DNA of 64,000 nt. It comes from an uncultured Gemmatimonadota bacterium. GTDB taxonomy: Bacteria > Gemmatimonadota > Gemmatimonadetes > Palauibacterales > Palauibacteraceae. The position numbers and the translations under genes are program-made. The stretch lies in contig CAJWLK010000004.1 in the NCBI GenBank assembly GCA_913043255.1, forward strand, positions 62,001 through 126,000, in the 5' to 3' direction. Under the pieces are notes generated by a model. It saw nothing but the letters and a program-made list of their open reading frames with translations. It was not told the DNA's origin and ran no database searches. Positions 1-64,000 of the stretch are shown in pieces (positions within the stretch are counted from its first letter, which is position 1; every line of letters starts with the position of its first letter).

Positions 1-2
1 TG

Positions 3-422
3 CCGGACCCCAAAGTGGTTGCATCCGTGCGGGCTCGGATCCTAGAAGTACGCTCGCTCGCTGCGGGCGCAACATTAAGCTATGGCGCAAAGTATGTTAC
101 GCGACGAGAAGAAAGCATTGCAACGCTTGGTATTGGATACGCTGATGGTATACCGTGGCGACCTGGGAGCCAGGGCCACGCTATCGTCCGTGGTACGCGA
201 GTTCCCATCCGTGGGTCTGTATGTATGGATATGACGCTCTTAGACGTTTCGGCAGTGTCGAGTGTCGAACCTTGGTCAGTAGTAACATTGCTTGGGTCAG
301 AGGGGGACGAGGAAATTACGCTGGCTGATCTCGCTGAGATCGGCCAGACCATCGAATACGAAATATTGACAGGATTTAGCCAACGGGTACCGCGGTACTA
401 CTCGCCATACCTGGGAGCTTAA
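3..422 (+). CDS. alr: Alanine racemase, C-terminal part (truncated by window edge)
   Basis: Open from the window start; GIGYADG, RGTRVPIRGSVCMDMTLLDV and EILTGFSQRVPRYY match the Alr C-terminal domain. Confidence 0.9.
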   Translation, partial: PDPKVVASVRARILEVRSLAAGATLSYGAKYVTRREESIATLGIGYADGIPWRPGSQGHAIVRGTRVPIRGSVCMDMTLLDVSAVSSVEPWSVVTLLGSEGDEEITLADLAEIGQTIEYEILTGFSQRVPRYYSPYLGA

Positions 423-533
423 TCGAACGGATATGATGATCGAGAAAAATAGGGAATACGGAGCTGGGTTTGGAAGGGATCTTGTGATGGCCGCAATGGT
501 CCTCCTTCCTGAGGCTGACATCGGGAGCGGTTT

Positions 534-1763
534 GTGAACAAGTCTGCTGGGCATGGTAACCGAAAATTCGTCATCCTTGCGCTTGGTTTAGTTGGACTGT
601 CGGTATCTTGTACGGAAGACCCGCTTGCACTTGGGAGTGATACGGCACCAGGAGCGACCAGCGAGATTCGAGATGTAACCTTGGAGGTAACAAGCCTCCC
701 ACTTTGGCGAGACACCACTGTTTCGGGTTTCGCTCTTCCGTCAAATGCACCCTTCATGTTTCTTTCGAACGATTCGCAGATGTTAGCAAAAGGGCTCGCG
801 CGTTTTAATGTTCCGGACACCCTGCGAACCCTTGCCGACACGTTGCCAGTGGGGCTGTTCGACAGCGTCACGGTCCAACTCACGGTCGATACGGTTCGGT
901 CGGTCTTCTCTGACTTTCCAGTCACATTTCGGATGGTGACATTGGCTGAGTCCTTTGACGAAGATTCGGAGGTGATCGAAGTCAATGCGGGCATCGGGTC
1001 CGGTGCAGAGCTTGCGACAGGGCACTTTGACGGGATCTCGGATACTGTGAGGATGGATTTTGCAGTTTCAGTCGATTCTTTGCTTAAAAGCTGGCAAGAA
1101 ACGGATGGCGAACCTGGGTTTGCACTGCTCGTCGAGGGACCTAAATCTCGGGTTCGTATCCAGCAGATGCTCCTCCGATACCGCCCGCTGCTAGAGGGGC
1201 GAGTGGTGCCGTTGGTTCCCAAGACACAGTTTCCAACGTCGCGCACTTTTGTGACTGATCCGCCCCTGCCCCCGACAGGTCAAGAACTTCGACTTGGAGG
1301 TATTCCATCTTCCCGTCTGTACTTCGAATTCGTTCCTCCAGATACGGTCGCAGGCATTCCCTTGCGAGAGGCTACGATCAATCATGCAGAAATTATTCTG
1401 CACCCCTTAGCACCTCCTAAGGATCCATTCCCAGCTGAGTTAACCTTCGCTGCGAGACAAATCACCCTTTTGGGAGATCCTTTTGTCCTGGGTCCCAAGA
1501 CACCGATTGGCTCGGGGAATGCCGTAACGATTGCTCTAAACCCAGAGACGTTGGCAACAGGGAGGCCGCTAAGCTTGAATGTCACATTGCTACTGGCTCG
1601 AGCCACCGTCGAATCTGTGAGCAGCATACGGATGGGGCTGCGCTCCGATCCAGATGCCCAAACAATCGGGTTTTGGGAATTCGGATCGGCCGAAGGTGCG
1701 GAGGGATTTCTTCCCCAGCTTAGAATTATACTGAGCCCTAAACCCCCCTTTGATATCCCATGA
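534..1763 (+). CDS. Hypothetical lipoprotein (409 aa)
   Basis: Signal peptide plus lipobox (LGLVGLSVSC); stop overlaps the start of the downstream OMP gene. Confidence 0.75.
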   Translation: MNKSAGHGNRKFVILALGLVGLSVSCTEDPLALGSDTAPGATSEIRDVTLEVTSLPLWRDTTVSGFALPSNAPFMFLSNDSQMLAKGLARFNVPDTLRTLADTLPVGLFDSVTVQLTVDTVRSVFSDFPVTFRMVTLAESFDEDSEVIEVNAGIGSGAELATGHFDGISDTVRMDFAVSVDSLLKSWQETDGEPGFALLVEGPKSRVRIQQMLLRYRPLLEGRVVPLVPKTQFPTSRTFVTDPPLPPTGQELRLGGIPSSRLYFEFVPPDTVAGIPLREATINHAEIILHPLAPPKDPFPAELTFAARQITLLGDPFVLGPKTPIGSGNAVTIALNPETLATGRPLSLNVTLLLARATVESVSSIRMGLRSDPDAQTIGFWEFGSAEGAEGFLPQLRIILSPKPPFDIP

Positions 1764-2914
1764 TGCGTTGGGTCCATTTGTTTCTGACTCTGATGGTGGT
1801 TCCTATTGGTTTATCGGCCCAGCAACCGCTCACCTCCGTTGGGCTTGGATATCCGGTTGAGCCCATAGATGGAAGATCCGCAGCTCTGGGTGGTACTGGC
1901 ATTGGTCTTTTTGGAAGCACCTATAGCCTGCGCAATCCGGCGGATCTTCTGCATCACCCAGAAGCCGGCTTCAGCCTGTCCTTAGCAAGTGAAGCTGTGA
2001 CGCTTGATGAGGATCAGTCCTTAAAGACTGGGAGAGAGCGCTTTACGAACATTAGGGCGTTAGTTCCTTTCTCGGACTGGGCAGCCAGTATTGCGTTCGG
2101 CGGTGTTTTCGATCAGGACTGGTCGGCGCGATTCCTCGATACGCTTGTGCTTGCGGATGGTTCTGCTCCGTTTGAAGAAGCGCGGGAACACGATGGAGGG
2201 ATAAGCACAATCGATGTTTCACTGGCGCGGCGTCTTGGGCCGTTCGGGATCGGTGTCTCAGCCCAGCGATTAACTGGTTCACTTAGGCAGTCGTTCTTCA
2301 GGACCTTTGAACTCCCCATTGGAGAGGCTCCACTACTCAACGATGGTGGAGGGATGCGAGAGGTCTCTTACAGAGGGTGGCGGTTTAAGGGCGGAGCGTC
2401 GATCAATATTGCCGACCGTTTATTAATTGGCGGGTCGATGAGCCTACCCACTACCCTTACTGGAACGGTACAAGATACGATCCCGAACACGACCGATTTC
2501 GAACTTCCGGTCGTGTACGAGATAGGAGGTAGTTTTAGGCTTGTTGATGAGTTGTTGATCACGGCGGCTACTGGTCGTTCACCGTGGGCTGATGCTGGTG
2601 ATGTTGGTGAGTACACAACACATGATGTCACATGGGTCGGCGGCGGGATTGAGTTCGGTGGATTGATATTCCTCGGAGGTCGGTTACCATTGCGTTTTGG
2701 TATGCGCCGCTCTGATCTGCCTTTCAGCATAGGGGCGGATAGCATCATCGAAAAGGCGTTCACAGGTGGTTTTGGGTGGGAGTTCCAAGAAGGGCTCGCG
2801 ACCGCAGATTTGTCACTGGAAATAGGGTCACGCGGAGATATTACTGGAACAAATATTCAGGAGTCATTCACACGAATGATTCTGACGTTGTCACTTCGGC
2901 AGCGGAGTCCGTAG
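1760..2914 (+). CDS. Predicted outer-membrane beta-barrel protein (FadL/PorV-like)
   Basis: Signal peptide; 'GGTGIGLFGSTYSLRNPADL' N-terminal motif and alternating strands typical of OMP transport-like proteins; ATGA overlap with upstream lipoprotein. Confidence 0.7.
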   Translation: MMRWVHLFLTLMVVPIGLSAQQPLTSVGLGYPVEPIDGRSAALGGTGIGLFGSTYSLRNPADLLHHPEAGFSLSLASEAVTLDEDQSLKTGRERFTNIRALVPFSDWAASIAFGGVFDQDWSARFLDTLVLADGSAPFEEAREHDGGISTIDVSLARRLGPFGIGVSAQRLTGSLRQSFFRTFELPIGEAPLLNDGGGMREVSYRGWRFKGGASINIADRLLIGGSMSLPTTLTGTVQDTIPNTTDFELPVVYEIGGSFRLVDELLITAATGRSPWADAGDVGEYTTHDVTWVGGGIEFGGLIFLGGRLPLRFGMRRSDLPFSIGADSIIEKAFTGGFGWEFQEGLATADLSLEIGSRGDITGTNIQESFTRMILTLSLRQRSP

Positions 2915-2934
2915 TCGAGTTGCGTAGATCGTTG

Positions 2935-3663
2935 TTAGGAAAGTTCGTCGAACGCAAAGTTCACTCTTTCCATGAGGTGCTGAGGGTAGTTGATCGGCCA
3001 GTCGTGATGTTCGGGCACAGGTATGATGCGTACGCCTGTTGGGTTTGTTTTAAAGTAAGTTGCATACTCTTCCCGTCGGTGTAACTCGTCCTTGATCGAC
3101 TGAAAAACAATGGCATGGTGGGATTGTGGCTGAAATGTGGATGAAGGTTGGTTTAAGGATTTGATGACGGGGAAGACGATTGAGGGGTGAGTTACCGCAG
3201 CTCGGAGGTAGTCGGTTAGGACCATCGCTGCAAACCGACACCCGTACCAGCCTTCAAGACCGAAATATTCTCGCAGTTGCTGATGAGCAGCTCGTCCAAT
3301 CATCCGTGGGAGTGCGACTGGGGCTGGTATGGTCGGCGAACAGGCGATCGCGGGTCCATCGTGTAGTAAAGCCAGTAGTGCTCCGAAGGAATGTCCAACC
3401 CAAACTGCACCCGGGGCATACCTTTGTGAAACCTCGGTGACCAGATTCAGATAGTCTCCAGGTGAGCTGGGGAGTTTTTGATGAGAGCGGAATGATAGAT
3501 CGGGAATCACAACTCGGAAACGATCAGTGAGGAGATTAATACCTCTCAAGTAGTGCTGTGGGTGCACCCCGAGACCTGTCAAAAAGACTAGCGTCTCTGA
3601 TGAAGAGCCCCAAGTTTGAATGGGTATATCCAGCCCGTGGAAATCGTATCGTTGGGTTTGCAC
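2935..3663 (-). CDS. Alpha/beta hydrolase
   Basis: LVFLTGLGVHPQHY, nucleophile elbow VGHSFGALLAL, C-terminal VPEHHDWPI (catalytic His). Confidence 0.75.
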   Translation of the reverse strand: MQTQRYDFHGLDIPIQTWGSSSETLVFLTGLGVHPQHYLRGINLLTDRFRVVIPDLSFRSHQKLPSSPGDYLNLVTEVSQRYAPGAVWVGHSFGALLALLHDGPAIACSPTIPAPVALPRMIGRAAHQQLREYFGLEGWYGCRFAAMVLTDYLRAAVTHPSIVFPVIKSLNQPSSTFQPQSHHAIVFQSIKDELHRREEYATYFKTNPTGVRIIPVPEHHDWPINYPQHLMERVNFAFDELS

Positions 3664-3688
3664 GCCCGATCGTACCGGATAAACCTAT

Positions 3689-5113
3689 GTGCAGCAACGG
3701 ATCCTTGAAGGGAAAACTATGGTGAGTGGCCTCGTCAAATTGGAAATGGCGGGAGCGGATCGCGTGAAAAAGCGCACCGTTCAGCACCCCGGTCCGTTCA
3801 AGCGGCGAGTCTACCTTGAAACCTACGGTTGCCAGATGAACATCAACGATTCTGAGTTGATGGAAGGCTTACTTTCAGAGCGTGGTTTTCTGCGCGTGGA
3901 AAACCCTGATGGCGCAGATGTCATCTTAATCAACACTTGTGCTATCCGAGAGCACGCTGAGCAGCGCGTTCGAGGTCGCATTGGTGAACTGCAGAAATAC
4001 CGACATCAGAATCCCGATCTTGTTTTGGGTGTGACTGGGTGTATGGCGCAGCGACTAGGTGGCCGTCTCATCGATGAGACATCCGGTGGTGTGGATTTGG
4101 TTGCTGGCCCCGACGCGTATAGAAGTCTCTCTGAAACAATCGAGTTGATTCAAAAAGACGCTATCGAACGTGGCCAAACATTACTTGATCTGGACATGGC
4201 TGAGAACTATGAAGATGTCACGTCGGTACGGTCTCGTGGAGTGAGTGCTTGGATCACCGTTCAGCGTGGCTGCGATCACAGGTGTACATTTTGCATTGTT
4301 CCCTATGTGCGAGGCGGAAAAAAAGATCGCCAACCAGAGCAAATATTGACAGATGTTCAAGTGGCGGCAACTCAAGGGTTCACTGAGGTTGTTCTCCTTG
4401 GGCAGACCGTAAATTCTTATGAATCAGGCGATTGGAATTTTGCTCGCCTGCTTCGCAGTGTAGCTAGGATTGAAGGCATTAGGCGAGTGCGGTTCACCTC
4501 GCCTCATCCCAATGATGTGACGCAGGAACTCCTGGAAGTGATGAGAGACGAGCCCTCGGTGTGTAGCCAGCTTCACTTGCCGGTGCAATCAGGTGCTGAT
4601 CACGTTCTTAAACGCATGGTGCGTCGATATACATCGAAAACCTTTCTACAAAAGGTTGATCTTGCGAGGGAAGTTGTGCCCGGAATAGCGTTGTCAACCG
4701 ATGTCATCGTTGCGTTTCCGGGTGAGACTGATGAAGAATATGGGGCGACCCTGGACTTGCTGAGCCACGTGAGATTCGATGATGCGTACCTCTACAAGTA
4801 CTCACCACGGGATGGTACTCCAGCAACACGATTTCCATCAAATCAATTCATCTCCGACGAGGTTGGATCAGCTCGCCTTGAACAACTCATCGGGTTACAC
4901 CGAAAGATACAACGAGAGATCAATGAGGCCGAGGTCGGTGGGGTCCGAGAAGTCTTGATCGAGCGACCCGCGCGTTCAAACGGGGATGTGCTTGGTCGCA
5001 CTGAACACAACAAGGTCGTCGCGTTCTCCGGAGACTCTTCGGACATCGGAAATTATACAAAGGTAAAGCTTACCGGGACGACAGGTGCTACATTTAGAGG
5101 GGCTCTGTGCTAA
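3689..5113 (+). CDS. miaB: tRNA-2-methylthio-N6-dimethylallyladenosine synthase MiaB
   Basis: YLETYGCQMNINDSE, radical SAM CDHRCTFCIVPYVRG, C-terminal TRAM domain. Confidence 0.95.
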   Translation: MQQRILEGKTMVSGLVKLEMAGADRVKKRTVQHPGPFKRRVYLETYGCQMNINDSELMEGLLSERGFLRVENPDGADVILINTCAIREHAEQRVRGRIGELQKYRHQNPDLVLGVTGCMAQRLGGRLIDETSGGVDLVAGPDAYRSLSETIELIQKDAIERGQTLLDLDMAENYEDVTSVRSRGVSAWITVQRGCDHRCTFCIVPYVRGGKKDRQPEQILTDVQVAATQGFTEVVLLGQTVNSYESGDWNFARLLRSVARIEGIRRVRFTSPHPNDVTQELLEVMRDEPSVCSQLHLPVQSGADHVLKRMVRRYTSKTFLQKVDLAREVVPGIALSTDVIVAFPGETDEEYGATLDLLSHVRFDDAYLYKYSPRDGTPATRFPSNQFISDEVGSARLEQLIGLHRKIQREINEAEVGGVREVLIERPARSNGDVLGRTEHNKVVAFSGDSSDIGNYTKVKLTGTTGATFRGALC

Positions 5114-5131
5114 CAAGTTCGTTCTGCGGCT

Positions 5132-5437
5132 TTGGTTTCCGATAAAATGTCTATGCGCTTTCTTACTCGAACTCTCTCCTTTGTCATCGCTATTTTGCTT
5201 GCTTTTTGGTTCACCGCCGAAAACGCGAACGAATTGGTTTGGATCGACTTGGCATTTTTTAGGATCAGGGCATCCTTGCCACTTATTATTTTTTCGTCGG
5301 TTTTAGGGGGCATGGCGATATCCACGCTTGTTGCATGGCGTGCAGAACGTCGAGAGAAGCGGCGAGTTTTGGCAGTTCCGGATCCTATAGAATTAGGTGG
5401 TATTACAAAAAATCTAGAGACTGACCGTGACGCGTGA
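5132..5437 (+). CDS. LapA (DUF1049)-like membrane protein
   Basis: Two TM segments, FTAENANELVWIDLAFFRIRASLPLIIF pattern; better start probably ATG at 5147. Confidence 0.65.
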   Translation: MVSDKMSMRFLTRTLSFVIAILLAFWFTAENANELVWIDLAFFRIRASLPLIIFSSVLGGMAISTLVAWRAERREKRRVLAVPDPIELGGITKNLETDRDA

Positions 5438-5458
5438 GAGTGAAAGCCACCCCCATAA

Positions 5459-5475
5459 TTTGACCACTGGTCAAA
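5459..5475. promoter_or_regulatory. Perfect 8-bp dyad TTTGACCA-C-TGGTCAAA
   Basis: Inverted repeat read directly in the intergenic region upstream of the DUF255 gene. Confidence 0.4.
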
Positions 5476-5561
5476 CGCTATCATGCATGGCACCAATAGG
5501 TTTTGAGTGATACGGGTCAGGATATGCAAGATACGCTAAACAAGTCGAGGGGGGGGCGCTG

Positions 5562-7667
<2,106 letters not shown>

Positions 7668-7751
7668 TGTTTGGGTACGCTGTTCATCTACATGCAGCTG
7701 TAACCGTCATCACTGTCACTCACGAACCAAAACCTTAGGAGGCGAAGTCAT

Positions 7752-8807
7752 ATGGATCTAAGTCAGATGCTCTTCGGGAATACGGTTCGCGAGTGGTTCA
7801 TTGCTGCAGGGATTTTTGCACTCTCAGTGATTGCAATCTGGACAGTTCAACGCTATGCGCTTAAAGCTTTTTCTCGCTTTGCGAGGAACACTCAAACGTC
7901 TCTTGATGACTTCGTGGCTGAATTGTTAAGCCACACGAAGTTCTGGCTCATCCTAGTTGTAGCAGTATTTGGGGCCTCACTATCTCTCAACGTGAGTTCG
8001 TCAATCACCCTCGTTCTGAGTCGGGCGTCAGCTATTGCGATCGTGATTCAAGTGGGGATTTGGGCCAGCGCCGCCATAATATTTTGGGTCGAGCGTTTTG
8101 TGCATCGTACGGCGGGCAAAGATGCGGGAGCGGTTACAACCGTAAGTGCGGTGTCGTTTGTGGGTCGATTGATGATATGGTCAATCGTCCTTCTGCTGAT
8201 CTTGGACAACCTCGGGGTTGAGGTTACGGCGCTTCTTGCGGGATTAGGGATTGGAGGGATCGCAGTCGCTCTCGCTGCCCAGAACATCTTGGGTGATCTT
8301 TTTGCTTCGCTATCGATTATTCTCGACAAGCCTTTTGTGCTGGGAGATTTTCTTGTTTTGGGTGATTATAAGGGAACGGTCGAGCAGATCGGACTCAAAA
8401 CCACTCGTATCCGGAGCTTGGGTGGGGAACAGCTTATCGTAGGAAACGATGATCTTCTTAACTCCCGCATTCTTAATTTGGGGCGAATGTCAGATCGAAG
8501 GGCATCGTTTAACGTTGGTGTGACTTATGACACGCCTCGTCATTTACTCGAACAAATTCCAAGTTGGATTCAAGAGCTGGTCGAGGCACAGGATCATACC
8601 CGATTCGATCGCAGTCACTTGTTTGATTATGGTGATTACTCGATAAACTTTGAGACTGTCTTCTATCTGGAGGTTCCGGAATACGCCACATACATGGACG
8701 TACAACAGGCAATCAAGCTGGGATTGCACGAGCGCTTCGAGCAACACGGTGTTGAGTTTGCCTATCCGACCCAGGTTGTATTTACGATTCCGGGTGTTGT
8801 TGAGTAG
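7752..8807 (+). CDS. Small-conductance mechanosensitive channel, MscS family
   Basis: GLGIGGIAVALAAQNILGDLFASLSIILDKPFVLGDFL pore/beta-domain motif. Confidence 0.93.
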   Translation: MDLSQMLFGNTVREWFIAAGIFALSVIAIWTVQRYALKAFSRFARNTQTSLDDFVAELLSHTKFWLILVVAVFGASLSLNVSSSITLVLSRASAIAIVIQVGIWASAAIIFWVERFVHRTAGKDAGAVTTVSAVSFVGRLMIWSIVLLLILDNLGVEVTALLAGLGIGGIAVALAAQNILGDLFASLSIILDKPFVLGDFLVLGDYKGTVEQIGLKTTRIRSLGGEQLIVGNDDLLNSRILNLGRMSDRRASFNVGVTYDTPRHLLEQIPSWIQELVEAQDHTRFDRSHLFDYGDYSINFETVFYLEVPEYATYMDVQQAIKLGLHERFEQHGVEFAYPTQVVFTIPGVVE

Positions 8808-8975
8808 CGGTGCCTTCGTTGCATAGGCCTGCTTTTCGGGGTAGTCTGATCGGCTGTGAACAGGGGATTAGGACCGCGACAGGTAGGAGTTGGCGCCCCA
8901 AACGTTATCTTCTTTCTCGGCATCGGATACATTCGCTAGTAACCCATACCAGACCAACGAGCGATACGACGACGC

Positions 8976-9932
8976 GTGGATACCACGGTTAATACCAGCC
9001 CAATCATGCTGCTCTCGGGCACTTCCAATCCTGATTTAGCTAAAGGGATTTCGGAAGTGCTAGGTGAGCCGTTGTGTGACGTGACCATTAAACGCTTCGC
9101 CGATGGTGAGATTTTTGTGCGAATCGATGAAAACGTGCGGGGAAAAGATGTGTTCTTAATTCAGTCGACCAACCCTCCAGCAGAAAACATGCTAGAACTT
9201 CTGTGCCTGATCGATGCGGCCAAGAGAGCTTCAGCTGCGCGGGTCACAGCTGTAGTGCCTTACTACGGTTACGGGCGCGCTGACCGTAAGGATCAACCGC
9301 GCGTATCAATAGCAGCCAAGCTGATGGCAAATCTCATCACGGCCGCGGGGGCAGATCGACTATTATCGATAGACTTTCACCAGCACCAGATTCAGGGTTT
9401 CTTTGATATCCCAGTGGATCACCTGTACGCAGCTCCGGTCTTCCGACGTTACTACGAAACGAAAAACTTCGAAAACCTTGTGGTGGTAGCTACTGATGTT
9501 AGTGCCGCTAAGATGGCACGCGGTTACGCTCGCCGACTTGGAGGTGATTTGGCAATCATCGACAAGCGCCGTCCGGCCCCGAATGAAGCTGAAGTCTCTA
9601 GCATCGTCGGTGACGTTGAAGGGAAACATTGTCTTATTCCCGATGACATGATTGACACTGCTGGAACGATGGCTTCGACCGTGGAAGTATTACGCGAGAG
9701 AGGTGCATTGGACACGTATATTCTTGCCACACACGCACTGTTCTCAGCGCCAGCGGTTGAACGGCTCATCAAAGCGGGTGCCAAAGAAATCGCCGTCACG
9801 GATACAGTTCCTCTCTCGTCCGATAAGATAGAGGCACTACCAGACTTGAAAATACTGTCGGTCGCGAGTCTACTAGCCCAGGCTATCGAGAGTACGCATA
9901 CGAATAGCTCCGTTAGCAAGCTGTTTAAGTGA
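8976..9932 (+). CDS. prs: Ribose-phosphate pyrophosphokinase
   Basis: IKRFADGEIFVRIDENVRGKDVFLIQST, YGYGRADRKDQPR, DDMIDTAGTM PRPP loop; GTG start. Confidence 0.97.
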   Translation: MDTTVNTSPIMLLSGTSNPDLAKGISEVLGEPLCDVTIKRFADGEIFVRIDENVRGKDVFLIQSTNPPAENMLELLCLIDAAKRASAARVTAVVPYYGYGRADRKDQPRVSIAAKLMANLITAAGADRLLSIDFHQHQIQGFFDIPVDHLYAAPVFRRYYETKNFENLVVVATDVSAAKMARGYARRLGGDLAIIDKRRPAPNEAEVSSIVGDVEGKHCLIPDDMIDTAGTMASTVEVLRERGALDTYILATHALFSAPAVERLIKAGAKEIAVTDTVPLSSDKIEALPDLKILSVASLLAQAIESTHTNSSVSKLFK

Positions 9933-9994
9933 TCGACAAGCGGTCGTTTGGCCGCGCTATTATCCGATTGATACCCTCCGAGTAGAGAAGAAAT

Positions 9995-10681
9995 ATGACG
10001 AAGGAATCTGCCATACTCAGCGCTGAGCTTAGATCTGAGACGGGGAAAGGTGCTACCCGCCAATTACGGCGAGCTGGACGACTACCGGCAGTAGTCTACG
10101 GGCGCCGTGACGAAACCCAGTCCTTAACGTTGGATACACAAGAGCTGGTTCGCTTACTAACGGAGATACGCGCAGCTACAACTGTTATCGATCTAGAGGT
10201 CGGAGGTGAGAAGCCTCGACGCGTTCTTATTAGAGAAATACAGCGCCACCCCTTCCGACCTGAGCTTTTGCACGTCGATTTCTTCGAAATTCGTGCCGAT
10301 GTGAAGATCAAAGTGCAGGTCCCCCTTCATCTGGAGGGTGAGGCATATGGGGTGGAGATGGGAGGTATTCTCCAGCAGATTCGATATGAACTTGAGGTCG
10401 AATGTTTGCCGAACGAAATTCCGCCCGATTTTAAAGTCGATGTCACGGACTTGGATATTGGAAACTCCATTCATATCAGTGATGTTGAGTCGAGTGGGGT
10501 GACAATATTGGATGATGAAGGATTAACTGTCTGTACAGTTGTGCCTCCGGCTGTGGAGGAAGAGCCGGAAATCGAAGAGCTTGAGGAAGGTGAGGAAGGT
10601 GAGGAGATCGAGGGGGATGAGTCGACCGAGTCTGAGTCGACCGATGACTCGGCCGAAGGGGAAGAAGAGTCAGAGGCATAG
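9995..10681 (+). CDS. rplY: 50S ribosomal protein L25/Ctc with acidic C-terminal extension
   Basis: RSETGKGATRQLRRAGRLPAVVYG; HPFRPELLHVDFFEI; highly acidic tail. Confidence 0.95.
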   Translation: MTKESAILSAELRSETGKGATRQLRRAGRLPAVVYGRRDETQSLTLDTQELVRLLTEIRAATTVIDLEVGGEKPRRVLIREIQRHPFRPELLHVDFFEIRADVKIKVQVPLHLEGEAYGVEMGGILQQIRYELEVECLPNEIPPDFKVDVTDLDIGNSIHISDVESSGVTILDDEGLTVCTVVPPAVEEEPEIEELEEGEEGEEIEGDESTESESTDDSAEGEEESEA

Positions 10682-11287
10682 TTGGATCGTCGAGACGCAC
10701 GACGAGGGGGCCACGTGCGAATAATCCTCGCCTTGGGAAACATTGGCGAGAAGTATCGGGACACGCGGCACAACGTAGCGTGGTGGTTGGCAGATCGACT
10801 GGCTCGCGCATGGGAATGCCCTGCGTTTGTGCCGGACGGAGAGACCAGCTGGACTTCCTGCGGCTCCTTCAACCACCGGGTCGAACTCCATAAGCCGCTC
10901 ACTTACATGAATAGGAGCGGCTTAGCCGTTACATCATTAATAGATTCCCGTGATTTTGACCCCGCCGTCGATATGCTTGTGGTAGTGGATGATATCGCAC
11001 TTCCTCCGGGTCGATTCAGACTGCGTCCAGAAGGGTCTCCCGGTGGACACAATGGACTCGCTTCGATCTCGGGAGTGCTGGGAACTGAAATGTTCGCCCG
11101 ACTTCGTATTGGAGTTGGGCGACCGACGGATGACCAAATCGAATTGGCAGAATGGGTGCTTGCACCGCCAACACAAGGTGAAGAAGAGGCTGTATTATCA
11201 ACCTTCTCTCAAGCGACGCAGGCGATCGAATGTTGGTTGAAGTATGGGATAGAAGTGGGAATGAATCGTTTTAACGTATCGACATGA
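10682..11287 (+). CDS. pth: Peptidyl-tRNA hydrolase
   Basis: ILALGNIGEKYRDTRHNVAWW, KPLTYMNRSGLAV, VVDDIALPPGRFRLRPEGSPGGHNGL; true start possibly GTG near 10715. Confidence 0.95.
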   Translation: MDRRDARRGGHVRIILALGNIGEKYRDTRHNVAWWLADRLARAWECPAFVPDGETSWTSCGSFNHRVELHKPLTYMNRSGLAVTSLIDSRDFDPAVDMLVVVDDIALPPGRFRLRPEGSPGGHNGLASISGVLGTEMFARLRIGVGRPTDDQIELAEWVLAPPTQGEEEAVLSTFSQATQAIECWLKYGIEVGMNRFNVST

Positions 11288-11331
11288 CAGATACAAAAGA
11301 TGCTGAACAGAAAAAAGAGGAGAGAGACTAA

Positions 11332-13470
11332 GTGGCGGAATACGTTGATTTCGCGGTTTGGCTTGGGGTGATCGGATTGTTGTTCTCGTTTGGTCTTTTT
11401 ACGTATGTGAGGAAACAACCGGTAGGCACTGAGACGATGGCTGAGTTGGCTGAAGCGATCCAATCGGGTGCCATGACCTTCCTCAAACGAGAATACACAG
11501 TACTGCTCCCGTTTATTGGAATTGTTATGGGGCTCTTGTTCTGGCTTGTCAGTTTACAAACGGCAATTGCGTACATTTTAGGGGCCTTCTGCTCAATTCT
11601 GGCTGGTTTTGTCGGTATGCAGGCTGCGACGTCTGCCAACGTTCGTACGTCTGAGGCAGCTCGTTCCTCTGGTCAGGCGAAGGCGCTTCGTGTTGCTTTT
11701 TCTGGTGGGGCTGTGATGGGTACCGCGGTGGCTTCCCTTGGACTGATCGGTATCGGTGCGGTGCTTATGATGTATGATCCGCAGGTGTTGGGTTTTCGAC
11801 CATTTGGCGAGATAATCTCAGGATTTGCGATGGGTGCGTCTTCAATAGCACTCTTTGCTCGTGTGGGTGGTGGTATTTATACAAAAGCTGCGGACGTGGG
11901 CGCCGATCTCGTTGGTAAGGTCGAAGCGGGAATACCTGAAGACGACCCTAGAAATCCTGCTACGATCGCTGACAACGTTGGGGATAATGTGGGCGATGTG
12001 GCTGGGATGGGTGCCGATATTTTCGAATCATATGTCGGGTCCGTCATTGCGACTATTGTGATCGGAGTGACGAGTGCGCAGATCCTTGATAGTGCTAGAC
12101 TGGCGGCAGTCGCACTTCCTATTCTCTACATTATGACTGGGTTTTGCGCCAGCATTGTGGGTGTTTTAGCGATCCGCGTTCTTGAGAAGTTAAATCCGTC
12201 GAGTGCCCTGAGATGGTCACCAATTATTAGTGCTGTGCTCTTTTGGGTCGCAGCCTATTTCATAACAATAAACTTAAATATCCTAGACGTATCATCCACA
12301 AATATGTGGACCATCGGTGATCCAAACGCTGGCCCGTTTTGGGCTATGCTGCTGGGTTCGCTAGTAGGGATCTTCATCGGACTGGTGACGGAGTATTATA
12401 CCGCTGAAGCTCCAATCAAGAAGATTGCAGCCGCGTCAGAGACGGGGTCGGCTACCAACATCATCACGGGACTCGCAGTCGGAATGGAGTCCACAGCTAT
12501 CCCAATGCTTCTCATATCTTCGGCCATTTTTTTGGCATATAATTTCGCTGGTTTGTACGGAATTGGAATTGCCGCAGTAGGTATGCTCGCGACGGTGGGA
12601 GTGACAATGTCGGTCGATGCCTATGGACCCGTCGCGGACAATGCGGGTGGAATCTCCGAGATGAGTGAACTGGGACCGGAAGTACGCGCTATTACCGACT
12701 CGCTTGACTCTCTAGGAAATACAACAGCTGCTATTGGAAAGGGTTTTGCAGTAGGTTCTGCCGCGCTCACCGCGTTGGCACTCTTTTCTGCGTACTCGAA
12801 TGCTGTAGGTCTTGATGCTACCGGAATAAATCTCGTAAACCCACTGGTTGTTATTGGATTGTTTATTGGTGGAGCCACACCGTTCTTTATAGCGGCCCTC
12901 ACGATGACGGCAGTAGGGCGTGCTGCGGCTGGTATGGTAGCTGAGGTCAGACGGCAGTTTAGAGAAATTCCTGGAATTTTGGAAAGAACTGCAAAGCCTG
13001 ATTCGGCTCGTTGTGTTGATATTTCTACTTCGGCCGCTCTTAAGGAGATGATCGTTCCGGGGTTGGTGGCAATCATCGTTCCAATTGTGGTTGGCCGGTT
13101 CCTGGGTGTGGAAGCACTCGGTGGGGCATTAGCGGGGGCGACCGTTACGGGTGTATTGCTCGCGCTCTTCATGGCCAATTCGGGTGGTGCTTGGGATAAC
13201 GCCAAGAAGTATATCGAAACGGGCGCCCACGGTGGGAAAGGTTCAGATCCTCACAAGGCTGCCGTTGTTGGTGATACTGTCGGCGATCCTTTCAAGGATA
13301 CTTCTGGCCCATCAATGAATATCGTAGTCAAGTTAATGAGCGTCGTTTCATTGGTTCTTGCGCCATGGTTTGTCGACGTTCATGAATTAGCCTTGTCGGT
13401 GCCTGACAAAATCCAGTTTCCAGCTTGGGCGCTGGCAGACGCATTCAGAGTTTTGACTAACCTCTTCTAG
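11332..13470 (+). CDS. hppA: Membrane-bound, K+-dependent-type pyrophosphatase
   Basis: [69 protein letters not shown] start. Confidence 0.96.
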
Positions 13471-13502
13471 AAGCATGAGGCCTTGTTTCAGAGCTTGACA
13501 AT

Positions 13503-13532
13503 GGGGCCGCGGAACCTAGCTTCCGCGACCCC
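13503..13532. terminator. Hairpin between hppA and rpsF (possible terminator)
   Basis: ggggccgcggaa-cctagc-ttccgcgacccc, 12-bp arms with one mismatch; no strong T-tract follows. Confidence 0.5.
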
Positions 13533-13660
13533 TCTCGGCTCAAGTAGGATGAAAGCTGTAAGGGAAGCGGTATCCTAATGGAATTGCGGGCCTAGATTAA
13601 CCAAGTGATAACTCCTGCTCCGGCATAGTCTGGGGCCATATGAGACCAAAGGAGCTTTAG

Positions 13661-14137
13661 ATGCGCGATTACGAAATCGTGTACATTTTTCGTTCGAACC
13701 TCTCATCTGATGAAATTGAGGCTAAGCTCGAACGATACCATTCCATAATCACTGAGGGTGGAATGGGCGAGGTCACAGCTGTTGTGATGTGGGGGAAACG
13801 ACACCTCGCTTATCCTATCGAGAAGCAGACTAGTGGCTATTACGTAATCGCGCAGTTCACGGCACAGTCTAATCCTCTAACAGAGTTAGAACGTGTCTTG
13901 AAGCTGGAAGATGACCTGCTACGGCATCTTATGGTCCTGCGCGAAGGTGATCTGCCGCTTCCAGATTCAGCAGTCCAGAGAACCGGAGAGGACGGTGCAG
14001 GGGACAGCCCTGATGTTGTTCCTACTGAGAAGGAAACTGTTGAGGAAGATGAACAGGCATCTGATGATGAAGGTGAGGCAGAACAGGAAAATGATGTGGA
14101 TGAAGTTCTAGAAGACGTCACGGGTGAGGAGGACTAA
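13661..14137 (+). CDS. rpsF: 30S ribosomal protein S6 with acidic C-terminal extension
   Basis: [40 protein letters not shown]; acidic tail. Confidence 0.96.
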
Positions 14138-14139
14138 AG

Positions 14140-14358
14140 ATGGCTGTTCCAAAGGCGTGTCGCTTCTGCGAGAACAAGATCACCCATGTGGACTATAAAG
14201 ATGACCGTGTACTTGAGCGGTTCATTTCAGACAGAGGTAAAATTTTGCCACGACGGGCAACTAGAGCGTGTGCTAGGCACCAACGGCAGATTGCAGTAGC
14301 GATCAAGCGAGCTCGTTATCTAGCGCTCCTACCCTATATCCGAGGATATCACACGTAA
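14140..14358 (+). CDS. rpsR: 30S ribosomal protein S18
   Basis: [56 protein letters not shown]. Confidence 0.97.
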
Positions 14359-14400
14359 GGAAGTAGCCACTTTGCGAATGATCTGGGAGATTCGCGGGCT

Positions 14401-15357
14401 TTGGTCAGGTGGAAAACGGCGAGGATGTCTGGGCTGAGTGAGGGACGACGAGGTTTGCGGCGAGCGGTCGCCTTGGGCGTGCTTGTCCTCGTGCTCTCAC
14501 CTCTGAGTTTTTCACCGCTCGGGCCTTTTATCTTAATTTGTGTGCCTGCGGCGGTTTTGTCCCTCATATTTTTTGATAGGCGACTTGTAAGTGTGTCGTT
14601 GGCATGTGGCCTTTTGGGCATGGCGGCGATTGGTTTCCAGGATCCTACTGAATTGTGGTATGTTGAACGGGGCTGGACGCTTTTGATCACGGGCGGGTTC
14701 GTCGCTGCCCAGATGCTAGAGCCTATTCGTACGATCTTCGCCAAGTCAATTATGAGTGTGTTATTTGCTGTTGCTGCTGTCGTGATTGTTGGGTGGGCCA
14801 GGCCTGATTTTCTCGTTAACGTCGACTGGCTGGTAGGTGGAAAGTTTGATCAAATCCTCTCAATGTTTGATTTGGAAGGACAGGCGGGGGCAGGTGTAGC
14901 AGAAGCGATGCGTCAAGTAATCTGGGTAGTCAAGGCCATATATCCAGCCATGTTGATACTCGCCTCAGTGGCTGCGTTAAGGTGTGCTTCATACATGGCA
15001 CGGCGAATAGCAGGTGTAGAAGCTCCGCTGGGACCAATGCGTAAATTTAGCTTTAACGATCACCTAGTATGGGTTTTAGTTCTTGGTCTTGTACTGTTTG
15101 TACTTCCTGCTGGTGTATGGGCGGCGCGCGCAGGTGGAAATGTAGTCACTGTGATGGGTGGCTTATATGTGTTCCGTGGGGCAGCAGTCTTAGTTTGTAT
15201 CGGAAAATTCTTAACTAGCTCAGGGTGGTTATTCGCACTGTGGATTATAGCAGCCCTGCTTCTCTATCCTTTCACAATCGGGGCTGCATTTTTAATGGGG
15301 CTTAGTGATACGTGGCTGGATTTTCGCTCACGCTTGAAAATTGAAGTGGAGAAATAA
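14401..15357 (+). CDS. DUF2232 (YybS-like) multi-TM membrane protein
   Basis: Eight or so hydrophobic segments; position between rpsR and rplI matches the usual DUF2232 context; start may be ATG 14428. Confidence 0.75.
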   Translation: MVRWKTARMSGLSEGRRGLRRAVALGVLVLVLSPLSFSPLGPFILICVPAAVLSLIFFDRRLVSVSLACGLLGMAAIGFQDPTELWYVERGWTLLITGGFVAAQMLEPIRTIFAKSIMSVLFAVAAVVIVGWARPDFLVNVDWLVGGKFDQILSMFDLEGQAGAGVAEAMRQVIWVVKAIYPAMLILASVAALRCASYMARRIAGVEAPLGPMRKFSFNDHLVWVLVLGLVLFVLPAGVWAARAGGNVVTVMGGLYVFRGAAVLVCIGKFLTSSGWLFALWIIAALLLYPFTIGAAFLMGLSDTWLDFRSRLKIEVEK

Positions 15358-15397
15358 TGAACTTTCAGGTACAGTATCCCTCAATGGAGGATGCGTT

Positions 15398-15847
15398 ATG
15401 GTTGAACTGATTCTTAGAAAAGATGTTCCAGATCTTGGTCGAGCGGGCGAAATGGTTCAGGTTCGAGCCGGTTACGCACGAAATTACCTGATCCCCCAAG
15501 GTATTGGACTCCCAGCAACTGAGGGTAACCGTAAGAGTTTTGAAGACGAGAGGGCTCAGGTCGAGAAGGCGGCTGAGAGGGAGCGCGACCAGGCGAAATC
15601 GCTTTCAGCAGAACTAGAAGGCCACTCAGTCACTTTTTCTGTCCGTGCTGGTGAAGAAGGACAGTTGTTTGGCTCGGTTACGGCCGCAGACATTGCGGAG
15701 AAGCTCGGTAGCGATGGGTTCTCGGTCGAACGTAGGTTTGTTAAGCTCGAAGATCCAATTAAGGAGTTGGGTGTATATGATGTACCGGTCCGACTTCATG
15801 CTGATGTGGAGGTGGTCCTAAAGGTCTGGGTCGTCGCCGAAAAATGA
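15398..15847 (+). CDS. rplI: 50S ribosomal protein L9
   Basis: MVELILRKDVPDLGRAGEMVQVRAGYARNYLIPQGIGLPAT; start trimmed from ORF-track 15341. Confidence 0.96.
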   Translation: MVELILRKDVPDLGRAGEMVQVRAGYARNYLIPQGIGLPATEGNRKSFEDERAQVEKAAERERDQAKSLSAELEGHSVTFSVRAGEEGQLFGSVTAADIAEKLGSDGFSVERRFVKLEDPIKELGVYDVPVRLHADVEVVLKVWVVAEK

Positions 15848-16239
15848 CGATGATTTCTCGTCCGCTTGATGTCGTTTGGGGAGAACTGTCCAAGGATAGT
15901 CAGCCTCCGAAAGAGCTTCGGTTTGTGGCCGAAGCCGCACTCGAGCGTAATGCTCGATCTGCTGCTGTGCTTGATCTGCGAGGAATCTCTGATGTGACGA
16001 GCTTTTTCGTAATTGCGACCGGAGATTCAGACACACACTCGCGTGCAATCAGCGAAAATATCCTAGACCGAATGCGTGGCGCAGGATATCGACCAATCGG
16101 CGTTGAGGGCCTGAACCAAGCTCGATGGGTCTTGATGGACTTTGTAGAGTTGATCGTCCACGTTTTTCTCAATGAAATGCGAGAGTTTTATCAACTCGAG
16201 CGACTATGGGGGGATGCGCGGATCTTCAAGTTCGAGTAA
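15844..16239 (+). CDS. rsfS: Ribosomal silencing factor RsfS
   Basis: VLDLRGISDVTSFFVIATGDSDTHSRAISENI, GLNQARWVLMDFVELIVHVF, YQLERLWGDA. Confidence 0.95.
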   Translation: MTMISRPLDVVWGELSKDSQPPKELRFVAEAALERNARSAAVLDLRGISDVTSFFVIATGDSDTHSRAISENILDRMRGAGYRPIGVEGLNQARWVLMDFVELIVHVFLNEMREFYQLERLWGDARIFKFE

Positions 16240-16326
16240 GCCGAAGGTTGGATGTAAACTGGATACGACTTTGTTAGTTCCTTGCGGCAGTTTTATCGTA
16301 TAAACTAACTTGCAGCTAAACTAAGG

Positions 16327-17949
16327 GTGGGTTGGTGGATGTGTCGATGTGGAAGCTGTGATGTGACGAGTTCAGTTCGACTGCCTTCCTGTAGCCTCAC
16401 ATGTTTCGGGGCATGTGTTGTGGTGACCCTGCTCGTCAGTTTCGGGGCGTGTGGCTCCCCTCCGACCGACCAACCAGAGCCGCTCTATGGTGCGGATCTT
16501 GTAGCGGGCACATCACTAGAACGTCACGGTCTGTTGGTAATTCCTAGGGAAACTGGTGTGGCCGAATTCCGCTCTATGGAAGATCCGTCGACCATTCGGT
16601 GGACTGGACGTCTGATTCTCCCTACTACCAAGGCTGCACATGGGTTAGGTCGAACTGTGGTGTTACGCCATCAGGGTGGTGCTAGCCTTTATACCCCGTC
16701 ACCCGAAAGTCTAACACTACTCCCCAATGTGCCCCCCCAGGCTAGGTGGATCAGTTCTCCTTCAGGCGGCTCGTTTGTCGCTGGTGGTTGGGCGCTTACA
16801 GTCACCTCATCCACGTCTCGCGTGATCACGGCTGATGGTGAGATTTTGTGGGCCGCGCCTGTCGCTGATGACCGAGCGGTAGGGCTTATCGATTCTCCGT
16901 CAGGACCCAAACTTGTGGTATGGGAGGCAGAAGAGGAAATCCCATCGAACACAAGGTCTGTGAGCACACGGGGTCCAGTCATCGTCACTGGTTGGGGAAA
17001 TGAGGTTGTGGGCACATCTAACGATGGCACCCGACTCATCAGATGGTCGATTCCTGACCTCGAGTCTGTGGAGGTCTTGAAAATTGACAACGCAGTTGCA
17101 GCCCTGTCTACATCGCCCTCTCAACACCGAATATATGTGGTTATGGCTGCAAATCCTGAACTCCTCGCGGTTGATCGATATGATTGGCAAGTCGTTGGTA
17201 CCGTTCGTAATGATGAGCATTTTGAGGCGCTTCGCATTAGTAAAACCGATGATCGGATCTTGGCGTATGACGGTACCACGGTTTGGTCTATGCGGTCGGG
17301 TGGGACAAATAAAATGGCTATCCCGAGTCAGTGGCGGTCCGACTTTCCCATTTCCCTGCTGGATGGATCCACACTTGTTATTGACTCAGCTGGCTTAGGG
17401 GTTTACGGAGCGGGTGGTTCCCATGTGAAAGCAGTGGATGGTCCGCTAAGTGCATGGTGGATTCCGGTGCACTGGGGCCCCCGTGCACCGGTGACTGCCG
17501 TTTCATCCACACCGGACGATACGGTAGTAGGACAGCTAGAACTGTCGCCGCTATCACCTCGGAGAATCGGTCTTTTAACGATGGGCTCTACAGCTGGCCG
17601 TGCAGGTGTGCCGCGCCGCAGAGACGCCGCTGTATCGCCTGATAGTCGAGTCGCTCCCAATAGCCTGACGACGCCTGATACTCAAGTAAGGTCTTTGCTT
17701 AGTAGTGGATTTTATGTGGTTGTGAACTCTTCCCGACAACTCGCAAGCCTTGAGGGGCTTGAGGAGGCTCTTGAGGGTTCAAGTTATTCGACACACGTGG
17801 CCCCACATGTCGATGAAGCCGGCGATATGTGGTATCGCCTACTCGTCGGTCCGTACATCTCTCGTTCTTCGGCTGATACAGTTAGTAGTGAACTCCGCCG
17901 CGAACGTGGCATCGATGCGTGGATCCAAGAAATAGATGGACAGAGATGA
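16327..17949 (+). CDS. Lipoprotein: predicted beta-propeller-like region plus C-terminal SPOR domain
   Basis: Hydrophobic signal with lipobox-like VSFGAC; repeated blade-like segments (e.g. GTSNDGTRLIRWSIPDLESVEVLKI); SPOR-like FYVVVNSSRQLASLEGLEEALEG...WYRLLVGPYISRSSADTVSSELRRERGIDAWIQE. Confidence 0.7.
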   Translation: MGWWMCRCGSCDVTSSVRLPSCSLTCFGACVVVTLLVSFGACGSPPTDQPEPLYGADLVAGTSLERHGLLVIPRETGVAEFRSMEDPSTIRWTGRLILPTTKAAHGLGRTVVLRHQGGASLYTPSPESLTLLPNVPPQARWISSPSGGSFVAGGWALTVTSSTSRVITADGEILWAAPVADDRAVGLIDSPSGPKLVVWEAEEEIPSNTRSVSTRGPVIVTGWGNEVVGTSNDGTRLIRWSIPDLESVEVLKIDNAVAALSTSPSQHRIYVVMAANPELLAVDRYDWQVVGTVRNDEHFEALRISKTDDRILAYDGTTVWSMRSGGTNKMAIPSQWRSDFPISLLDGSTLVIDSAGLGVYGAGGSHVKAVDGPLSAWWIPVHWGPRAPVTAVSSTPDDTVVGQLELSPLSPRRIGLLTMGSTAGRAGVPRRRDAAVSPDSRVAPNSLTTPDTQVRSLLSSGFYVVVNSSRQLASLEGLEEALEGSSYSTHVAPHVDEAGDMWYRLLVGPYISRSSADTVSSELRRERGIDAWIQEIDGQR

Positions 17950-19406
17950 GCGAGTTTGTCGGGGAAGGCGAAGCTGGGAAGGGATGTGATCAGGAAGAGT
18001 CGCCTTTTGCGTGGGACTTGCCAGCCGATGCTCGTATCGTCGCTTTGATACACGATTCAAAAGAATCAGAACGAAGTGCCACGGTAGTGGAAGCAATAGC
18101 AACGGCGATTGCTCGTCGACGTGAACACACGCTTGTTTTGAGCACCGAGGTGGGGCCATCTCCGTTAGATAAGCTGATGGGTGATATCAGCAGGTCTGAG
18201 GGACTCCCCGCGGTGCTTGGGGGTCGTGCTCGTCTCGCTGACGTTGCTGTTCAGATAACTGATTGTCCGTTCGTATACCTGCCTGCCGGGGTAGATCTTG
18301 AAGCCATTTCCCAAATGTTACGAGGAGATATCTTATCCCGTTTTATTCAAAGAGTGCGGGAGCGAGGAGGTACGCTTTTTCTAGTATTGCCTAATAATGT
18401 TCCTTTTTCACATGAAGTACGGTCATTACTAGATGGGTATATTACGTTGGGTAACGTGACGGTTCCTGAACACCTCAAAAATCTTCTAACGTTTGGTCGA
18501 ATACGTTTCGATGAATCGAAAGATGATTCATTCCTTGGTCATAATAGTTCCGTCTCTATCGGGACCAGTGGACAAGACAAATTAGCTAGCATCGTTGCTC
18601 AGAGTATCGCGGCGGATAAAGATGAAGATGGTGAGCAAGAGCTTCCCCGTCCTAATACGAGCGTCTGGTCCCAACACCAAACCAAGACACACTTCCCGCT
18701 GAAGCAAGCGGCGATAGGTATCAGCACTATTGTGTTGATTTTCCTGGGTTGGTGGTGGATGCTTAGGGCCACTGATGTGGGCGAAGGACAGCTGCTTGAA
18801 CCGACGACACCAGCCAAGGTTGAAATCTCTTCCGCCCCTCGTATAGTACCTTCTCTTGAGCTAGATGACGCTAGGGAAATGGTCAAAAACGCGTCGGAGC
18901 TTCCATTTTCCGTGCTCATTGCAAGCTATGCAAGTCTAGCAGATGCAGAAGAGCGTGTCGCTGAGCTCGAATCCGATGGCGGGGCGGTCACGAGGCTTTA
19001 TTTTGTTTCACCGACCCCGGTTCGAGGAGTACTATATTATCGTGTTCTTGCGGGTGCGTTAGCCGATGAAAATGAGGCTGAAGCGCTTATGAAACGCCTA
19101 GTGGAAGCAGGGAAAAAAGAAGAAATAAGCCCTTGGCATCTCCGTCCCTCCGGGCTTTCGTTTGACCTCGGCACCTTCACTGATAGTGTGGGTATGGAGG
19201 CTAGGGTGGCCGAGCTCGCGGTTAAAGGGATTCCGAGTTATGTGTTGGTAACCACTTTAGGTGAATATGAAGCCTTTCAAGTGTACGGAGGAGGATATCG
19301 CAACCAACAAGAATCTCTCCCGATGGCAGAACTCCTTGGAACCGTCGGTGAACCTGCGATGTTGATCGCACGCCACGGTGGCGCCGTCTCTTACCCATTA
19401 CCCTGA
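17946..19406 (+). CDS. Degenerate BY-kinase/ParA-like P-loop domain, TM helix, two SPOR-like repeats
   Basis: N-terminus RIVALIHDSKESERSATVVEAIATAIARRREHTLVLSTEVGPSPLDKLMG...GLPAVLGGRARLADV...YLPAG follows the BY-kinase pattern without GK[S/T]; TM AAIGISTIVLIFLGWWWML; SPOR-like C-terminus. ATGA overlap with upstream gene. Confidence 0.65.
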   Translation: MSEFVGEGEAGKGCDQEESPFAWDLPADARIVALIHDSKESERSATVVEAIATAIARRREHTLVLSTEVGPSPLDKLMGDISRSEGLPAVLGGRARLADVAVQITDCPFVYLPAGVDLEAISQMLRGDILSRFIQRVRERGGTLFLVLPNNVPFSHEVRSLLDGYITLGNVTVPEHLKNLLTFGRIRFDESKDDSFLGHNSSVSIGTSGQDKLASIVAQSIAADKDEDGEQELPRPNTSVWSQHQTKTHFPLKQAAIGISTIVLIFLGWWWMLRATDVGEGQLLEPTTPAKVEISSAPRIVPSLELDDAREMVKNASELPFSVLIASYASLADAEERVAELESDGGAVTRLYFVSPTPVRGVLYYRVLAGALADENEAEALMKRLVEAGKKEEISPWHLRPSGLSFDLGTFTDSVGMEARVAELAVKGIPSYVLVTTLGEYEAFQVYGGGYRNQQESLPMAELLGTVGEPAMLIARHGGAVSYPLP

Positions 19407-19413
19407 GCGATCT

Positions 19414-22400
19414 TTGAAGATCAAATCTCTCACACTACATGGATTCAAGTCCTTTGCGGACCGAACGAAGGTCGAACTCCACGACGGACTCACGGCGATC
19501 GTAGGTCCGAACGGCTGTGGGAAATCCAACATCTCTGATGCGATACGATGGGTGTTGGGAGAACAGCGTCCAACTGCCATTCGTGGTTCGCGGATGGAAG
19601 AAGCGATCTTCGGTGGTACCGAAGAACGACGCCCCATACATCGCGCCGAAGTGACGCTTGAGTTGTCCAATGAGGACGGCGTACTGGCGGTCCCTTACTC
19701 GGAGGTCTCTATCGGACGAACGGTCCACCGTGGGGGTGAAAGCGAGTATACGCTGAATGGAACTGCGTGCAGGCTACGCGACATTCTTGATCTTTGTCGC
19801 GACACCGGTCTTGGGTCCAATGCCTATGCGATGATTGAGGCTAGGATGATCGATGCAATCTTGTCAGACCGAGCTGAGGAACGCCGATCGCTGTTCGAGG
19901 AGGCCGCCGAGGTTGGTCGATATAAGGATCGTCGCCGCATCGCGACCCGTCGATTGGAACAGGCTGAAGCTGATCTGCAGCGGCTTGACGATGTCCTCAT
20001 CGAGATTCAGTCAAAAGTTCGCTCTCTTGCTCAACAGCGTGGACGAGCTGAACGCCATGGTACCTTGCGTAACCGGCTTCTGCAGCTTGAGGTAGCTGCA
20101 GCTGATGCACTCCTAGAACGGACTGAGCAGCGACTATGTGAAGCGCGCCAAGAATTAGTTGCACTGACTCAGACAGGGCCATCTCAAATGGTCGACCTCC
20201 AGACTTCGGAGACCGAACTTGAGACACTTCGGATCGAATTTTCTGAGATGGAAGGGGAGCGCGCAGATATGGCCCGGTTGTTGGAAGAGGCACGGCGTGG
20301 AGTTGAAGCACAGGAACGGGCGTTGCTCCTAGCCCAAGAGCGAATGGCAGCTGCTCGAGACCGACTAACCGCTATGGCTGAAGAGGAACGGCAGATAGAA
20401 GCCCGTAGTGCTGGGTTACAAGTGGGCTTGGATGAGGCGCAACGGACCCTGACTGGTGCCGAGAAAGTGCACGACCAGAACACTGTAGTTGAAGAAGATC
20501 TCCGGAGGGTGGCTGAAGAATTTCTATTGACTTCTCAGAGTGCAATTGCTCGTCGTGATACGGTACGTGAAGAAGTGGAAACAGCCCGTCGTGAGCTGGA
20601 TCGTTGGAGTCTTGAGCTTGATACGAGTGAGGAAAGAGCCCGCCATCGCTCTGAGGAACTAGAGCGCCGCCGTCCGGCACTCGAAGCTCTCGCCAAACAC
20701 GAATTAGAACTGAAACGCTTAATAGCAGAAGCATCTAAAATTGAGGTCTCAGCCGGCAAACGGTTGAGTATGCTCACGAATGAGTTGAGAGATGTACGAG
20801 CGACGGTGGATGAGACGGACGAGACTCTTCGTGAGATGCGGGTAGAAGCTGCCCGTCTAGAGGGTCGATTGTCGACGGCTCAGGCACAAGCTTCTAGTCT
20901 GGGCGCGTTGGTCAACTCAAGTGCGATGCTACCAGAGATTCTGGTCGAACTTCTTGAAGACCGTGAGGCGGTTTCCGGTTTGGATGGGGTACTGTCAGAT
21001 TATATTGAAGTGACGTCGGAATGGGCTTCAGCCGTTGAATCGCACCTTGGTCCCTATCTCCATGGGCTTGTCGTTCGCGATTGGGACACGGTGACACGCG
21101 TGCAGGATTGGCTTGAGGCCCATGGAGGCGCTGAGGGTATTTTAGTTCTGCCAAGGGACCCCGGCCCGTGGTTTGACGCGATAGACTCTGCCGAATCTTC
21201 GCTTTTGGAAAAAGTTGAAGTGGCAGGGCCTGGAGCGACATGGGCAACAGCACTTCTTACTAACGTTGAAGCTCTGGAAAACAGTACCTTCTCACCCAGA
21301 GACCACCCTTGGGTGGGGCCTGACTGCCGCCGGCAGGATCGTTGGGGCGCGGTTTTTATCGGTTGTCCTGGAACAGGGGCAGGTGTTTTAAGCCGTCGAA
21401 CGGAACTCCAGATAAGGCGTGAAGAAGTCGCTGATCTTGAGGTGCTCCGGGATGAACAACTAAAAGAAATCGAGGTGTTTGAAAAGCGGTCGGAAGTAGA
21501 AAGACAGAGTCTCGAGGGGCTTGAGAGTACGGTGACTGAAGTTTCAGCTGAGATCCGTGAGGCCGAAGCCGATCACGCCTCGGCGCTGTCACGTTTACAG
21601 CGTCTTGATGACGAGCGTCGAGAACTCGCAGGTCAGATCCAGGAGATCGAAGCTTTACAAGAAAGCGAGAGCCAACGATCAGGGACGGGTGGGGAGCGTA
21701 CGAGAGAACTGGAGGCGGCCGTTCAGGAAACAAAGGTGGTCCTCACGTCAGCGCAATCTGAAGCGGATAAAGCCCGCCATGCTGCTGATACGAAGCGGAC
21801 TGAGTTTCATGAGGCACAGCTTGAACGAACACGCTTTGAGGCTGACCTAAGCAATCGACGTCAAGTGATGGATCAGATTGCTGAAGCTTTAGAAGATGCT
21901 CGCGCTCGGACGCGAGTCTTGTCTGAAGAACGTGAGATGCTCAACCGTCAACTAATTGAAAACCAAAGTGTAACAGAAGAGGCGGAAGAGGCAACTGTAT
22001 CGGGTCTGAGGGAGCGAGCGGAGAGTGAGAGCTTACTGGTCACATTAGAAGGCAAGATTTCTGAGAGCCGTGAATTTATGCGAGAGCGGGAGGCAGAACT
22101 CAAGAATGTGAGACAGCTTGAGCGCGAGAGGATAGAGGTACGGCATGCTCTTGAACTCGAGATCACTCAACTGGAGGCTGCTGAAGCTGGCGTCCGAGGG
22201 CGCTTAGAAGCCGAATGGGACACTTCGCTCGAAGACTTACGGGAGCAGGCTGAACCTATAGAAGATGGAGATCCGGACGCATGGGAAGACGAACTCGACC
22301 AAGTTCGGCGTTCAATCGCAAGGATTGGTCCTGTCAATCTGCTAGCCCAACAGGAATATGAGGAAGAGAAGACGCGGCTCGAGTTTTTGACTGAGCAACG

Positions 22401-22935
22401 AGAGGACTTGCTAGAGGCGCGCGACGATCTGAAGGATTCAATTGGTCGTATTAACAAGCATGCTGCTGACGAATTCAACAACACGTTCGAGCAAGTCCGC
22501 GAGAACTTCCATCGAACTTTCGATGCCCTATTCGAGGGAGGCGAGTGCGATGTTTGGCTAGAAGACTCTGAGGATCCGCTTGATTCACCAATTGAGATTT
22601 CAGCAAGTCCGCGAGGTAAAAAGACTCAGCGTATCCACCTCCTATCGGGAGGTGAGCGTGCTCTTACGGCACTGGCCCTTTTATTCGCTATCTATCTGGC
22701 GAAACCAAGCCCGTTCTGTCTCCTTGATGAAGTCGATGCTCCGCTTGATGAAACAAATATCCTCCGTTTTGTCCGAATGCTTGAAGAGTTTAAGGAAGAC
22801 ACCCAGTTCATCGTTATTACGCATAATCCGCGAACGATGGAAGGTGCTGACTGGATCTATGGAGTTACCATGCAAGAGGTTGGTGTCTCTTCGATTGTTG
22901 GTGTCGAGTTCGACGAGGCTCCACAGGTAGCCTGA
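19414..22935 (+). CDS. smc: Chromosome segregation protein SMC
   Basis: [39 protein letters not shown], coiled coils, hinge, [40 protein letters not shown]; likely TTG start at 19414. Confidence 0.97.
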   Translation: [1173 protein letters not shown]

Positions 22936-22957
22936 GGCAAGACTCGCTGGGAATTCT

Positions 22958-23746
22958 ATGGATGATCGAAGCGGAGAACTCATCGTGGTTGGTTGCGGAA
23001 CAGTAGTGCCCGAACCTGACCGAGGTGCGTCTGCATACTTTGTTTCGCTAGGGGGATCCCAAGTAATGTTCGACTGTGGTCCCGGTGCAGTGCAGGGCCT
23101 CACTCGACTTGGCTTACCGTGGTGGGGCATAAGCGATCTCGTGATCACTCACTTCCACCCCGATCACGTTGGTGCACTTCCAGGCCTTTTTTTCGCACTT
23201 AAACACGGTTTAAAGCACCCTCGTGAAGAACAGCTAACGATTTGGGGTCCCAAAGGCACTGTATCATTTTTCAGGCGTATGTCAGCAGCATTTGGAGACT
23301 TTATCATTCGGCCGGATTTTGACATGGAGATTCATGAGTTGGAGCCTGCCGGAAAAGGCGTATTGAGCGGTGGTGCACAACTCAGGGCTCACAAGACACC
23401 TCACACGAAGGAAAGTCTCGCCTATCGACTCGATAGTGAGGATGGAACTTTCGGATATACAGGGGATTCGGGACCTACGGATACGCTTGGGCCGTTTATG
23501 TCTAAGGTGGACGTGTTGTTATGTGAATGTTCACTCCGTGATGAGGAAACGAATTGTAATCACCTTTCACCCACGTCGGTGGCCACCGTTGCCAATGCAG
23601 CTCAGCCAGGCAAACTCATCCTAACGCATGTGTATCCGCATCTCCGTTTGGGGGCCGATGTCGTATCCTTAGTGGCCGCGGCAGGATACGATGGATGCGT
23701 GGAACTTGCGGAGGAAGGACTCCGCGCCACGTTGACGAACACGTAA
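22958..23746 (+). CDS. MBL-fold metal-dependent hydrolase (RNase Z-like)
   Basis: VITHFHPDHVGALPGLFFALK, YTGDSGPTDTL, LILTHVYPH. Confidence 0.88.
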   Translation: MDDRSGELIVVGCGTVVPEPDRGASAYFVSLGGSQVMFDCGPGAVQGLTRLGLPWWGISDLVITHFHPDHVGALPGLFFALKHGLKHPREEQLTIWGPKGTVSFFRRMSAAFGDFIIRPDFDMEIHELEPAGKGVLSGGAQLRAHKTPHTKESLAYRLDSEDGTFGYTGDSGPTDTLGPFMSKVDVLLCECSLRDEETNCNHLSPTSVATVANAAQPGKLILTHVYPHLRLGADVVSLVAAAGYDGCVELAEEGLRATLTNT

Positions 23747-23911
23747 TGCCGCTTGATTATTCTGAATAGTATGCCTGCCATCGTAGTTTGCGCGTCCTAA
23801 TACACTAATAGTTATTCTTGGCGAAAAAGGCAGTATTGTAGGTGACCATTTGGCTTTTATGAAAATTGTTGGCAGTATGATCCACCTTAACCCACCTGGC
23901 GAGGGGGAACG

Positions 23912-24955
23912 ATGTTGGTGGTAATGAAGCATGGTGCTACGCCCGATCAGGTAGATGGAGTGGTAAGTGCGATAGAAAGCATGGGCTATCGCGCTCGCCC
24001 CATGCCGGGTGCTCAACGCACGACCGTTGGTCTTGTTGGAAATGATGGGCGTGTAGAGGAGGGCCATCTAATCGGACTCGATGGTGTTTTGCGGGTCATT
24101 CATGTTTCTCAACCCTATAAGCAGGTGAGTCGCGAGTGGTGTTCAGAAGGGACAGTGGTCGACCTTCCGAACGGTGTTCAGATAGGGGGAGAGGATGTCG
24201 TGATAATGGCGGGGCCCTGTGCAGTCGAATCACGAGAACAGATCCTTGAAACGGCATGCCGTGTGGCAGCAGCTGGTGCTACAGTGCTACGTGGTGGCGC
24301 ATTTAAACCGCGAACTTCTCCATATTCCTTCCAAGGCATGGGACAAGAGGGACTCCAACTATTGGCTGAAGCTCGTGACGAGACAGGCCTCGCGATCGTC
24401 ACAGAAGCGCTCGACCCTGAGGGGGCGGTTCTAGTGGCTAAATATGCGGACATCATCCAAATCGGTGCTCGTAATATGCAGAATTACTCACTGCTACGAG
24501 CCGTGGGTCGTGCCGGTAAACCCGTCCTGCTTAAGAGAGGGATGGCTGCGACGCTTAAAGAACTTTTGCTTGCAGCTGAGTACATCGTCGCAGAGGGTGA
24601 GTCGCGGGTCATATTATGTGAAAGAGGAGTTCGAAACTTTGATAACCATGCGAGAAATTTGTTCGACCTAACTGCGGTTGTTACGGTTAAAGAAGTTTCT
24701 CACCTTCCAATCATTGCGGATCCGAGTCACGGAACGGGGGCCCGCTCTAAAGTGGGTCCAATGGCTAGAGCTTCGGTAGCTGCGGGTGCAGACGGTTTAC
24801 TGCTCGAAGTCCATCCGGATCCGTCTACTGCGGTATCGGATGGACAGCAATCATTGAATCTGGATCAGTTCGATAAACTGATGGGTGAACTCGATATGAT
24901 TGCGGGGGCGATCGGGCGGCGTATAGCTCGGACCGCAATAGCGCCACAAACCTGA
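23912..24955 (+). CDS. aroF: 3-deoxy-7-phosphoheptulonate synthase (type I, N-terminal ferredoxin-like regulatory domain)
   Basis: [71 protein letters not shown]. Confidence 0.95.
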
Positions 24956-25000
24956 CTCGGTTGGTAGCCTTGGGTGTTCCGTAGCGCTAAGATAGATATG

Positions 25001-25093
25001 CCCCAGGCCCGTGGGGTTGGAGCGCGTGAACCCCGTCAGAACCGTGAAGGTAGCAGCGGTAAGCGTGTAAAGGCTGCCACGGTCCACCTGGGG
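25001..25093 (+). ncRNA. ffs: Bacterial small signal recognition particle RNA (4.5S-type)
   Basis: Core GTGAACCCCGTCAGAACCGTGAAGGTAGCAGCGGTAAG; closing ends ccccagg/cctgggg pair; located just upstream of dnaX. Confidence 0.93.
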
Positions 25094-25169
25094 TTGTTCG
25101 CGTGGTCGCCCGCGATGTAGTTGGGCGGAAGACCATGCGTCAAGTTGCTGCTCCGCGGCTTGGCGCGCT

Positions 25170-26861
25170 GTGTTTCTTAAACAGGTTTCTAGAGCCTACA
25201 CTCACGATCTCGTGTACCGAACTGCACTTGCAAGAACGCATCGTCCCCGACGCTTCGAGGAGCTGGTGGGACAGGATCACATCGGGTCGACACTTCGTGT
25301 TGCCGTTGAGGCAGTGCGCGTGGCCCACGCGTATTTGTTCTGCGGTCCCCGTGGTGTAGGTAAGACCACGGCTGCACGAATCCTTGCAATGGCGCTCAAT
25401 TGCCCCAAACAGCAAGACGGTGAGCCTTGTGGTCGCTGTGACTCGTGTGAACGGATTTGGGCAGGTCGCGCTTCGTTAGATGTCGTGGAGATCGACGCAG
25501 CCAGCCATCGTGGCATCGATGATGCTCGGGATCTGCGTGAGCGAGCTATGTATGCTCCGACAAGTGATGACCGTTATAAGGTCTATATTGTTGATGAAGC
25601 CCATATGCTGACGCGAGATGCTTGGAACGTTCTACTTAAGATCCTTGAAGAACCGCCACCACGAGTCATTTTCGCCTTTGCCACGACAGAGCCCCAGAAG
25701 ATTGAACAAGGTGCTGCCCCTGTGATGTCACGCTGTCAGCGCTTTGATTTTCGGCGTGTATCAGTTGTTGACATCACATCGCGATTAGAAACAGTTCTCG
25801 AGCGAGAGGATGTATCTGCGGAACCTGGTGCTCTGGTTGCAATCGCGCGCCGTGCGGAAGGTGGGGTAAGAGATGCCCTCTCGTTGCTCGACCAGATCCT
25901 TTCGTTTCGCGGTGACGAACTCGAAGTGGCCGACGTGCGAAAGATGCTGGGTCTCGTCGAAGAAGACCGTTATCTGTCCTTCTTTCAGCTGGTGGCAGAT
26001 AAGGACCAGGCTGGTGTATTTACCTTTGTTCAGTCGCTGCTAGACGATGGTTATGATCCGGCGGAGTTTATGAGAGGTCTCGGGGATGCTTTACGAACAT
26101 TATTAGCTCTGAGTCTTGATTCGAAAATTGATGCCGTAGATATCTTGCCAGAGTCGCGCGAGCGATTCATCGAGGCGGCTGGTGCCTTTTCATCATCAGA
26201 CTTACTACGACATCTCATTACTGTGAGCGATTTTGAGGCTTCAGGAAGACTGCGTCGTAGTGGGCAACAGCGTATCCATCTTGAAACTGTGTTACTTCGG
26301 CTTGTTAAGATGGAATCCACCGTGGAGCTTGAAGATTTGTTTCAGGCGCTGGGTTCTGGGGAGAGTCACGAGGCCGAACCGAGGCCAAGTCCTAGTCTGC
26401 GCCGTAACCTGCAACCCAAACGTTCAGTTCCCACTACCCCTGATGAGAGCCCGTCTACTGGAGATGTCCCACACCCAGATACTGTTGGGGTGACTACGGA
26501 TTTTCTGAGGGAAGCTTGGGCAGCGGCGATAGGAGAGACCCCAGACCTCGGCGGTGCTGCTATTGCTCTTCGCGGGGTTCGAGTTGAGAAACTGGATGAT
26601 GGCCAACTTACTCTCCATGTGCCATCCGGGTTGAAGGCGGATCTCAAAGCTTTATTTGAGGATGAACAGCGTTCGGCTCCACTGAGGGACAACCTTGCCC
26701 AACGGCTGTCATTGGATGTTATAGAGTTGGAGATTATTGAAGAGTCGCGCCGACAAATGACGGCGAAGGATGCGTCTGAGCAGCGAGTGAATAGTTGGAT
26801 GGAACGGGACCCTAGTTTGAAGGAAGCGGTAGAAGAACTAGATCTCACATTTAAGGAGTAG
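25170..26861 (+). CDS. dnaX: DNA polymerase III subunit gamma/tau
   Basis: HRPRRFEELVGQDHI, FCGPRGVGKTTAARILAMALNC, CGRCDSC zinc motif, YIVDEAHMLTRDAWNVLLKILEEPP; N-terminus may be over-called (GTG 25212 is an alternative). Confidence 0.95.
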   Translation: MFLKQVSRAYTHDLVYRTALARTHRPRRFEELVGQDHIGSTLRVAVEAVRVAHAYLFCGPRGVGKTTAARILAMALNCPKQQDGEPCGRCDSCERIWAGRASLDVVEIDAASHRGIDDARDLRERAMYAPTSDDRYKVYIVDEAHMLTRDAWNVLLKILEEPPPRVIFAFATTEPQKIEQGAAPVMSRCQRFDFRRVSVVDITSRLETVLEREDVSAEPGALVAIARRAEGGVRDALSLLDQILSFRGDELEVADVRKMLGLVEEDRYLSFFQLVADKDQAGVFTFVQSLLDDGYDPAEFMRGLGDALRTLLALSLDSKIDAVDILPESRERFIEAAGAFSSSDLLRHLITVSDFEASGRLRRSGQQRIHLETVLLRLVKMESTVELEDLFQALGSGESHEAEPRPSPSLRRNLQPKRSVPTTPDESPSTGDVPHPDTVGVTTDFLREAWAAAIGETPDLGGAAIALRGVRVEKLDDGQLTLHVPSGLKADLKALFEDEQRSAPLRDNLAQRLSLDVIELEIIEESRRQMTAKDASEQRVNSWMERDPSLKEAVEELDLTFKE

Positions 26862-26866
26862 GTGTT

Positions 26867-27196
26867 GTGAAAAGCCCAAATATTCAGCAGCTAATGCAGC
26901 TAACCCAACAGATGCAGGCTCGCGTGGCAGAGATCCAGGAACAGATCGAACGGAATATGCACACCGGGATTAGCGGCGGAGGTGTGGTTGAGGTAACAGT
27001 AGATGGGAAGGGTAACATAAAGGGAATCTCAATTGACCCTGTGGTAGTAGACCCAAATGAGGTCGAGATGCTAGAGGATCTTATCGTCGCAGGGGCCCGA
27101 GAGGCACAGGATCGGGCTCGAAAAGAGTTGGAGAGGGAGATGGACCAAGTGGCGGGAGGGGGGGCACTCCCAGGTTTGGGAGGCTTACTCGGTTGA
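26867..27196 (+). CDS. YbaB/EbfC nucleoid-associated protein
   Basis: QQLMQLTQQMQARVAEIQEQIE, GGGVVEVTVDGKGNIKGISIDP; GTG start; dnaX-ybaB-recR order. Confidence 0.93.
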   Translation: MKSPNIQQLMQLTQQMQARVAEIQEQIERNMHTGISGGGVVEVTVDGKGNIKGISIDPVVVDPNEVEMLEDLIVAGAREAQDRARKELEREMDQVAGGGALPGLGGLLG

Positions 27197-27242
27197 TGTC
27201 GTATTCCCCGTTGTTATTGTCTGCCTAACGGATGACTACATT

Positions 27243-27824
27243 GTGAACGCGATTGAGACACTCGTCGGAGAGTTTGGGCGTCTGCCAGGAATTGGGCGTA
27301 AAACTGCGCAACGGCTGACTTATCATCTATTGAAGACGTCTCGAAATGATTCTCGTCGGCTTGCCCAGGCCATCGAGCGCGTTGCCACCGAGGTTAGGAT
27401 ATGCAGCACGTGCGCTAATCTAAGTGACGAGGATCCGTGTGAGTACTGCAACAATCCTCGAAGAGATAAACTGACGATCTGTGTTATTGAAGAAGCCTCA
27501 GATATCCCGGCCATCGAGAAATCTGGTAACTATGGCGGAATGTATCACGTTCTTGCGGGCCGACTGTCCCCGCTCGATGGAGTCGGACCTGATGATCTGA
27601 ATATCCAGGGCTTACTAGATCGTTTAGGAGAGGTCCAAGAGGTTATAATTGCGACCAATCCAAGTGTCGAAGGTGAAGCGACCGCAATGTATTTGCATCG
27701 CCTACTAGTATCGGCTGATGTGAAAATCACGCGTCTGGCACGTGGCTTGCCTGTTGGAGGTGATCTTGAGTATGCCGATGGTGTCACGATCGCAGAGGCG
27801 TTTTCCGGCCGACGGGAGATGTAG
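27243..27824 (+). CDS. recR: Recombination protein RecR
   Basis: LPGIGRKTAQRLTYHLL, CSTCANLSDEDPCEYC, YHVLAGRLSPLDGVGP, TRLARGLPVGGDLEYADGVTIAEAFSGRR. Confidence 0.97.
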   Translation: MNAIETLVGEFGRLPGIGRKTAQRLTYHLLKTSRNDSRRLAQAIERVATEVRICSTCANLSDEDPCEYCNNPRRDKLTICVIEEASDIPAIEKSGNYGGMYHVLAGRLSPLDGVGPDDLNIQGLLDRLGEVQEVIIATNPSVEGEATAMYLHRLLVSADVKITRLARGLPVGGDLEYADGVTIAEAFSGRREM

Positions 27825-27825
27825 C

Positions 27826-28179
27826 ATGGGTACTCGGATCAAATATGAAGAACAGGAGAACCATTCTGCGAATGGATGGAAGATTGCCGCTGCAGCACTT
27901 GTGGGAGCAGCCGTGGTGATTGGTTTAGGGGTCTACATCGCGCAAGATCAAATGCAGCGGCATCGACGAGATCTATTTAGCCCCCATCCACTGCGTCGAC
28001 TAGCAGCCTTGGGGTATTTGAAGGCGCACCCCTCGGTCGATGACCTTCCTTTGTTGCGTGATTATTTGTCTTGGGAAGAACGGCCGCTGCTACGTAAGCG
28101 CGCTAGTGGCATCTTAACTGGTCTCGAGGAGACGTTGGTCGACTACGAGGAAGTTGATGACGGTGTCGAAGACAGCTAG
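27826..28179 (+). CDS. Hypothetical single-TM protein (HEAT-like tail)
   Basis: MGTRIKYEEQ...AAALVGAAVVIGLGVYIAQD TM; short LRRLAALGYLKAHPSVDDLPLLRDYL helical repeat; starts just after recR stop. Confidence 0.6.
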   Translation: MGTRIKYEEQENHSANGWKIAAAALVGAAVVIGLGVYIAQDQMQRHRRDLFSPHPLRRLAALGYLKAHPSVDDLPLLRDYLSWEERPLLRKRASGILTGLEETLVDYEEVDDGVEDS

Positions 28180-28269
28180 ACAGAACCGAATTCGGCGCGG
28201 TCATGGGACGGAGACTCTAGTGGAACGCTCTCTGAGCTCAACGGAGTGTGACAAGTTTGGGGGGCAGAT

Positions 28270-28899
28270 CTGAAACTCCCGAACGTAATCACCTCTGGAC
28301 GACTCCTTGCGGCTCCTTTAGTGACGATTTTACTGTTGCAACCTCGCCCAACTCCTCGGTTCCTTGCTTTCGCACTATTTGTTCTAGCGGCCTTATCCGA
28401 CTTGTGGGATGGCTATCTGGCCCGTAGTCGAGGGCAGGTCACCACGTTCGGGAAAATGGCTGATCCCGTAGCAGACAAGTTCTTGCTCGTTTCTGCCCTG
28501 ATACCCGTGTACACGATTAACGTAGAACAGATGGAACAAGGGGTACTTCCCGTATTCGGTGTGATTCCCTTTTGGGCAGTTGTGGTTTTATTGGGTCGTG
28601 AAGTTTTGATTACCTTCTTGCGTTTTACAGCTGCTCGTAGTGGGCAAATCGTTGCTGCGAGGCGAATCGGCAAGAGAAAAGCGGTTGTTCAGAATGTGTT
28701 CGTGGGAGCTGCGATTCTATGGGTGGCATTCCTTACCCCTGGGTTCAAACCGCCGGATGTGTGGGTTTGGCAATGGTTCTCTGGTTTCCATGGTTGGTTC
28801 GTAACGGTGTGCCTTACGGGGGCACTGATTCTCACCGTGCTGTCGGCTGTACTGTATCTGCCAATCTTCTCGCGAATTTTTGCGGGTCGGAATCCTTGA
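28270..28899 (+). CDS. pgsA: CDP-diacylglycerol--glycerol-3-phosphate 3-phosphatidyltransferase
   Basis: In-frame upstream KLPNVITSGRLLAAPLVTILLL plus SDLWDGYLARSRGQVTTFGKMADPVADKFL CDP-alcohol phosphotransferase motif; N-terminus extended upstream of the ORF-track start 28321. Confidence 0.88.
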   Translation: MKLPNVITSGRLLAAPLVTILLLQPRPTPRFLAFALFVLAALSDLWDGYLARSRGQVTTFGKMADPVADKFLLVSALIPVYTINVEQMEQGVLPVFGVIPFWAVVVLLGREVLITFLRFTAARSGQIVAARRIGKRKAVVQNVFVGAAILWVAFLTPGFKPPDVWVWQWFSGFHGWFVTVCLTGALILTVLSAVLYLPIFSRIFAGRNP

Positions 28900-28902
28900 A
28901 GG

Positions 28903-29415
28903 TTGCTGCTTAAACCGGTGAAGGACTCGTGCAAGCGTATCGTCGAGGAGCTTATGGACAGAGGCGATACCGTCTCTGTAGCAGAAAGCTGCACCGGAGG
29001 ATTGTTGGGTGCTGTATTCACCTCCATTCCTAATGCATCTAAGGTGTTTTGGGGTGGCGTCATCAGCTACGATGATGATGCGAAACGAAACCTGATTGGT
29101 GTGCCGAAAAATTTGCTCCATATACACGGAGCGGTCTCTTCAGAGGTGGCGGTCGCGATGGCCCGTGGTATTAGGGAGGTGGCGGCGACTACTTGGGCGG
29201 TTGCACTAACTGGTATTGCGGGGCCTTCTGGAGGCACGCCACAGAAACCTGTTGGAACAGTTTGGATAGCAATCGATGGGCCAGTGACGGATATCCAGAT
29301 CAACCGGTTCGACGGCAATCGAGATGTTGTGCGAGAAGCTGCCGTGAACCAAGCGATCGCTCTTCTTCGTTCTTGTTTGTGTGTAAACAACGAGGTAGAT
29401 GAACCAGATGATTAA
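28903..29415 (+). CDS. CinA C-terminal domain protein (nicotinamide-nucleotide amidase type)
   Basis: VSVAESCTGGLLGAVFTSIPNASKVFWGGVISYDDDAKRNLIGVP, TGIAGPSGGTPQKPVGTVWIA. Confidence 0.92.
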   Translation: MLLKPVKDSCKRIVEELMDRGDTVSVAESCTGGLLGAVFTSIPNASKVFWGGVISYDDDAKRNLIGVPKNLLHIHGAVSSEVAVAMARGIREVAATTWAVALTGIAGPSGGTPQKPVGTVWIAIDGPVTDIQINRFDGNRDVVREAAVNQAIALLRSCLCVNNEVDEPDD

Positions 29416-30076
29416 GGTTCCCAAACGCGGGCGAAAGCAGGGCGAAACGACAGAAGTCCGGTCGATGTCGAACAATCTTGATAATGAGGTTGACGAGACA
29501 CTGAACGGTACTGAAGACGCGAGTGAAGGTGTGGATCCAACTAAAGCAGAAAGAGAAGAAGTCAAGGTCAACGGTGAGACTCCGGGGCACATAGACGACG
29601 TGACTCCCCCAGAAGAAGAATTGGATCCTGAGGATGAATTGTTAGCACTCCGTGATCGCCACCTTCGTCTTGCAGCAGAGTTTGACAATTTTCGTCGACG
29701 CACCCGACGTGAACTTCTTGAGGCGGGTGAGATGGCACGTGCGGAATTGGCCGAAAAAATTTTAGTCGTAATGGATGACTTGGAACGCGTCGTAGGTACA
29801 CCCTGTGAGGAAACAACAACAGAGGTTCTCCACCAGGGTGCTGAGCTTGTAGTTCGGAAGCTTACCAAAACACTGGCCGATGTTGGTATGGAGCCTGTAA
29901 GCCCTCTTAATGAGCGATTCGATCCTAATCTTCACGAATCCTTATTCATTTCTGTGACTGGAGATCCAGAACAGGATGAGATGGTCTCCGAAGTGGTGCT
30001 GGTTGGGTATCGGATCGGAGAACGTTTGCTGCGTCCTGCGCAGGTCGGAGTGTTTAGGTACAAGGAAGGGAAGTGA
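29399..30076 (+). CDS. grpE: Nucleotide exchange factor GrpE
   Basis: RLAAEFDNFRRRTRRE, LVVMDDLERVV, PLNERFDPNLHESLF, GYRIGERLLRPAQVGVFR. Confidence 0.93.
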   Translation: MNQMIKVPKRGRKQGETTEVRSMSNNLDNEVDETLNGTEDASEGVDPTKAEREEVKVNGETPGHIDDVTPPEEELDPEDELLALRDRHLRLAAEFDNFRRRTRRELLEAGEMARAELAEKILVVMDDLERVVGTPCEETTTEVLHQGAELVVRKLTKTLADVGMEPVSPLNERFDPNLHESLFISVTGDPEQDEMVSEVVLVGYRIGERLLRPAQVGVFRYKEGK

Positions 30077-30153
30077 GTAGTGGGTGTCGATACGGGCGAG
30101 TGACTATTAAGAGGCCTTAAGCGATCAAGTAGCGCATGACTCTATAAATGCGG

Positions 30154-31251
30154 TTAGTTCGACATGATGACCCCGCCACCCACGACCACATTCTCTCGGT
30201 ATAGTACGGCACTCTGACCAGGAGTGATTGCTGCTTGAGGTAAACGCGTCCGCAGCTCGAAACTTGTTTGGTCCGCTGCCATCACGTCCGCTTCTACGAT
30301 CGCGGCGCCGTGGCGGATACGAACCCCGAGCAACTCTCCCGACCGTGGTGGATCGCATAACCAATTCACTCCCTGCGCCACAAGGCGCGATTTTTCGAGT
30401 GATTCGCGAGGTCCAATTATGACGGTTCTGTCATCTGGTCGAATCGCGATTACGAACATGGGTTCGGAAAAACCTCCTGGAAGACCTTTACGTTGCCCCA
30501 CGGTAAAATGAGCATATCCCTCATGCTCTCCGACTTTCGATTCATCTTCAAGGCAAACTGGGCCTGTGGAAAGGGCAGGGTGATCATCAGCAAGATAACG
30601 TCTCAAGATGCCCACATAATTATTATCAGGGACGAAACAGATTTCGAACGATTCTGGCTTTTCCGCGGTGTCGAGGCCAAGACGACGTGCTTCTGCCCTG
30701 ACTTCCGGCTTCGTCAACTCTCCCATCGGTAGTAAAAGTCGATCAAGCGCTGACCTCGGTATCCCCCAGAGGAAGTAGGTCTGGTCCTTTTTTTCGTCAA
30801 CTCCACGACACAGTTGGGGACCTCTCGTCGCCGAATGATCAACACGTGCATAGTGGCCAGTTGCAAGCCACGAACATCCTAGGCTGTCAGCCCGGGCCAA
30901 TAGGTCTTGAAATTTCGTGAAGCTATTGCACCGCACGCACGGAATTGGAGTCCGTCCACTTGCATATTCTGAGACGAAATCATCGATCACGTCACGCGTA
31001 AACTCTTCTTCCACATCGAATACGAAATGGGGAATGTCTAGTTGTGCTGCCACCGACTTTGCGTCTGAAATGCCATCAAGTCCGCAACAGGTTTTGCTTG
31101 GTCCCTCCACACCTGAGTAGCAGAATGTTTTCATCGTCACGCCAACTACCTGTTGGCCACCACGAACAAGAAGTGCGGCGGTCAGGGAAGAGTCGACGCC
31201 GCCTGACATTGCGACCAGTGCCAATTTCCGGGTTTTTTCGGTAGCTATCAT
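30154..31251 (-). CDS. mnmA: tRNA-specific 2-thiouridylase MnmA
   Basis: VAMSGGVDSSLTAALL, PIPCVRCNSFTKF, ATGHYARVD, DQTYFLWGI, FVPDNNY. Confidence 0.96.
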   Translation of the reverse strand: MIATEKTRKLALVAMSGGVDSSLTAALLVRGGQQVVGVTMKTFCYSGVEGPSKTCCGLDGISDAKSVAAQLDIPHFVFDVEEEFTRDVIDDFVSEYASGRTPIPCVRCNSFTKFQDLLARADSLGCSWLATGHYARVDHSATRGPQLCRGVDEKKDQTYFLWGIPRSALDRLLLPMGELTKPEVRAEARRLGLDTAEKPESFEICFVPDNNYVGILRRYLADDHPALSTGPVCLEDESKVGEHEGYAHFTVGQRKGLPGGFSEPMFVIAIRPDDRTVIIGPRESLEKSRLVAQGVNWLCDPPRSGELLGVRIRHGAAIVEADVMAADQTSFELRTRLPQAAITPGQSAVLYRENVVVGGGVIMSN

Positions 31252-31260
31252 ACGCAGTGA

Positions 31261-32436
31261 TTAGACGCTCAGTGAGTGGACACGCCCGGCGATTCGAGCG
31301 AGCGCATCGACGGCACGATCAATATCAAGGCGGCTTGTTTCAGCTCCGAAGCTGAAGCGGATTGTAGCATAGGGTGGTTTAACATCGAGTCCAAGTGCAT
31401 CGAGCACGCTCGATCCAAGACCTGAATCCGATCCGCAAGCAGATCCACCAGACACCGCTATGCCTTCAAGATCAAGAGACACGAGTATAGCACCCGAATC
31501 ACACCCAGGTATCCCAACACTGACGATGTGTGGGAGCCGCCTCCTTGCATCGTGGCCGTGAATTCGTGCCCCAGAAATTTCTGACAGAACCCTAGATTCG
31601 AGGTGGTCTCGTAACTCTTCCCAGTGTGCTACGTGTTCACGTTGTCCTTCGAGGGCCAGAGCCAGTGCTGCGGTGAAGCCGATCGCTCCAAGTGGGTTCT
31701 GTGTGCCTGGCCACATCGAGCGCTCTTGACCACCACCGTAGCTTAGGGGCTCAAGGCGAATACCTGGGCGACAATATAAGATGCCAATCCCGACAGGTCC
31801 TCCCAATTTATGCGCAGTGGCCGAAAGTAGATCCACAGGAGTTTGTTCGATGTCGACTTTTACCTTACTGAGCGCTTGTACTGCATCGGTGTGAACGATC
31901 GCATTGTTCGTATGAGCGATGTCCACGATTTCAGACATTGGTTGTACCGTTCCGATCTCATTATTGGCCCACATAATGGAGACAAGTGTTGGTGCCTTTG
32001 GGTCGCTTGCCAACTTTCGTTCTAGCCATCCCAAATTTACAGTGCCAGAGGAGTCGACAGGAACCTCAGAAACGCGTGCCTGCTCAGCTGATGCTTGCTC
32101 AGCTGATGCAATACATGCCTTGTGTTCGATTTCGGAGACGAAAATGCGAGGGTTTTCACCTGCGTGTGCGCGCGCGAACCCCAGAATGGCAAGATTGTCC
32201 GATTGGGTGCCTCCACCCGTAAAATAAATGCCGGCCCGTGTACACCCGAGAAGCTTGCCGATTTTCGCGCGAGCTAACTCCAGACTACGATGTGCCTGGC
32301 GCCCCGGACCATGTGAACTGGCCGGGTTGAAGCTCTGTGCAAGTTCCGCACTCATAGCCTCCCATACCTCGTGGCGCATCGGCCACGTAGAGGCGTAATC
32401 GAGATACAGTCGTTGGCTCTTAGTCTGGGTCTTCAT
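31261..32436 (-). CDS. Cysteine desulfurase (NifS/IscS family)
   Basis: LYLDYASTWPMRHEV, FTGGGTQSDNLAI, SATAHKLGGPVGIGILY (PLP Lys), SGGSACGSDSG (active Cys loop). Confidence 0.93.
   Translation of the reverse strand: MKTQTKSQRLYLDYASTWPMRHEVWEAMSAELAQSFNPASSHGPGRQAHRSLELARAKIGKLLGCTRAGIYFTGGGTQSDNLAILGFARAHAGENPRIFVSEIEHKACIASAEQASAEQARVSEVPVDSSGTVNLGWLERKLASDPKAPTLVSIMWANNEIGTVQPMSEIVDIAHTNNAIVHTDAVQALSKVKVDIEQTPVDLLSATAHKLGGPVGIGILYCRPGIRLEPLSYGGGQERSMWPGTQNPLGAIGFTAALALALEGQREHVAHWEELRDHLESRVLSEISGARIHGHDARRRLPHIVSVGIPGCDSGAILVSLDLEGIAVSGGSACGSDSGLGSSVLDALGLDVKPPYATIRFSFGAETSRLDIDRAVDALARIAGRVHSLSV
32081..32110 (-). repeat. 15-bp tandem duplication inside the cysteine desulfurase gene (ASAEQ x2)
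   Basis: ctgctcagctgatgc / ttgctcagctgatgc, 14 of 15 identical, in frame. Confidence 0.9.
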
Positions 32437-32478
32437 CAAGCTCTCGCTAGAGTGTATCAAACCATTTATTCTGCAAGC

Positions 32479-32826
32479 ATGACCCCACGTCTGGCCAGCC
32501 GACAACCGATTCCCCCCCGAGGTGCGCCAGTGTTTCGTGCCACGATTCACGGACTTGCGTTCGAGGATCGTTCACGGCACCTGGCAGGTGTTGTGCCGCT
32601 CGAGGAACTAGTGCTAATACCTGATCCTCCTGGGAGTGAATCTGACGATGTGTGGGTCCATATTCCGGCAGGCGATCCACTCGGACACCTGCCGCGAGAA
32701 ATTGGTGCGTGGTTAGGCCCATGGATGAGAAGAGGAGGCCGTGCCCAAGCCCGCGTCCTTCGCGTGAGCGATGAGTCGGTTCCGAGTTGGAAACGTCTAT
32801 TGGTCGAAATAACCTGCCGCACTTGA
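32479..32826 (+). CDS. Small HIRAN-like domain protein
   Basis: RHLAGVVPLEELVLIPDPPGSESDDVWVHIPAGDPLGHLPREIGAWLGPWMRRGGRAQARVLRV resembles the HIRAN pattern (G..v.L..EP.N..D..AV.V..G..lG.lp...a..l..ll..G). Confidence 0.5.
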   Translation: MTPRLASRQPIPPRGAPVFRATIHGLAFEDRSRHLAGVVPLEELVLIPDPPGSESDDVWVHIPAGDPLGHLPREIGAWLGPWMRRGGRAQARVLRVSDESVPSWKRLLVEITCRT

Positions 32827-32859
32827 TTCTCGAAATTTTCATTCGTCTTGTAGACGACC

Positions 32860-33582
32860 CTACATTGACTGAACCGGCAGATCGATGACGTCAGGGATAC
32901 TGACGGTTTCTTCGGTGTAGAAAGGTTCTCCGAAAGGCTCTCGAATGAGAGAGCCGTAATAGCGCATCTGGGTTTCAATGCGCTCGATCAAAGGTTGCCC
33001 TGTCGGGAAAATCTCGCCTGCTGATACGCTGTTCTCAAACTGAGATGCATAGCAACGAACAGCCGCAATTTTTTGTTCGAACTGACTCTCCGTGATCGGA
33101 ACGACGAACGTTGGCTTCACCGGATCTTCACGATAGGACAACGTATACAGAATCTTAAATGGTCGAGTAGCTGATCCTCCATGGTATTCTTTGAGGCCGG
33201 CTAGGAAGCATGCGTCTTTCGACAATTGAGATGCGATCCGGTGGTCTGGATGGTTGCTGCGCTCATACGGAAGAATCACCGTCCGGGGTGCGAGCTTCCG
33301 GAGGAAGTCAACCACGGTTTTACGAGCCTTTTCTGAGTTCTCCAGGTGTGCGTCACGTAGTCCTGCATTCTCAAGCGCGACCACGCCCAATACTTGGGCT
33401 GCACGAGCGGCTTCTTTCGCTCGCATTTCAGGGGTCCCTCGTGTTGCCATCTCACCCGAAGTGAGGTTTAGGATGCCGGTCCGGTAGCCTTGTTCAGCCG
33501 CCCGAGCAAGGGTACCACCGCATGTGAGTTCTGCGTCATCGGGGTGGGCCGCGATAGAAAGGAGGTCGATCGGTTGGCTCAT
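32860..33582 (-). CDS. bshB1: LmbE/PIG-L deacetylase, BshB1-like (bacillithiol biosynthesis)
   Basis: IAAHPDDAELTCGGTLARA, GIL-NLTSGEMATRGTPEMRAKEA, NHPDHRIASQL, YYGSLIREPFGEPF. Confidence 0.88.
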   Translation of the reverse strand: MSQPIDLLSIAAHPDDAELTCGGTLARAAEQGYRTGILNLTSGEMATRGTPEMRAKEAARAAQVLGVVALENAGLRDAHLENSEKARKTVVDFLRKLAPRTVILPYERSNHPDHRIASQLSKDACFLAGLKEYHGGSATRPFKILYTLSYREDPVKPTFVVPITESQFEQKIAAVRCYASQFENSVSAGEIFPTGQPLIERIETQMRYYGSLIREPFGEPFYTEETVSIPDVIDLPVQSM

Positions 33583-33616
33583 GGGCTGTCGGATTTGGGC
33601 TAGTGGTTTAGTTGAA

Positions 33617-34921
33617 CTATTCGTACCGCAGTGCGTCTACAGGTTCCAGACGCGAAGCCCGAGAAGCAGGGTAGAGGCCAAAGCCAATCCCTGTCATCGC
33701 GGAGGCGCCAAGCGCAGCGATGATCGCCCATAAGGGCGTCGTTGCAGGTACGGGACTGAAGGTGTTGAGTGCCCAAACAATCCCACCACCGATCAACATG
33801 CCAGCGGAACCGCCCATAACTGTTAAAGTCGAAGCTTCGACTAGAAACTGCCACATGATATCTCGTTGGCGTGCTCCTAACGACTTTCGAAGCCCGATCT
33901 CACGAGTTCGTTCAGTTACCGAGATCATCATGATACCGATCACCCCTACACCGCCCACCAGTAGCCCGATACTGGAAAGCCCTACCATGACAATGAATAA
34001 TACTCCCGTAAGTTGTCCCCATACATCTACCAGCTGGTCCTGGGTCATGAGAGCAAAATCATCTTCCTCGCCGGGCTTTAAACCTCTGATCTGACGTAAC
34101 CGAGCGTGTGTGACGTCAAGGGCCCGCTGCAGTGGGACATCAGGTTTAGGTCGCACTATGAAGTTCAACATACGGTCCCATACCTGGAGCACTTTGTCGG
34201 CTGTTGGGAACGGAACAAATACGTAGTGCGTCGCAAGACCCGCAAACAAGTTAGCAGGGGGCCGATAGAGCCCGATTACTTTGAATGAAGCGGACTCGCC
34301 ACGCCTCCCAATGTTGATGTCGCGGCCCAAAGGGTTTCGACTGCCAAATAAATCGAAAGCCGTTGCAGAATCTATGACTGCCACTTGGGTGCGTCGTTCA
34401 GATTCGGATTCGGTCCACCATCGGCCTTGGACAAGGTCCCCGTTGTCGATCTCCAGAAAATCTGAACCAGTACCATAGAGCGATATTTCTACGCGATCAG
34501 AACTCACGGATGCTTGATATCCGCTACCGGGTGGTCCCCCTGCTTCGAAGAACGCAGAGGCTTTTTCGATTTCAGGAAGTCGCCCCAGTTCACGTGCCCA
34601 ACGTGGATCCAGCGGCTCGTTCTTCATAAAGTCGCCGCCCTCTTCGTCATCTCCTCCGATATCGATGTCCATCATCGATGTGAAGTCCCAGTGCGCAACG
34701 TAGAAGGTTGAGATTCCACGGGATGACATTATCTCACTGAAACTTGAGTTTATGCCGGTGATGACCGCCGCCATCACCATCACGACAAGCACTCCAATCG
34801 TCACACCCAAGATTGTCAGCCCACTGCGTATTTTGTTTGCCCCGAGTGCATCGAGCGCTACCGCAATGCCTTCGGTGATTGTTGCGAGGAAGCCCATCCC
34901 TCCGCCGAGTCGCGAGCTCAT
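33617..34921 (-). CDS. MacB-like ABC transporter permease
   Basis: LGANKIRSGLTILGVTIGVLVVMVM, TERTREIGLRKSLGARQRDIMWQFLVEASTL, FGLYPASRASRLEPVDALRYE. Confidence 0.92.
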   Translation of the reverse strand: MSSRLGGGMGFLATITEGIAVALDALGANKIRSGLTILGVTIGVLVVMVMAAVITGINSSFSEIMSSRGISTFYVAHWDFTSMMDIDIGGDDEEGGDFMKNEPLDPRWARELGRLPEIEKASAFFEAGGPPGSGYQASVSSDRVEISLYGTGSDFLEIDNGDLVQGRWWTESESERRTQVAVIDSATAFDLFGSRNPLGRDINIGRRGESASFKVIGLYRPPANLFAGLATHYVFVPFPTADKVLQVWDRMLNFIVRPKPDVPLQRALDVTHARLRQIRGLKPGEEDDFALMTQDQLVDVWGQLTGVLFIVMVGLSSIGLLVGGVGVIGIMMISVTERTREIGLRKSLGARQRDIMWQFLVEASTLTVMGGSAGMLIGGGIVWALNTFSPVPATTPLWAIIAALGASAMTGIGFGLYPASRASRLEPVDALRYE

Positions 34922-34928
34922 GAGGTCA

Positions 34929-36173
34929 TCACTCGAATCGCAGGGCTTCGATGGGGTTGAGTTTCGAGGCACGATACGCCGGATAGAGACCGGACACGAC
35001 GCCGACACCGAGTCCCAAGAAAAGCCCTGTGATTAGTGCAGGAGCCGATACCGCTGCCGGTAACGGCGAGAATCGGTCGACGATCTCTGCCAGGCCAATA
35101 CCCGTTCCGATACCGAGAATTGCGCCGAGGATGGAGAGCGTTGAAGCCTCTGTCAGGAACTGGAACATGATGTCACGCCGTTTGGCGCCGAGTGACTTTC
35201 GGAGTCCGATCTCACGTGTTCGGTCTGTGACCGAAAGGAGCATGATGTTCATGATCACAATCCCACCAACCACGAGCGAGATCCCGACCAAAGCGGGCAG
35301 GGCCATCATCAAGATTCGGTTAATTGTCTCCCATGCGTTCAGGAGATCACTGGAAGTTTGTATCCAGAAGTTGTTGTCCTGGGCCGGTCGAAGTCGTCGG
35401 TCCGATCGCAGCGCCCCTTCAACCTCAACAATCGCGGGATCCAACTCATGATCTTCACTCACTTTAATGTCAATCACATCAATTTCTTGACGCCGCGTGG
35501 CGACTGTACGCTGGAAGGTCTCGAATGGGATTAGAATTGCGGCATCTCGAAGGTTTCCGGCGAGTCCTCCTTGCTTCTCAAATACTCCAACGACGCGGAA
35601 GCGGTAGCCTCCAGCTCGGATTTGCTTGTCAATGGATGAAGTGGTGGGGAAGAGTCGTTCTTCAATGTTCGAACCGATAACTGCGACGTTTAGGGCTTGT
35701 TGGTCATCGATTGGGGTTAGCCCGCGTCCCGATTGCACTTTCCAACCCTGTACCGCCTCATACTCAGCGGAGCCTCCAATAACGCGGATATTACGGCGGT
35801 TGTATTGTTGATACCGAACTTGATCCAGTTCCGTTGTAGCGGAATAGGAAATGTGTTTCGCGTAAGGTACTGCAGCTCGGACGACACCTACGTCACGCAT
35901 CCGAAGTTCGGGGTTCCGTCGTTGGCGTTGTCGGGCTTCCATGTCCACTCGGCCGGTCACGATTTGTTGTCGTCGGACGACCGAGAACGTGTTTACGCCA
36001 AAAATGGAACCTGCGAAATCGTCCCGAACGTAACTGTTCATTCCTTCGACTATCGTTATCACGGCGATTAAAAACGTGATCCCTATGATGATGCCAAGCA
36101 GCGAAAAAAAAGATTTGAGCTTTTGGGCTCGAATCTGCTGGAGCGAAAGCCGGATGCCTTCCCAAAACCGCAC
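34929..36173 (-). CDS. MacB-like ABC transporter permease
   Basis: IRAQKLKSFFSLLGIIIGITFLIAV, TDRTREIGLRKSLGAKRRDIMFQFLTEASTL, SGLYPAYRASKLNPIEALRFE. Confidence 0.93.
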   Translation of the reverse strand: MRFWEGIRLSLQQIRAQKLKSFFSLLGIIIGITFLIAVITIVEGMNSYVRDDFAGSIFGVNTFSVVRRQQIVTGRVDMEARQRQRRNPELRMRDVGVVRAAVPYAKHISYSATTELDQVRYQQYNRRNIRVIGGSAEYEAVQGWKVQSGRGLTPIDDQQALNVAVIGSNIEERLFPTTSSIDKQIRAGGYRFRVVGVFEKQGGLAGNLRDAAILIPFETFQRTVATRRQEIDVIDIKVSEDHELDPAIVEVEGALRSDRRLRPAQDNNFWIQTSSDLLNAWETINRILMMALPALVGISLVVGGIVIMNIMLLSVTDRTREIGLRKSLGAKRRDIMFQFLTEASTLSILGAILGIGTGIGLAEIVDRFSPLPAAVSAPALITGLFLGLGVGVVSGLYPAYRASKLNPIEALRFE

Positions 36174-36185
36174 GGTGTTGCCTTT

Positions 36186-37010
36186 TTAGGGAGTCTCGCC
36201 CGTCGGCGAAGTGCTTTTTGGTGCCGGAGGCTGGGATGCTGAGGGTATCGCGGAGGCGGCTTCCAATACGACCTTAGGAGGTTGTGTGATCTGGTTTGAG
36301 GTCTCTGTAGTTTGAGAAGATATCTTCCCATCGATGAGTGTGATCACGCGGTTTGCGTGAGCAGCGATATCGTTTTCGTGCGTTACCATGATGATCGTTT
36401 GTCCCGCTTCATGGAGTTTGTCGAAAACGTCCATAATCTCGCTCGAGGTCGAAGAGTCGAGGTTCCCCGTAGGCTCATCTGCGAGCACAATCGACGGGTC
36501 ATTTACGAGCGCGCGAGCGATTGCAACACGTTGTCTCTGCCCCCCGGACAGCTCATTTGGTTTGTGGTCCATTCGGTCTGCTAGTTGGACGATATCGAGA
36601 GCGTGTTCGGCACGCTTCCGTCGCTCTTTGCTGGATACCCCAGCATAGATGAGCGGCAACTCTACGTTGTGGAGTGATGTTGCCCTAGGTAGGAGGTTGA
36701 ACGTTTGGAAGACGAAGCCAACGTCACGATTGCGGATTCTGGCGAGCTCATCGTCATCTAGGTCTTGGACCGCTTGGTTATTTAAGATGTACTCACCTGA
36801 TGTAGGTGAATCTAAGCAACCGATCATATTCATCAGGGTCGATTTTCCGGAACCGGAGGGTCCCATAATCGCGACGTATTCGTTTCGTTGGATTACACAA
36901 TCGACGCCGGCGAGGGCGTGAATGGTCTCTGCTCCCATCACGTAATCTTTTTTGAGATCACGTGTCACGATCATTGGCGCTACAGTCTCAGCCCCGGTGT
37001 TGACTGTCAT
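36186..37010 (-). CDS. ABC transporter ATP-binding protein (MacB/LolD type)
   Basis: [50 protein letters not shown]. Confidence 0.96.
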
Positions 37011-38296
37011 TAATCGTCTCCCCCGTCACTGCCATTCACTGTTGTACGCAATTCCAATTCGGCTGTTTCTTCGATCGCAATACGAGAACCGTCCTCTAAC
37101 TCTCGAATAGCCTGGAACGATCCCGATACGACAGGTGTTCCCACCTCGATGCCCGAAACCACTTCAAAGTAGTTCTCGCCTGCAATCCCCACCTCGATCG
37201 GCTGAAATCGAACGATGTCGCCCTCGATCACAAAAACGCCTTCGATATCCCGCTCCGGCTCTCCGCTCGAGGAGCTAATGTTCTCGTTCTGAATTGCCTC
37301 GATATTTTCGGCATCCATTAGCGTGAGTGCTGTAATTGGGATACTTGTAACGTCACTACGTGTATCTGTAATGACATCGGCTGTGGCCGACAGATCTGGG
37401 CGAATCCCCATCGGTGGAGCGTCTAGTGTAATCCGGACTTCGAAGTCAATGGCTCGATTTCCGCCCGTGGACGCGGAGGGATTTAGGGGAACGATTGAAC
37501 TGTTCCCGATCTCCGTTACTGTTCCACTAAATCGGTCCCCCGTGAACGCATCGATATCAACATATGCAGTGTCTCCAACCACGATCGTGGGAATGTCAGT
37601 CTCGTCGACTTCAATCACTGCCTCCATGACCGAAAGATCAGCGACCGTGAGTAGTAGGCTCCCAGGGTTATTCATGGTTCCGACGATTGCTGTTTCCCCT
37701 CGCTCCACGTTAAGACGTGTAATGCGACCCGACAAAGGTGCTCGAATGGTCGTTTTTGCGAGTCGGTCTTGCTCTTGGGCGAGGGTCGCTCGAGCCTGTG
37801 ATACCTGGTGTTCTGACGCTTCCCACAGTCGTTTTTGGACCTCGGCGTTAGTCACGGCTTGCTCGACCTCAGCTTCAGTCACGAAGTCCGTGCCACGCTG
37901 CTGGAGAGCTAAGAACCGATCTGCATCGCGTTGCGCTTGCTGATAGGCCGCGCCTGATTGTGCCTCTGCGGCTCGAGCCTGCGCGAGTGCAGCCTGCGCA
38001 CGATTTACTGCGGCTCGAAACAGGGCAGGGTCGATCTGAAGGAGAAGATCTCCTTCTTCGACATCTTGCCCTTCCTCAACCGGGAGCTGAATGATGCGGC
38101 CTGCCACGTCGGTGGTAATGTCCACCTTAGTCTTTGGCTCGATGTGCCCGGTGGCCGAGACCAGTGCAACTAGACTGCGCGTCGAAACCTCTTCGACTCG
38201 TACTTCGACGGCCCCTCGAGCTTGTCGCTGCGTGGCCATGTACCCCAACGCCGCTAGTCCTCCAAGCACCAAGATACCGATGATCGTTTTTTTCAT
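37010..38296 (-). CDS. HlyD/MacA-type periplasmic adaptor
   Basis: N-terminal TM anchor, [40 protein letters not shown] lipoyl-type motif, coiled-coil hairpin; start overlaps upstream-coupled ATPase. Confidence 0.93.
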
Positions 38297-38681
38297 CTTC
38301 TAGTTGAACCTTACTATCCGATATAAGACCAGTTTGTAACCTCTAACCCAAACACCAAACACCGGGCCTGCCGATAACGTTTCAAGTCACACTTTTTTAC
38401 GTTGACGTATATACGGCCATCCCCGCGATTGTTTAGCGCGTTAGTATCCAAAGTGTTCGCTTGGGATGCCCGATAGTCAGCATAGGTATCTAGGGCGGAA
38501 TGCCCCAAGGAGCCTTTGTTGGAACCAACTACATATAAGATACTCAAGATACACAGGTTTCGCTTCAAATGTTCCAGAAGTTGGCGCGATATGGTAGCCA
38601 GATTTGTACGGGTTGCGGTGGTTACGACGTGACCGCGACGGAATACTTCCGTCACTAAACAAGCTAGGTGGAGTTCTAATT

Positions 38682-39458
38682 CTAGAACCGAAGTTCTCGA
38701 CTACCCCCGCTGGAAAGCAGCCCGATGAACGCCGATATGATCGCGGTTTGGCACAGATACAGAACAAGTAGGTAGATGGTCGCGTTAGCCGGTGATCGTT
38801 TGGGGTATATACGGCTTATAGCAATTCCCAAGACGAAACAGACCCACACGCTGAATACATTGATCATCCCGAGCATCCTCGCCCCAATCCCGTTCCCAAG
38901 ATCCGGAAGAAATAAGGCTGGAGACAGGACAGTCTCAGTCGAACCCAAGAGCGCCAGGCCCAGAACTGCAAACCCTCCTATGGTTGTTATGTAGAATCCG
39001 TGAGTTACAGCACTGTATAACTGGCGAAATTTTGCCTCGCCTCCTAGTAGAACATTGAAGGCGATCAACAGTAATAACGAGACAAAGGCGACAATGATCG
39101 GGGTACCAATTGCGGTCCCGATAATAGTCCAGACCACTGCCCGGATGGACCCCGTTTCTTGCGCGTTTCCGGTAGCAGCGCCAGAACCCCCTATTTGTAT
39201 TTCGAAGCTGGCACCCTCTGGGAGATATCCCTCTATAGCAGCCGAACGCAGACTGTCGGGAGTCAGCAGATACTGTGCGACACCCAGCAACACCAAGCCG
39301 GCCATTGCCGAGATCCAGACAGGCTTTCCTTTCAGGTGATCAAAAAGTGTTCCGGGTGCCGTAAACACCTGCCAGATCCGAACAGGCAAGACTGGAATCT
39401 TGACATTTTCGGCTTCCGGTCCCACGCCTGAGGTTTCAAAATCGCTCGGCTGCACCAT
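38682..39458 (-). CDS. Yip1-family-like multi-TM membrane protein
   Basis: Five or so TM helices; VFTAPGTLFDHLKGKPVW N-terminal pattern typical of YIP1 family. Confidence 0.7.
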   Translation of the reverse strand: MVQPSDFETSGVGPEAENVKIPVLPVRIWQVFTAPGTLFDHLKGKPVWISAMAGLVLLGVAQYLLTPDSLRSAAIEGYLPEGASFEIQIGGSGAATGNAQETGSIRAVVWTIIGTAIGTPIIVAFVSLLLLIAFNVLLGGEAKFRQLYSAVTHGFYITTIGGFAVLGLALLGSTETVLSPALFLPDLGNGIGARMLGMINVFSVWVCFVLGIAISRIYPKRSPANATIYLLVLYLCQTAIISAFIGLLSSGGSRELRF

Positions 39459-39460
39459 CT

Positions 39461-40333
39461 TTACCTCTTAGAGCGAGAATTTGTCGTGGAACGCGGGTGG
39501 ACTTTGCGTTGGCCCAGGTAACCCATCGACCACGTTGATTCAAAGTTGGGTAGAGAACTTGTCTTTCGCCACGTCTCGGCAGGATCGCCGCAATTGTTCA
39601 TGGATTGAACTGAGTCCTGTGTTGGAAGACGCAAGGCTTCTAGGCCCCTCTCTTCGTCTAGGATCCGTAGCAGCTTGCCTTCTGAGTCGATCCAGGCATT
39701 TCGAACGCTTCCACTAATATCGAAATCGTAGCGAGTAGCTGCGATAGCACCATCTCCCACAAGGACACGCTCAGAAGATTTTCCGAGGAGCGTTGCGATT
39801 GCGGCTTCACCGCGTGATGGGATCACCATCGCCACATCTGCACCTTGCGCATTCTCCAATATTTTCAGCAGTAAAAGGTAATGGTGAGCGACACCGTTCT
39901 CGACAATGGCGTCGACGCCATCGTCATGGAACTCCTTCCAGCGCTCACCATCGTCAGAGACGATATGGAAGCGAACACGATCGGCGAAACGTTCACCATT
40001 AACTACCGAAGTTCTTCCCTCTCTAACTTGATATTTGACGGGTCGAAGGTCCGTGTCCATTTGAAGGAATATCTGCCACTCTTCTCCTTGAGCGCGCACC
40101 ACGTTACCCATGGCGTTGATCGCTCCCCCAGCTTGCCATACGCGGTACCTTTCGACACCGACGCGTTCGCCATTAAGTCGAAGTTGAAGTCGTGCTGCGT
40201 CAAGTTCTTGGGCCGTGATTGTGCTTGGTAGCGAGCATATGCATAGCACGAAAAAAAACAGCCTGAAGTGTTTGATCAGTCGTCCACACGACTCGCTCAT
40301 TGTCTTTGTGCTTCCCGAAGAATCATCGCGCAC
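39461..40333 (-). CDS. Exported hypothetical protein
   Basis: Signal peptide LFFFVLCICSLPSTITAQ; likely start ATG at 40300; nearly abuts the Yip1-like gene. Confidence 0.65.
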   Translation of the reverse strand: MRDDSSGSTKTMSESCGRLIKHFRLFFFVLCICSLPSTITAQELDAARLQLRLNGERVGVERYRVWQAGGAINAMGNVVRAQGEEWQIFLQMDTDLRPVKYQVREGRTSVVNGERFADRVRFHIVSDDGERWKEFHDDGVDAIVENGVAHHYLLLLKILENAQGADVAMVIPSRGEAAIATLLGKSSERVLVGDGAIAATRYDFDISGSVRNAWIDSEGKLLRILDEERGLEALRLPTQDSVQSMNNCGDPAETWRKTSSLPNFESTWSMGYLGQRKVHPRSTTNSRSKR

Positions 40334-40452
40334 CCGTCACCCATGGATCCTTCTTTCTTTGTCAGCAGGTTCGATTGTCGGATCTACTGCTAAACCCTTC
40401 GTCATTCTACCCTAGTTATTAATATATGCGCACCGTCTTACTCGAAAACTGC

Positions 40453-43176
40453 TTAAATCGGGAGCCAATAGGAGACCTTGATCAGGAATATTTGTCGCCC
40501 AGGTGTGTCAAAGCTGTCGATAAGCCGGCCAGGGTCGACCAGCTCTCCTGTCTCGAACATATCCGATCGGTCCTGTTGCCATACAAAGAAGATCGTGCTG
40601 CCCGGCCGCCATTCCCACCGTACGACTAAGTTGCTGCGGAACGAAGTGATATTGAAGTCACCGTTGGGTAGTTTGAACTGGGAATCTGATTCTTGGATCT
40701 GCCAGCTTCCATCTTCTAGTTTTTCTGCAGTAGTCCCCACCTCGCCATATTTGAGGAGATCTTGGCTTCCAGGTTCGAATAACTCGCCTGGTTGAGTGCG
40801 TAGCCCACTTGCGACAAAGGGTTCAGCATATAGTTCAAGTGTGAGATCGGGTAGAAAAGCGTAACTTGCGCGTAATTTCATGGACAATGTGCTTCGGTCG
40901 ATGAACGAGAAGATGTATCGGGAACCAAATGTCTCTCGCCTCCCCCCGTCCATGTGTGTGAAGAATTGGCGCGAGTTGAGCTGTCGACTATATGTCGGGT
41001 CCAGTGAGAACTGGATGGCATGGCCTCGAAACGTGAGCCCGGTGCTAAGTTCGTACTCCCAGCCACGTAGATCGTCCTGTCCGTAGCCAAGCTTGCCACG
41101 GAACCTAGTGGTGGAAGACCGGTCGTTGTTTAAGTTGAGGCTTGCCTTCCATCTTGGAACAGTCTGCATTAATGGCCCTCCCCGAGTGAGGTCGTCGCTC
41201 AGCGCGCGCGGGAGATATTCTAAGCGCGCCACGGTTCGCAAATAGTTCAACCACGTGACATCCGCAAAGAGTCCGAGTTCTGTTTCCGTTCGGACTCCAT
41301 CGTAGTTCCAACGGTTGGCGCTTGTTACCCCGAATTGCCAGTGACGTGTCAGATCGCCCGGAAGTGTTTCGCGAAGAGAGAAATCGATATCCGCTGCTAA
41401 TTCATCTGCGTTAAATAGCTGTCCGAGATCATTAATTTCGAACCCGGGAGAAATCATCGAAAATCGTGCCCGTCCTAGCCAGTCTTCCCCACCTGCCTTC
41501 TCCATCTCGATGGCGGCTGAGTATCCATCCAACGATTTCGCAGATGGATCAAGTCGGTTTTTTATTGCATCGGGACGCTGATAATACCTGCTGCTCGAAC
41601 GCTGGAGTCGGAGTAGTGCTGTCGAGTCACCCTGTACATGGCTGTAGCCGACATGTCCGCTCAGTTCATATTCGCCGCGTGTAAATCGGAGATTCCAATC
41701 AGCCCCACCCGTAATCGCGTTCTCGATCAGTAAGTCGCGTAGTCCTGGCTTCTTATCCCGTTTCAACGTTGTAAACGTTGCCCCGACGATGGATCCGATG
41801 TCATCGATTTCCTGTTGGAGGCGGGCGACGCCAAACCAACTCATGGGTTCCACTGGGACATGATTCTCCACCATGCCGACTTCCGCATCGGATGGGAAAT
41901 CGAACGTGTGTGCGGTCTCTTCTGCGGTGACGGCGAAGAGTGCGCCGATTGAGGTGCGTGACGGAAGTCGACCAGTAAGTTTTGCCGCTCCAAGTATGGT
42001 CGTCCACTCGGGCGCATCGACCGAATCACCAGGGGCAGTCCCATGCGGCGGTGCTCCAATCCGTCTTGAATAGAAATACCTGGGCCCTATTCCTTCAAGT
42101 AGTTGACGACCCTCTGTGAAAAATGGTCGCCGCTCTTCAAATACGCTCTCAAAGGCCGTTAGGTTGACAACCGCCGGGTCGGCTTCTACTTGACCGAAGT
42201 CTGGGTTCACTGTGCCATCAAGGGTAAGGTTGGGACCGAGCCCAAGTTTGATGTCTCCACCGACGCGACCGGAAATCTGGCCATTTTTTAATGGTGAACT
42301 CGTCTTGGCATCGAGTTGGTTCCCCACGTACGGCATCATCTCAAGCCGACGTGATGGACGAATCCCTTCTAGTCCCACCATCTCCCCGAAGCGCGAAGGC
42401 CAGCCAGGTTCCCCACGGACGATGAGTGCCCAAACCACATTCTCTTTTAGGCTGGGTATATATCGGTTCATATTCACCCCCCACACCGGATTGGGGTCAG
42501 CGTTAAAACGGAGCTGTGATAGAGGAATTCGCATCTCAGTACTCCACCCGAGTGAGTCTCGGTGCACTCGGGCCTGCCAGACGGGATCGAAAGTGAGATC
42601 TCGCTCGCGAGAGTCATCTCTTGGATGGAAGTAGTCACTTCGTACACCGGAGGCGTTGACTATGAATGAATATGCGGTGCGACGGTTTCGGTAGGGATCG
42701 AGGGATATCCACAGACGTTCTGATCCGCTCCCAGCACTTGCGTCTCTCCGTGTCCGGAAAGCTTGTATTGCAGTCGGGTCGTCACTAAACATGCGTGCCC
42801 CCACCCAGAGAGCATCTCGATCAAAGAGAAATGCTACTTCCGTGTGCTGTGTCGCAGGCTCACGCTCATCGGGTTCACGTTGCCAGAAATCGCATACAAA
42901 ATTGGCTTGGTCCCAGACTAGGTCGACCAGTCGTCCATCAAAATCAATGTTTTCGCCGTCTATCCGTTTCGCCCGGAGTTGTTTGGGAGGCATGCCAGGT
43001 TCAACCGAAGGTGGGGGGACGTTGGGCCCAGGTCCTGAGAACACGCAACGCGCGCCTGGAAAATGTGGCACAAACTCATTCGCTTGGGTCGTCGACGTCT
43101 GTGCTGAGGCTGGTCCCGGTACCCACCAGGGTGATAGGAGTGCGGCATAGATTGCGAGACCCAAGCCGTTCCTCAT
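40453..43176 (-). CDS. DUF5916 protein with carbohydrate-binding family 9-like domain
   Basis: IDFDGRLVDLVWDQANFVCDFWQREPDEREPATQHTEVAFLFDRDALWVGARM; FNADPNPVWGVNMNR; DGTVNPDFGQVEADPAVVNLTAFESVFEERRPFFTEG. Confidence 0.92.
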   Translation of the reverse strand: MRNGLGLAIYAALLSPWWVPGPASAQTSTTQANEFVPHFPGARCVFSGPGPNVPPPSVEPGMPPKQLRAKRIDGENIDFDGRLVDLVWDQANFVCDFWQREPDEREPATQHTEVAFLFDRDALWVGARMFSDDPTAIQAFRTRRDASAGSGSERLWISLDPYRNRRTAYSFIVNASGVRSDYFHPRDDSRERDLTFDPVWQARVHRDSLGWSTEMRIPLSQLRFNADPNPVWGVNMNRYIPSLKENVVWALIVRGEPGWPSRFGEMVGLEGIRPSRRLEMMPYVGNQLDAKTSSPLKNGQISGRVGGDIKLGLGPNLTLDGTVNPDFGQVEADPAVVNLTAFESVFEERRPFFTEGRQLLEGIGPRYFYSRRIGAPPHGTAPGDSVDAPEWTTILGAAKLTGRLPSRTSIGALFAVTAEETAHTFDFPSDAEVGMVENHVPVEPMSWFGVARLQQEIDDIGSIVGATFTTLKRDKKPGLRDLLIENAITGGADWNLRFTRGEYELSGHVGYSHVQGDSTALLRLQRSSSRYYQRPDAIKNRLDPSAKSLDGYSAAIEMEKAGGEDWLGRARFSMISPGFEINDLGQLFNADELAADIDFSLRETLPGDLTRHWQFGVTSANRWNYDGVRTETELGLFADVTWLNYLRTVARLEYLPRALSDDLTRGGPLMQTVPRWKASLNLNNDRSSTTRFRGKLGYGQDDLRGWEYELSTGLTFRGHAIQFSLDPTYSRQLNSRQFFTHMDGGRRETFGSRYIFSFIDRSTLSMKLRASYAFLPDLTLELYAEPFVASGLRTQPGELFEPGSQDLLKYGEVGTTAEKLEDGSWQIQESDSQFKLPNGDFNITSFRSNLVVRWEWRPGSTIFFVWQQDRSDMFETGELVDPGRLIDSFDTPGRQIFLIKVSYWLPI

Positions 43177-43556
43177 GAGCGAACCTCTCCCGAAAAGGAT
43201 TGGTTCGTTAAATGCCCCTTCAACGTCCTTCTACAGGACTCCTTTCGAGGCCCACACTGACTTCTTAGTAAGTGGAATTCGTGAAGAGGCGCTCGGGGGG
43301 AGTTGAGAATCACAAACGTTCTTTTTGAGCGGACACGTGACAAAACCGGCTCAGGTAAAAGGCGTAAACTTGTGATCTTCATAAAAGATAAATTGGCTTA
43401 CCCGACGTAAAGCGAGCAAGACAAGGGTGTGCGGAAAATAATTGTTCGCCTGAGTGCGTATAATTTCATGTTGAGTGCTTAGACTGAGGGTGTTGCCAAA
43501 GATTCTTTGACGACTGTCCTAGTATCCTTCCTTCACTCCACGTAGGCTGTGCAATC

Positions 43557-44051
43557 ATGAAAACTCTTCTTGTTATGCGCCACGCAGAGTCTTCTTGGGA
43601 CGTGCCTGGCTTGCAGGATCATGATCGGCCGCTGAACCCGCGCGGGGTTCATGACGGAACGCGGATTGGCCGGTTGTTAGCGGAGGAGAACTTCGTGCCT
43701 GTGAGAATCTTCACCTCTACCGCAGTACGGACGTTGTCCACCACAGAGTTGGTCGTGCGTGAATTTGGTGTCGCTGTAGAGGTTCAGAGTATGCGCGACC
43801 TCTACTTGGCTTCGCCTCAAACCTACGTCGAGGTTCTAAAAGAAATGGGTGGAGAAGACAGTCCTGTTATGGTTGTAGGACACAACCCAGGGATCTCGGC
43901 GCTGGTGACGGTTTTGAGCGGAGAGTACAAGGAGATGACTCCGGGAGAGTTGGCTGCGATTGAACTTGATATCAATATTTGGTCTGACATCGAGGGGAGG
44001 GAAGAAGGAAGGCTGATAGACGTGTGGCGACCAAGGAACCTGCATGATTAG
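43557..44051 (+). CDS. SixA-like phosphohistidine phosphatase (histidine phosphatase family)
   Basis: LLVMRHAESSW, DHDRPLNPRG, VMVVGHNPGISALV. Confidence 0.9.
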   Translation: MKTLLVMRHAESSWDVPGLQDHDRPLNPRGVHDGTRIGRLLAEENFVPVRIFTSTAVRTLSTTELVVREFGVAVEVQSMRDLYLASPQTYVEVLKEMGGEDSPVMVVGHNPGISALVTVLSGEYKEMTPGELAAIELDINIWSDIEGREEGRLIDVWRPRNLHD

Positions 44052-44110
44052 TCGGGTTGGTATGCAAACTCTCCATGAAATCAAGATGACGTTGGACAGT
44101 TCTTTTTATC

Positions 44111-45901
44111 TTACGGTATGACCGGAAGAGTTAGCGTCGATGTGTGCTCTCGATCATGATAGATGGTATGAATAGCCACACGGAGGTCTTCGAGCGTTTC
44201 CTCTCCTAGTGATTTACCTGAATTCAAATTTCGATTGAAACGAGGGAAGTTACTGCTTGTAACGTGTAGGCGTATGCGATGCCCTTCCTTGAATACGTTG
44301 CTGGTCTCCCACATGGGGATATCAACTTCATAGATCTGGTTTGGTGTTAGAAGGGTCGGTTCCTCGAGCGAGTGGCGGAATCGGGTTCGCAACGCGCCTT
44401 CGGTGATGAGGTTGGCTTTCCCGTTCGGAAAGACGTCAGACAGGGTAACAAAAAAATCGGTGTCTGTGACGTCGGTCGAGAAAAACAGCTTGACCCATAC
44501 TGTGCCAGTGACTTCCGTATCCTGTTCTAACGGTTCGCTTGAATAAACCAACACATCTCGTCGTTGTTCGGTCGATCGCTGGTCCAATGGTCCGTCCGGA
44601 GTGGTTCCAGCCCCACAACAACCATGCCCACCATAAGTTGGTACAGGGTGGTTTGGATCGTACGTATATCGATCGGGTGGTTGGGATCCCGGCTGTTTAT
44701 TTGAGAGTGTCCCATTGCCAAAACGAGTATTAGCGTAGCCTTCGCTGTGAAGAAACATCTTACGAGGAACAGCCCGGGCTAGCGGCCATTCGTACTCATC
44801 GCGCCATACGTTTTCGCCCATCACGAAAATTCGAATAGGTGCCTGCCTGTCGAGCCCGTTTTGAATTCCCTTGAGATGGTAATCGAACCACTGCATTTGT
44901 ATGGCTTCGAAGTCGATCTCCACTTCACTCCCAAAATCGGCATCGCCATATTGAGCGCTCGGGCGCACACCGTGTCCCCACGGACCGATTAACAGCTTCT
45001 GCCACCGTCTAGAATGCTTTGACTGGGAAAGTTCCCTCATTTTTGTGAAGTTGAGCAGGGTTTCAGAAATCAAATCGTCGTACCAACCAGTTACGTGATA
45101 GGCAGGAACATCCATCTCTGCGTATTGATCCCGGATGCTCATTTGCCGCCAGAAGTCGTCATAAGCCTGATGACGGATTGTATTTGCGACGAATTCAGAG
45201 TAGATGCCGATCTCGTCCATCGCAGACTGGAGAGGTAGGTGTGACATCACCTCCATCCAGTTGGGGTTAGGAATAGTTTGGCCCGTGGCGATCGCTTCGT
45301 GACGGGTGCCCCAACTTAATCCAAGGGCCAGGTGATAAAGCCCATTTGTGGACCAGATACTGCCAAAGTTGTCCGACTGGGCGGCAACGGGTAGCAGCGA
45401 TTTTACGTATGGACTGCGATACGGTGCAGGCAGGAGTTGAGTGAACCCAGGGTAAGATGTCCCATACATCCCAATGTTCCCGTCGCACCATTCCTGATGC
45501 CCAATCCACTGCTGAGTGTCGTATCCATCCAGCGCTTCGTTGACATAGGGTTCCCATTCACCTTGGGAAGCATGGATGCCGCGAGAATCCATTACGACAA
45601 CGGCGTAACCTTGCTCAGCATACCGACGGGCAGTTTGAGATCCTCGATTCTTATTGTATGGCGTACGAGTGAGGAGGACTGGAAACGGTCCGGTTTGATT
45701 GGGCAGGTAGAGGTCGGCAGCTAAATGAACCCCATCACGCATCGGGACAAGAATGTTGGTTTGAACTCGCACTGTGGGTGGAGTTTGTGGTATCTGTGCT
45801 TTGGTGGTCTGTAGGCTGGAAAAAAGGAAGACCCCAGTTAGGACGGGTAGGGCTAGGAGCGAGGGCGAAGGCATGATTTTTGATTTCGATTTTGGATTCA
45901 T
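44111..45901 (-). CDS. CocE/NonD family hydrolase (X-Pro dipeptidyl-peptidase-like)
   Basis: VPMRDGVHLAADLYLPNQTGPFPVLLTRTPYNK, NIGMYGTSYPGFTQLL, WYDDLISETLLNF, C-terminal jelly-roll. Confidence 0.94.
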   Translation of the reverse strand: MNPKSKSKIMPSPSLLALPVLTGVFLFSSLQTTKAQIPQTPPTVRVQTNILVPMRDGVHLAADLYLPNQTGPFPVLLTRTPYNKNRGSQTARRYAEQGYAVVVMDSRGIHASQGEWEPYVNEALDGYDTQQWIGHQEWCDGNIGMYGTSYPGFTQLLPAPYRSPYVKSLLPVAAQSDNFGSIWSTNGLYHLALGLSWGTRHEAIATGQTIPNPNWMEVMSHLPLQSAMDEIGIYSEFVANTIRHQAYDDFWRQMSIRDQYAEMDVPAYHVTGWYDDLISETLLNFTKMRELSQSKHSRRWQKLLIGPWGHGVRPSAQYGDADFGSEVEIDFEAIQMQWFDYHLKGIQNGLDRQAPIRIFVMGENVWRDEYEWPLARAVPRKMFLHSEGYANTRFGNGTLSNKQPGSQPPDRYTYDPNHPVPTYGGHGCCGAGTTPDGPLDQRSTEQRRDVLVYSSEPLEQDTEVTGTVWVKLFFSTDVTDTDFFVTLSDVFPNGKANLITEGALRTRFRHSLEEPTLLTPNQIYEVDIPMWETSNVFKEGHRIRLHVTSSNFPRFNRNLNSGKSLGEETLEDLRVAIHTIYHDREHTSTLTLPVIP

Positions 45902-45970
45902 GTTTCCCTTCGGAAGTTGGCTCCGTTTCAGTGATAACCTTCTGTCAGATGAAGTTTATGGATAGCGTCG

Positions 45971-46552
45971 TTATCTGCGAGACGTAAGTATGATCGAACT
46001 TGTATATACGAGGTCGTCCAACGGCGAGTTGTCGCCATTGCCGGAGTTGGCCGCTATATGTACGGCCACATCTTGTTCATGAGTGGGAGCAGTCCACTCA
46101 AACATCCATTCAACGCTCTTGCCGTTCGCAGGCGTCCCTAGGTCGGTGTGTTGCACGTACCGGACATCACCAGACTCGCTCGGGACGACGGCCACGCGAT
46201 CATCGATTGGCCGCAATTTGCCAGTCGACTTGCCATGATTTAGGTCTTTTGTTGTGCGAAAGGCCGCCTGAAATCCGGCAGCTAGCATATCATAACTAAC
46301 TAGTCTGATAGTTACTTTATAAAGTTCGCCGGGACGATATGACCCACCGATGCCAATCACTTCCAGAGTAGAACCCGGTTCATTGAGATCTGAACCGATA
46401 TGACATTCGAGACACGTCGGTTCTCCAAAGCCGCCTGTGTGTCCGGGTGGCGGCCCCACAATTTGGTGTCCGAATTTTGGAAAGGTATGCTTGGCTAATT
46501 CGCTAGAACTCGAGAGTGTAATTGTCACCAGGGCCAACCCCGCGACGCTCAA
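45971..46552 (-). CDS. Exported mono-heme protein, Reeler/choice-of-anchor-like domain
   Basis: CLECH heme-binding motif; YKVTIRLV...AGFQAAFRTTKDLNHGKSTGKLRP...VEWMFEWTAP. Confidence 0.65.
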   Translation of the reverse strand: MSVAGLALVTITLSSSSELAKHTFPKFGHQIVGPPPGHTGGFGEPTCLECHIGSDLNEPGSTLEVIGIGGSYRPGELYKVTIRLVSYDMLAAGFQAAFRTTKDLNHGKSTGKLRPIDDRVAVVPSESGDVRYVQHTDLGTPANGKSVEWMFEWTAPTHEQDVAVHIAANSGNGDNSPLDDLVYTSSIILTSRR

Positions 46553-46584
46553 CCATGACGCGGGTCCGAAAGAATATTGTCTGG

Positions 46585-47628
46585 TCAGCGTGACTTGGTC
46601 CCCACTACAGCACGCCCCACTGTATTAACGTCAGTTCCGAACCATATTGAGTCCATGCTTTCATCATAGTACATATGGCGAATAGTTCCGCCACCGCTGG
46701 CCACATCAACCATGTCAATGAACTCCTCCGCAGAGGTGTCAAAGCCGACGAACCGGTTCGGTTGTATCCCCGTTTCTACAAGCCATATCAGATCGTTCTT
46801 GTCAATTGCTAGGCCATATGGGCGAGACTGTTGGCCCGCAGGAAGGTCCCATTCTTTCACGAATCCGTCGCCTTCAAGAACAAGACCGAGCTTCCCTCGC
46901 GCATAGTCGACGTACCAGACCCGGTCCCGCGAGTCGACTACTAGTCGTCGAGGGCGTGCACCGTCTGGGAGATCATATCCAATGAGTTCGAATGAGCTGG
47001 GGTCGATCATACCGATGAGGTTTGTACTGAAGTGTGCGATCCATGGTCGGTTCTTGGAGTCGATCTTAATCCCGTAGGGACGACTTGATGTGCTCCGTCC
47101 CCCTTGGATTTCTGGTGCGTCGACGAAACGAACCTGCCGTGTATCCGTGTCTAAGAAACCAATCAGGTTGCCGCCCTGAACGGTGAACCAGATATCACCC
47201 TCGTGGTCCCATATCAGCGTATGTGGATCCCGAGCACGCTCATCCGGCATCATGATCTTGTCAATCGATCCCGTCTGTGGGTCGATGATTCCGATGTGTT
47301 TGGCGCGATTCCCTGCGTAATATACCGCACCAGCGTTGTCGACAATCAGATTGTGAGGGCCGGTTCCATCATCCATGTCATATTTGGTGAACTCGCCAGT
47401 TTTTGGATCGAGGACTGCTGCATAGTGCGCCGCCTGGCCGACAAACCATACGCGGCCATCAGGTCCTACGTATGGGTCACGTGGCCGGCTATCAGCGTAT
47501 GGTACCGTCCATTCCTCAATAGTGACCATCTCGCTCGTGGCCGTATGGTCCTGTGCCTCGATGGGTTTTAGAAGGCTCCCGTAGATCAAAAAAACGGCCA
47601 GTAGGACATGCGAAGCGCGCGTGATCAT
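46585..47628 (-). CDS. Virginiamycin B lyase-like / SMP-30-like beta-propeller, exported
   Basis: Signal peptide; repeated blades such as PYVGPDGRVWFVGQAAHYAAVLDPKTGEFTKYDM and PHTLIWDHEGDIWFTVQGGNLIGFLD. Confidence 0.85.
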   Translation of the reverse strand: MITRASHVLLAVFLIYGSLLKPIEAQDHTATSEMVTIEEWTVPYADSRPRDPYVGPDGRVWFVGQAAHYAAVLDPKTGEFTKYDMDDGTGPHNLIVDNAGAVYYAGNRAKHIGIIDPQTGSIDKIMMPDERARDPHTLIWDHEGDIWFTVQGGNLIGFLDTDTRQVRFVDAPEIQGGRSTSSRPYGIKIDSKNRPWIAHFSTNLIGMIDPSSFELIGYDLPDGARPRRLVVDSRDRVWYVDYARGKLGLVLEGDGFVKEWDLPAGQQSRPYGLAIDKNDLIWLVETGIQPNRFVGFDTSAEEFIDMVDVASGGGTIRHMYYDESMDSIWFGTDVNTVGRAVVGTKSR

Positions 47629-47674
47629 GATTGTTTCCTTGGTGCCGTCGACCATGGGGCCTGAGCGAGTCCGC

Positions 47675-48367
47675 TCAGTTCTCTGCCAAGGTCACATAAC
47701 GCGAGAGACGGGCGAGTTCACTGTCATCGACATACTTGCCAATCTCACGTTTGAATTGCTCCATACTTGCGTAGGGTCGGTATTCTTTAAACTCGTGTAA
47801 CATTCGATCCCCTACGCCTGGGATATGCAAAATCTCTTCATCAGATGCCGTGTTCAGCTCGACGGGAACAAAAACATACTGCGCGAGTCGTTCCAGCTCA
47901 TCTGTGTCAACATATTTCCCGATTTCGCGCCGAAACCGCTCCATGCCATCGTAGGGCCGGTATTCATCGAACTCGTGGGCCATCCGATCCCCCACACCTG
48001 GAATCAACAACATCTCTTCCTCTGACGCCGCATTCAGGTTCAGGGGTATCCATGCATGCTCATATAGAGTCGCACGCATCTCTGATTCAAGCAATCTATC
48101 AAGTGTGTTATCTAAGGTGACCATGTCGAAGAAAGGCCTAGCGTCAGTGATTGCTGATACTGTGCCCTCACTCATCCCTTCGAGTGCTAGTAGCTCCTGT
48201 TCACTTGCGAGGTTCGGGTTAACTAAGCCCATATGAGATCCGCTGCTGGCTGCAGATTCGACCGTTTCTTCTGTTGAGGTTTCGTCTACAGTGTCTGAGC
48301 CTCCACTACACGCGCTGATTACTGTGGATAAAAGCAAAAGAGTGCAGCCCGTCGTAAGCTTTTTCAT
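47675..48367 (-). CDS. Lipoprotein with three helix-hairpin-helix (ComEA-like) repeats
   Basis: Lipobox STVISAC; LNLNAASEEEMLLIPGVGDRMAHEFDEYRPYDGMERFRREIGKYVD and VELNTASDEEILHIPGVGDRMLHEFKEYRPYASMEQFKREIGKYVD plus a divergent first copy. Confidence 0.85.
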   Translation of the reverse strand: MKKLTTGCTLLLLSTVISACSGGSDTVDETSTEETVESAASSGSHMGLVNPNLASEQELLALEGMSEGTVSAITDARPFFDMVTLDNTLDRLLESEMRATLYEHAWIPLNLNAASEEEMLLIPGVGDRMAHEFDEYRPYDGMERFRREIGKYVDTDELERLAQYVFVPVELNTASDEEILHIPGVGDRMLHEFKEYRPYASMEQFKREIGKYVDDSELARLSRYVTLAEN

Positions 48368-48381
48368 GAAATCATTTCCTT

Positions 48382-48867
48382 TCACGGTTCCTTCGTTAAT
48401 GCAGAGTGTCGATAACTATACAAAAGACCAAGTAGCCCCAGTAATATCATGGTGCCGGGTGCAAGCGCTGGTGTAGCTCCGGTGAGTGCATTCCATATTA
48501 GTTCAACCCCTCGAATATTTGCGCGCATCTCGAGTTCGAAGTCCGCGTTCCCTCGATAGTGAAGGACCACTCCTACGATGCCGCTTGCAAGAACAAGACA
48601 CATTACCCCCCGAAAACCGTAAACGAGTGGAGGGGAAGGACGCAGAGCTACGGCCACAGTGCTAAGTAAAGATACTGCTAGGACTATGATAGGAATGAGT
48701 TGAGTCCAGCCTTCTGTATGACCGAGGAGCAGGAGTTCAGTTCCGGTCCCCAGCATTCCGAGCACAAGAATAATCAGCAGAAATCGCTTGAGTAAAAGAA
48801 GTGTGTTCGGCAGAGGAATTGAGTCTGACTTTGATGACTTCGCGTCAGTTATCAGGACAGCTAACAT
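48382..48867 (-). CDS. Small multi-TM membrane protein, coupled to the HhH lipoprotein
   Basis: Four hydrophobic segments; stop lies 15 nt before the ATG of the HhH lipoprotein gene. Confidence 0.65.
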   Translation of the reverse strand: MLAVLITDAKSSKSDSIPLPNTLLLLKRFLLIILVLGMLGTGTELLLLGHTEGWTQLIPIIVLAVSLLSTVAVALRPSPPLVYGFRGVMCLVLASGIVGVVLHYRGNADFELEMRANIRGVELIWNALTGATPALAPGTMILLGLLGLLYSYRHSALTKEP

Positions 48868-48902
48868 AGCCCACAAGTCGAAGTATTGATAACAATTATT
48901 AT

Positions 48903-48925
48903 TAGTTGAGACTGGGTCTCAACTA
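48903..48925. promoter_or_regulatory. Perfect 10-bp dyad TAGTTGAGAC-TGG-GTCTCAACTA
   Basis: Inverted repeat read directly; lies between the MATE-like gene end and the HhH operon start. Confidence 0.6.
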
Positions 48926-48999
48926 TACTAGTGGGCGAGTCTAAGTTCTTTCAGGTGAACTTGCAAGTTGACTTTTATAGGTGGGTTAGTTGTTTGACC

Positions 49000-50454
49000 T
49001 CAAGTGGTTCTTTGCAAATTGTTGTCAGTGGCGCGACGGATCTTGGGAATCAAGTATAAGTTTGAAATCCCTCGTCCGCAGAAAAATGCAGTGAAAGCTG
49101 CTGTAACGCCGACCCATCCGAATCCCCAACCAACGATCGAGAATACGATCGCTACGGTCAAAACTTCAGCACTGGTTGCCATGGTGATGGGACCTGTGGT
49201 CCGGTTCTTAACTAATACCCCCCTCTGAAGTGAGATCCATACTCCGAGGAAGGGAACGGGTGACAGCACACGTATAGCGGGGATAGCGAAGTCGGCAAGT
49301 TCCGGTGACAATCCTGAGATTGTCTCGAACCAAACGGATGAAAGCGGTGTGAACGCTATGGTTGCGAGGATGCCGGACATGATTAGACCCAGTCGGAGTG
49401 CAAACGATGACAGCTCCGCATAGCCTTCCTGCCTTTTGCCGAGTAAAGCGATGACGGCATCTTGGAAGCTGAGGCCCACTGCCCGGAACAGGAACCCAAG
49501 TGAGTGTACAACGGGAAAAACTGCTAAGGACTCGACGGGCGAAGTGGCGCGGCCCATGAAGAAAGTCAACATAGGCTGAATTGTGAGGCCAATGAGTGAT
49601 GTGAGGGCGAGGGGGTAATAGAAGGCCCCAATCTCACGGTAACTCAGCACACTCGTTGGTACCGATGAAGCGACTGTAGTGACCGTTTCCTCGGAAGGTG
49701 TTGGAGTCACAGCAACAAGGACCTCTGCAATCGCGCTGCGTGCCATCCATCTGGCAGCGAGGGCCTCGGTTACGACACCCGCAGAGAGCGCCGCCGCCCC
49801 TACTGAAGCACCGGGAAGCTCGGTGAACGCAGCAAATGACATAGCAGCTAATGACATCGCGAGCAGTCGGATCACCGTGCCATACGCAACGAGTCTCGTC
49901 TGACCAGAGCGAATCAGGACCCCCTGTAGGAAGCGTCGGTATCCTATGGCAGCAGGCCATGGGAGGAAGCACCACAGCGCCCCGTAAGTGAGCCTTGCGA
50001 CATCCTGTGGTAGACCCAAGAGGTTGACGAGAACAGTTTGGTGTACCGTAGGGATCAGCACGATCAATAGTAAGCTTGTCGCGAAAGCATTCAGACCGTT
50101 TGCAAACATTCGCAACCGGCGGTAACTGACCCGATCCTCTACTAAAGCGGTGGCGGCACTGAGAAGCATAATGACGGGCGCCTCTACCAACACGGCGAAT
50201 GCAACCGCAACACCATAAGCAGCTAGACCAAGAGTCGGGTTTGGGAGACGTGCTACTATGGCTGCAATAAAAGGCCCCTCGGCGGCCATCATAAACCACG
50301 TTGCCGCGAGCGGAGCCCAAAACACGGAGATGTCCCGGTGCGATAGGCTCTTAGGAGCAGTGACCGAACGGTCGATTGACAAGGTGCTATTATCCTTCAG
50401 GTCGTGAGGAGCACTATAGCGCCCCACTTTCGCGTACGAGAAGTCTTTCGTCAA
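49000..50454 (-). CDS. MATE/ANKH-like polytopic transporter
   Basis: About 12 TM helices; FWAPLAATWFMMAAEGPFIAAIVARLPNPTLGLAAYGVAVAFAVLVEAPVIMLLSAATALV pattern. Confidence 0.7.
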   Translation of the reverse strand: MTKDFSYAKVGRYSAPHDLKDNSTLSIDRSVTAPKSLSHRDISVFWAPLAATWFMMAAEGPFIAAIVARLPNPTLGLAAYGVAVAFAVLVEAPVIMLLSAATALVEDRVSYRRLRMFANGLNAFATSLLLIVLIPTVHQTVLVNLLGLPQDVARLTYGALWCFLPWPAAIGYRRFLQGVLIRSGQTRLVAYGTVIRLLAMSLAAMSFAAFTELPGASVGAAALSAGVVTEALAARWMARSAIAEVLVAVTPTPSEETVTTVASSVPTSVLSYREIGAFYYPLALTSLIGLTIQPMLTFFMGRATSPVESLAVFPVVHSLGFLFRAVGLSFQDAVIALLGKRQEGYAELSSFALRLGLIMSGILATIAFTPLSSVWFETISGLSPELADFAIPAIRVLSPVPFLGVWISLQRGVLVKNRTTGPITMATSAEVLTVAIVFSIVGWGFGWVGVTAAFTAFFCGRGISNLYLIPKIRRATDNNLQRTT

Positions 50455-50651
50455 ACAGTTGGCATGACCCTAACCTAACAAGGCACCTGCTCCACGGATG
50501 CACTTGATCGTGGAATGGGCCAATTGCACTTCAATTGCTGCTGATTTTCGAACGCACACTATACTTAATAACAATTCACTGTGGTGTGTTTAATTTGTTC
50601 CCTCTGGCGAGTTCAGCAGAGTGACTTTCAGTCTGCAGCGTTATTTCGTCT

Positions 50652-53600
50652 TTACCTATCGGGCGGCCAATCGGGCAGGGATCGTCCCGTTGTCCAAGGA
50701 ACACCAGCATCCTCGAGCTGCCGCTCAAGATTGGGTAAGTCAATCTCTATAAGCTGCTGTAGGGTTGGGTAGAACTTAGTGAAGGCATCAAACGCAATAC
50801 GATACTGCTCGCGGTGGGTTTGAGTTGGCCCGTGCAGCCCACTCCAGTGGCCTCGAACGACCTGATTCACTCGATTGACAATGCCTGGCATGTCAGGTTC
50901 TGATCGAGAAGTTCGAGTACGTGATCCATTTAGCTTTTCCTGCAAATCAGTGAGCTGTAACTCGAGTTCGCGTGCCCTGTTCCGCATCGCCTCAGTAGCT
51001 GTAGGCCATTGGCCAATGGCTTGCTTTATTGCATCGATACTTGTCATAGCGGCTTCTACAGACCGTTGAGTCCCTGTGACAGCGCGAAGCAACTTGCCTG
51101 TCTCTTGCTGGAAGGCAAGAACGTCAGCGTGGATTTGAGGCGGAATTGCGGGTCGTCCCATAGGCGAGATTTCGAAAGGAGTCTCAGCAGATAGTTGGCT
51201 GACGACGCCATCGATTCTTTTCGAGAGCACAACAGTGTAGTTGCCGGGAAGTGCCATCGGTCCTTGGCCTCTGCTTCTTGCACCGCCACTGGAAGTTACC
51301 GGGGTATAACTGGGGTATCGATAATTCCACGTCGTGCGATGGAGGCCCTGCGATGTTGATCCTTGTACGGTATTAACGACAGCCCCGTCTGAGTCTCGGA
51401 TTGTGAGGAATATTTGTGGCGTTTCTTCACGATCCTCTGCTTGAAGCTCCTCCCACGATGGGTAAGGTGTATCCTCGTTTCGGCTGGCAGATTCCCGTTC
51501 TTGTCTCCGTCGCGTGGCTTCTCGCGTTCTGAGAGAACTGCCCACGAGATATGTAAATGTGACACCGAATTCCGGATTGTCGGCTTGATAGAAATCCGAT
51601 CCCTGTTCCCCTCCTGGATTCCAGCGGAGATACATGTCTCCTGGTTTGATTGAGAAGATATGCCCATCCATGGCTAGGATTTCATCGGATCTTGTCACGA
51701 GTTCGCGCAGCGGTGTGTAGTCGTCTATCACATAGAAGCTTCTACCGAACGTTGCCGCTACGAGGTCACCTTCACGCTTCTGGATTTCGAGTTCGCGCAC
51801 TGGAATCGTGGGTAGCCCATTTCCAAGCTTAATCCACGATTGTCCTCCATTAATCGAAGTGAAGGCAGAGAACTCCGTGCCTAAAAACAAGAGGTTGGGT
51901 TCAACATGATCTTGGACGATGGAGAAGGCCGGTCCGTTATTGGGGAGGTTACTTGCAATTGCCGTCCACGTAACGCCGCGATCCGTGGACTTAAAAACAT
52001 AAGGTTTGAAGTCGCCGCGTTTGAAATTGTTGAGTACTGCAAACACGGTGTTCGGGTCGTGAAGTGATGCCTCAACGTCATGAACAAAACTTGTGTCGGG
52101 CACACCTGGGAACGTCTCCACGCTGCGCCAGTTCTGTCCACCGTCCTCCGTAACTTGGATTAGGCCATCGTCAGTTCCAACGTAGATGAGTCCTTCAACG
52201 AGAGGTGATTCCGAGACTGCCACGATATGTCCAAACACCGAGGTTGACCGATTTTTTCCGACCGCATCAACACTCCAAATTCTGCCCATCACCTCGAGTT
52301 CGTTTCGGTTGATATTTCGGGTTAGGTCACCAGAAATGGGACGCCATGTTGAGCCTTGATCATCCGTCTGAAAAAGAATCTGAGCTCCAAAGTAGAGACG
52401 GTGGCTGTTATGCGGTGACATGTGAATTCCTGCATCCCAATACCAACGCAGTGGGGGACCATCCGCGCTCTCTTGGGGTTGGATGTCAAGCCGTTCTTTA
52501 GTCCCGCGATCCATCCGCGATAGGACCCCATTCTGTAGCTGTGAGTAGATGATGTCAGGGTTGTTGTAATCAACGACTGGGTCGAATCCATCTCCACCGA
52601 GGGTTACGTACCAATCTGAATTCCGGATTCCGCCGTTAACGGTTGTTTGTGACGGACCCCCAAGCGTGTTGTTATCCTGAGTTCCGCCGTAGACGTAATA
52701 GAATGGTTCGTCGTTTGAGGTTGCGACCTTGTAAAACTGTGTAAGTGGAAGATTCCGGAAAAAGTGCCAGGATTCACCGAAATCGCGGGTCTCGTACAAC
52801 CCCCCGTCATTTCCAAGAATCAGGTGCTCAGGATCATGGGGGTCGAACGCGAGTGCGTGGTGATCGACGTGCACGTTTTGAGTAGGGAATCGATCCCATG
52901 TTTTCCCACCATCGTCGGATACCTGCACAAATGTATCAAGCGCATATATACGATCGAACCGGTGAGGATCAGCATACAGTTCGTGATAATACATTGGTGC
53001 CGAAGACTGGTAGCGAGAGGTCCGGCTCCAATGTTCACCCATATTTTCGGATCGGAACGTACCACCTTCATTCCCGCTAGCCTCCACGATTGCGTAGAGG
53101 ATGTCAGGGTTTTGGGGTGAGATGGCGACTCCAATGCGCCCCTTATCACCGCTCGGTAGCCCACGGTTGATTGGGCGCCAAGTGTTACCCCCATCTGTTG
53201 ATTTATAGATACCTGAGTTGGGCCCGCCATCAATCATCGTCCATTGGTGGCGTCGTCGCTGCCACGTTGTTGCGTACATGACGTTTGGGTTACGTGGGTC
53301 AAAATAGACCTCGTTGACGCCGGTGTGTTCATCTATCCCGAGGACCTGAGCCCACGTGGCTCCACCGTCGATCGTCCGGTAAAGTCCACGCTCGCCCCCA
53401 GCAGCCCACAGAGGGCCCTGTGCTCCGACATATACCACGTCGGAGTCGTCAGGGTGGATTGCGATCATACCGATATGTTCAGAAGTGGAAAGCCCTACGT
53501 TATCGAACGATCGGCCGCCATCGATTGATTTATAGACTCCATCTCCGTATCCCACTGATCGTTGGGCGTTGTTCTCTCCCGTGCCGACCCAAAGCGTAAG

Positions 53601-53963
53601 ATGGTCTTTGGGGTCCAGGGCGAGTGCTCCTATTGAATACGAATCATAGTCATCGAAAATTGGATTCCAGGTGGTTCCAGCGTTCGTCGTTTTCCACACT
53701 CCACCGGACGATGCGGCGACGTACCACACGCTGCGATTCGTTGGGTCGATTGCAATATCGGCGATCCGTCCGGAGGCGATTGCTGGACCAATGCTTCGCC
53801 AACGAATACTCGAAAGCAGGTTCGAGCTCAGCTCAAGCGGGTCTTCCTGGTCGAGGTCATCTGTTTGGGCAACAGCCTCGATTGGAGACATGATCAATGT
53901 GACAGCCAGGATTAGGCCGCAGAAGATGGATTGAATAAACGAAACGCGAACAAAGGTCGTCAT
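50652..53963 (-). CDS. Sortilin/VPS10/BNR-repeat exported protein (glycosyl hydrolase-like)
   Basis: Signal peptide; many SxDxGxTW repeats (KTTNAGTTWNPIFDD, RTIDGGATWAQV, KSTDGGNTWRPINRG). Confidence 0.93.
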   Translation of the reverse strand: MTTFVRVSFIQSIFCGLILAVTLIMSPIEAVAQTDDLDQEDPLELSSNLLSSIRWRSIGPAIASGRIADIAIDPTNRSVWYVAASSGGVWKTTNAGTTWNPIFDDYDSYSIGALALDPKDHLTLWVGTGENNAQRSVGYGDGVYKSIDGGRSFDNVGLSTSEHIGMIAIHPDDSDVVYVGAQGPLWAAGGERGLYRTIDGGATWAQVLGIDEHTGVNEVYFDPRNPNVMYATTWQRRRHQWTMIDGGPNSGIYKSTDGGNTWRPINRGLPSGDKGRIGVAISPQNPDILYAIVEASGNEGGTFRSENMGEHWSRTSRYQSSAPMYYHELYADPHRFDRIYALDTFVQVSDDGGKTWDRFPTQNVHVDHHALAFDPHDPEHLILGNDGGLYETRDFGESWHFFRNLPLTQFYKVATSNDEPFYYVYGGTQDNNTLGGPSQTTVNGGIRNSDWYVTLGGDGFDPVVDYNNPDIIYSQLQNGVLSRMDRGTKERLDIQPQESADGPPLRWYWDAGIHMSPHNSHRLYFGAQILFQTDDQGSTWRPISGDLTRNINRNELEVMGRIWSVDAVGKNRSTSVFGHIVAVSESPLVEGLIYVGTDDGLIQVTEDGGQNWRSVETFPGVPDTSFVHDVEASLHDPNTVFAVLNNFKRGDFKPYVFKSTDRGVTWTAIASNLPNNGPAFSIVQDHVEPNLLFLGTEFSAFTSINGGQSWIKLGNGLPTIPVRELEIQKREGDLVAATFGRSFYVIDDYTPLRELVTRSDEILAMDGHIFSIKPGDMYLRWNPGGEQGSDFYQADNPEFGVTFTYLVGSSLRTREATRRRQERESASRNEDTPYPSWEELQAEDREETPQIFLTIRDSDGAVVNTVQGSTSQGLHRTTWNYRYPSYTPVTSSGGARSRGQGPMALPGNYTVVLSKRIDGVVSQLSAETPFEISPMGRPAIPPQIHADVLAFQQETGKLLRAVTGTQRSVEAAMTSIDAIKQAIGQWPTATEAMRNRARELELQLTDLQEKLNGSRTRTSRSEPDMPGIVNRVNQVVRGHWSGLHGPTQTHREQYRIAFDAFTKFYPTLQQLIEIDLPNLERQLEDAGVPWTTGRSLPDWPPDR

Positions 53964-54114
53964 CGGGTTCTCAACTGGCTGTGGCTTGCGTGTAGTTCCA
54001 TGCGTACGGTTATAGGATTGGAAACTATCTTAGTTGACTCTCTTGATCGACACCTGTTGCCGCCACAAAATTTTTGATCTGTTCAAATCGAAAAAAATGC
54101 AGCCGGAATTAATC

Positions 54115-55122
54115 ATGAACATGCGAGTTCTATCAAAAGCAGATATAGACCGATCGATACGCGCGAGTGATGCTATGGAAGCCATGAGAATAGCATTCTC
54201 GGAGTTGTCGGATGGCCGTGCGATTGTCCCGATTCGCGGGAGTGTCGCGAGCGCATGTGGAGTAACCCTCCTTATGCCGGGTTTTCTCTCAGGAATGAAC
54301 GCGTTAGGAGCGAAAATCGTATCGGTTTTTCCCGGAAATTCGGTGGAAGGGAGGCCTCCCATCCAAGGCGCGGTTTTGCTCCTCGATGCTGACACCGGGA
54401 CACCAAAAGCTCTCCTCGATGGAACGCGGCTTACGGAAATTCGAACGGCCGCCGGCAGTGGCCTCGCAACGGAACTTCTTGCAGACGATTCTTCAGACAT
54501 TCTTACGGTTTTTGGTGCGGGAGCGCAGGGTCGTGCACACATAGAGATCTTAATGGCGACTCGGCGTCTGTCTGAGGTTAGGATTCTATCCAAGTCGACG
54601 GAGACTGCCGAGGCTCTAGTTACAGAACTGCGGAACCGTGGCGACCTAATGCCTAACAAAAGTCTTGCCGAATTGCCTCGGATCATGGCCATGTGCGACC
54701 CCCGCGAAGCTTTGGATGGAGCTGGGCTTGTGGTCACAGCGACGACCAGCACTACACCGGTTTTTGACAGTCGAGACTTGGAATTAGGTGCCCATGTCAA
54801 TGCCGTCGGGTCCTATCGACCGGACATGCAGGAAATTGATGCCGACTTGGTCAAGAATGCCCGGGTCGTTGTCGATCAACGTGAGGCTGTTTGGGAAGAG
54901 GCAGGCGACCTCATTATTCCGCATGAGGCTGGTTTCATCGACGAAAAAGTAGTTGACGCTGAGTTAGGAGAGATTGTAAATGGAGATGCGTCCCCCGGCA
55001 GAGGCGAGTTTACCTTTAGCCTCTTTAAATCAGTTGGAAACGCTGCCCAAGACGTCGCTATCGCGGAAATGGTGCTGAGTTTCGCTGAAGAGATGGGACT
55101 GGGGAGTATGACTCCCTTCTGA
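54115..55122 (+). CDS. Ornithine cyclodeaminase/mu-crystallin family protein
   Basis: GAVLLLDADTGTPKALLDGTRLTEIRTAAGSGLATELLA, FGAGAQGRAHIEILMATR, VNAVGSYRPDMQEID. Confidence 0.93.
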   Translation: MNMRVLSKADIDRSIRASDAMEAMRIAFSELSDGRAIVPIRGSVASACGVTLLMPGFLSGMNALGAKIVSVFPGNSVEGRPPIQGAVLLLDADTGTPKALLDGTRLTEIRTAAGSGLATELLADDSSDILTVFGAGAQGRAHIEILMATRRLSEVRILSKSTETAEALVTELRNRGDLMPNKSLAELPRIMAMCDPREALDGAGLVVTATTSTTPVFDSRDLELGAHVNAVGSYRPDMQEIDADLVKNARVVVDQREAVWEEAGDLIIPHEAGFIDEKVVDAELGEIVNGDASPGRGEFTFSLFKSVGNAAQDVAIAEMVLSFAEEMGLGSMTPF

Positions 55123-55237
55123 CCTCATGTGTTTACGCCCAGTTACAATAACTAGTCGATTCACACCTTCCGAGTCGATAGTTTGTTCAGTCAACCATTT
55201 TCCGCCTGGTTTACCTAGACGGTTTTGAAGAGGTGCT

Positions 55238-58024
55238 ATGTCGAACGTTGCTCCTTCGCTGGATACCTATGGTGTGCATTCTTTGCTCGATGCTCCGCAT
55301 GGAGACGTCGAGTTCTATGATATTCAAGCAGTGGCTCGTGAGGTGGGAGCTGACCCAAGTCGCCTCCCGTTCTCAATTCGGATCATGCTTGAAAATCTAG
55401 TCCGACATGAAGACGGAAAATCGGTGACAGCGGAGGATATCTCCGCAATCGCTGCGTGGGACCCACAGGCTACGCCAGGGCGGGAGATTTCCTTCCGTCC
55501 TTCGCGCGTGTTGCTCCAAGATTTTACCGGTGTGCCGGCAGTCGTTGATTTGGCAGCAATGCGCGATGCAATGGCTGAGTTGGGAGGCGACCCTGCCTCG
55601 ATCAATCCACTCATGCCCTGCGAACTAGTGATTGATCATTCGGTGCAGGTCGATTCATTTGGAAGCCCTGAGTCATTCGCGATTAACGCAGAGTATGAGT
55701 TTAAGCGAAATCATGAACGGTATGCATTTTTGCGGTGGGGGCAGACTGCCTTTGACAACTTCAAGGTCGTCCCCCCCGGTACTGGGATTGTACATCAGGT
55801 AAATCTGGAATACCTAGCAAGAGTGGTCTTCAGTGTTACAGAGGGAGGCCAGCGTATCGCTTATCCCGACACGTTGGTAGGGACCGACAGTCACACAACC
55901 ATGATTAATGGTCTGGGGGTGCTGGGCTGGGGTGTTGGCGGTATCGAGGCTGAGGCTGCGATGTTGGGGCAACCACTCTCAATGTTAATACCCCGCGTCT
56001 TCGGTTTACGCTTGTGTGGAGAGCTTCCAGAAGGGGCGACGGCAACTGACCTTGTTCTTCGCGTAACGGAGATTCTCCGAGAGGCGGGTGTCGTGGGCAA
56101 GTTTGTAGAATTCTACGGTCCGGGCTTGCAAGGCCTATCAATTGCGGATCGAGCTACGCTTGGAAATATGTCACCCGAATTTGGTTCGACTTGTGCCATC
56201 TCTCCGATTGATTCAGAAACACTGGCTTATATGCGATTCACGGGCCGCTCTAATGACGACATAGCACTAGTGGAGTCATATGCCCGAGCTCAGGGTCTCT
56301 TTCATGAAGGTGGCATGGAGGGTGCAGCATACAGTGACCATCTTGAACTCGATCTCTCGACTGTTGTCCCAGCGATTGCTGGTCCAAAGCTCCCACAACA
56401 ACGGATTCCGCTGACCGAAAGCAAGGCCCGATTTGTCGATATGCTTGCTGGGGTCAAGAAACCTGGTTCTAGCGGTCGGATGCTAACCTCTTCTGGGGAT
56501 TGGTCGAGTGATCTTGACCAAGGGTCCGTTGCGGTTAAAGAGGCCTCTGCCGGTGTAGCTGTCCAGCTTACAGATGACGACGGAAATTACTGTGAATTCG
56601 AACTGCGAGACGGTTCCGTGGTTATTGCAGCGATTACGAGCTGCACAAATACTTCAAACCCCTCAGTTATGGTTGGAGCCGGTCTTCTAGCTAAACGTGC
56701 CGTTGAAAAGGGCATTTCGAGCCAGCCGTGGGTGAAGACAAGCCTTGCACCCGGTTCAATGGTTGTAACCGAATACTTAACTGAGGCTGGTCTGCTGCCC
56801 TATTTCGAGGCGTTAGGGTTCCACGTCGTCGGGTATGGGTGTACTACCTGTATTGGTAACAGTGGGCCACTTCCTACCCAAATCTCACAGGCGATTCGGG
56901 AAAATGATCTCGTAGGCTGCTCTGTTCTCTCTGGAAATCGCAATTTTGAAGGTCGGATTAGCCCAGATTCAAGAGCAAACTACCTAGCGTCTCCGCCGCT
57001 TGTCGTTGCGTACGCACTCGCAGGTCGAATGGACATTGACTTTCATTCTGAACCGTTGGGGACGAGTGACAAAGGAGAGGATGTCTACCTGCGCGATATT
57101 TGGCCGCGGGAAGAGGAGATTCGTGATGCGATCCGAACATCGATAAAGACCGACATGTTCTGCTCTAAGTATGCCGAAGTGTATGCTGGAGACGAGCGTT
57201 GGAACTCCCTCGAGATTCCGACTGGAGATCGATTTTCGTGGGATCCGGAGTCGCGATACGTACGTCAACCCACGTTTTTCGAAGGTATGTCCAAAGAACT
57301 GCCACCTATGGTGGATATCAAAGATGCACGGTGTCTTGCTCTTCTTGGTGATTCAGTAACAACTGATCACATTTCGCCGGCTGGAGCGATCGCGAAGGAT
57401 TCTCCTGCAGGAAGATATCTGCGCGAGAATGGTATAAGACATGCGGATTTTAATTCCTACGGATCTCGTCGCGGGAATCACGAAGTTATGATGCATGGGA
57501 CATTCGCTAATATGCGGCTTCGAAACGCGATGGTACCCGGTGTCGAGGGTGGTTATACGCGTCACATGCCGAGTGGTGAACAATTGCCCATTTTTGATGC
57601 TGCCGCGAGGTACATCGAAGAGGGTACCCCAACGATTGTGATCGGTGGTTCTTTGTACGGTTCGGGATCAAGCCGAGATTGGGCGGCCAAGGGACCATAT
57701 CTCATTGGGGTCAAGGCCGTGCTTGCAGTCAGCTATGAACGAATCCACCGATCCAACTTGATCGGAATGGGTATTATCCCACTTCAATTCCGTGATGGAG
57801 ACAATGCGGAATCACTAGGCTTAGATGGAACCGAGGTGTTCGAAATTACTGGAATCGCTGATGGGTTGAAGCCCAAGGACACCATTCTCGTTAAGGCGAC
57901 ATCGGGTGGAGAATCCACGTGCACATTCGAGGTTTTGGCTCGCCTTGATACCGAAGTTGAGGTGGATTACTACCGGAACGGTGGTATCCTGCAGACTGTG
58001 CTGCGACAGCAGCTCAACCGTTAG
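55238..58024 (+). CDS. acnA: Aconitate hydratase AcnA
   Basis: LPFSIRIMLENLVRHED, DSHTTMINGLGVLGWGVGGIEAEAAMLGQ, ITSCTNTSNPSVM, GCTTCIGNSGPL, YGSGSSRDWAAKGP. Confidence 0.97.
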   Translation: MSNVAPSLDTYGVHSLLDAPHGDVEFYDIQAVAREVGADPSRLPFSIRIMLENLVRHEDGKSVTAEDISAIAAWDPQATPGREISFRPSRVLLQDFTGVPAVVDLAAMRDAMAELGGDPASINPLMPCELVIDHSVQVDSFGSPESFAINAEYEFKRNHERYAFLRWGQTAFDNFKVVPPGTGIVHQVNLEYLARVVFSVTEGGQRIAYPDTLVGTDSHTTMINGLGVLGWGVGGIEAEAAMLGQPLSMLIPRVFGLRLCGELPEGATATDLVLRVTEILREAGVVGKFVEFYGPGLQGLSIADRATLGNMSPEFGSTCAISPIDSETLAYMRFTGRSNDDIALVESYARAQGLFHEGGMEGAAYSDHLELDLSTVVPAIAGPKLPQQRIPLTESKARFVDMLAGVKKPGSSGRMLTSSGDWSSDLDQGSVAVKEASAGVAVQLTDDDGNYCEFELRDGSVVIAAITSCTNTSNPSVMVGAGLLAKRAVEKGISSQPWVKTSLAPGSMVVTEYLTEAGLLPYFEALGFHVVGYGCTTCIGNSGPLPTQISQAIRENDLVGCSVLSGNRNFEGRISPDSRANYLASPPLVVAYALAGRMDIDFHSEPLGTSDKGEDVYLRDIWPREEEIRDAIRTSIKTDMFCSKYAEVYAGDERWNSLEIPTGDRFSWDPESRYVRQPTFFEGMSKELPPMVDIKDARCLALLGDSVTTDHISPAGAIAKDSPAGRYLRENGIRHADFNSYGSRRGNHEVMMHGTFANMRLRNAMVPGVEGGYTRHMPSGEQLPIFDAAARYIEEGTPTIVIGGSLYGSGSSRDWAAKGPYLIGVKAVLAVSYERIHRSNLIGMGIIPLQFRDGDNAESLGLDGTEVFEITGIADGLKPKDTILVKATSGGESTCTFEVLARLDTEVEVDYYRNGGILQTVLRQQLNR

Positions 58025-58617
58025 CTTTCGCTCCTTGCCTTATCCAGCCACTCTCGGTCACGCGCGCTAAGGGTTGATCCCGTGTCTGGCGCAGAGACGG
58101 TGAGAGATGATTCGTGGATTCCGGTTGTCCCACCGAATCCAATCTTGGCTCCTATCAATACGAGAGCGAGTATAAGTGCTAGGAAAGGCAGTACGTAGAG
58201 GATACTGTTCAAGCCCTGCACCTTCGGTCGGAGCAGGATCCACTCACCGTAGCTCTGCACAAAATAGGCCTCGATCTCTTCGGGAGTCTTTTCATCCATG
58301 AGCATCTCGCGGATCACACCTTGCATCTCTCGAGCTATTCTTGATGAGGATTCCGCTACCGATTGCTGACGGCAGATTGGGCAGCGGAGTTCTGCCCCGA
58401 TTTGTGCGGTTAGATCATCGAGTTCTGCTTCGCGCACTTCGTCGCCAGCTGGTGCGGGGGCCTCTACGCCATCGAACGCACCATCAACGGATTGTGCTAT
58501 AAGCTTGGTGATGGGAGCTGGCGATAGTCCGATAGCGAGTGCCCAAATGAACATCTGCGCATGCAATCTCTTATTTGTTCCAGGTAACTGGTCCGTATTC
58601 CTGGTAGAGCGGTGCAT
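58021..58617 (-). CDS. ccmH: Cytochrome c-type biogenesis protein CcmH
   Basis: GAELRCPICRQQSVAESSSRIAREMQGVIREMLMDEKTPEEIEAYFVQSYGEWILLRP. Confidence 0.93.
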   Translation of the reverse strand: MHRSTRNTDQLPGTNKRLHAQMFIWALAIGLSPAPITKLIAQSVDGAFDGVEAPAPAGDEVREAELDDLTAQIGAELRCPICRQQSVAESSSRIAREMQGVIREMLMDEKTPEEIEAYFVQSYGEWILLRPKVQGLNSILYVLPFLALILALVLIGAKIGFGGTTGIHESSLTVSAPDTGSTLSARDREWLDKARSES

Positions 58618-59183
58618 TAGTCCTGGCTCTCTATCGCGGAAGACTTAGGTGTCCCTTGGCTGGCAACGAGCGAATCAACCATCGTACTCACAAGATCCCA
58701 GTTCACCGCGAGGTCATGCCGGAGCGCTACTTCGCGGTCTGCGCCTATAAAGAAGGTTTCGGGAACGCCATAGACGCCATAGCGAATGGCAGTGTGACTC
58801 CCAGGGTCTACGACCATCGGCCAATCACCGCCGAGATCTTGGATGAAAGCTTGGCCATTCTCAGGGGCATCTTGGAATAATACGCTCAGTAAAGCCACGT
58901 CCTCCGGATCGTACGTCTCATGAAGCTTAACCAGAACGGGGTGCTCGGTGATACACGGGATACACCAGGAAGCCCAGAAATTCAAGACCACAACTTTCCC
59001 TTCGAAATCATGCAGGCTTACCGAGTCACTTGGATCGTAGAGATCTGCGAGTGTGAAATCGGGGGCTAATTGCCCTTCTAATGCCGACGGAAGTCGACGT
59101 GCATCTCGGGTCAATCCCCATGCGAGAAGCGCGAGCATCGGAACAAATGCCAAGGGCAACACCCAGCGCATCCAGCCCTTCAT
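58617..59183 (-). CDS. ccmG: Thiol:disulfide interchange protein CcmG/DsbE
   Basis: VVLNFWASWCIPCITEHPVL; YGVYGVPETFFIGAD. Confidence 0.92.
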   Translation of the reverse strand: MKGWMRWVLPLAFVPMLALLAWGLTRDARRLPSALEGQLAPDFTLADLYDPSDSVSLHDFEGKVVVLNFWASWCIPCITEHPVLVKLHETYDPEDVALLSVLFQDAPENGQAFIQDLGGDWPMVVDPGSHTAIRYGVYGVPETFFIGADREVALRHDLAVNWDLVSTMVDSLVASQGTPKSSAIESQD

Positions 59184-61336
59184 TCTATGCTCTTTTCTGT
59201 CTTTGACGGACTAGTCCTTTCCAAGTTTTCAGTTTTGGCGGAAGAGTCGATGTCTAAGGATGGAAGTTGGTATGTGCCTCCATCTGCGAGAAGCTGATCG
59301 CTAGCAGCACGTACCCGGATCTTTCCGCGTGGCCAGATGGCGATCAGAGCACCAATGCCCATGATCATCCCCCCAATCCATAGCCACACAATGCCCGGAT
59401 TGACGATCGCGCGAACAGTTGCATGCTCGAGGTTATCCTGGTCAATCGCCATAAGGGTTAGGTAAAGGTCACTGCTGAGAGAACTCCGAACTGCTGGTGT
59501 TCCAATCGTTTGTTGTGAAGGATCACGGTGATAAATATTGAGCCGTGGCTGTTCTTGCCCGAGTGGTTTGCCATTTCGGAACGTTTCGAATGTCGCTCCG
59601 ATCACGAAACGTTGGGGCTCTTCAATGCCCCATACTTCTACGAACTCGACCTCGTAATCTTCAATTGCAAGACGTTCCCCTGCGCGGAGTGTCTCTTGTC
59701 GCTCCGTTTTCCACGTCCATGAAACTGAGATGGCGAGCGCAATTACTACCACGCCGACATGGACGATGTACCCCCCATATCGGTGGCCATTGCGGGAAAA
59801 TAAATCCAATAGGGCCCCAACGAACGACCGGTTGGCGAGTTTGCGACGAGCTTTAATCCCCATTGCAAACTCCTGAACTATCGTCGTCAAAACAAATGCG
59901 GCAAATGCAAGCGTAATCGTCGGTAGCAACTGTCGCATTCCTAGCAAGAAGGCTGCTATAGCAGTCACCACGCCCAATAGAATCGGCCATCGAAAAGATT
60001 TTTTGATATGATCACTCGTGGCCCTTCGCCAGGGTAAAGCAGGCCCTATGCCCATGAGAAAGAGCAAGGCGAGCCCGATCGGACTTGCAACCATGTTGAA
60101 ATAAGGGGGGCCGACGCTGATTCGATCGCCTCGGATTGCTTCGATCAAGAGTGGGAACATCGTCCCGAGAAGAACAGTGAAAGTGAACCCAACAAGGAGT
60201 AAATTGTTAAGGATGAATGCCGATTCACGTGATACCGGACTCTCAATCTGTCCGGCGGTATAGAGTCGATTAGAACGCCACCCAATGAGGGTGAGCGACC
60301 CTAGAGCTATAATGGCCATGAATCCCAGAAACAGTGGGCCGATGACACCTTCCGTAAATGCGTGAACCGAGTCAATCACTCCTGAGCGGGTAAGAAATGT
60401 GCCGAGTAGCGTTAAGAGGAAAGTCCCTATCATGAGTGACAGGTTCCATGTTTTAAGCATGCCTCCCCGCTTTTGTACCATAGCCGAGTGGAGGAAAGCT
60501 GTCGCCGTGAGCCATGGGAGAAACGATGCGTTCTCCACGGGATCCCAGGCCCATGCTCCGCCCCAGCCCAGTACTTCATACGACCACCAGCCGCCACCGA
60601 TAATGCCCATCGTCAGAAAGGCCCACGCGGCCACCATCCAACGACGTGAGTCGCGGATCCATCGGGCTTCAATGTTGCCTTGCAGTAGCCCCGCGATTGC
60701 AAATGCGAATGGAACTGTCATCCCGACGAATCCGAAATAGAGCATCGGTGGGTGTAGTCCCATTAGTGGATGATTCTGAAGCAGCGGATTAGGACCTGGT
60801 CCGTTTAAGGGTGCTGGCGACACGATGCCAAACGGGTTAGCAGGTCCCGCTAAAAGACCAAAGAAGAAAAGGCCCACTGTGCCAATGACTGCGATTACGA
60901 GTGGTGTTGTTTTGAGACTGGGGACTAGGCCTCCGTCTGCGGCTACAACTCTTCCTCCAACTCTCTGGTGGGCGTCAATTTCGCTTCGGCGAGTAAAGGC
61001 AAATAGGGCCCCGTACCCAGCCAGTATCCATCCCCAGAAAAGGATGGATCCATCTAGGCTGCTCCATAGTGAAATGGCCGTGTAGTACGTGGGCGTCTCA
61101 TGGCTCCCAACTCGTGCCACGTATTCGACGCTAAAATCGTGAGTGAGGAGCGCGATCTCCATGACGAGCATTCCCACCGTCATCGCAAAGAATCCAAAGT
61201 ATGCCGCACGGCGGGTCAATGTTGCAGCGAACTCGATGTTTCTGCGGGCAAGGCCGGCGTGATATCCGGCCAAGGCCATAATGCCGGCTGCTATAAGTGC
61301 AGCTAGAACGGAGCCATATCCAAGTGCGCTCAGCAT
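59180..61336 (-). CDS. ccmF: Heme lyase CcmF/NrfE
   Basis: ISLWSSLDGSILFWGWIL, NPLLQNHPLMGLHPPMLYFGFVGMTVPFAFAIA, GGWWSYEVLGWGGAWAWDPVENASFLPWLTATAFLHS. Confidence 0.96.
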   Translation of the reverse strand: MLSALGYGSVLAALIAAGIMALAGYHAGLARRNIEFAATLTRRAAYFGFFAMTVGMLVMEIALLTHDFSVEYVARVGSHETPTYYTAISLWSSLDGSILFWGWILAGYGALFAFTRRSEIDAHQRVGGRVVAADGGLVPSLKTTPLVIAVIGTVGLFFFGLLAGPANPFGIVSPAPLNGPGPNPLLQNHPLMGLHPPMLYFGFVGMTVPFAFAIAGLLQGNIEARWIRDSRRWMVAAWAFLTMGIIGGGWWSYEVLGWGGAWAWDPVENASFLPWLTATAFLHSAMVQKRGGMLKTWNLSLMIGTFLLTLLGTFLTRSGVIDSVHAFTEGVIGPLFLGFMAIIALGSLTLIGWRSNRLYTAGQIESPVSRESAFILNNLLLVGFTFTVLLGTMFPLLIEAIRGDRISVGPPYFNMVASPIGLALLFLMGIGPALPWRRATSDHIKKSFRWPILLGVVTAIAAFLLGMRQLLPTITLAFAAFVLTTIVQEFAMGIKARRKLANRSFVGALLDLFSRNGHRYGGYIVHVGVVVIALAISVSWTWKTERQETLRAGERLAIEDYEVEFVEVWGIEEPQRFVIGATFETFRNGKPLGQEQPRLNIYHRDPSQQTIGTPAVRSSLSSDLYLTLMAIDQDNLEHATVRAIVNPGIVWLWIGGMIMGIGALIAIWPRGKIRVRAASDQLLADGGTYQLPSLDIDSSAKTENLERTSPSKTEKSIE

Positions 61337-61337
61337 A

Positions 61338-61784
61338 CTATTTTGGTGAACTGTCGAGCAGAGACTTGTAAGTGTCTCGCACATCCTCGCTATGTTCGGG
61401 AGGTGCGTACTCATTTGAGTGTTTAACCATCAAATTTGTAGCTCGGAACACCCCATCATCACTGTACGTACCCTCGACCACAACTCCGATGCCATCTCGG
61501 AACATTGCCGGGGCTGCACCGGTGCTCTCAACGGGGATATCCACATCTCCTTCAAACATTATAAAACGAAGGTCCGTCGTGTTGTCATTCCAATCGATGC
61601 TCGCCGGTTTGACCTGTCCACCTAGTCGGATCGGTTGGTCTATGATTTCAGTGCCTTTCGCTTCCAACTCCGTCGGCGTGAGGAAAAACACCATATTTTC
61701 ACTTAGTCCCCCGGCCGCCAAAAGCGTGATCGCGCCTGCCATCGCCACAAGGCCCATAACCATCCAGAGTTTATTACGCTTCAC
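61338..61784 (-). CDS. ccmE: Cytochrome c maturation protein CcmE
   Basis: IRLGGQVKPASIDW, GIGVVVEGTYSDDGVFRATNLMVKHSNEY (heme-binding His region). Confidence 0.92.
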   Translation of the reverse strand: MKRNKLWMVMGLVAMAGAITLLAAGGLSENMVFFLTPTELEAKGTEIIDQPIRLGGQVKPASIDWNDNTTDLRFIMFEGDVDIPVESTGAAPAMFRDGIGVVVEGTYSDDGVFRATNLMVKHSNEYAPPEHSEDVRDTYKSLLDSSPK

Positions 61785-62036
61785 GTTACACCTACTATGA
61801 TATCGGTTTATTCGTAGTCTTTCGAACGAAGATTCTATCCTTCAAACTCTCATATGTGATGATAACCCTTAGACGGCCTAAGCCGCACGCTGGGTTGCGT
61901 AGCTCGTTCTCCACAATCAGAGAGTCGCATGGTCCCAGTAGTTGTTACGGAACAGTTGTTCTTACGTCGAGTTGGCTCTTTTACGAAGTGAACGGTAACC
62001 TTTGCTGATTCAATCGGCACGACAGAAACCAAGGCT

Positions 62037-63338
62037 ATGAATAACAAGATCTGTCTCCAACGCAGACTCCAACAGGCACTGACCTGTGCTTGTTGTTTTA
62101 TCGCATTCCCTGCAGCCGGTCAGGGAACTTCTTTGTCACTCGATTGTCCCGAGTTTTCGGGTGGACCGGGAAAACCGATCCAGACTGTCCGGTATCTAGC
62201 AGCGGATGCCCTTGAGGGTCGATTCTCAGGTTCTGAAGGAGAGGCGTGTGCCGCTCAATACATTGCCGATATTTTTAAAATCCTCGGACTAAGACCAGCG
62301 GGTAATTCGGGCTATTTTCAAGAGGTGCCGCTCGCGAGCGTGATGACACCCCATGCCCCGGTGGGAGTGGGCCGGAATGTGCTAGGGCTTCTTCCGGGTA
62401 GTGATGAGCGTCTGGCAGAGACGGTGGTCGTCATTGGTGCGCATTACGACCACCTTGGTCTCGGGGAGTTCGGAAGCACGGGGAAAGCAGGTGCGATTCA
62501 TAACGGTGCAGATGACAATGCTTCGGGTGTGGTCGCCATGATTGAGGCCGCGGAGCTTCTATCTCGTGGCCCGCGGCCGGGTCGATCGATCTTGTTCATC
62601 GCGTTTACGGGAGAAGAATTAGGCCTCATCGGATCAGGTTTTTATACGCGTGAGCCAGCGTTTCCACTTGAGAACACGTCTGCTATGGTGAATTTGGATA
62701 TGGTCGGCCGGCTGGAGGGGGACGCGATGATTCTCTACGGTACTGGTACTGCTCCGCAGTGGGAGGAGATCATTCCTTTGGCGAACGAGGGGCCAAGCAT
62801 TCCGATGGTTTTTGAACCGTCAGGATTTGGACCCAGCGATCATACGTCCTTCTATACGCAGGACATTCCAGTACTACACCTGTTCACAAATGTGCACAGT
62901 GACTACCACGGCGACACCGACGACTGGGATAAAATCGATGGTGACGGTTTGGTCAGAGTGAGCCAATTCACCGCGAATGTAACGCGTACAATTGCGAATT
63001 GGCCTACGCAATTGACCGTGGTGCCTGCCGTGGGAGAACAGGCGCCGCGAACAGGGGGTGGATCCGAAGTTTGGTTGGGAACGGTCCCCGACTTTACTCC
63101 AGTAGATTTCGGGGTGCTGTTAGCGGGCGTGACGGACGGATCTCCTGCGGAAGCGGCAGGATTGCAAAAAGGCGATATCCTTATACAGATCGGGCGGTTT
63201 GATATTGGAACACTCCAGGCATTTTCAGACGCACTAGCGGAACACAAACCAGGAGATGAAGTGCTACTACGTTACGTTCGCGATGGCCGAGTATTGGAGG
63301 CGAAAACTCGTCTCGGTGATCGGGCGGATCGCCCATGA
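62037..63338 (+). CDS. M28 family peptidase with C-terminal PDZ domain, exported
   Basis: VVIGAHYDHLGLG, HNGADDNASGVVAMIEAAELL, IAFTGEELGLIGS, SDHTSFY; PDZ GVTDGSPAEAAGLQKGDILIQIG. Confidence 0.95.
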   Translation: MNNKICLQRRLQQALTCACCFIAFPAAGQGTSLSLDCPEFSGGPGKPIQTVRYLAADALEGRFSGSEGEACAAQYIADIFKILGLRPAGNSGYFQEVPLASVMTPHAPVGVGRNVLGLLPGSDERLAETVVVIGAHYDHLGLGEFGSTGKAGAIHNGADDNASGVVAMIEAAELLSRGPRPGRSILFIAFTGEELGLIGSGFYTREPAFPLENTSAMVNLDMVGRLEGDAMILYGTGTAPQWEEIIPLANEGPSIPMVFEPSGFGPSDHTSFYTQDIPVLHLFTNVHSDYHGDTDDWDKIDGDGLVRVSQFTANVTRTIANWPTQLTVVPAVGEQAPRTGGGSEVWLGTVPDFTPVDFGVLLAGVTDGSPAEAAGLQKGDILIQIGRFDIGTLQAFSDALAEHKPGDEVLLRYVRDGRVLEAKTRLGDRADRP

Positions 63339-64000
63339 TGAGTGGAATTGATCAGGTCTCGACATGTGTCGGCTGTGGGGCTGAGGCCACTGGGAATTTT
63401 TGCTCTGCTTGCGGAAGGTCATTGACGGCGGCGGCAACCTGTGGTGAGTGTGGTGCGCGACTTCGGGCGGGTGCGCTCTATTGTGCCGACTGTGGTAAAC
63501 TGGTGGCAACACGCCCGCCAAAACCTGCTTCGGCTCGTCTGCCTTGGATACTTTCGGCGGCTGCACTCGCAATATTCTCAGTGGCTATCGCATTGCTGGT
63601 CCAGCGACAGACGAGACCCCGAGTAGGAGATATGACCCTAACTGGCGGCATCCCGGGGCAGGAAGCAGAAAGCTCAAACATGCCCAGTATGGAGGAACTT
63701 GCCGCCATGACTCCACGTGAAGCGGCCGACCGCCTCTTTGAACGTGCTATGCGGGAACACGAAGCAGGCGACTTTGAGCGAGCTTCATTCTTCATCGATA
63801 TGGGGATTCAAGCGTACGCGGCTGTTCCTCCCGATGAAATCAATGCTGATGCACACTTCCACATAGGACTTCTCCGTTTACTCATGGGTGACTCGGCTTC
63901 AGCTCGAGCCAGAGCGGAGGCGATTTTGGCCGAAGAAGCGGAACACTTGCTTGGGCTTTTATTGGCCTCGCGTGCGGCGGACTTTGCAGGTGACGCGGTG
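63335..64000 (+). CDS. Double zinc-ribbon, single-TM, tetratricopeptide-like protein (truncated at window end)
   Basis: Open frame to the window end, absent from the ORF track: CVGCGAEATGNFCSACGRS / CGECGARLRAGALYCADCGK; TM WILSAAALAIFSVAIALLV; helical ERAMREHEAGDFERASFFIDMGIQAY. ATGATG overlaps the M28 stop. Confidence 0.75.
   Translation, partial: MMSGIDQVSTCVGCGAEATGNFCSACGRSLTAAATCGECGARLRAGALYCADCGKLVATRPPKPASARLPWILSAAALAIFSVAIALLVQRQTRPRVGDMTLTGGIPGQEAESSNMPSMEELAAMTPREAADRLFERAMREHEAGDFERASFFIDMGIQAYAAVPPDEINADAHFHIGLLRLLMGDSASARARAEAILAEEAEHLLGLLLASRAADFAGDAV

Follow-up and report, generated by a model that had tools for sequence, protein, structure and literature searches.

The window analysed here, a stretch of 64,000 nucleotides from an uncultured Gemmatimonadota bacterium, contains a genuine, coding open reading frame in which a BY-kinase-type domain devoid of catalytic motifs is joined through one TM helix to two SPOR domains (Table 1). 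The first-pass annotation had read this frame as a degenerate domain followed by a TM helix and SPOR-like repeats directly before smc, a layout that is borne out by the reading frame itself, by AF2 models and by the TIGR02168 match of the downstream gene. The ATG of the pseudokinase-SPOR gene shares the letters ATGA with the stop of the preceding frame, giving a 4-bp overlap. The product of that preceding frame has a Cys after a hydrophobic stretch, as read from the sequence, together with a repeat-rich, propeller-like body, and it ends in a SPOR domain. As for smc, TTG 19414 is a likelier start than GTG 19378 (within the interval 19378-19416), because homologues align from residue 13, and smc would therefore begin 7 bp past the stop of the SPOR gene.

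Table 1. Features of the pseudokinase-SPOR locus, in positions of the window.
Feature	Positions	Strand	Description
rsfS, conserved upstream neighbour	15844..16239	+	TIGR00090 E=7.3e-30
Upstream SPOR-lipoprotein gene (probable)	16327..17949	+	PF05036 residues 459-533, E=3e-9
BY-pseudokinase-TM-SPOR-SPOR gene	17946..19406	+	486 aa, ATG start, single-pass membrane protein
N-terminal BY-kinase/MinD-fold domain	18033..18515	+	residues about 30-190; catalytic motifs absent; AF2, Foldseek, family profile
Walker A position	18051..18083	+	residues 36-46 HDSKESERSAT; GK[ST] absent; 0 GK[ST] in aligned relatives
Walker A' position	18132..18167	+	residues 63-74 LVLSTEVGPSPL; Asp lost, unlike in most other families
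Single TM helix	18708..18764	+	residues 255-273; side before the helix more positive (N-in)
SPOR domain 1	18906..19148	+	residues 321-401; PF05036 E=3.5e-12, AF2, Foldseek
SPOR domain 2	19155..19370	+	residues 404-475; AF2 beta-alpha-beta-beta-alpha-beta unit; missed by the Pfam model
smc	19414..22935	+	TIGR02168 E=7.8e-261; TTG start probable

A P-loop fold had been expected at the N-terminus, and a BY-kinase/MinD-type fold is what both structure prediction and profile comparison return. The AF2 model of the N-terminal domain, built from 15 sequences, has a mean pLDDT of 84 and a pTM of 0.78, with pLDDT >90 over most of residues 31-190. When this model was submitted to Foldseek, VpsO (6u1q) ranked first (E=1.7e-6, prob 1.00, TM 0.55), followed by Wzc, CapB and MinD; TM-scores of 0.5-0.6 point to the same fold with clear divergence. 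Likewise, when a 26-member family profile (A1) was compared with the PDB, the E-values were 1.2e-11 for BceF, about 1e-9 for Wzc and 2.8e-5 for MinD. BY-kinase models are matched by relatives from other families with E-values of 1.5e-8, 6e-8 and 1.1e-7; the matches at 1.5e-8 and 6e-8 are to TIGR01007, and their alignments start within that model, close to the P-loop or past it. An NCBIfam search of the 486-residue protein suggests MinD weakly (E=0.0024).

The catalytic motifs have been lost from this fold. In the AF2 model, strand 31-36 runs straight into helix 38-56 around HDSKES, and GK[ST] is found at the Walker A site neither in the window protein nor in its aligned relatives, in a motif table where row L102 is a wrong, dnaX-like ORF, some rows are duplicates and three GRS matches are due to chance. 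The Walker A' position of the window protein reads LVLSTEVGPSP, without Asp; this residue, present in most other families (ADL/VDL), has disappeared from almost the whole of the window's family (f1). The Walker B Asp is missing as well, its position reading GTLFLVLPN, a hydrophobic run, and no Tyr that might form a Tyr tail is read in residues 190-254. The domain lacks the deviant Walker A of MinD/ParA (KGGxGK[ST]), and its BY-kinase-type fold is not the AAA domain that precedes the TM helix in DamX-like AAA-TM-SPOR proteins. Since the domain lacks GK[ST], Walker B and a Tyr tail, and a BY-kinase fold (AF2, Foldseek) without any Walker motif or Tyr tail (motif table) is what defines EcpK, the domain is a BY-pseudokinase in the sense used for that protein (PMC12004946). 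Of the earlier reading, the degenerate Walker A and A' sites and the BY-kinase half of the "BY-kinase/ParA-like" designation are upheld; "ParA-like" is a less exact label than BY-pseudokinase.

Despite the loss of motifs, omega in close species pairs is 0.16-0.49 for the N-terminal domain, similar to the SPOR part (0.22-0.41) and below the linkers (0.45-0.90), and therefore the catalytically dead domain is kept by selection. Two other descriptions of the domain, a decaying junk domain and an active ATPase, are ruled out by dN/dS and by the motifs, respectively.

The protein possesses one hydrophobic stretch, which lies between the N-terminal domain and the SPOR part, as had been foreseen. More positive charge is found before the TM helix than after it in 52 of 61 relatives, the scanned segment differing from the true TM in a few of these 61 rows, and this predicts an N-in orientation. 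The charge pattern thus favours a topology with the N-terminal domain inside and SPOR outside, and sequence, fold and charge together lend good support to the earlier proposal of a pseudo-ATPase on the inner side and SPOR on the outer side.

At the C-terminus, where a SPOR fold had been anticipated, two were found. PF05036 detects SPOR1 only (residues 321-391, 46.9 bits against a cut-off of 21), and the AF2 model of the C-terminal 176 residues (pLDDT 91.5, pTM 0.87) displays two full beta-alpha-beta-beta-alpha-beta SPOR units. Single-domain Foldseek matches are DedD, CwlC and RlpA, at prob 1.00; the whole pair gives no match at E<0.001, probably because solved structures contain single SPOR domains. 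The beta-1 Gln of SPOR has been reported to touch denuded glycan in RlpA, where it is Q270, and to be important in FtsN (Q251) and DamX (Q351) (PMC6895207). At this site, assigned like the Arg site below by alignment rather than structure superposition, SPOR1 of the window protein carries Leu and SPOR2 Asp; in other families, 7 of 26 rows have Gln at the SPOR1 site, a residue that was lost in the window's lineage. The beta-3 Arg of the basic patch is kept in SPOR1 in 29/29 rows of the window's family and 24/26 others (53/55 overall), and SPOR2 of the window protein carries Gln in its place. As the beta-1 Gln is lost in both SPOR domains, canonical glycan binding is doubtful, and the residues present make wall binding by the tandem module plausible, not assured.

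The spread of the pseudokinase-SPOR protein exceeds chance: of 60 relatives, 48 gave a match, among them every one of the 16 other genomes of the genus, and the A1 profile reaches most families of the class. Across the phylum, profile matches occur in 258 of 298 genomes, a count that includes other SPOR-bearing or kinase-like proteins. A named-genome scan with a smaller alignment returned records labelled Gemmatimonadota, Gemmatimonadetes, Gemmatimonadales, Candidatus Benthicola and uncultured bacterium, and a scan of genome contigs with the single sequence gave no match. Two genomes of the genus encode a second pseudokinase-like paralogue (L054:3474-4529 and L055), the L054 copy ending in a TM helix without SPOR. 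A second double-SPOR protein of genome G040 (L046:6579-8096) shows a weak zinc-ribbon match N-terminally and does not adjoin smc. The sister class f11 (L109, L110) has AAA-TM-double-SPOR proteins with an intact GDIGTGKTT, the SPOR part of which matches the same profile; between this class and that of the window, the cytoplasmic P-loop-type domain appears to have been swapped and the outer SPOR module kept.

Within the window's class, the linkage to smc that had been suggested for homologues is found throughout: smc lies directly downstream, often with a 4-bp overlap, in 49 of 49 orthologue neighbourhoods picked by their match to the pseudokinase-SPOR protein and not by smc. These comprise 31 of 31 orthologue loci of a first set, outside which stand three more loci (L046, L054, L055) that are paralogues or a second copy and are without smc, and all 18 loci from the class in a second set, the adjacency of five (L096, L097, L099, L106, L107) being derived from match coordinates relative to the end of the smc ORF. 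The same linkage was sought in sister class f11 and is absent from its two loci. On the upstream side, a SPOR lipoprotein gene usually precedes the pseudokinase gene, the lipoprotein and rsfS being frequent neighbours, less constant than smc, and in f2 several kilobases separate rsfS from the lipoprotein gene. The adjacency to smc hence outlasts upstream rearrangement across about ten families. The nearby gene order also includes rpsF, rplI, dnaX and other housekeeping genes, and therefore adjacency alone is weak proof of function.

Neighbourhoods taken from smc instead reveal several reduced arrangements: rsfS directly before smc with the pseudokinase gene absent (L117, L118, L120), the SPOR lipoprotein alone retained before smc (L125, L127, L128), and smc-linked pseudokinase-TM proteins whose SPOR part has been lost (L116, L119). 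Given that some genera lost the gene, smc does not strictly need the pseudokinase-SPOR protein; as judged from its distribution, the gene is probably ancestral in the class and was repeatedly lost or trimmed.

Each part of the protein has known counterparts. EcpK, a BY-pseudokinase with a proposed scaffold role, and HfsB, from Myxococcus and Caulobacter, likewise have a BY-kinase fold without Walker A, A' and B or a Tyr-rich tail and are thought to act as scaffolds (PMC12004946). EcpK, however, is a stand-alone protein that partners PCP-2 for exopolysaccharide, whereas the window domain is fused to a TM helix and two SPOR domains and adjoins smc; no PCP-2 partner in a polysaccharide locus accompanies it, the conserved neighbours being rsfS, the SPOR lipoprotein and smc. 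The BY-kinases Wzc, VpsO, CapB and BceF (TIGR01007, TIGR03018) share with it the fold, the beta-alpha order and a "GLSDVLSG...LPAG"-like segment, but their catalytic motifs, Wzz-type partner and Tyr tail are all missing in the window protein. CpsD of Streptococcus pneumoniae, also with a BY-kinase-type domain, has been shown to localise to the division site and to bind ParB (PMC4574921); unlike the window protein, it has kinase activity, depends on CpsC for its membrane association and is without SPOR. The f11 proteins resemble the window protein in their related double-SPOR module and one TM helix, and differ in that an active-looking AAA domain replaces the pseudokinase and smc does not adjoin. 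DamX, DedD and FtsN of E. coli have one SPOR domain each and are not known to carry a pseudokinase domain or to be linked to smc. As predicted for the window protein, they have a cytoplasmic N-terminus, one TM helix and an outer C-terminal SPOR domain (PMC7642682). Literature searches that paired SPOR with pseudokinase, or combined it with tyrosine kinase and smc, found no description of such a fusion, and pseudokinase-TM-SPOR-SPOR is a new combination of known parts.

Gemmatimonadota have been reported to be without Min, MipZ, PomZ, MapZ and SsgAB, extra ParA-like proteins being named as candidates for division-site placement (PMC11271474). In this regard, MinC_C matches 0 of 61 genomes of the class and does match six control genomes. 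The genome under study holds four SPOR matches, two of them within the putative pseudokinase-SPOR operon, and two amidase_3 genes whose products could make denuded glycan.

These findings allow us to propose, at about even chances, that the pseudokinase-SPOR protein is a septal single-pass scaffold that connects the cell wall with the SMC/chromosome side. One operon would probably yield the SPOR lipoprotein, the pseudokinase-SPOR protein and SMC. In the inner membrane, the cytoplasmic dead BY-kinase domain would most likely bind partners without ATP turnover, a TM helix and flexible linkers would join it to the periplasmic tandem SPOR module, and that module should position the protein at the constricting cell wall. 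In this way the protein may, as the cell divides, tie the wall at the division site to the machinery that organises the chromosome, whether SMC itself or ParB/ScpAB. We infer a partner in the chromosome machinery because the smc adjacency is tight and lasting and because CpsD and ParB provide a precedent (PMC4574921); any contact with SMC itself is hypothetical and drawn from gene order. A more specific version, a coupling system particular to this class of Gemmatimonadota in which the pseudokinase binds SMC (or ParB) while the tandem SPOR module and the SPOR lipoprotein mark where the wall constricts, and which coordinates chromosome folding with septation in the absence of Min, MipZ, PomZ or MapZ, seems to us rather unlikely.

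The main rival to chromosome coupling is a wall-only envelope scaffold of the DamX/DedD type, active in the divisome or in cell separation, whose partners would be limited to wall synthases, amidases and the SPOR lipoprotein encoded next to it; linkage to smc would then stem from an old housekeeping operon, with no contact to the chromosome machinery. We regard this as a serious possibility, though short of an even one. DamX and DedD act on wall synthases (PMC7642682), the other surrounding genes are mixed housekeeping genes, the double-SPOR protein of the sister class is unlinked to smc, and the SPOR lipoprotein is the other frequent neighbour. Such a scaffold does not, however, readily account for an smc adjacency that survives upstream changes in about ten families, and a large, constrained cytoplasmic domain derived from BY-kinase/MinD suggests a cytoplasmic partner.

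Membership in the same pseudokinase class as EcpK (PMC12004946) would also be consistent with a protein that, in the manner of EcpK or HfsB, partners a polysaccharide co-polymerase and serves capsule or exopolysaccharide export. This appears most improbable: none of the conserved neighbours was recognised as a polysaccharide-export gene, a separate bona fide BY-kinase match lies elsewhere in the genome (E=3e-59), and the outer part is SPOR and not a Wzz domain. Also very unlikely is that the N-terminal domain, rather than a dead scaffold, is a regulated switch with an unconventional mode of binding nucleotide or some other ligand: the Walker A' Asp retained in most other families and the persisting purifying selection would fit such a switch, but GK[ST] is absent in every relative read, Walker B is a hydrophobic run without Asp, and the window's family has lost the A' Asp too.

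Under the preferred reading, that of a septal scaffold reaching towards the chromosome machinery, the pseudokinase-SPOR family is a concrete, class-wide candidate for division-site placement in Gemmatimonadota, bringing together a ParA/BY-kinase-type domain, a membrane anchor and domains of a wall-binding type in a gene immediately before smc. BY-pseudokinases, so far tied to polysaccharide export, would thereby gain a possible role in the cell cycle.
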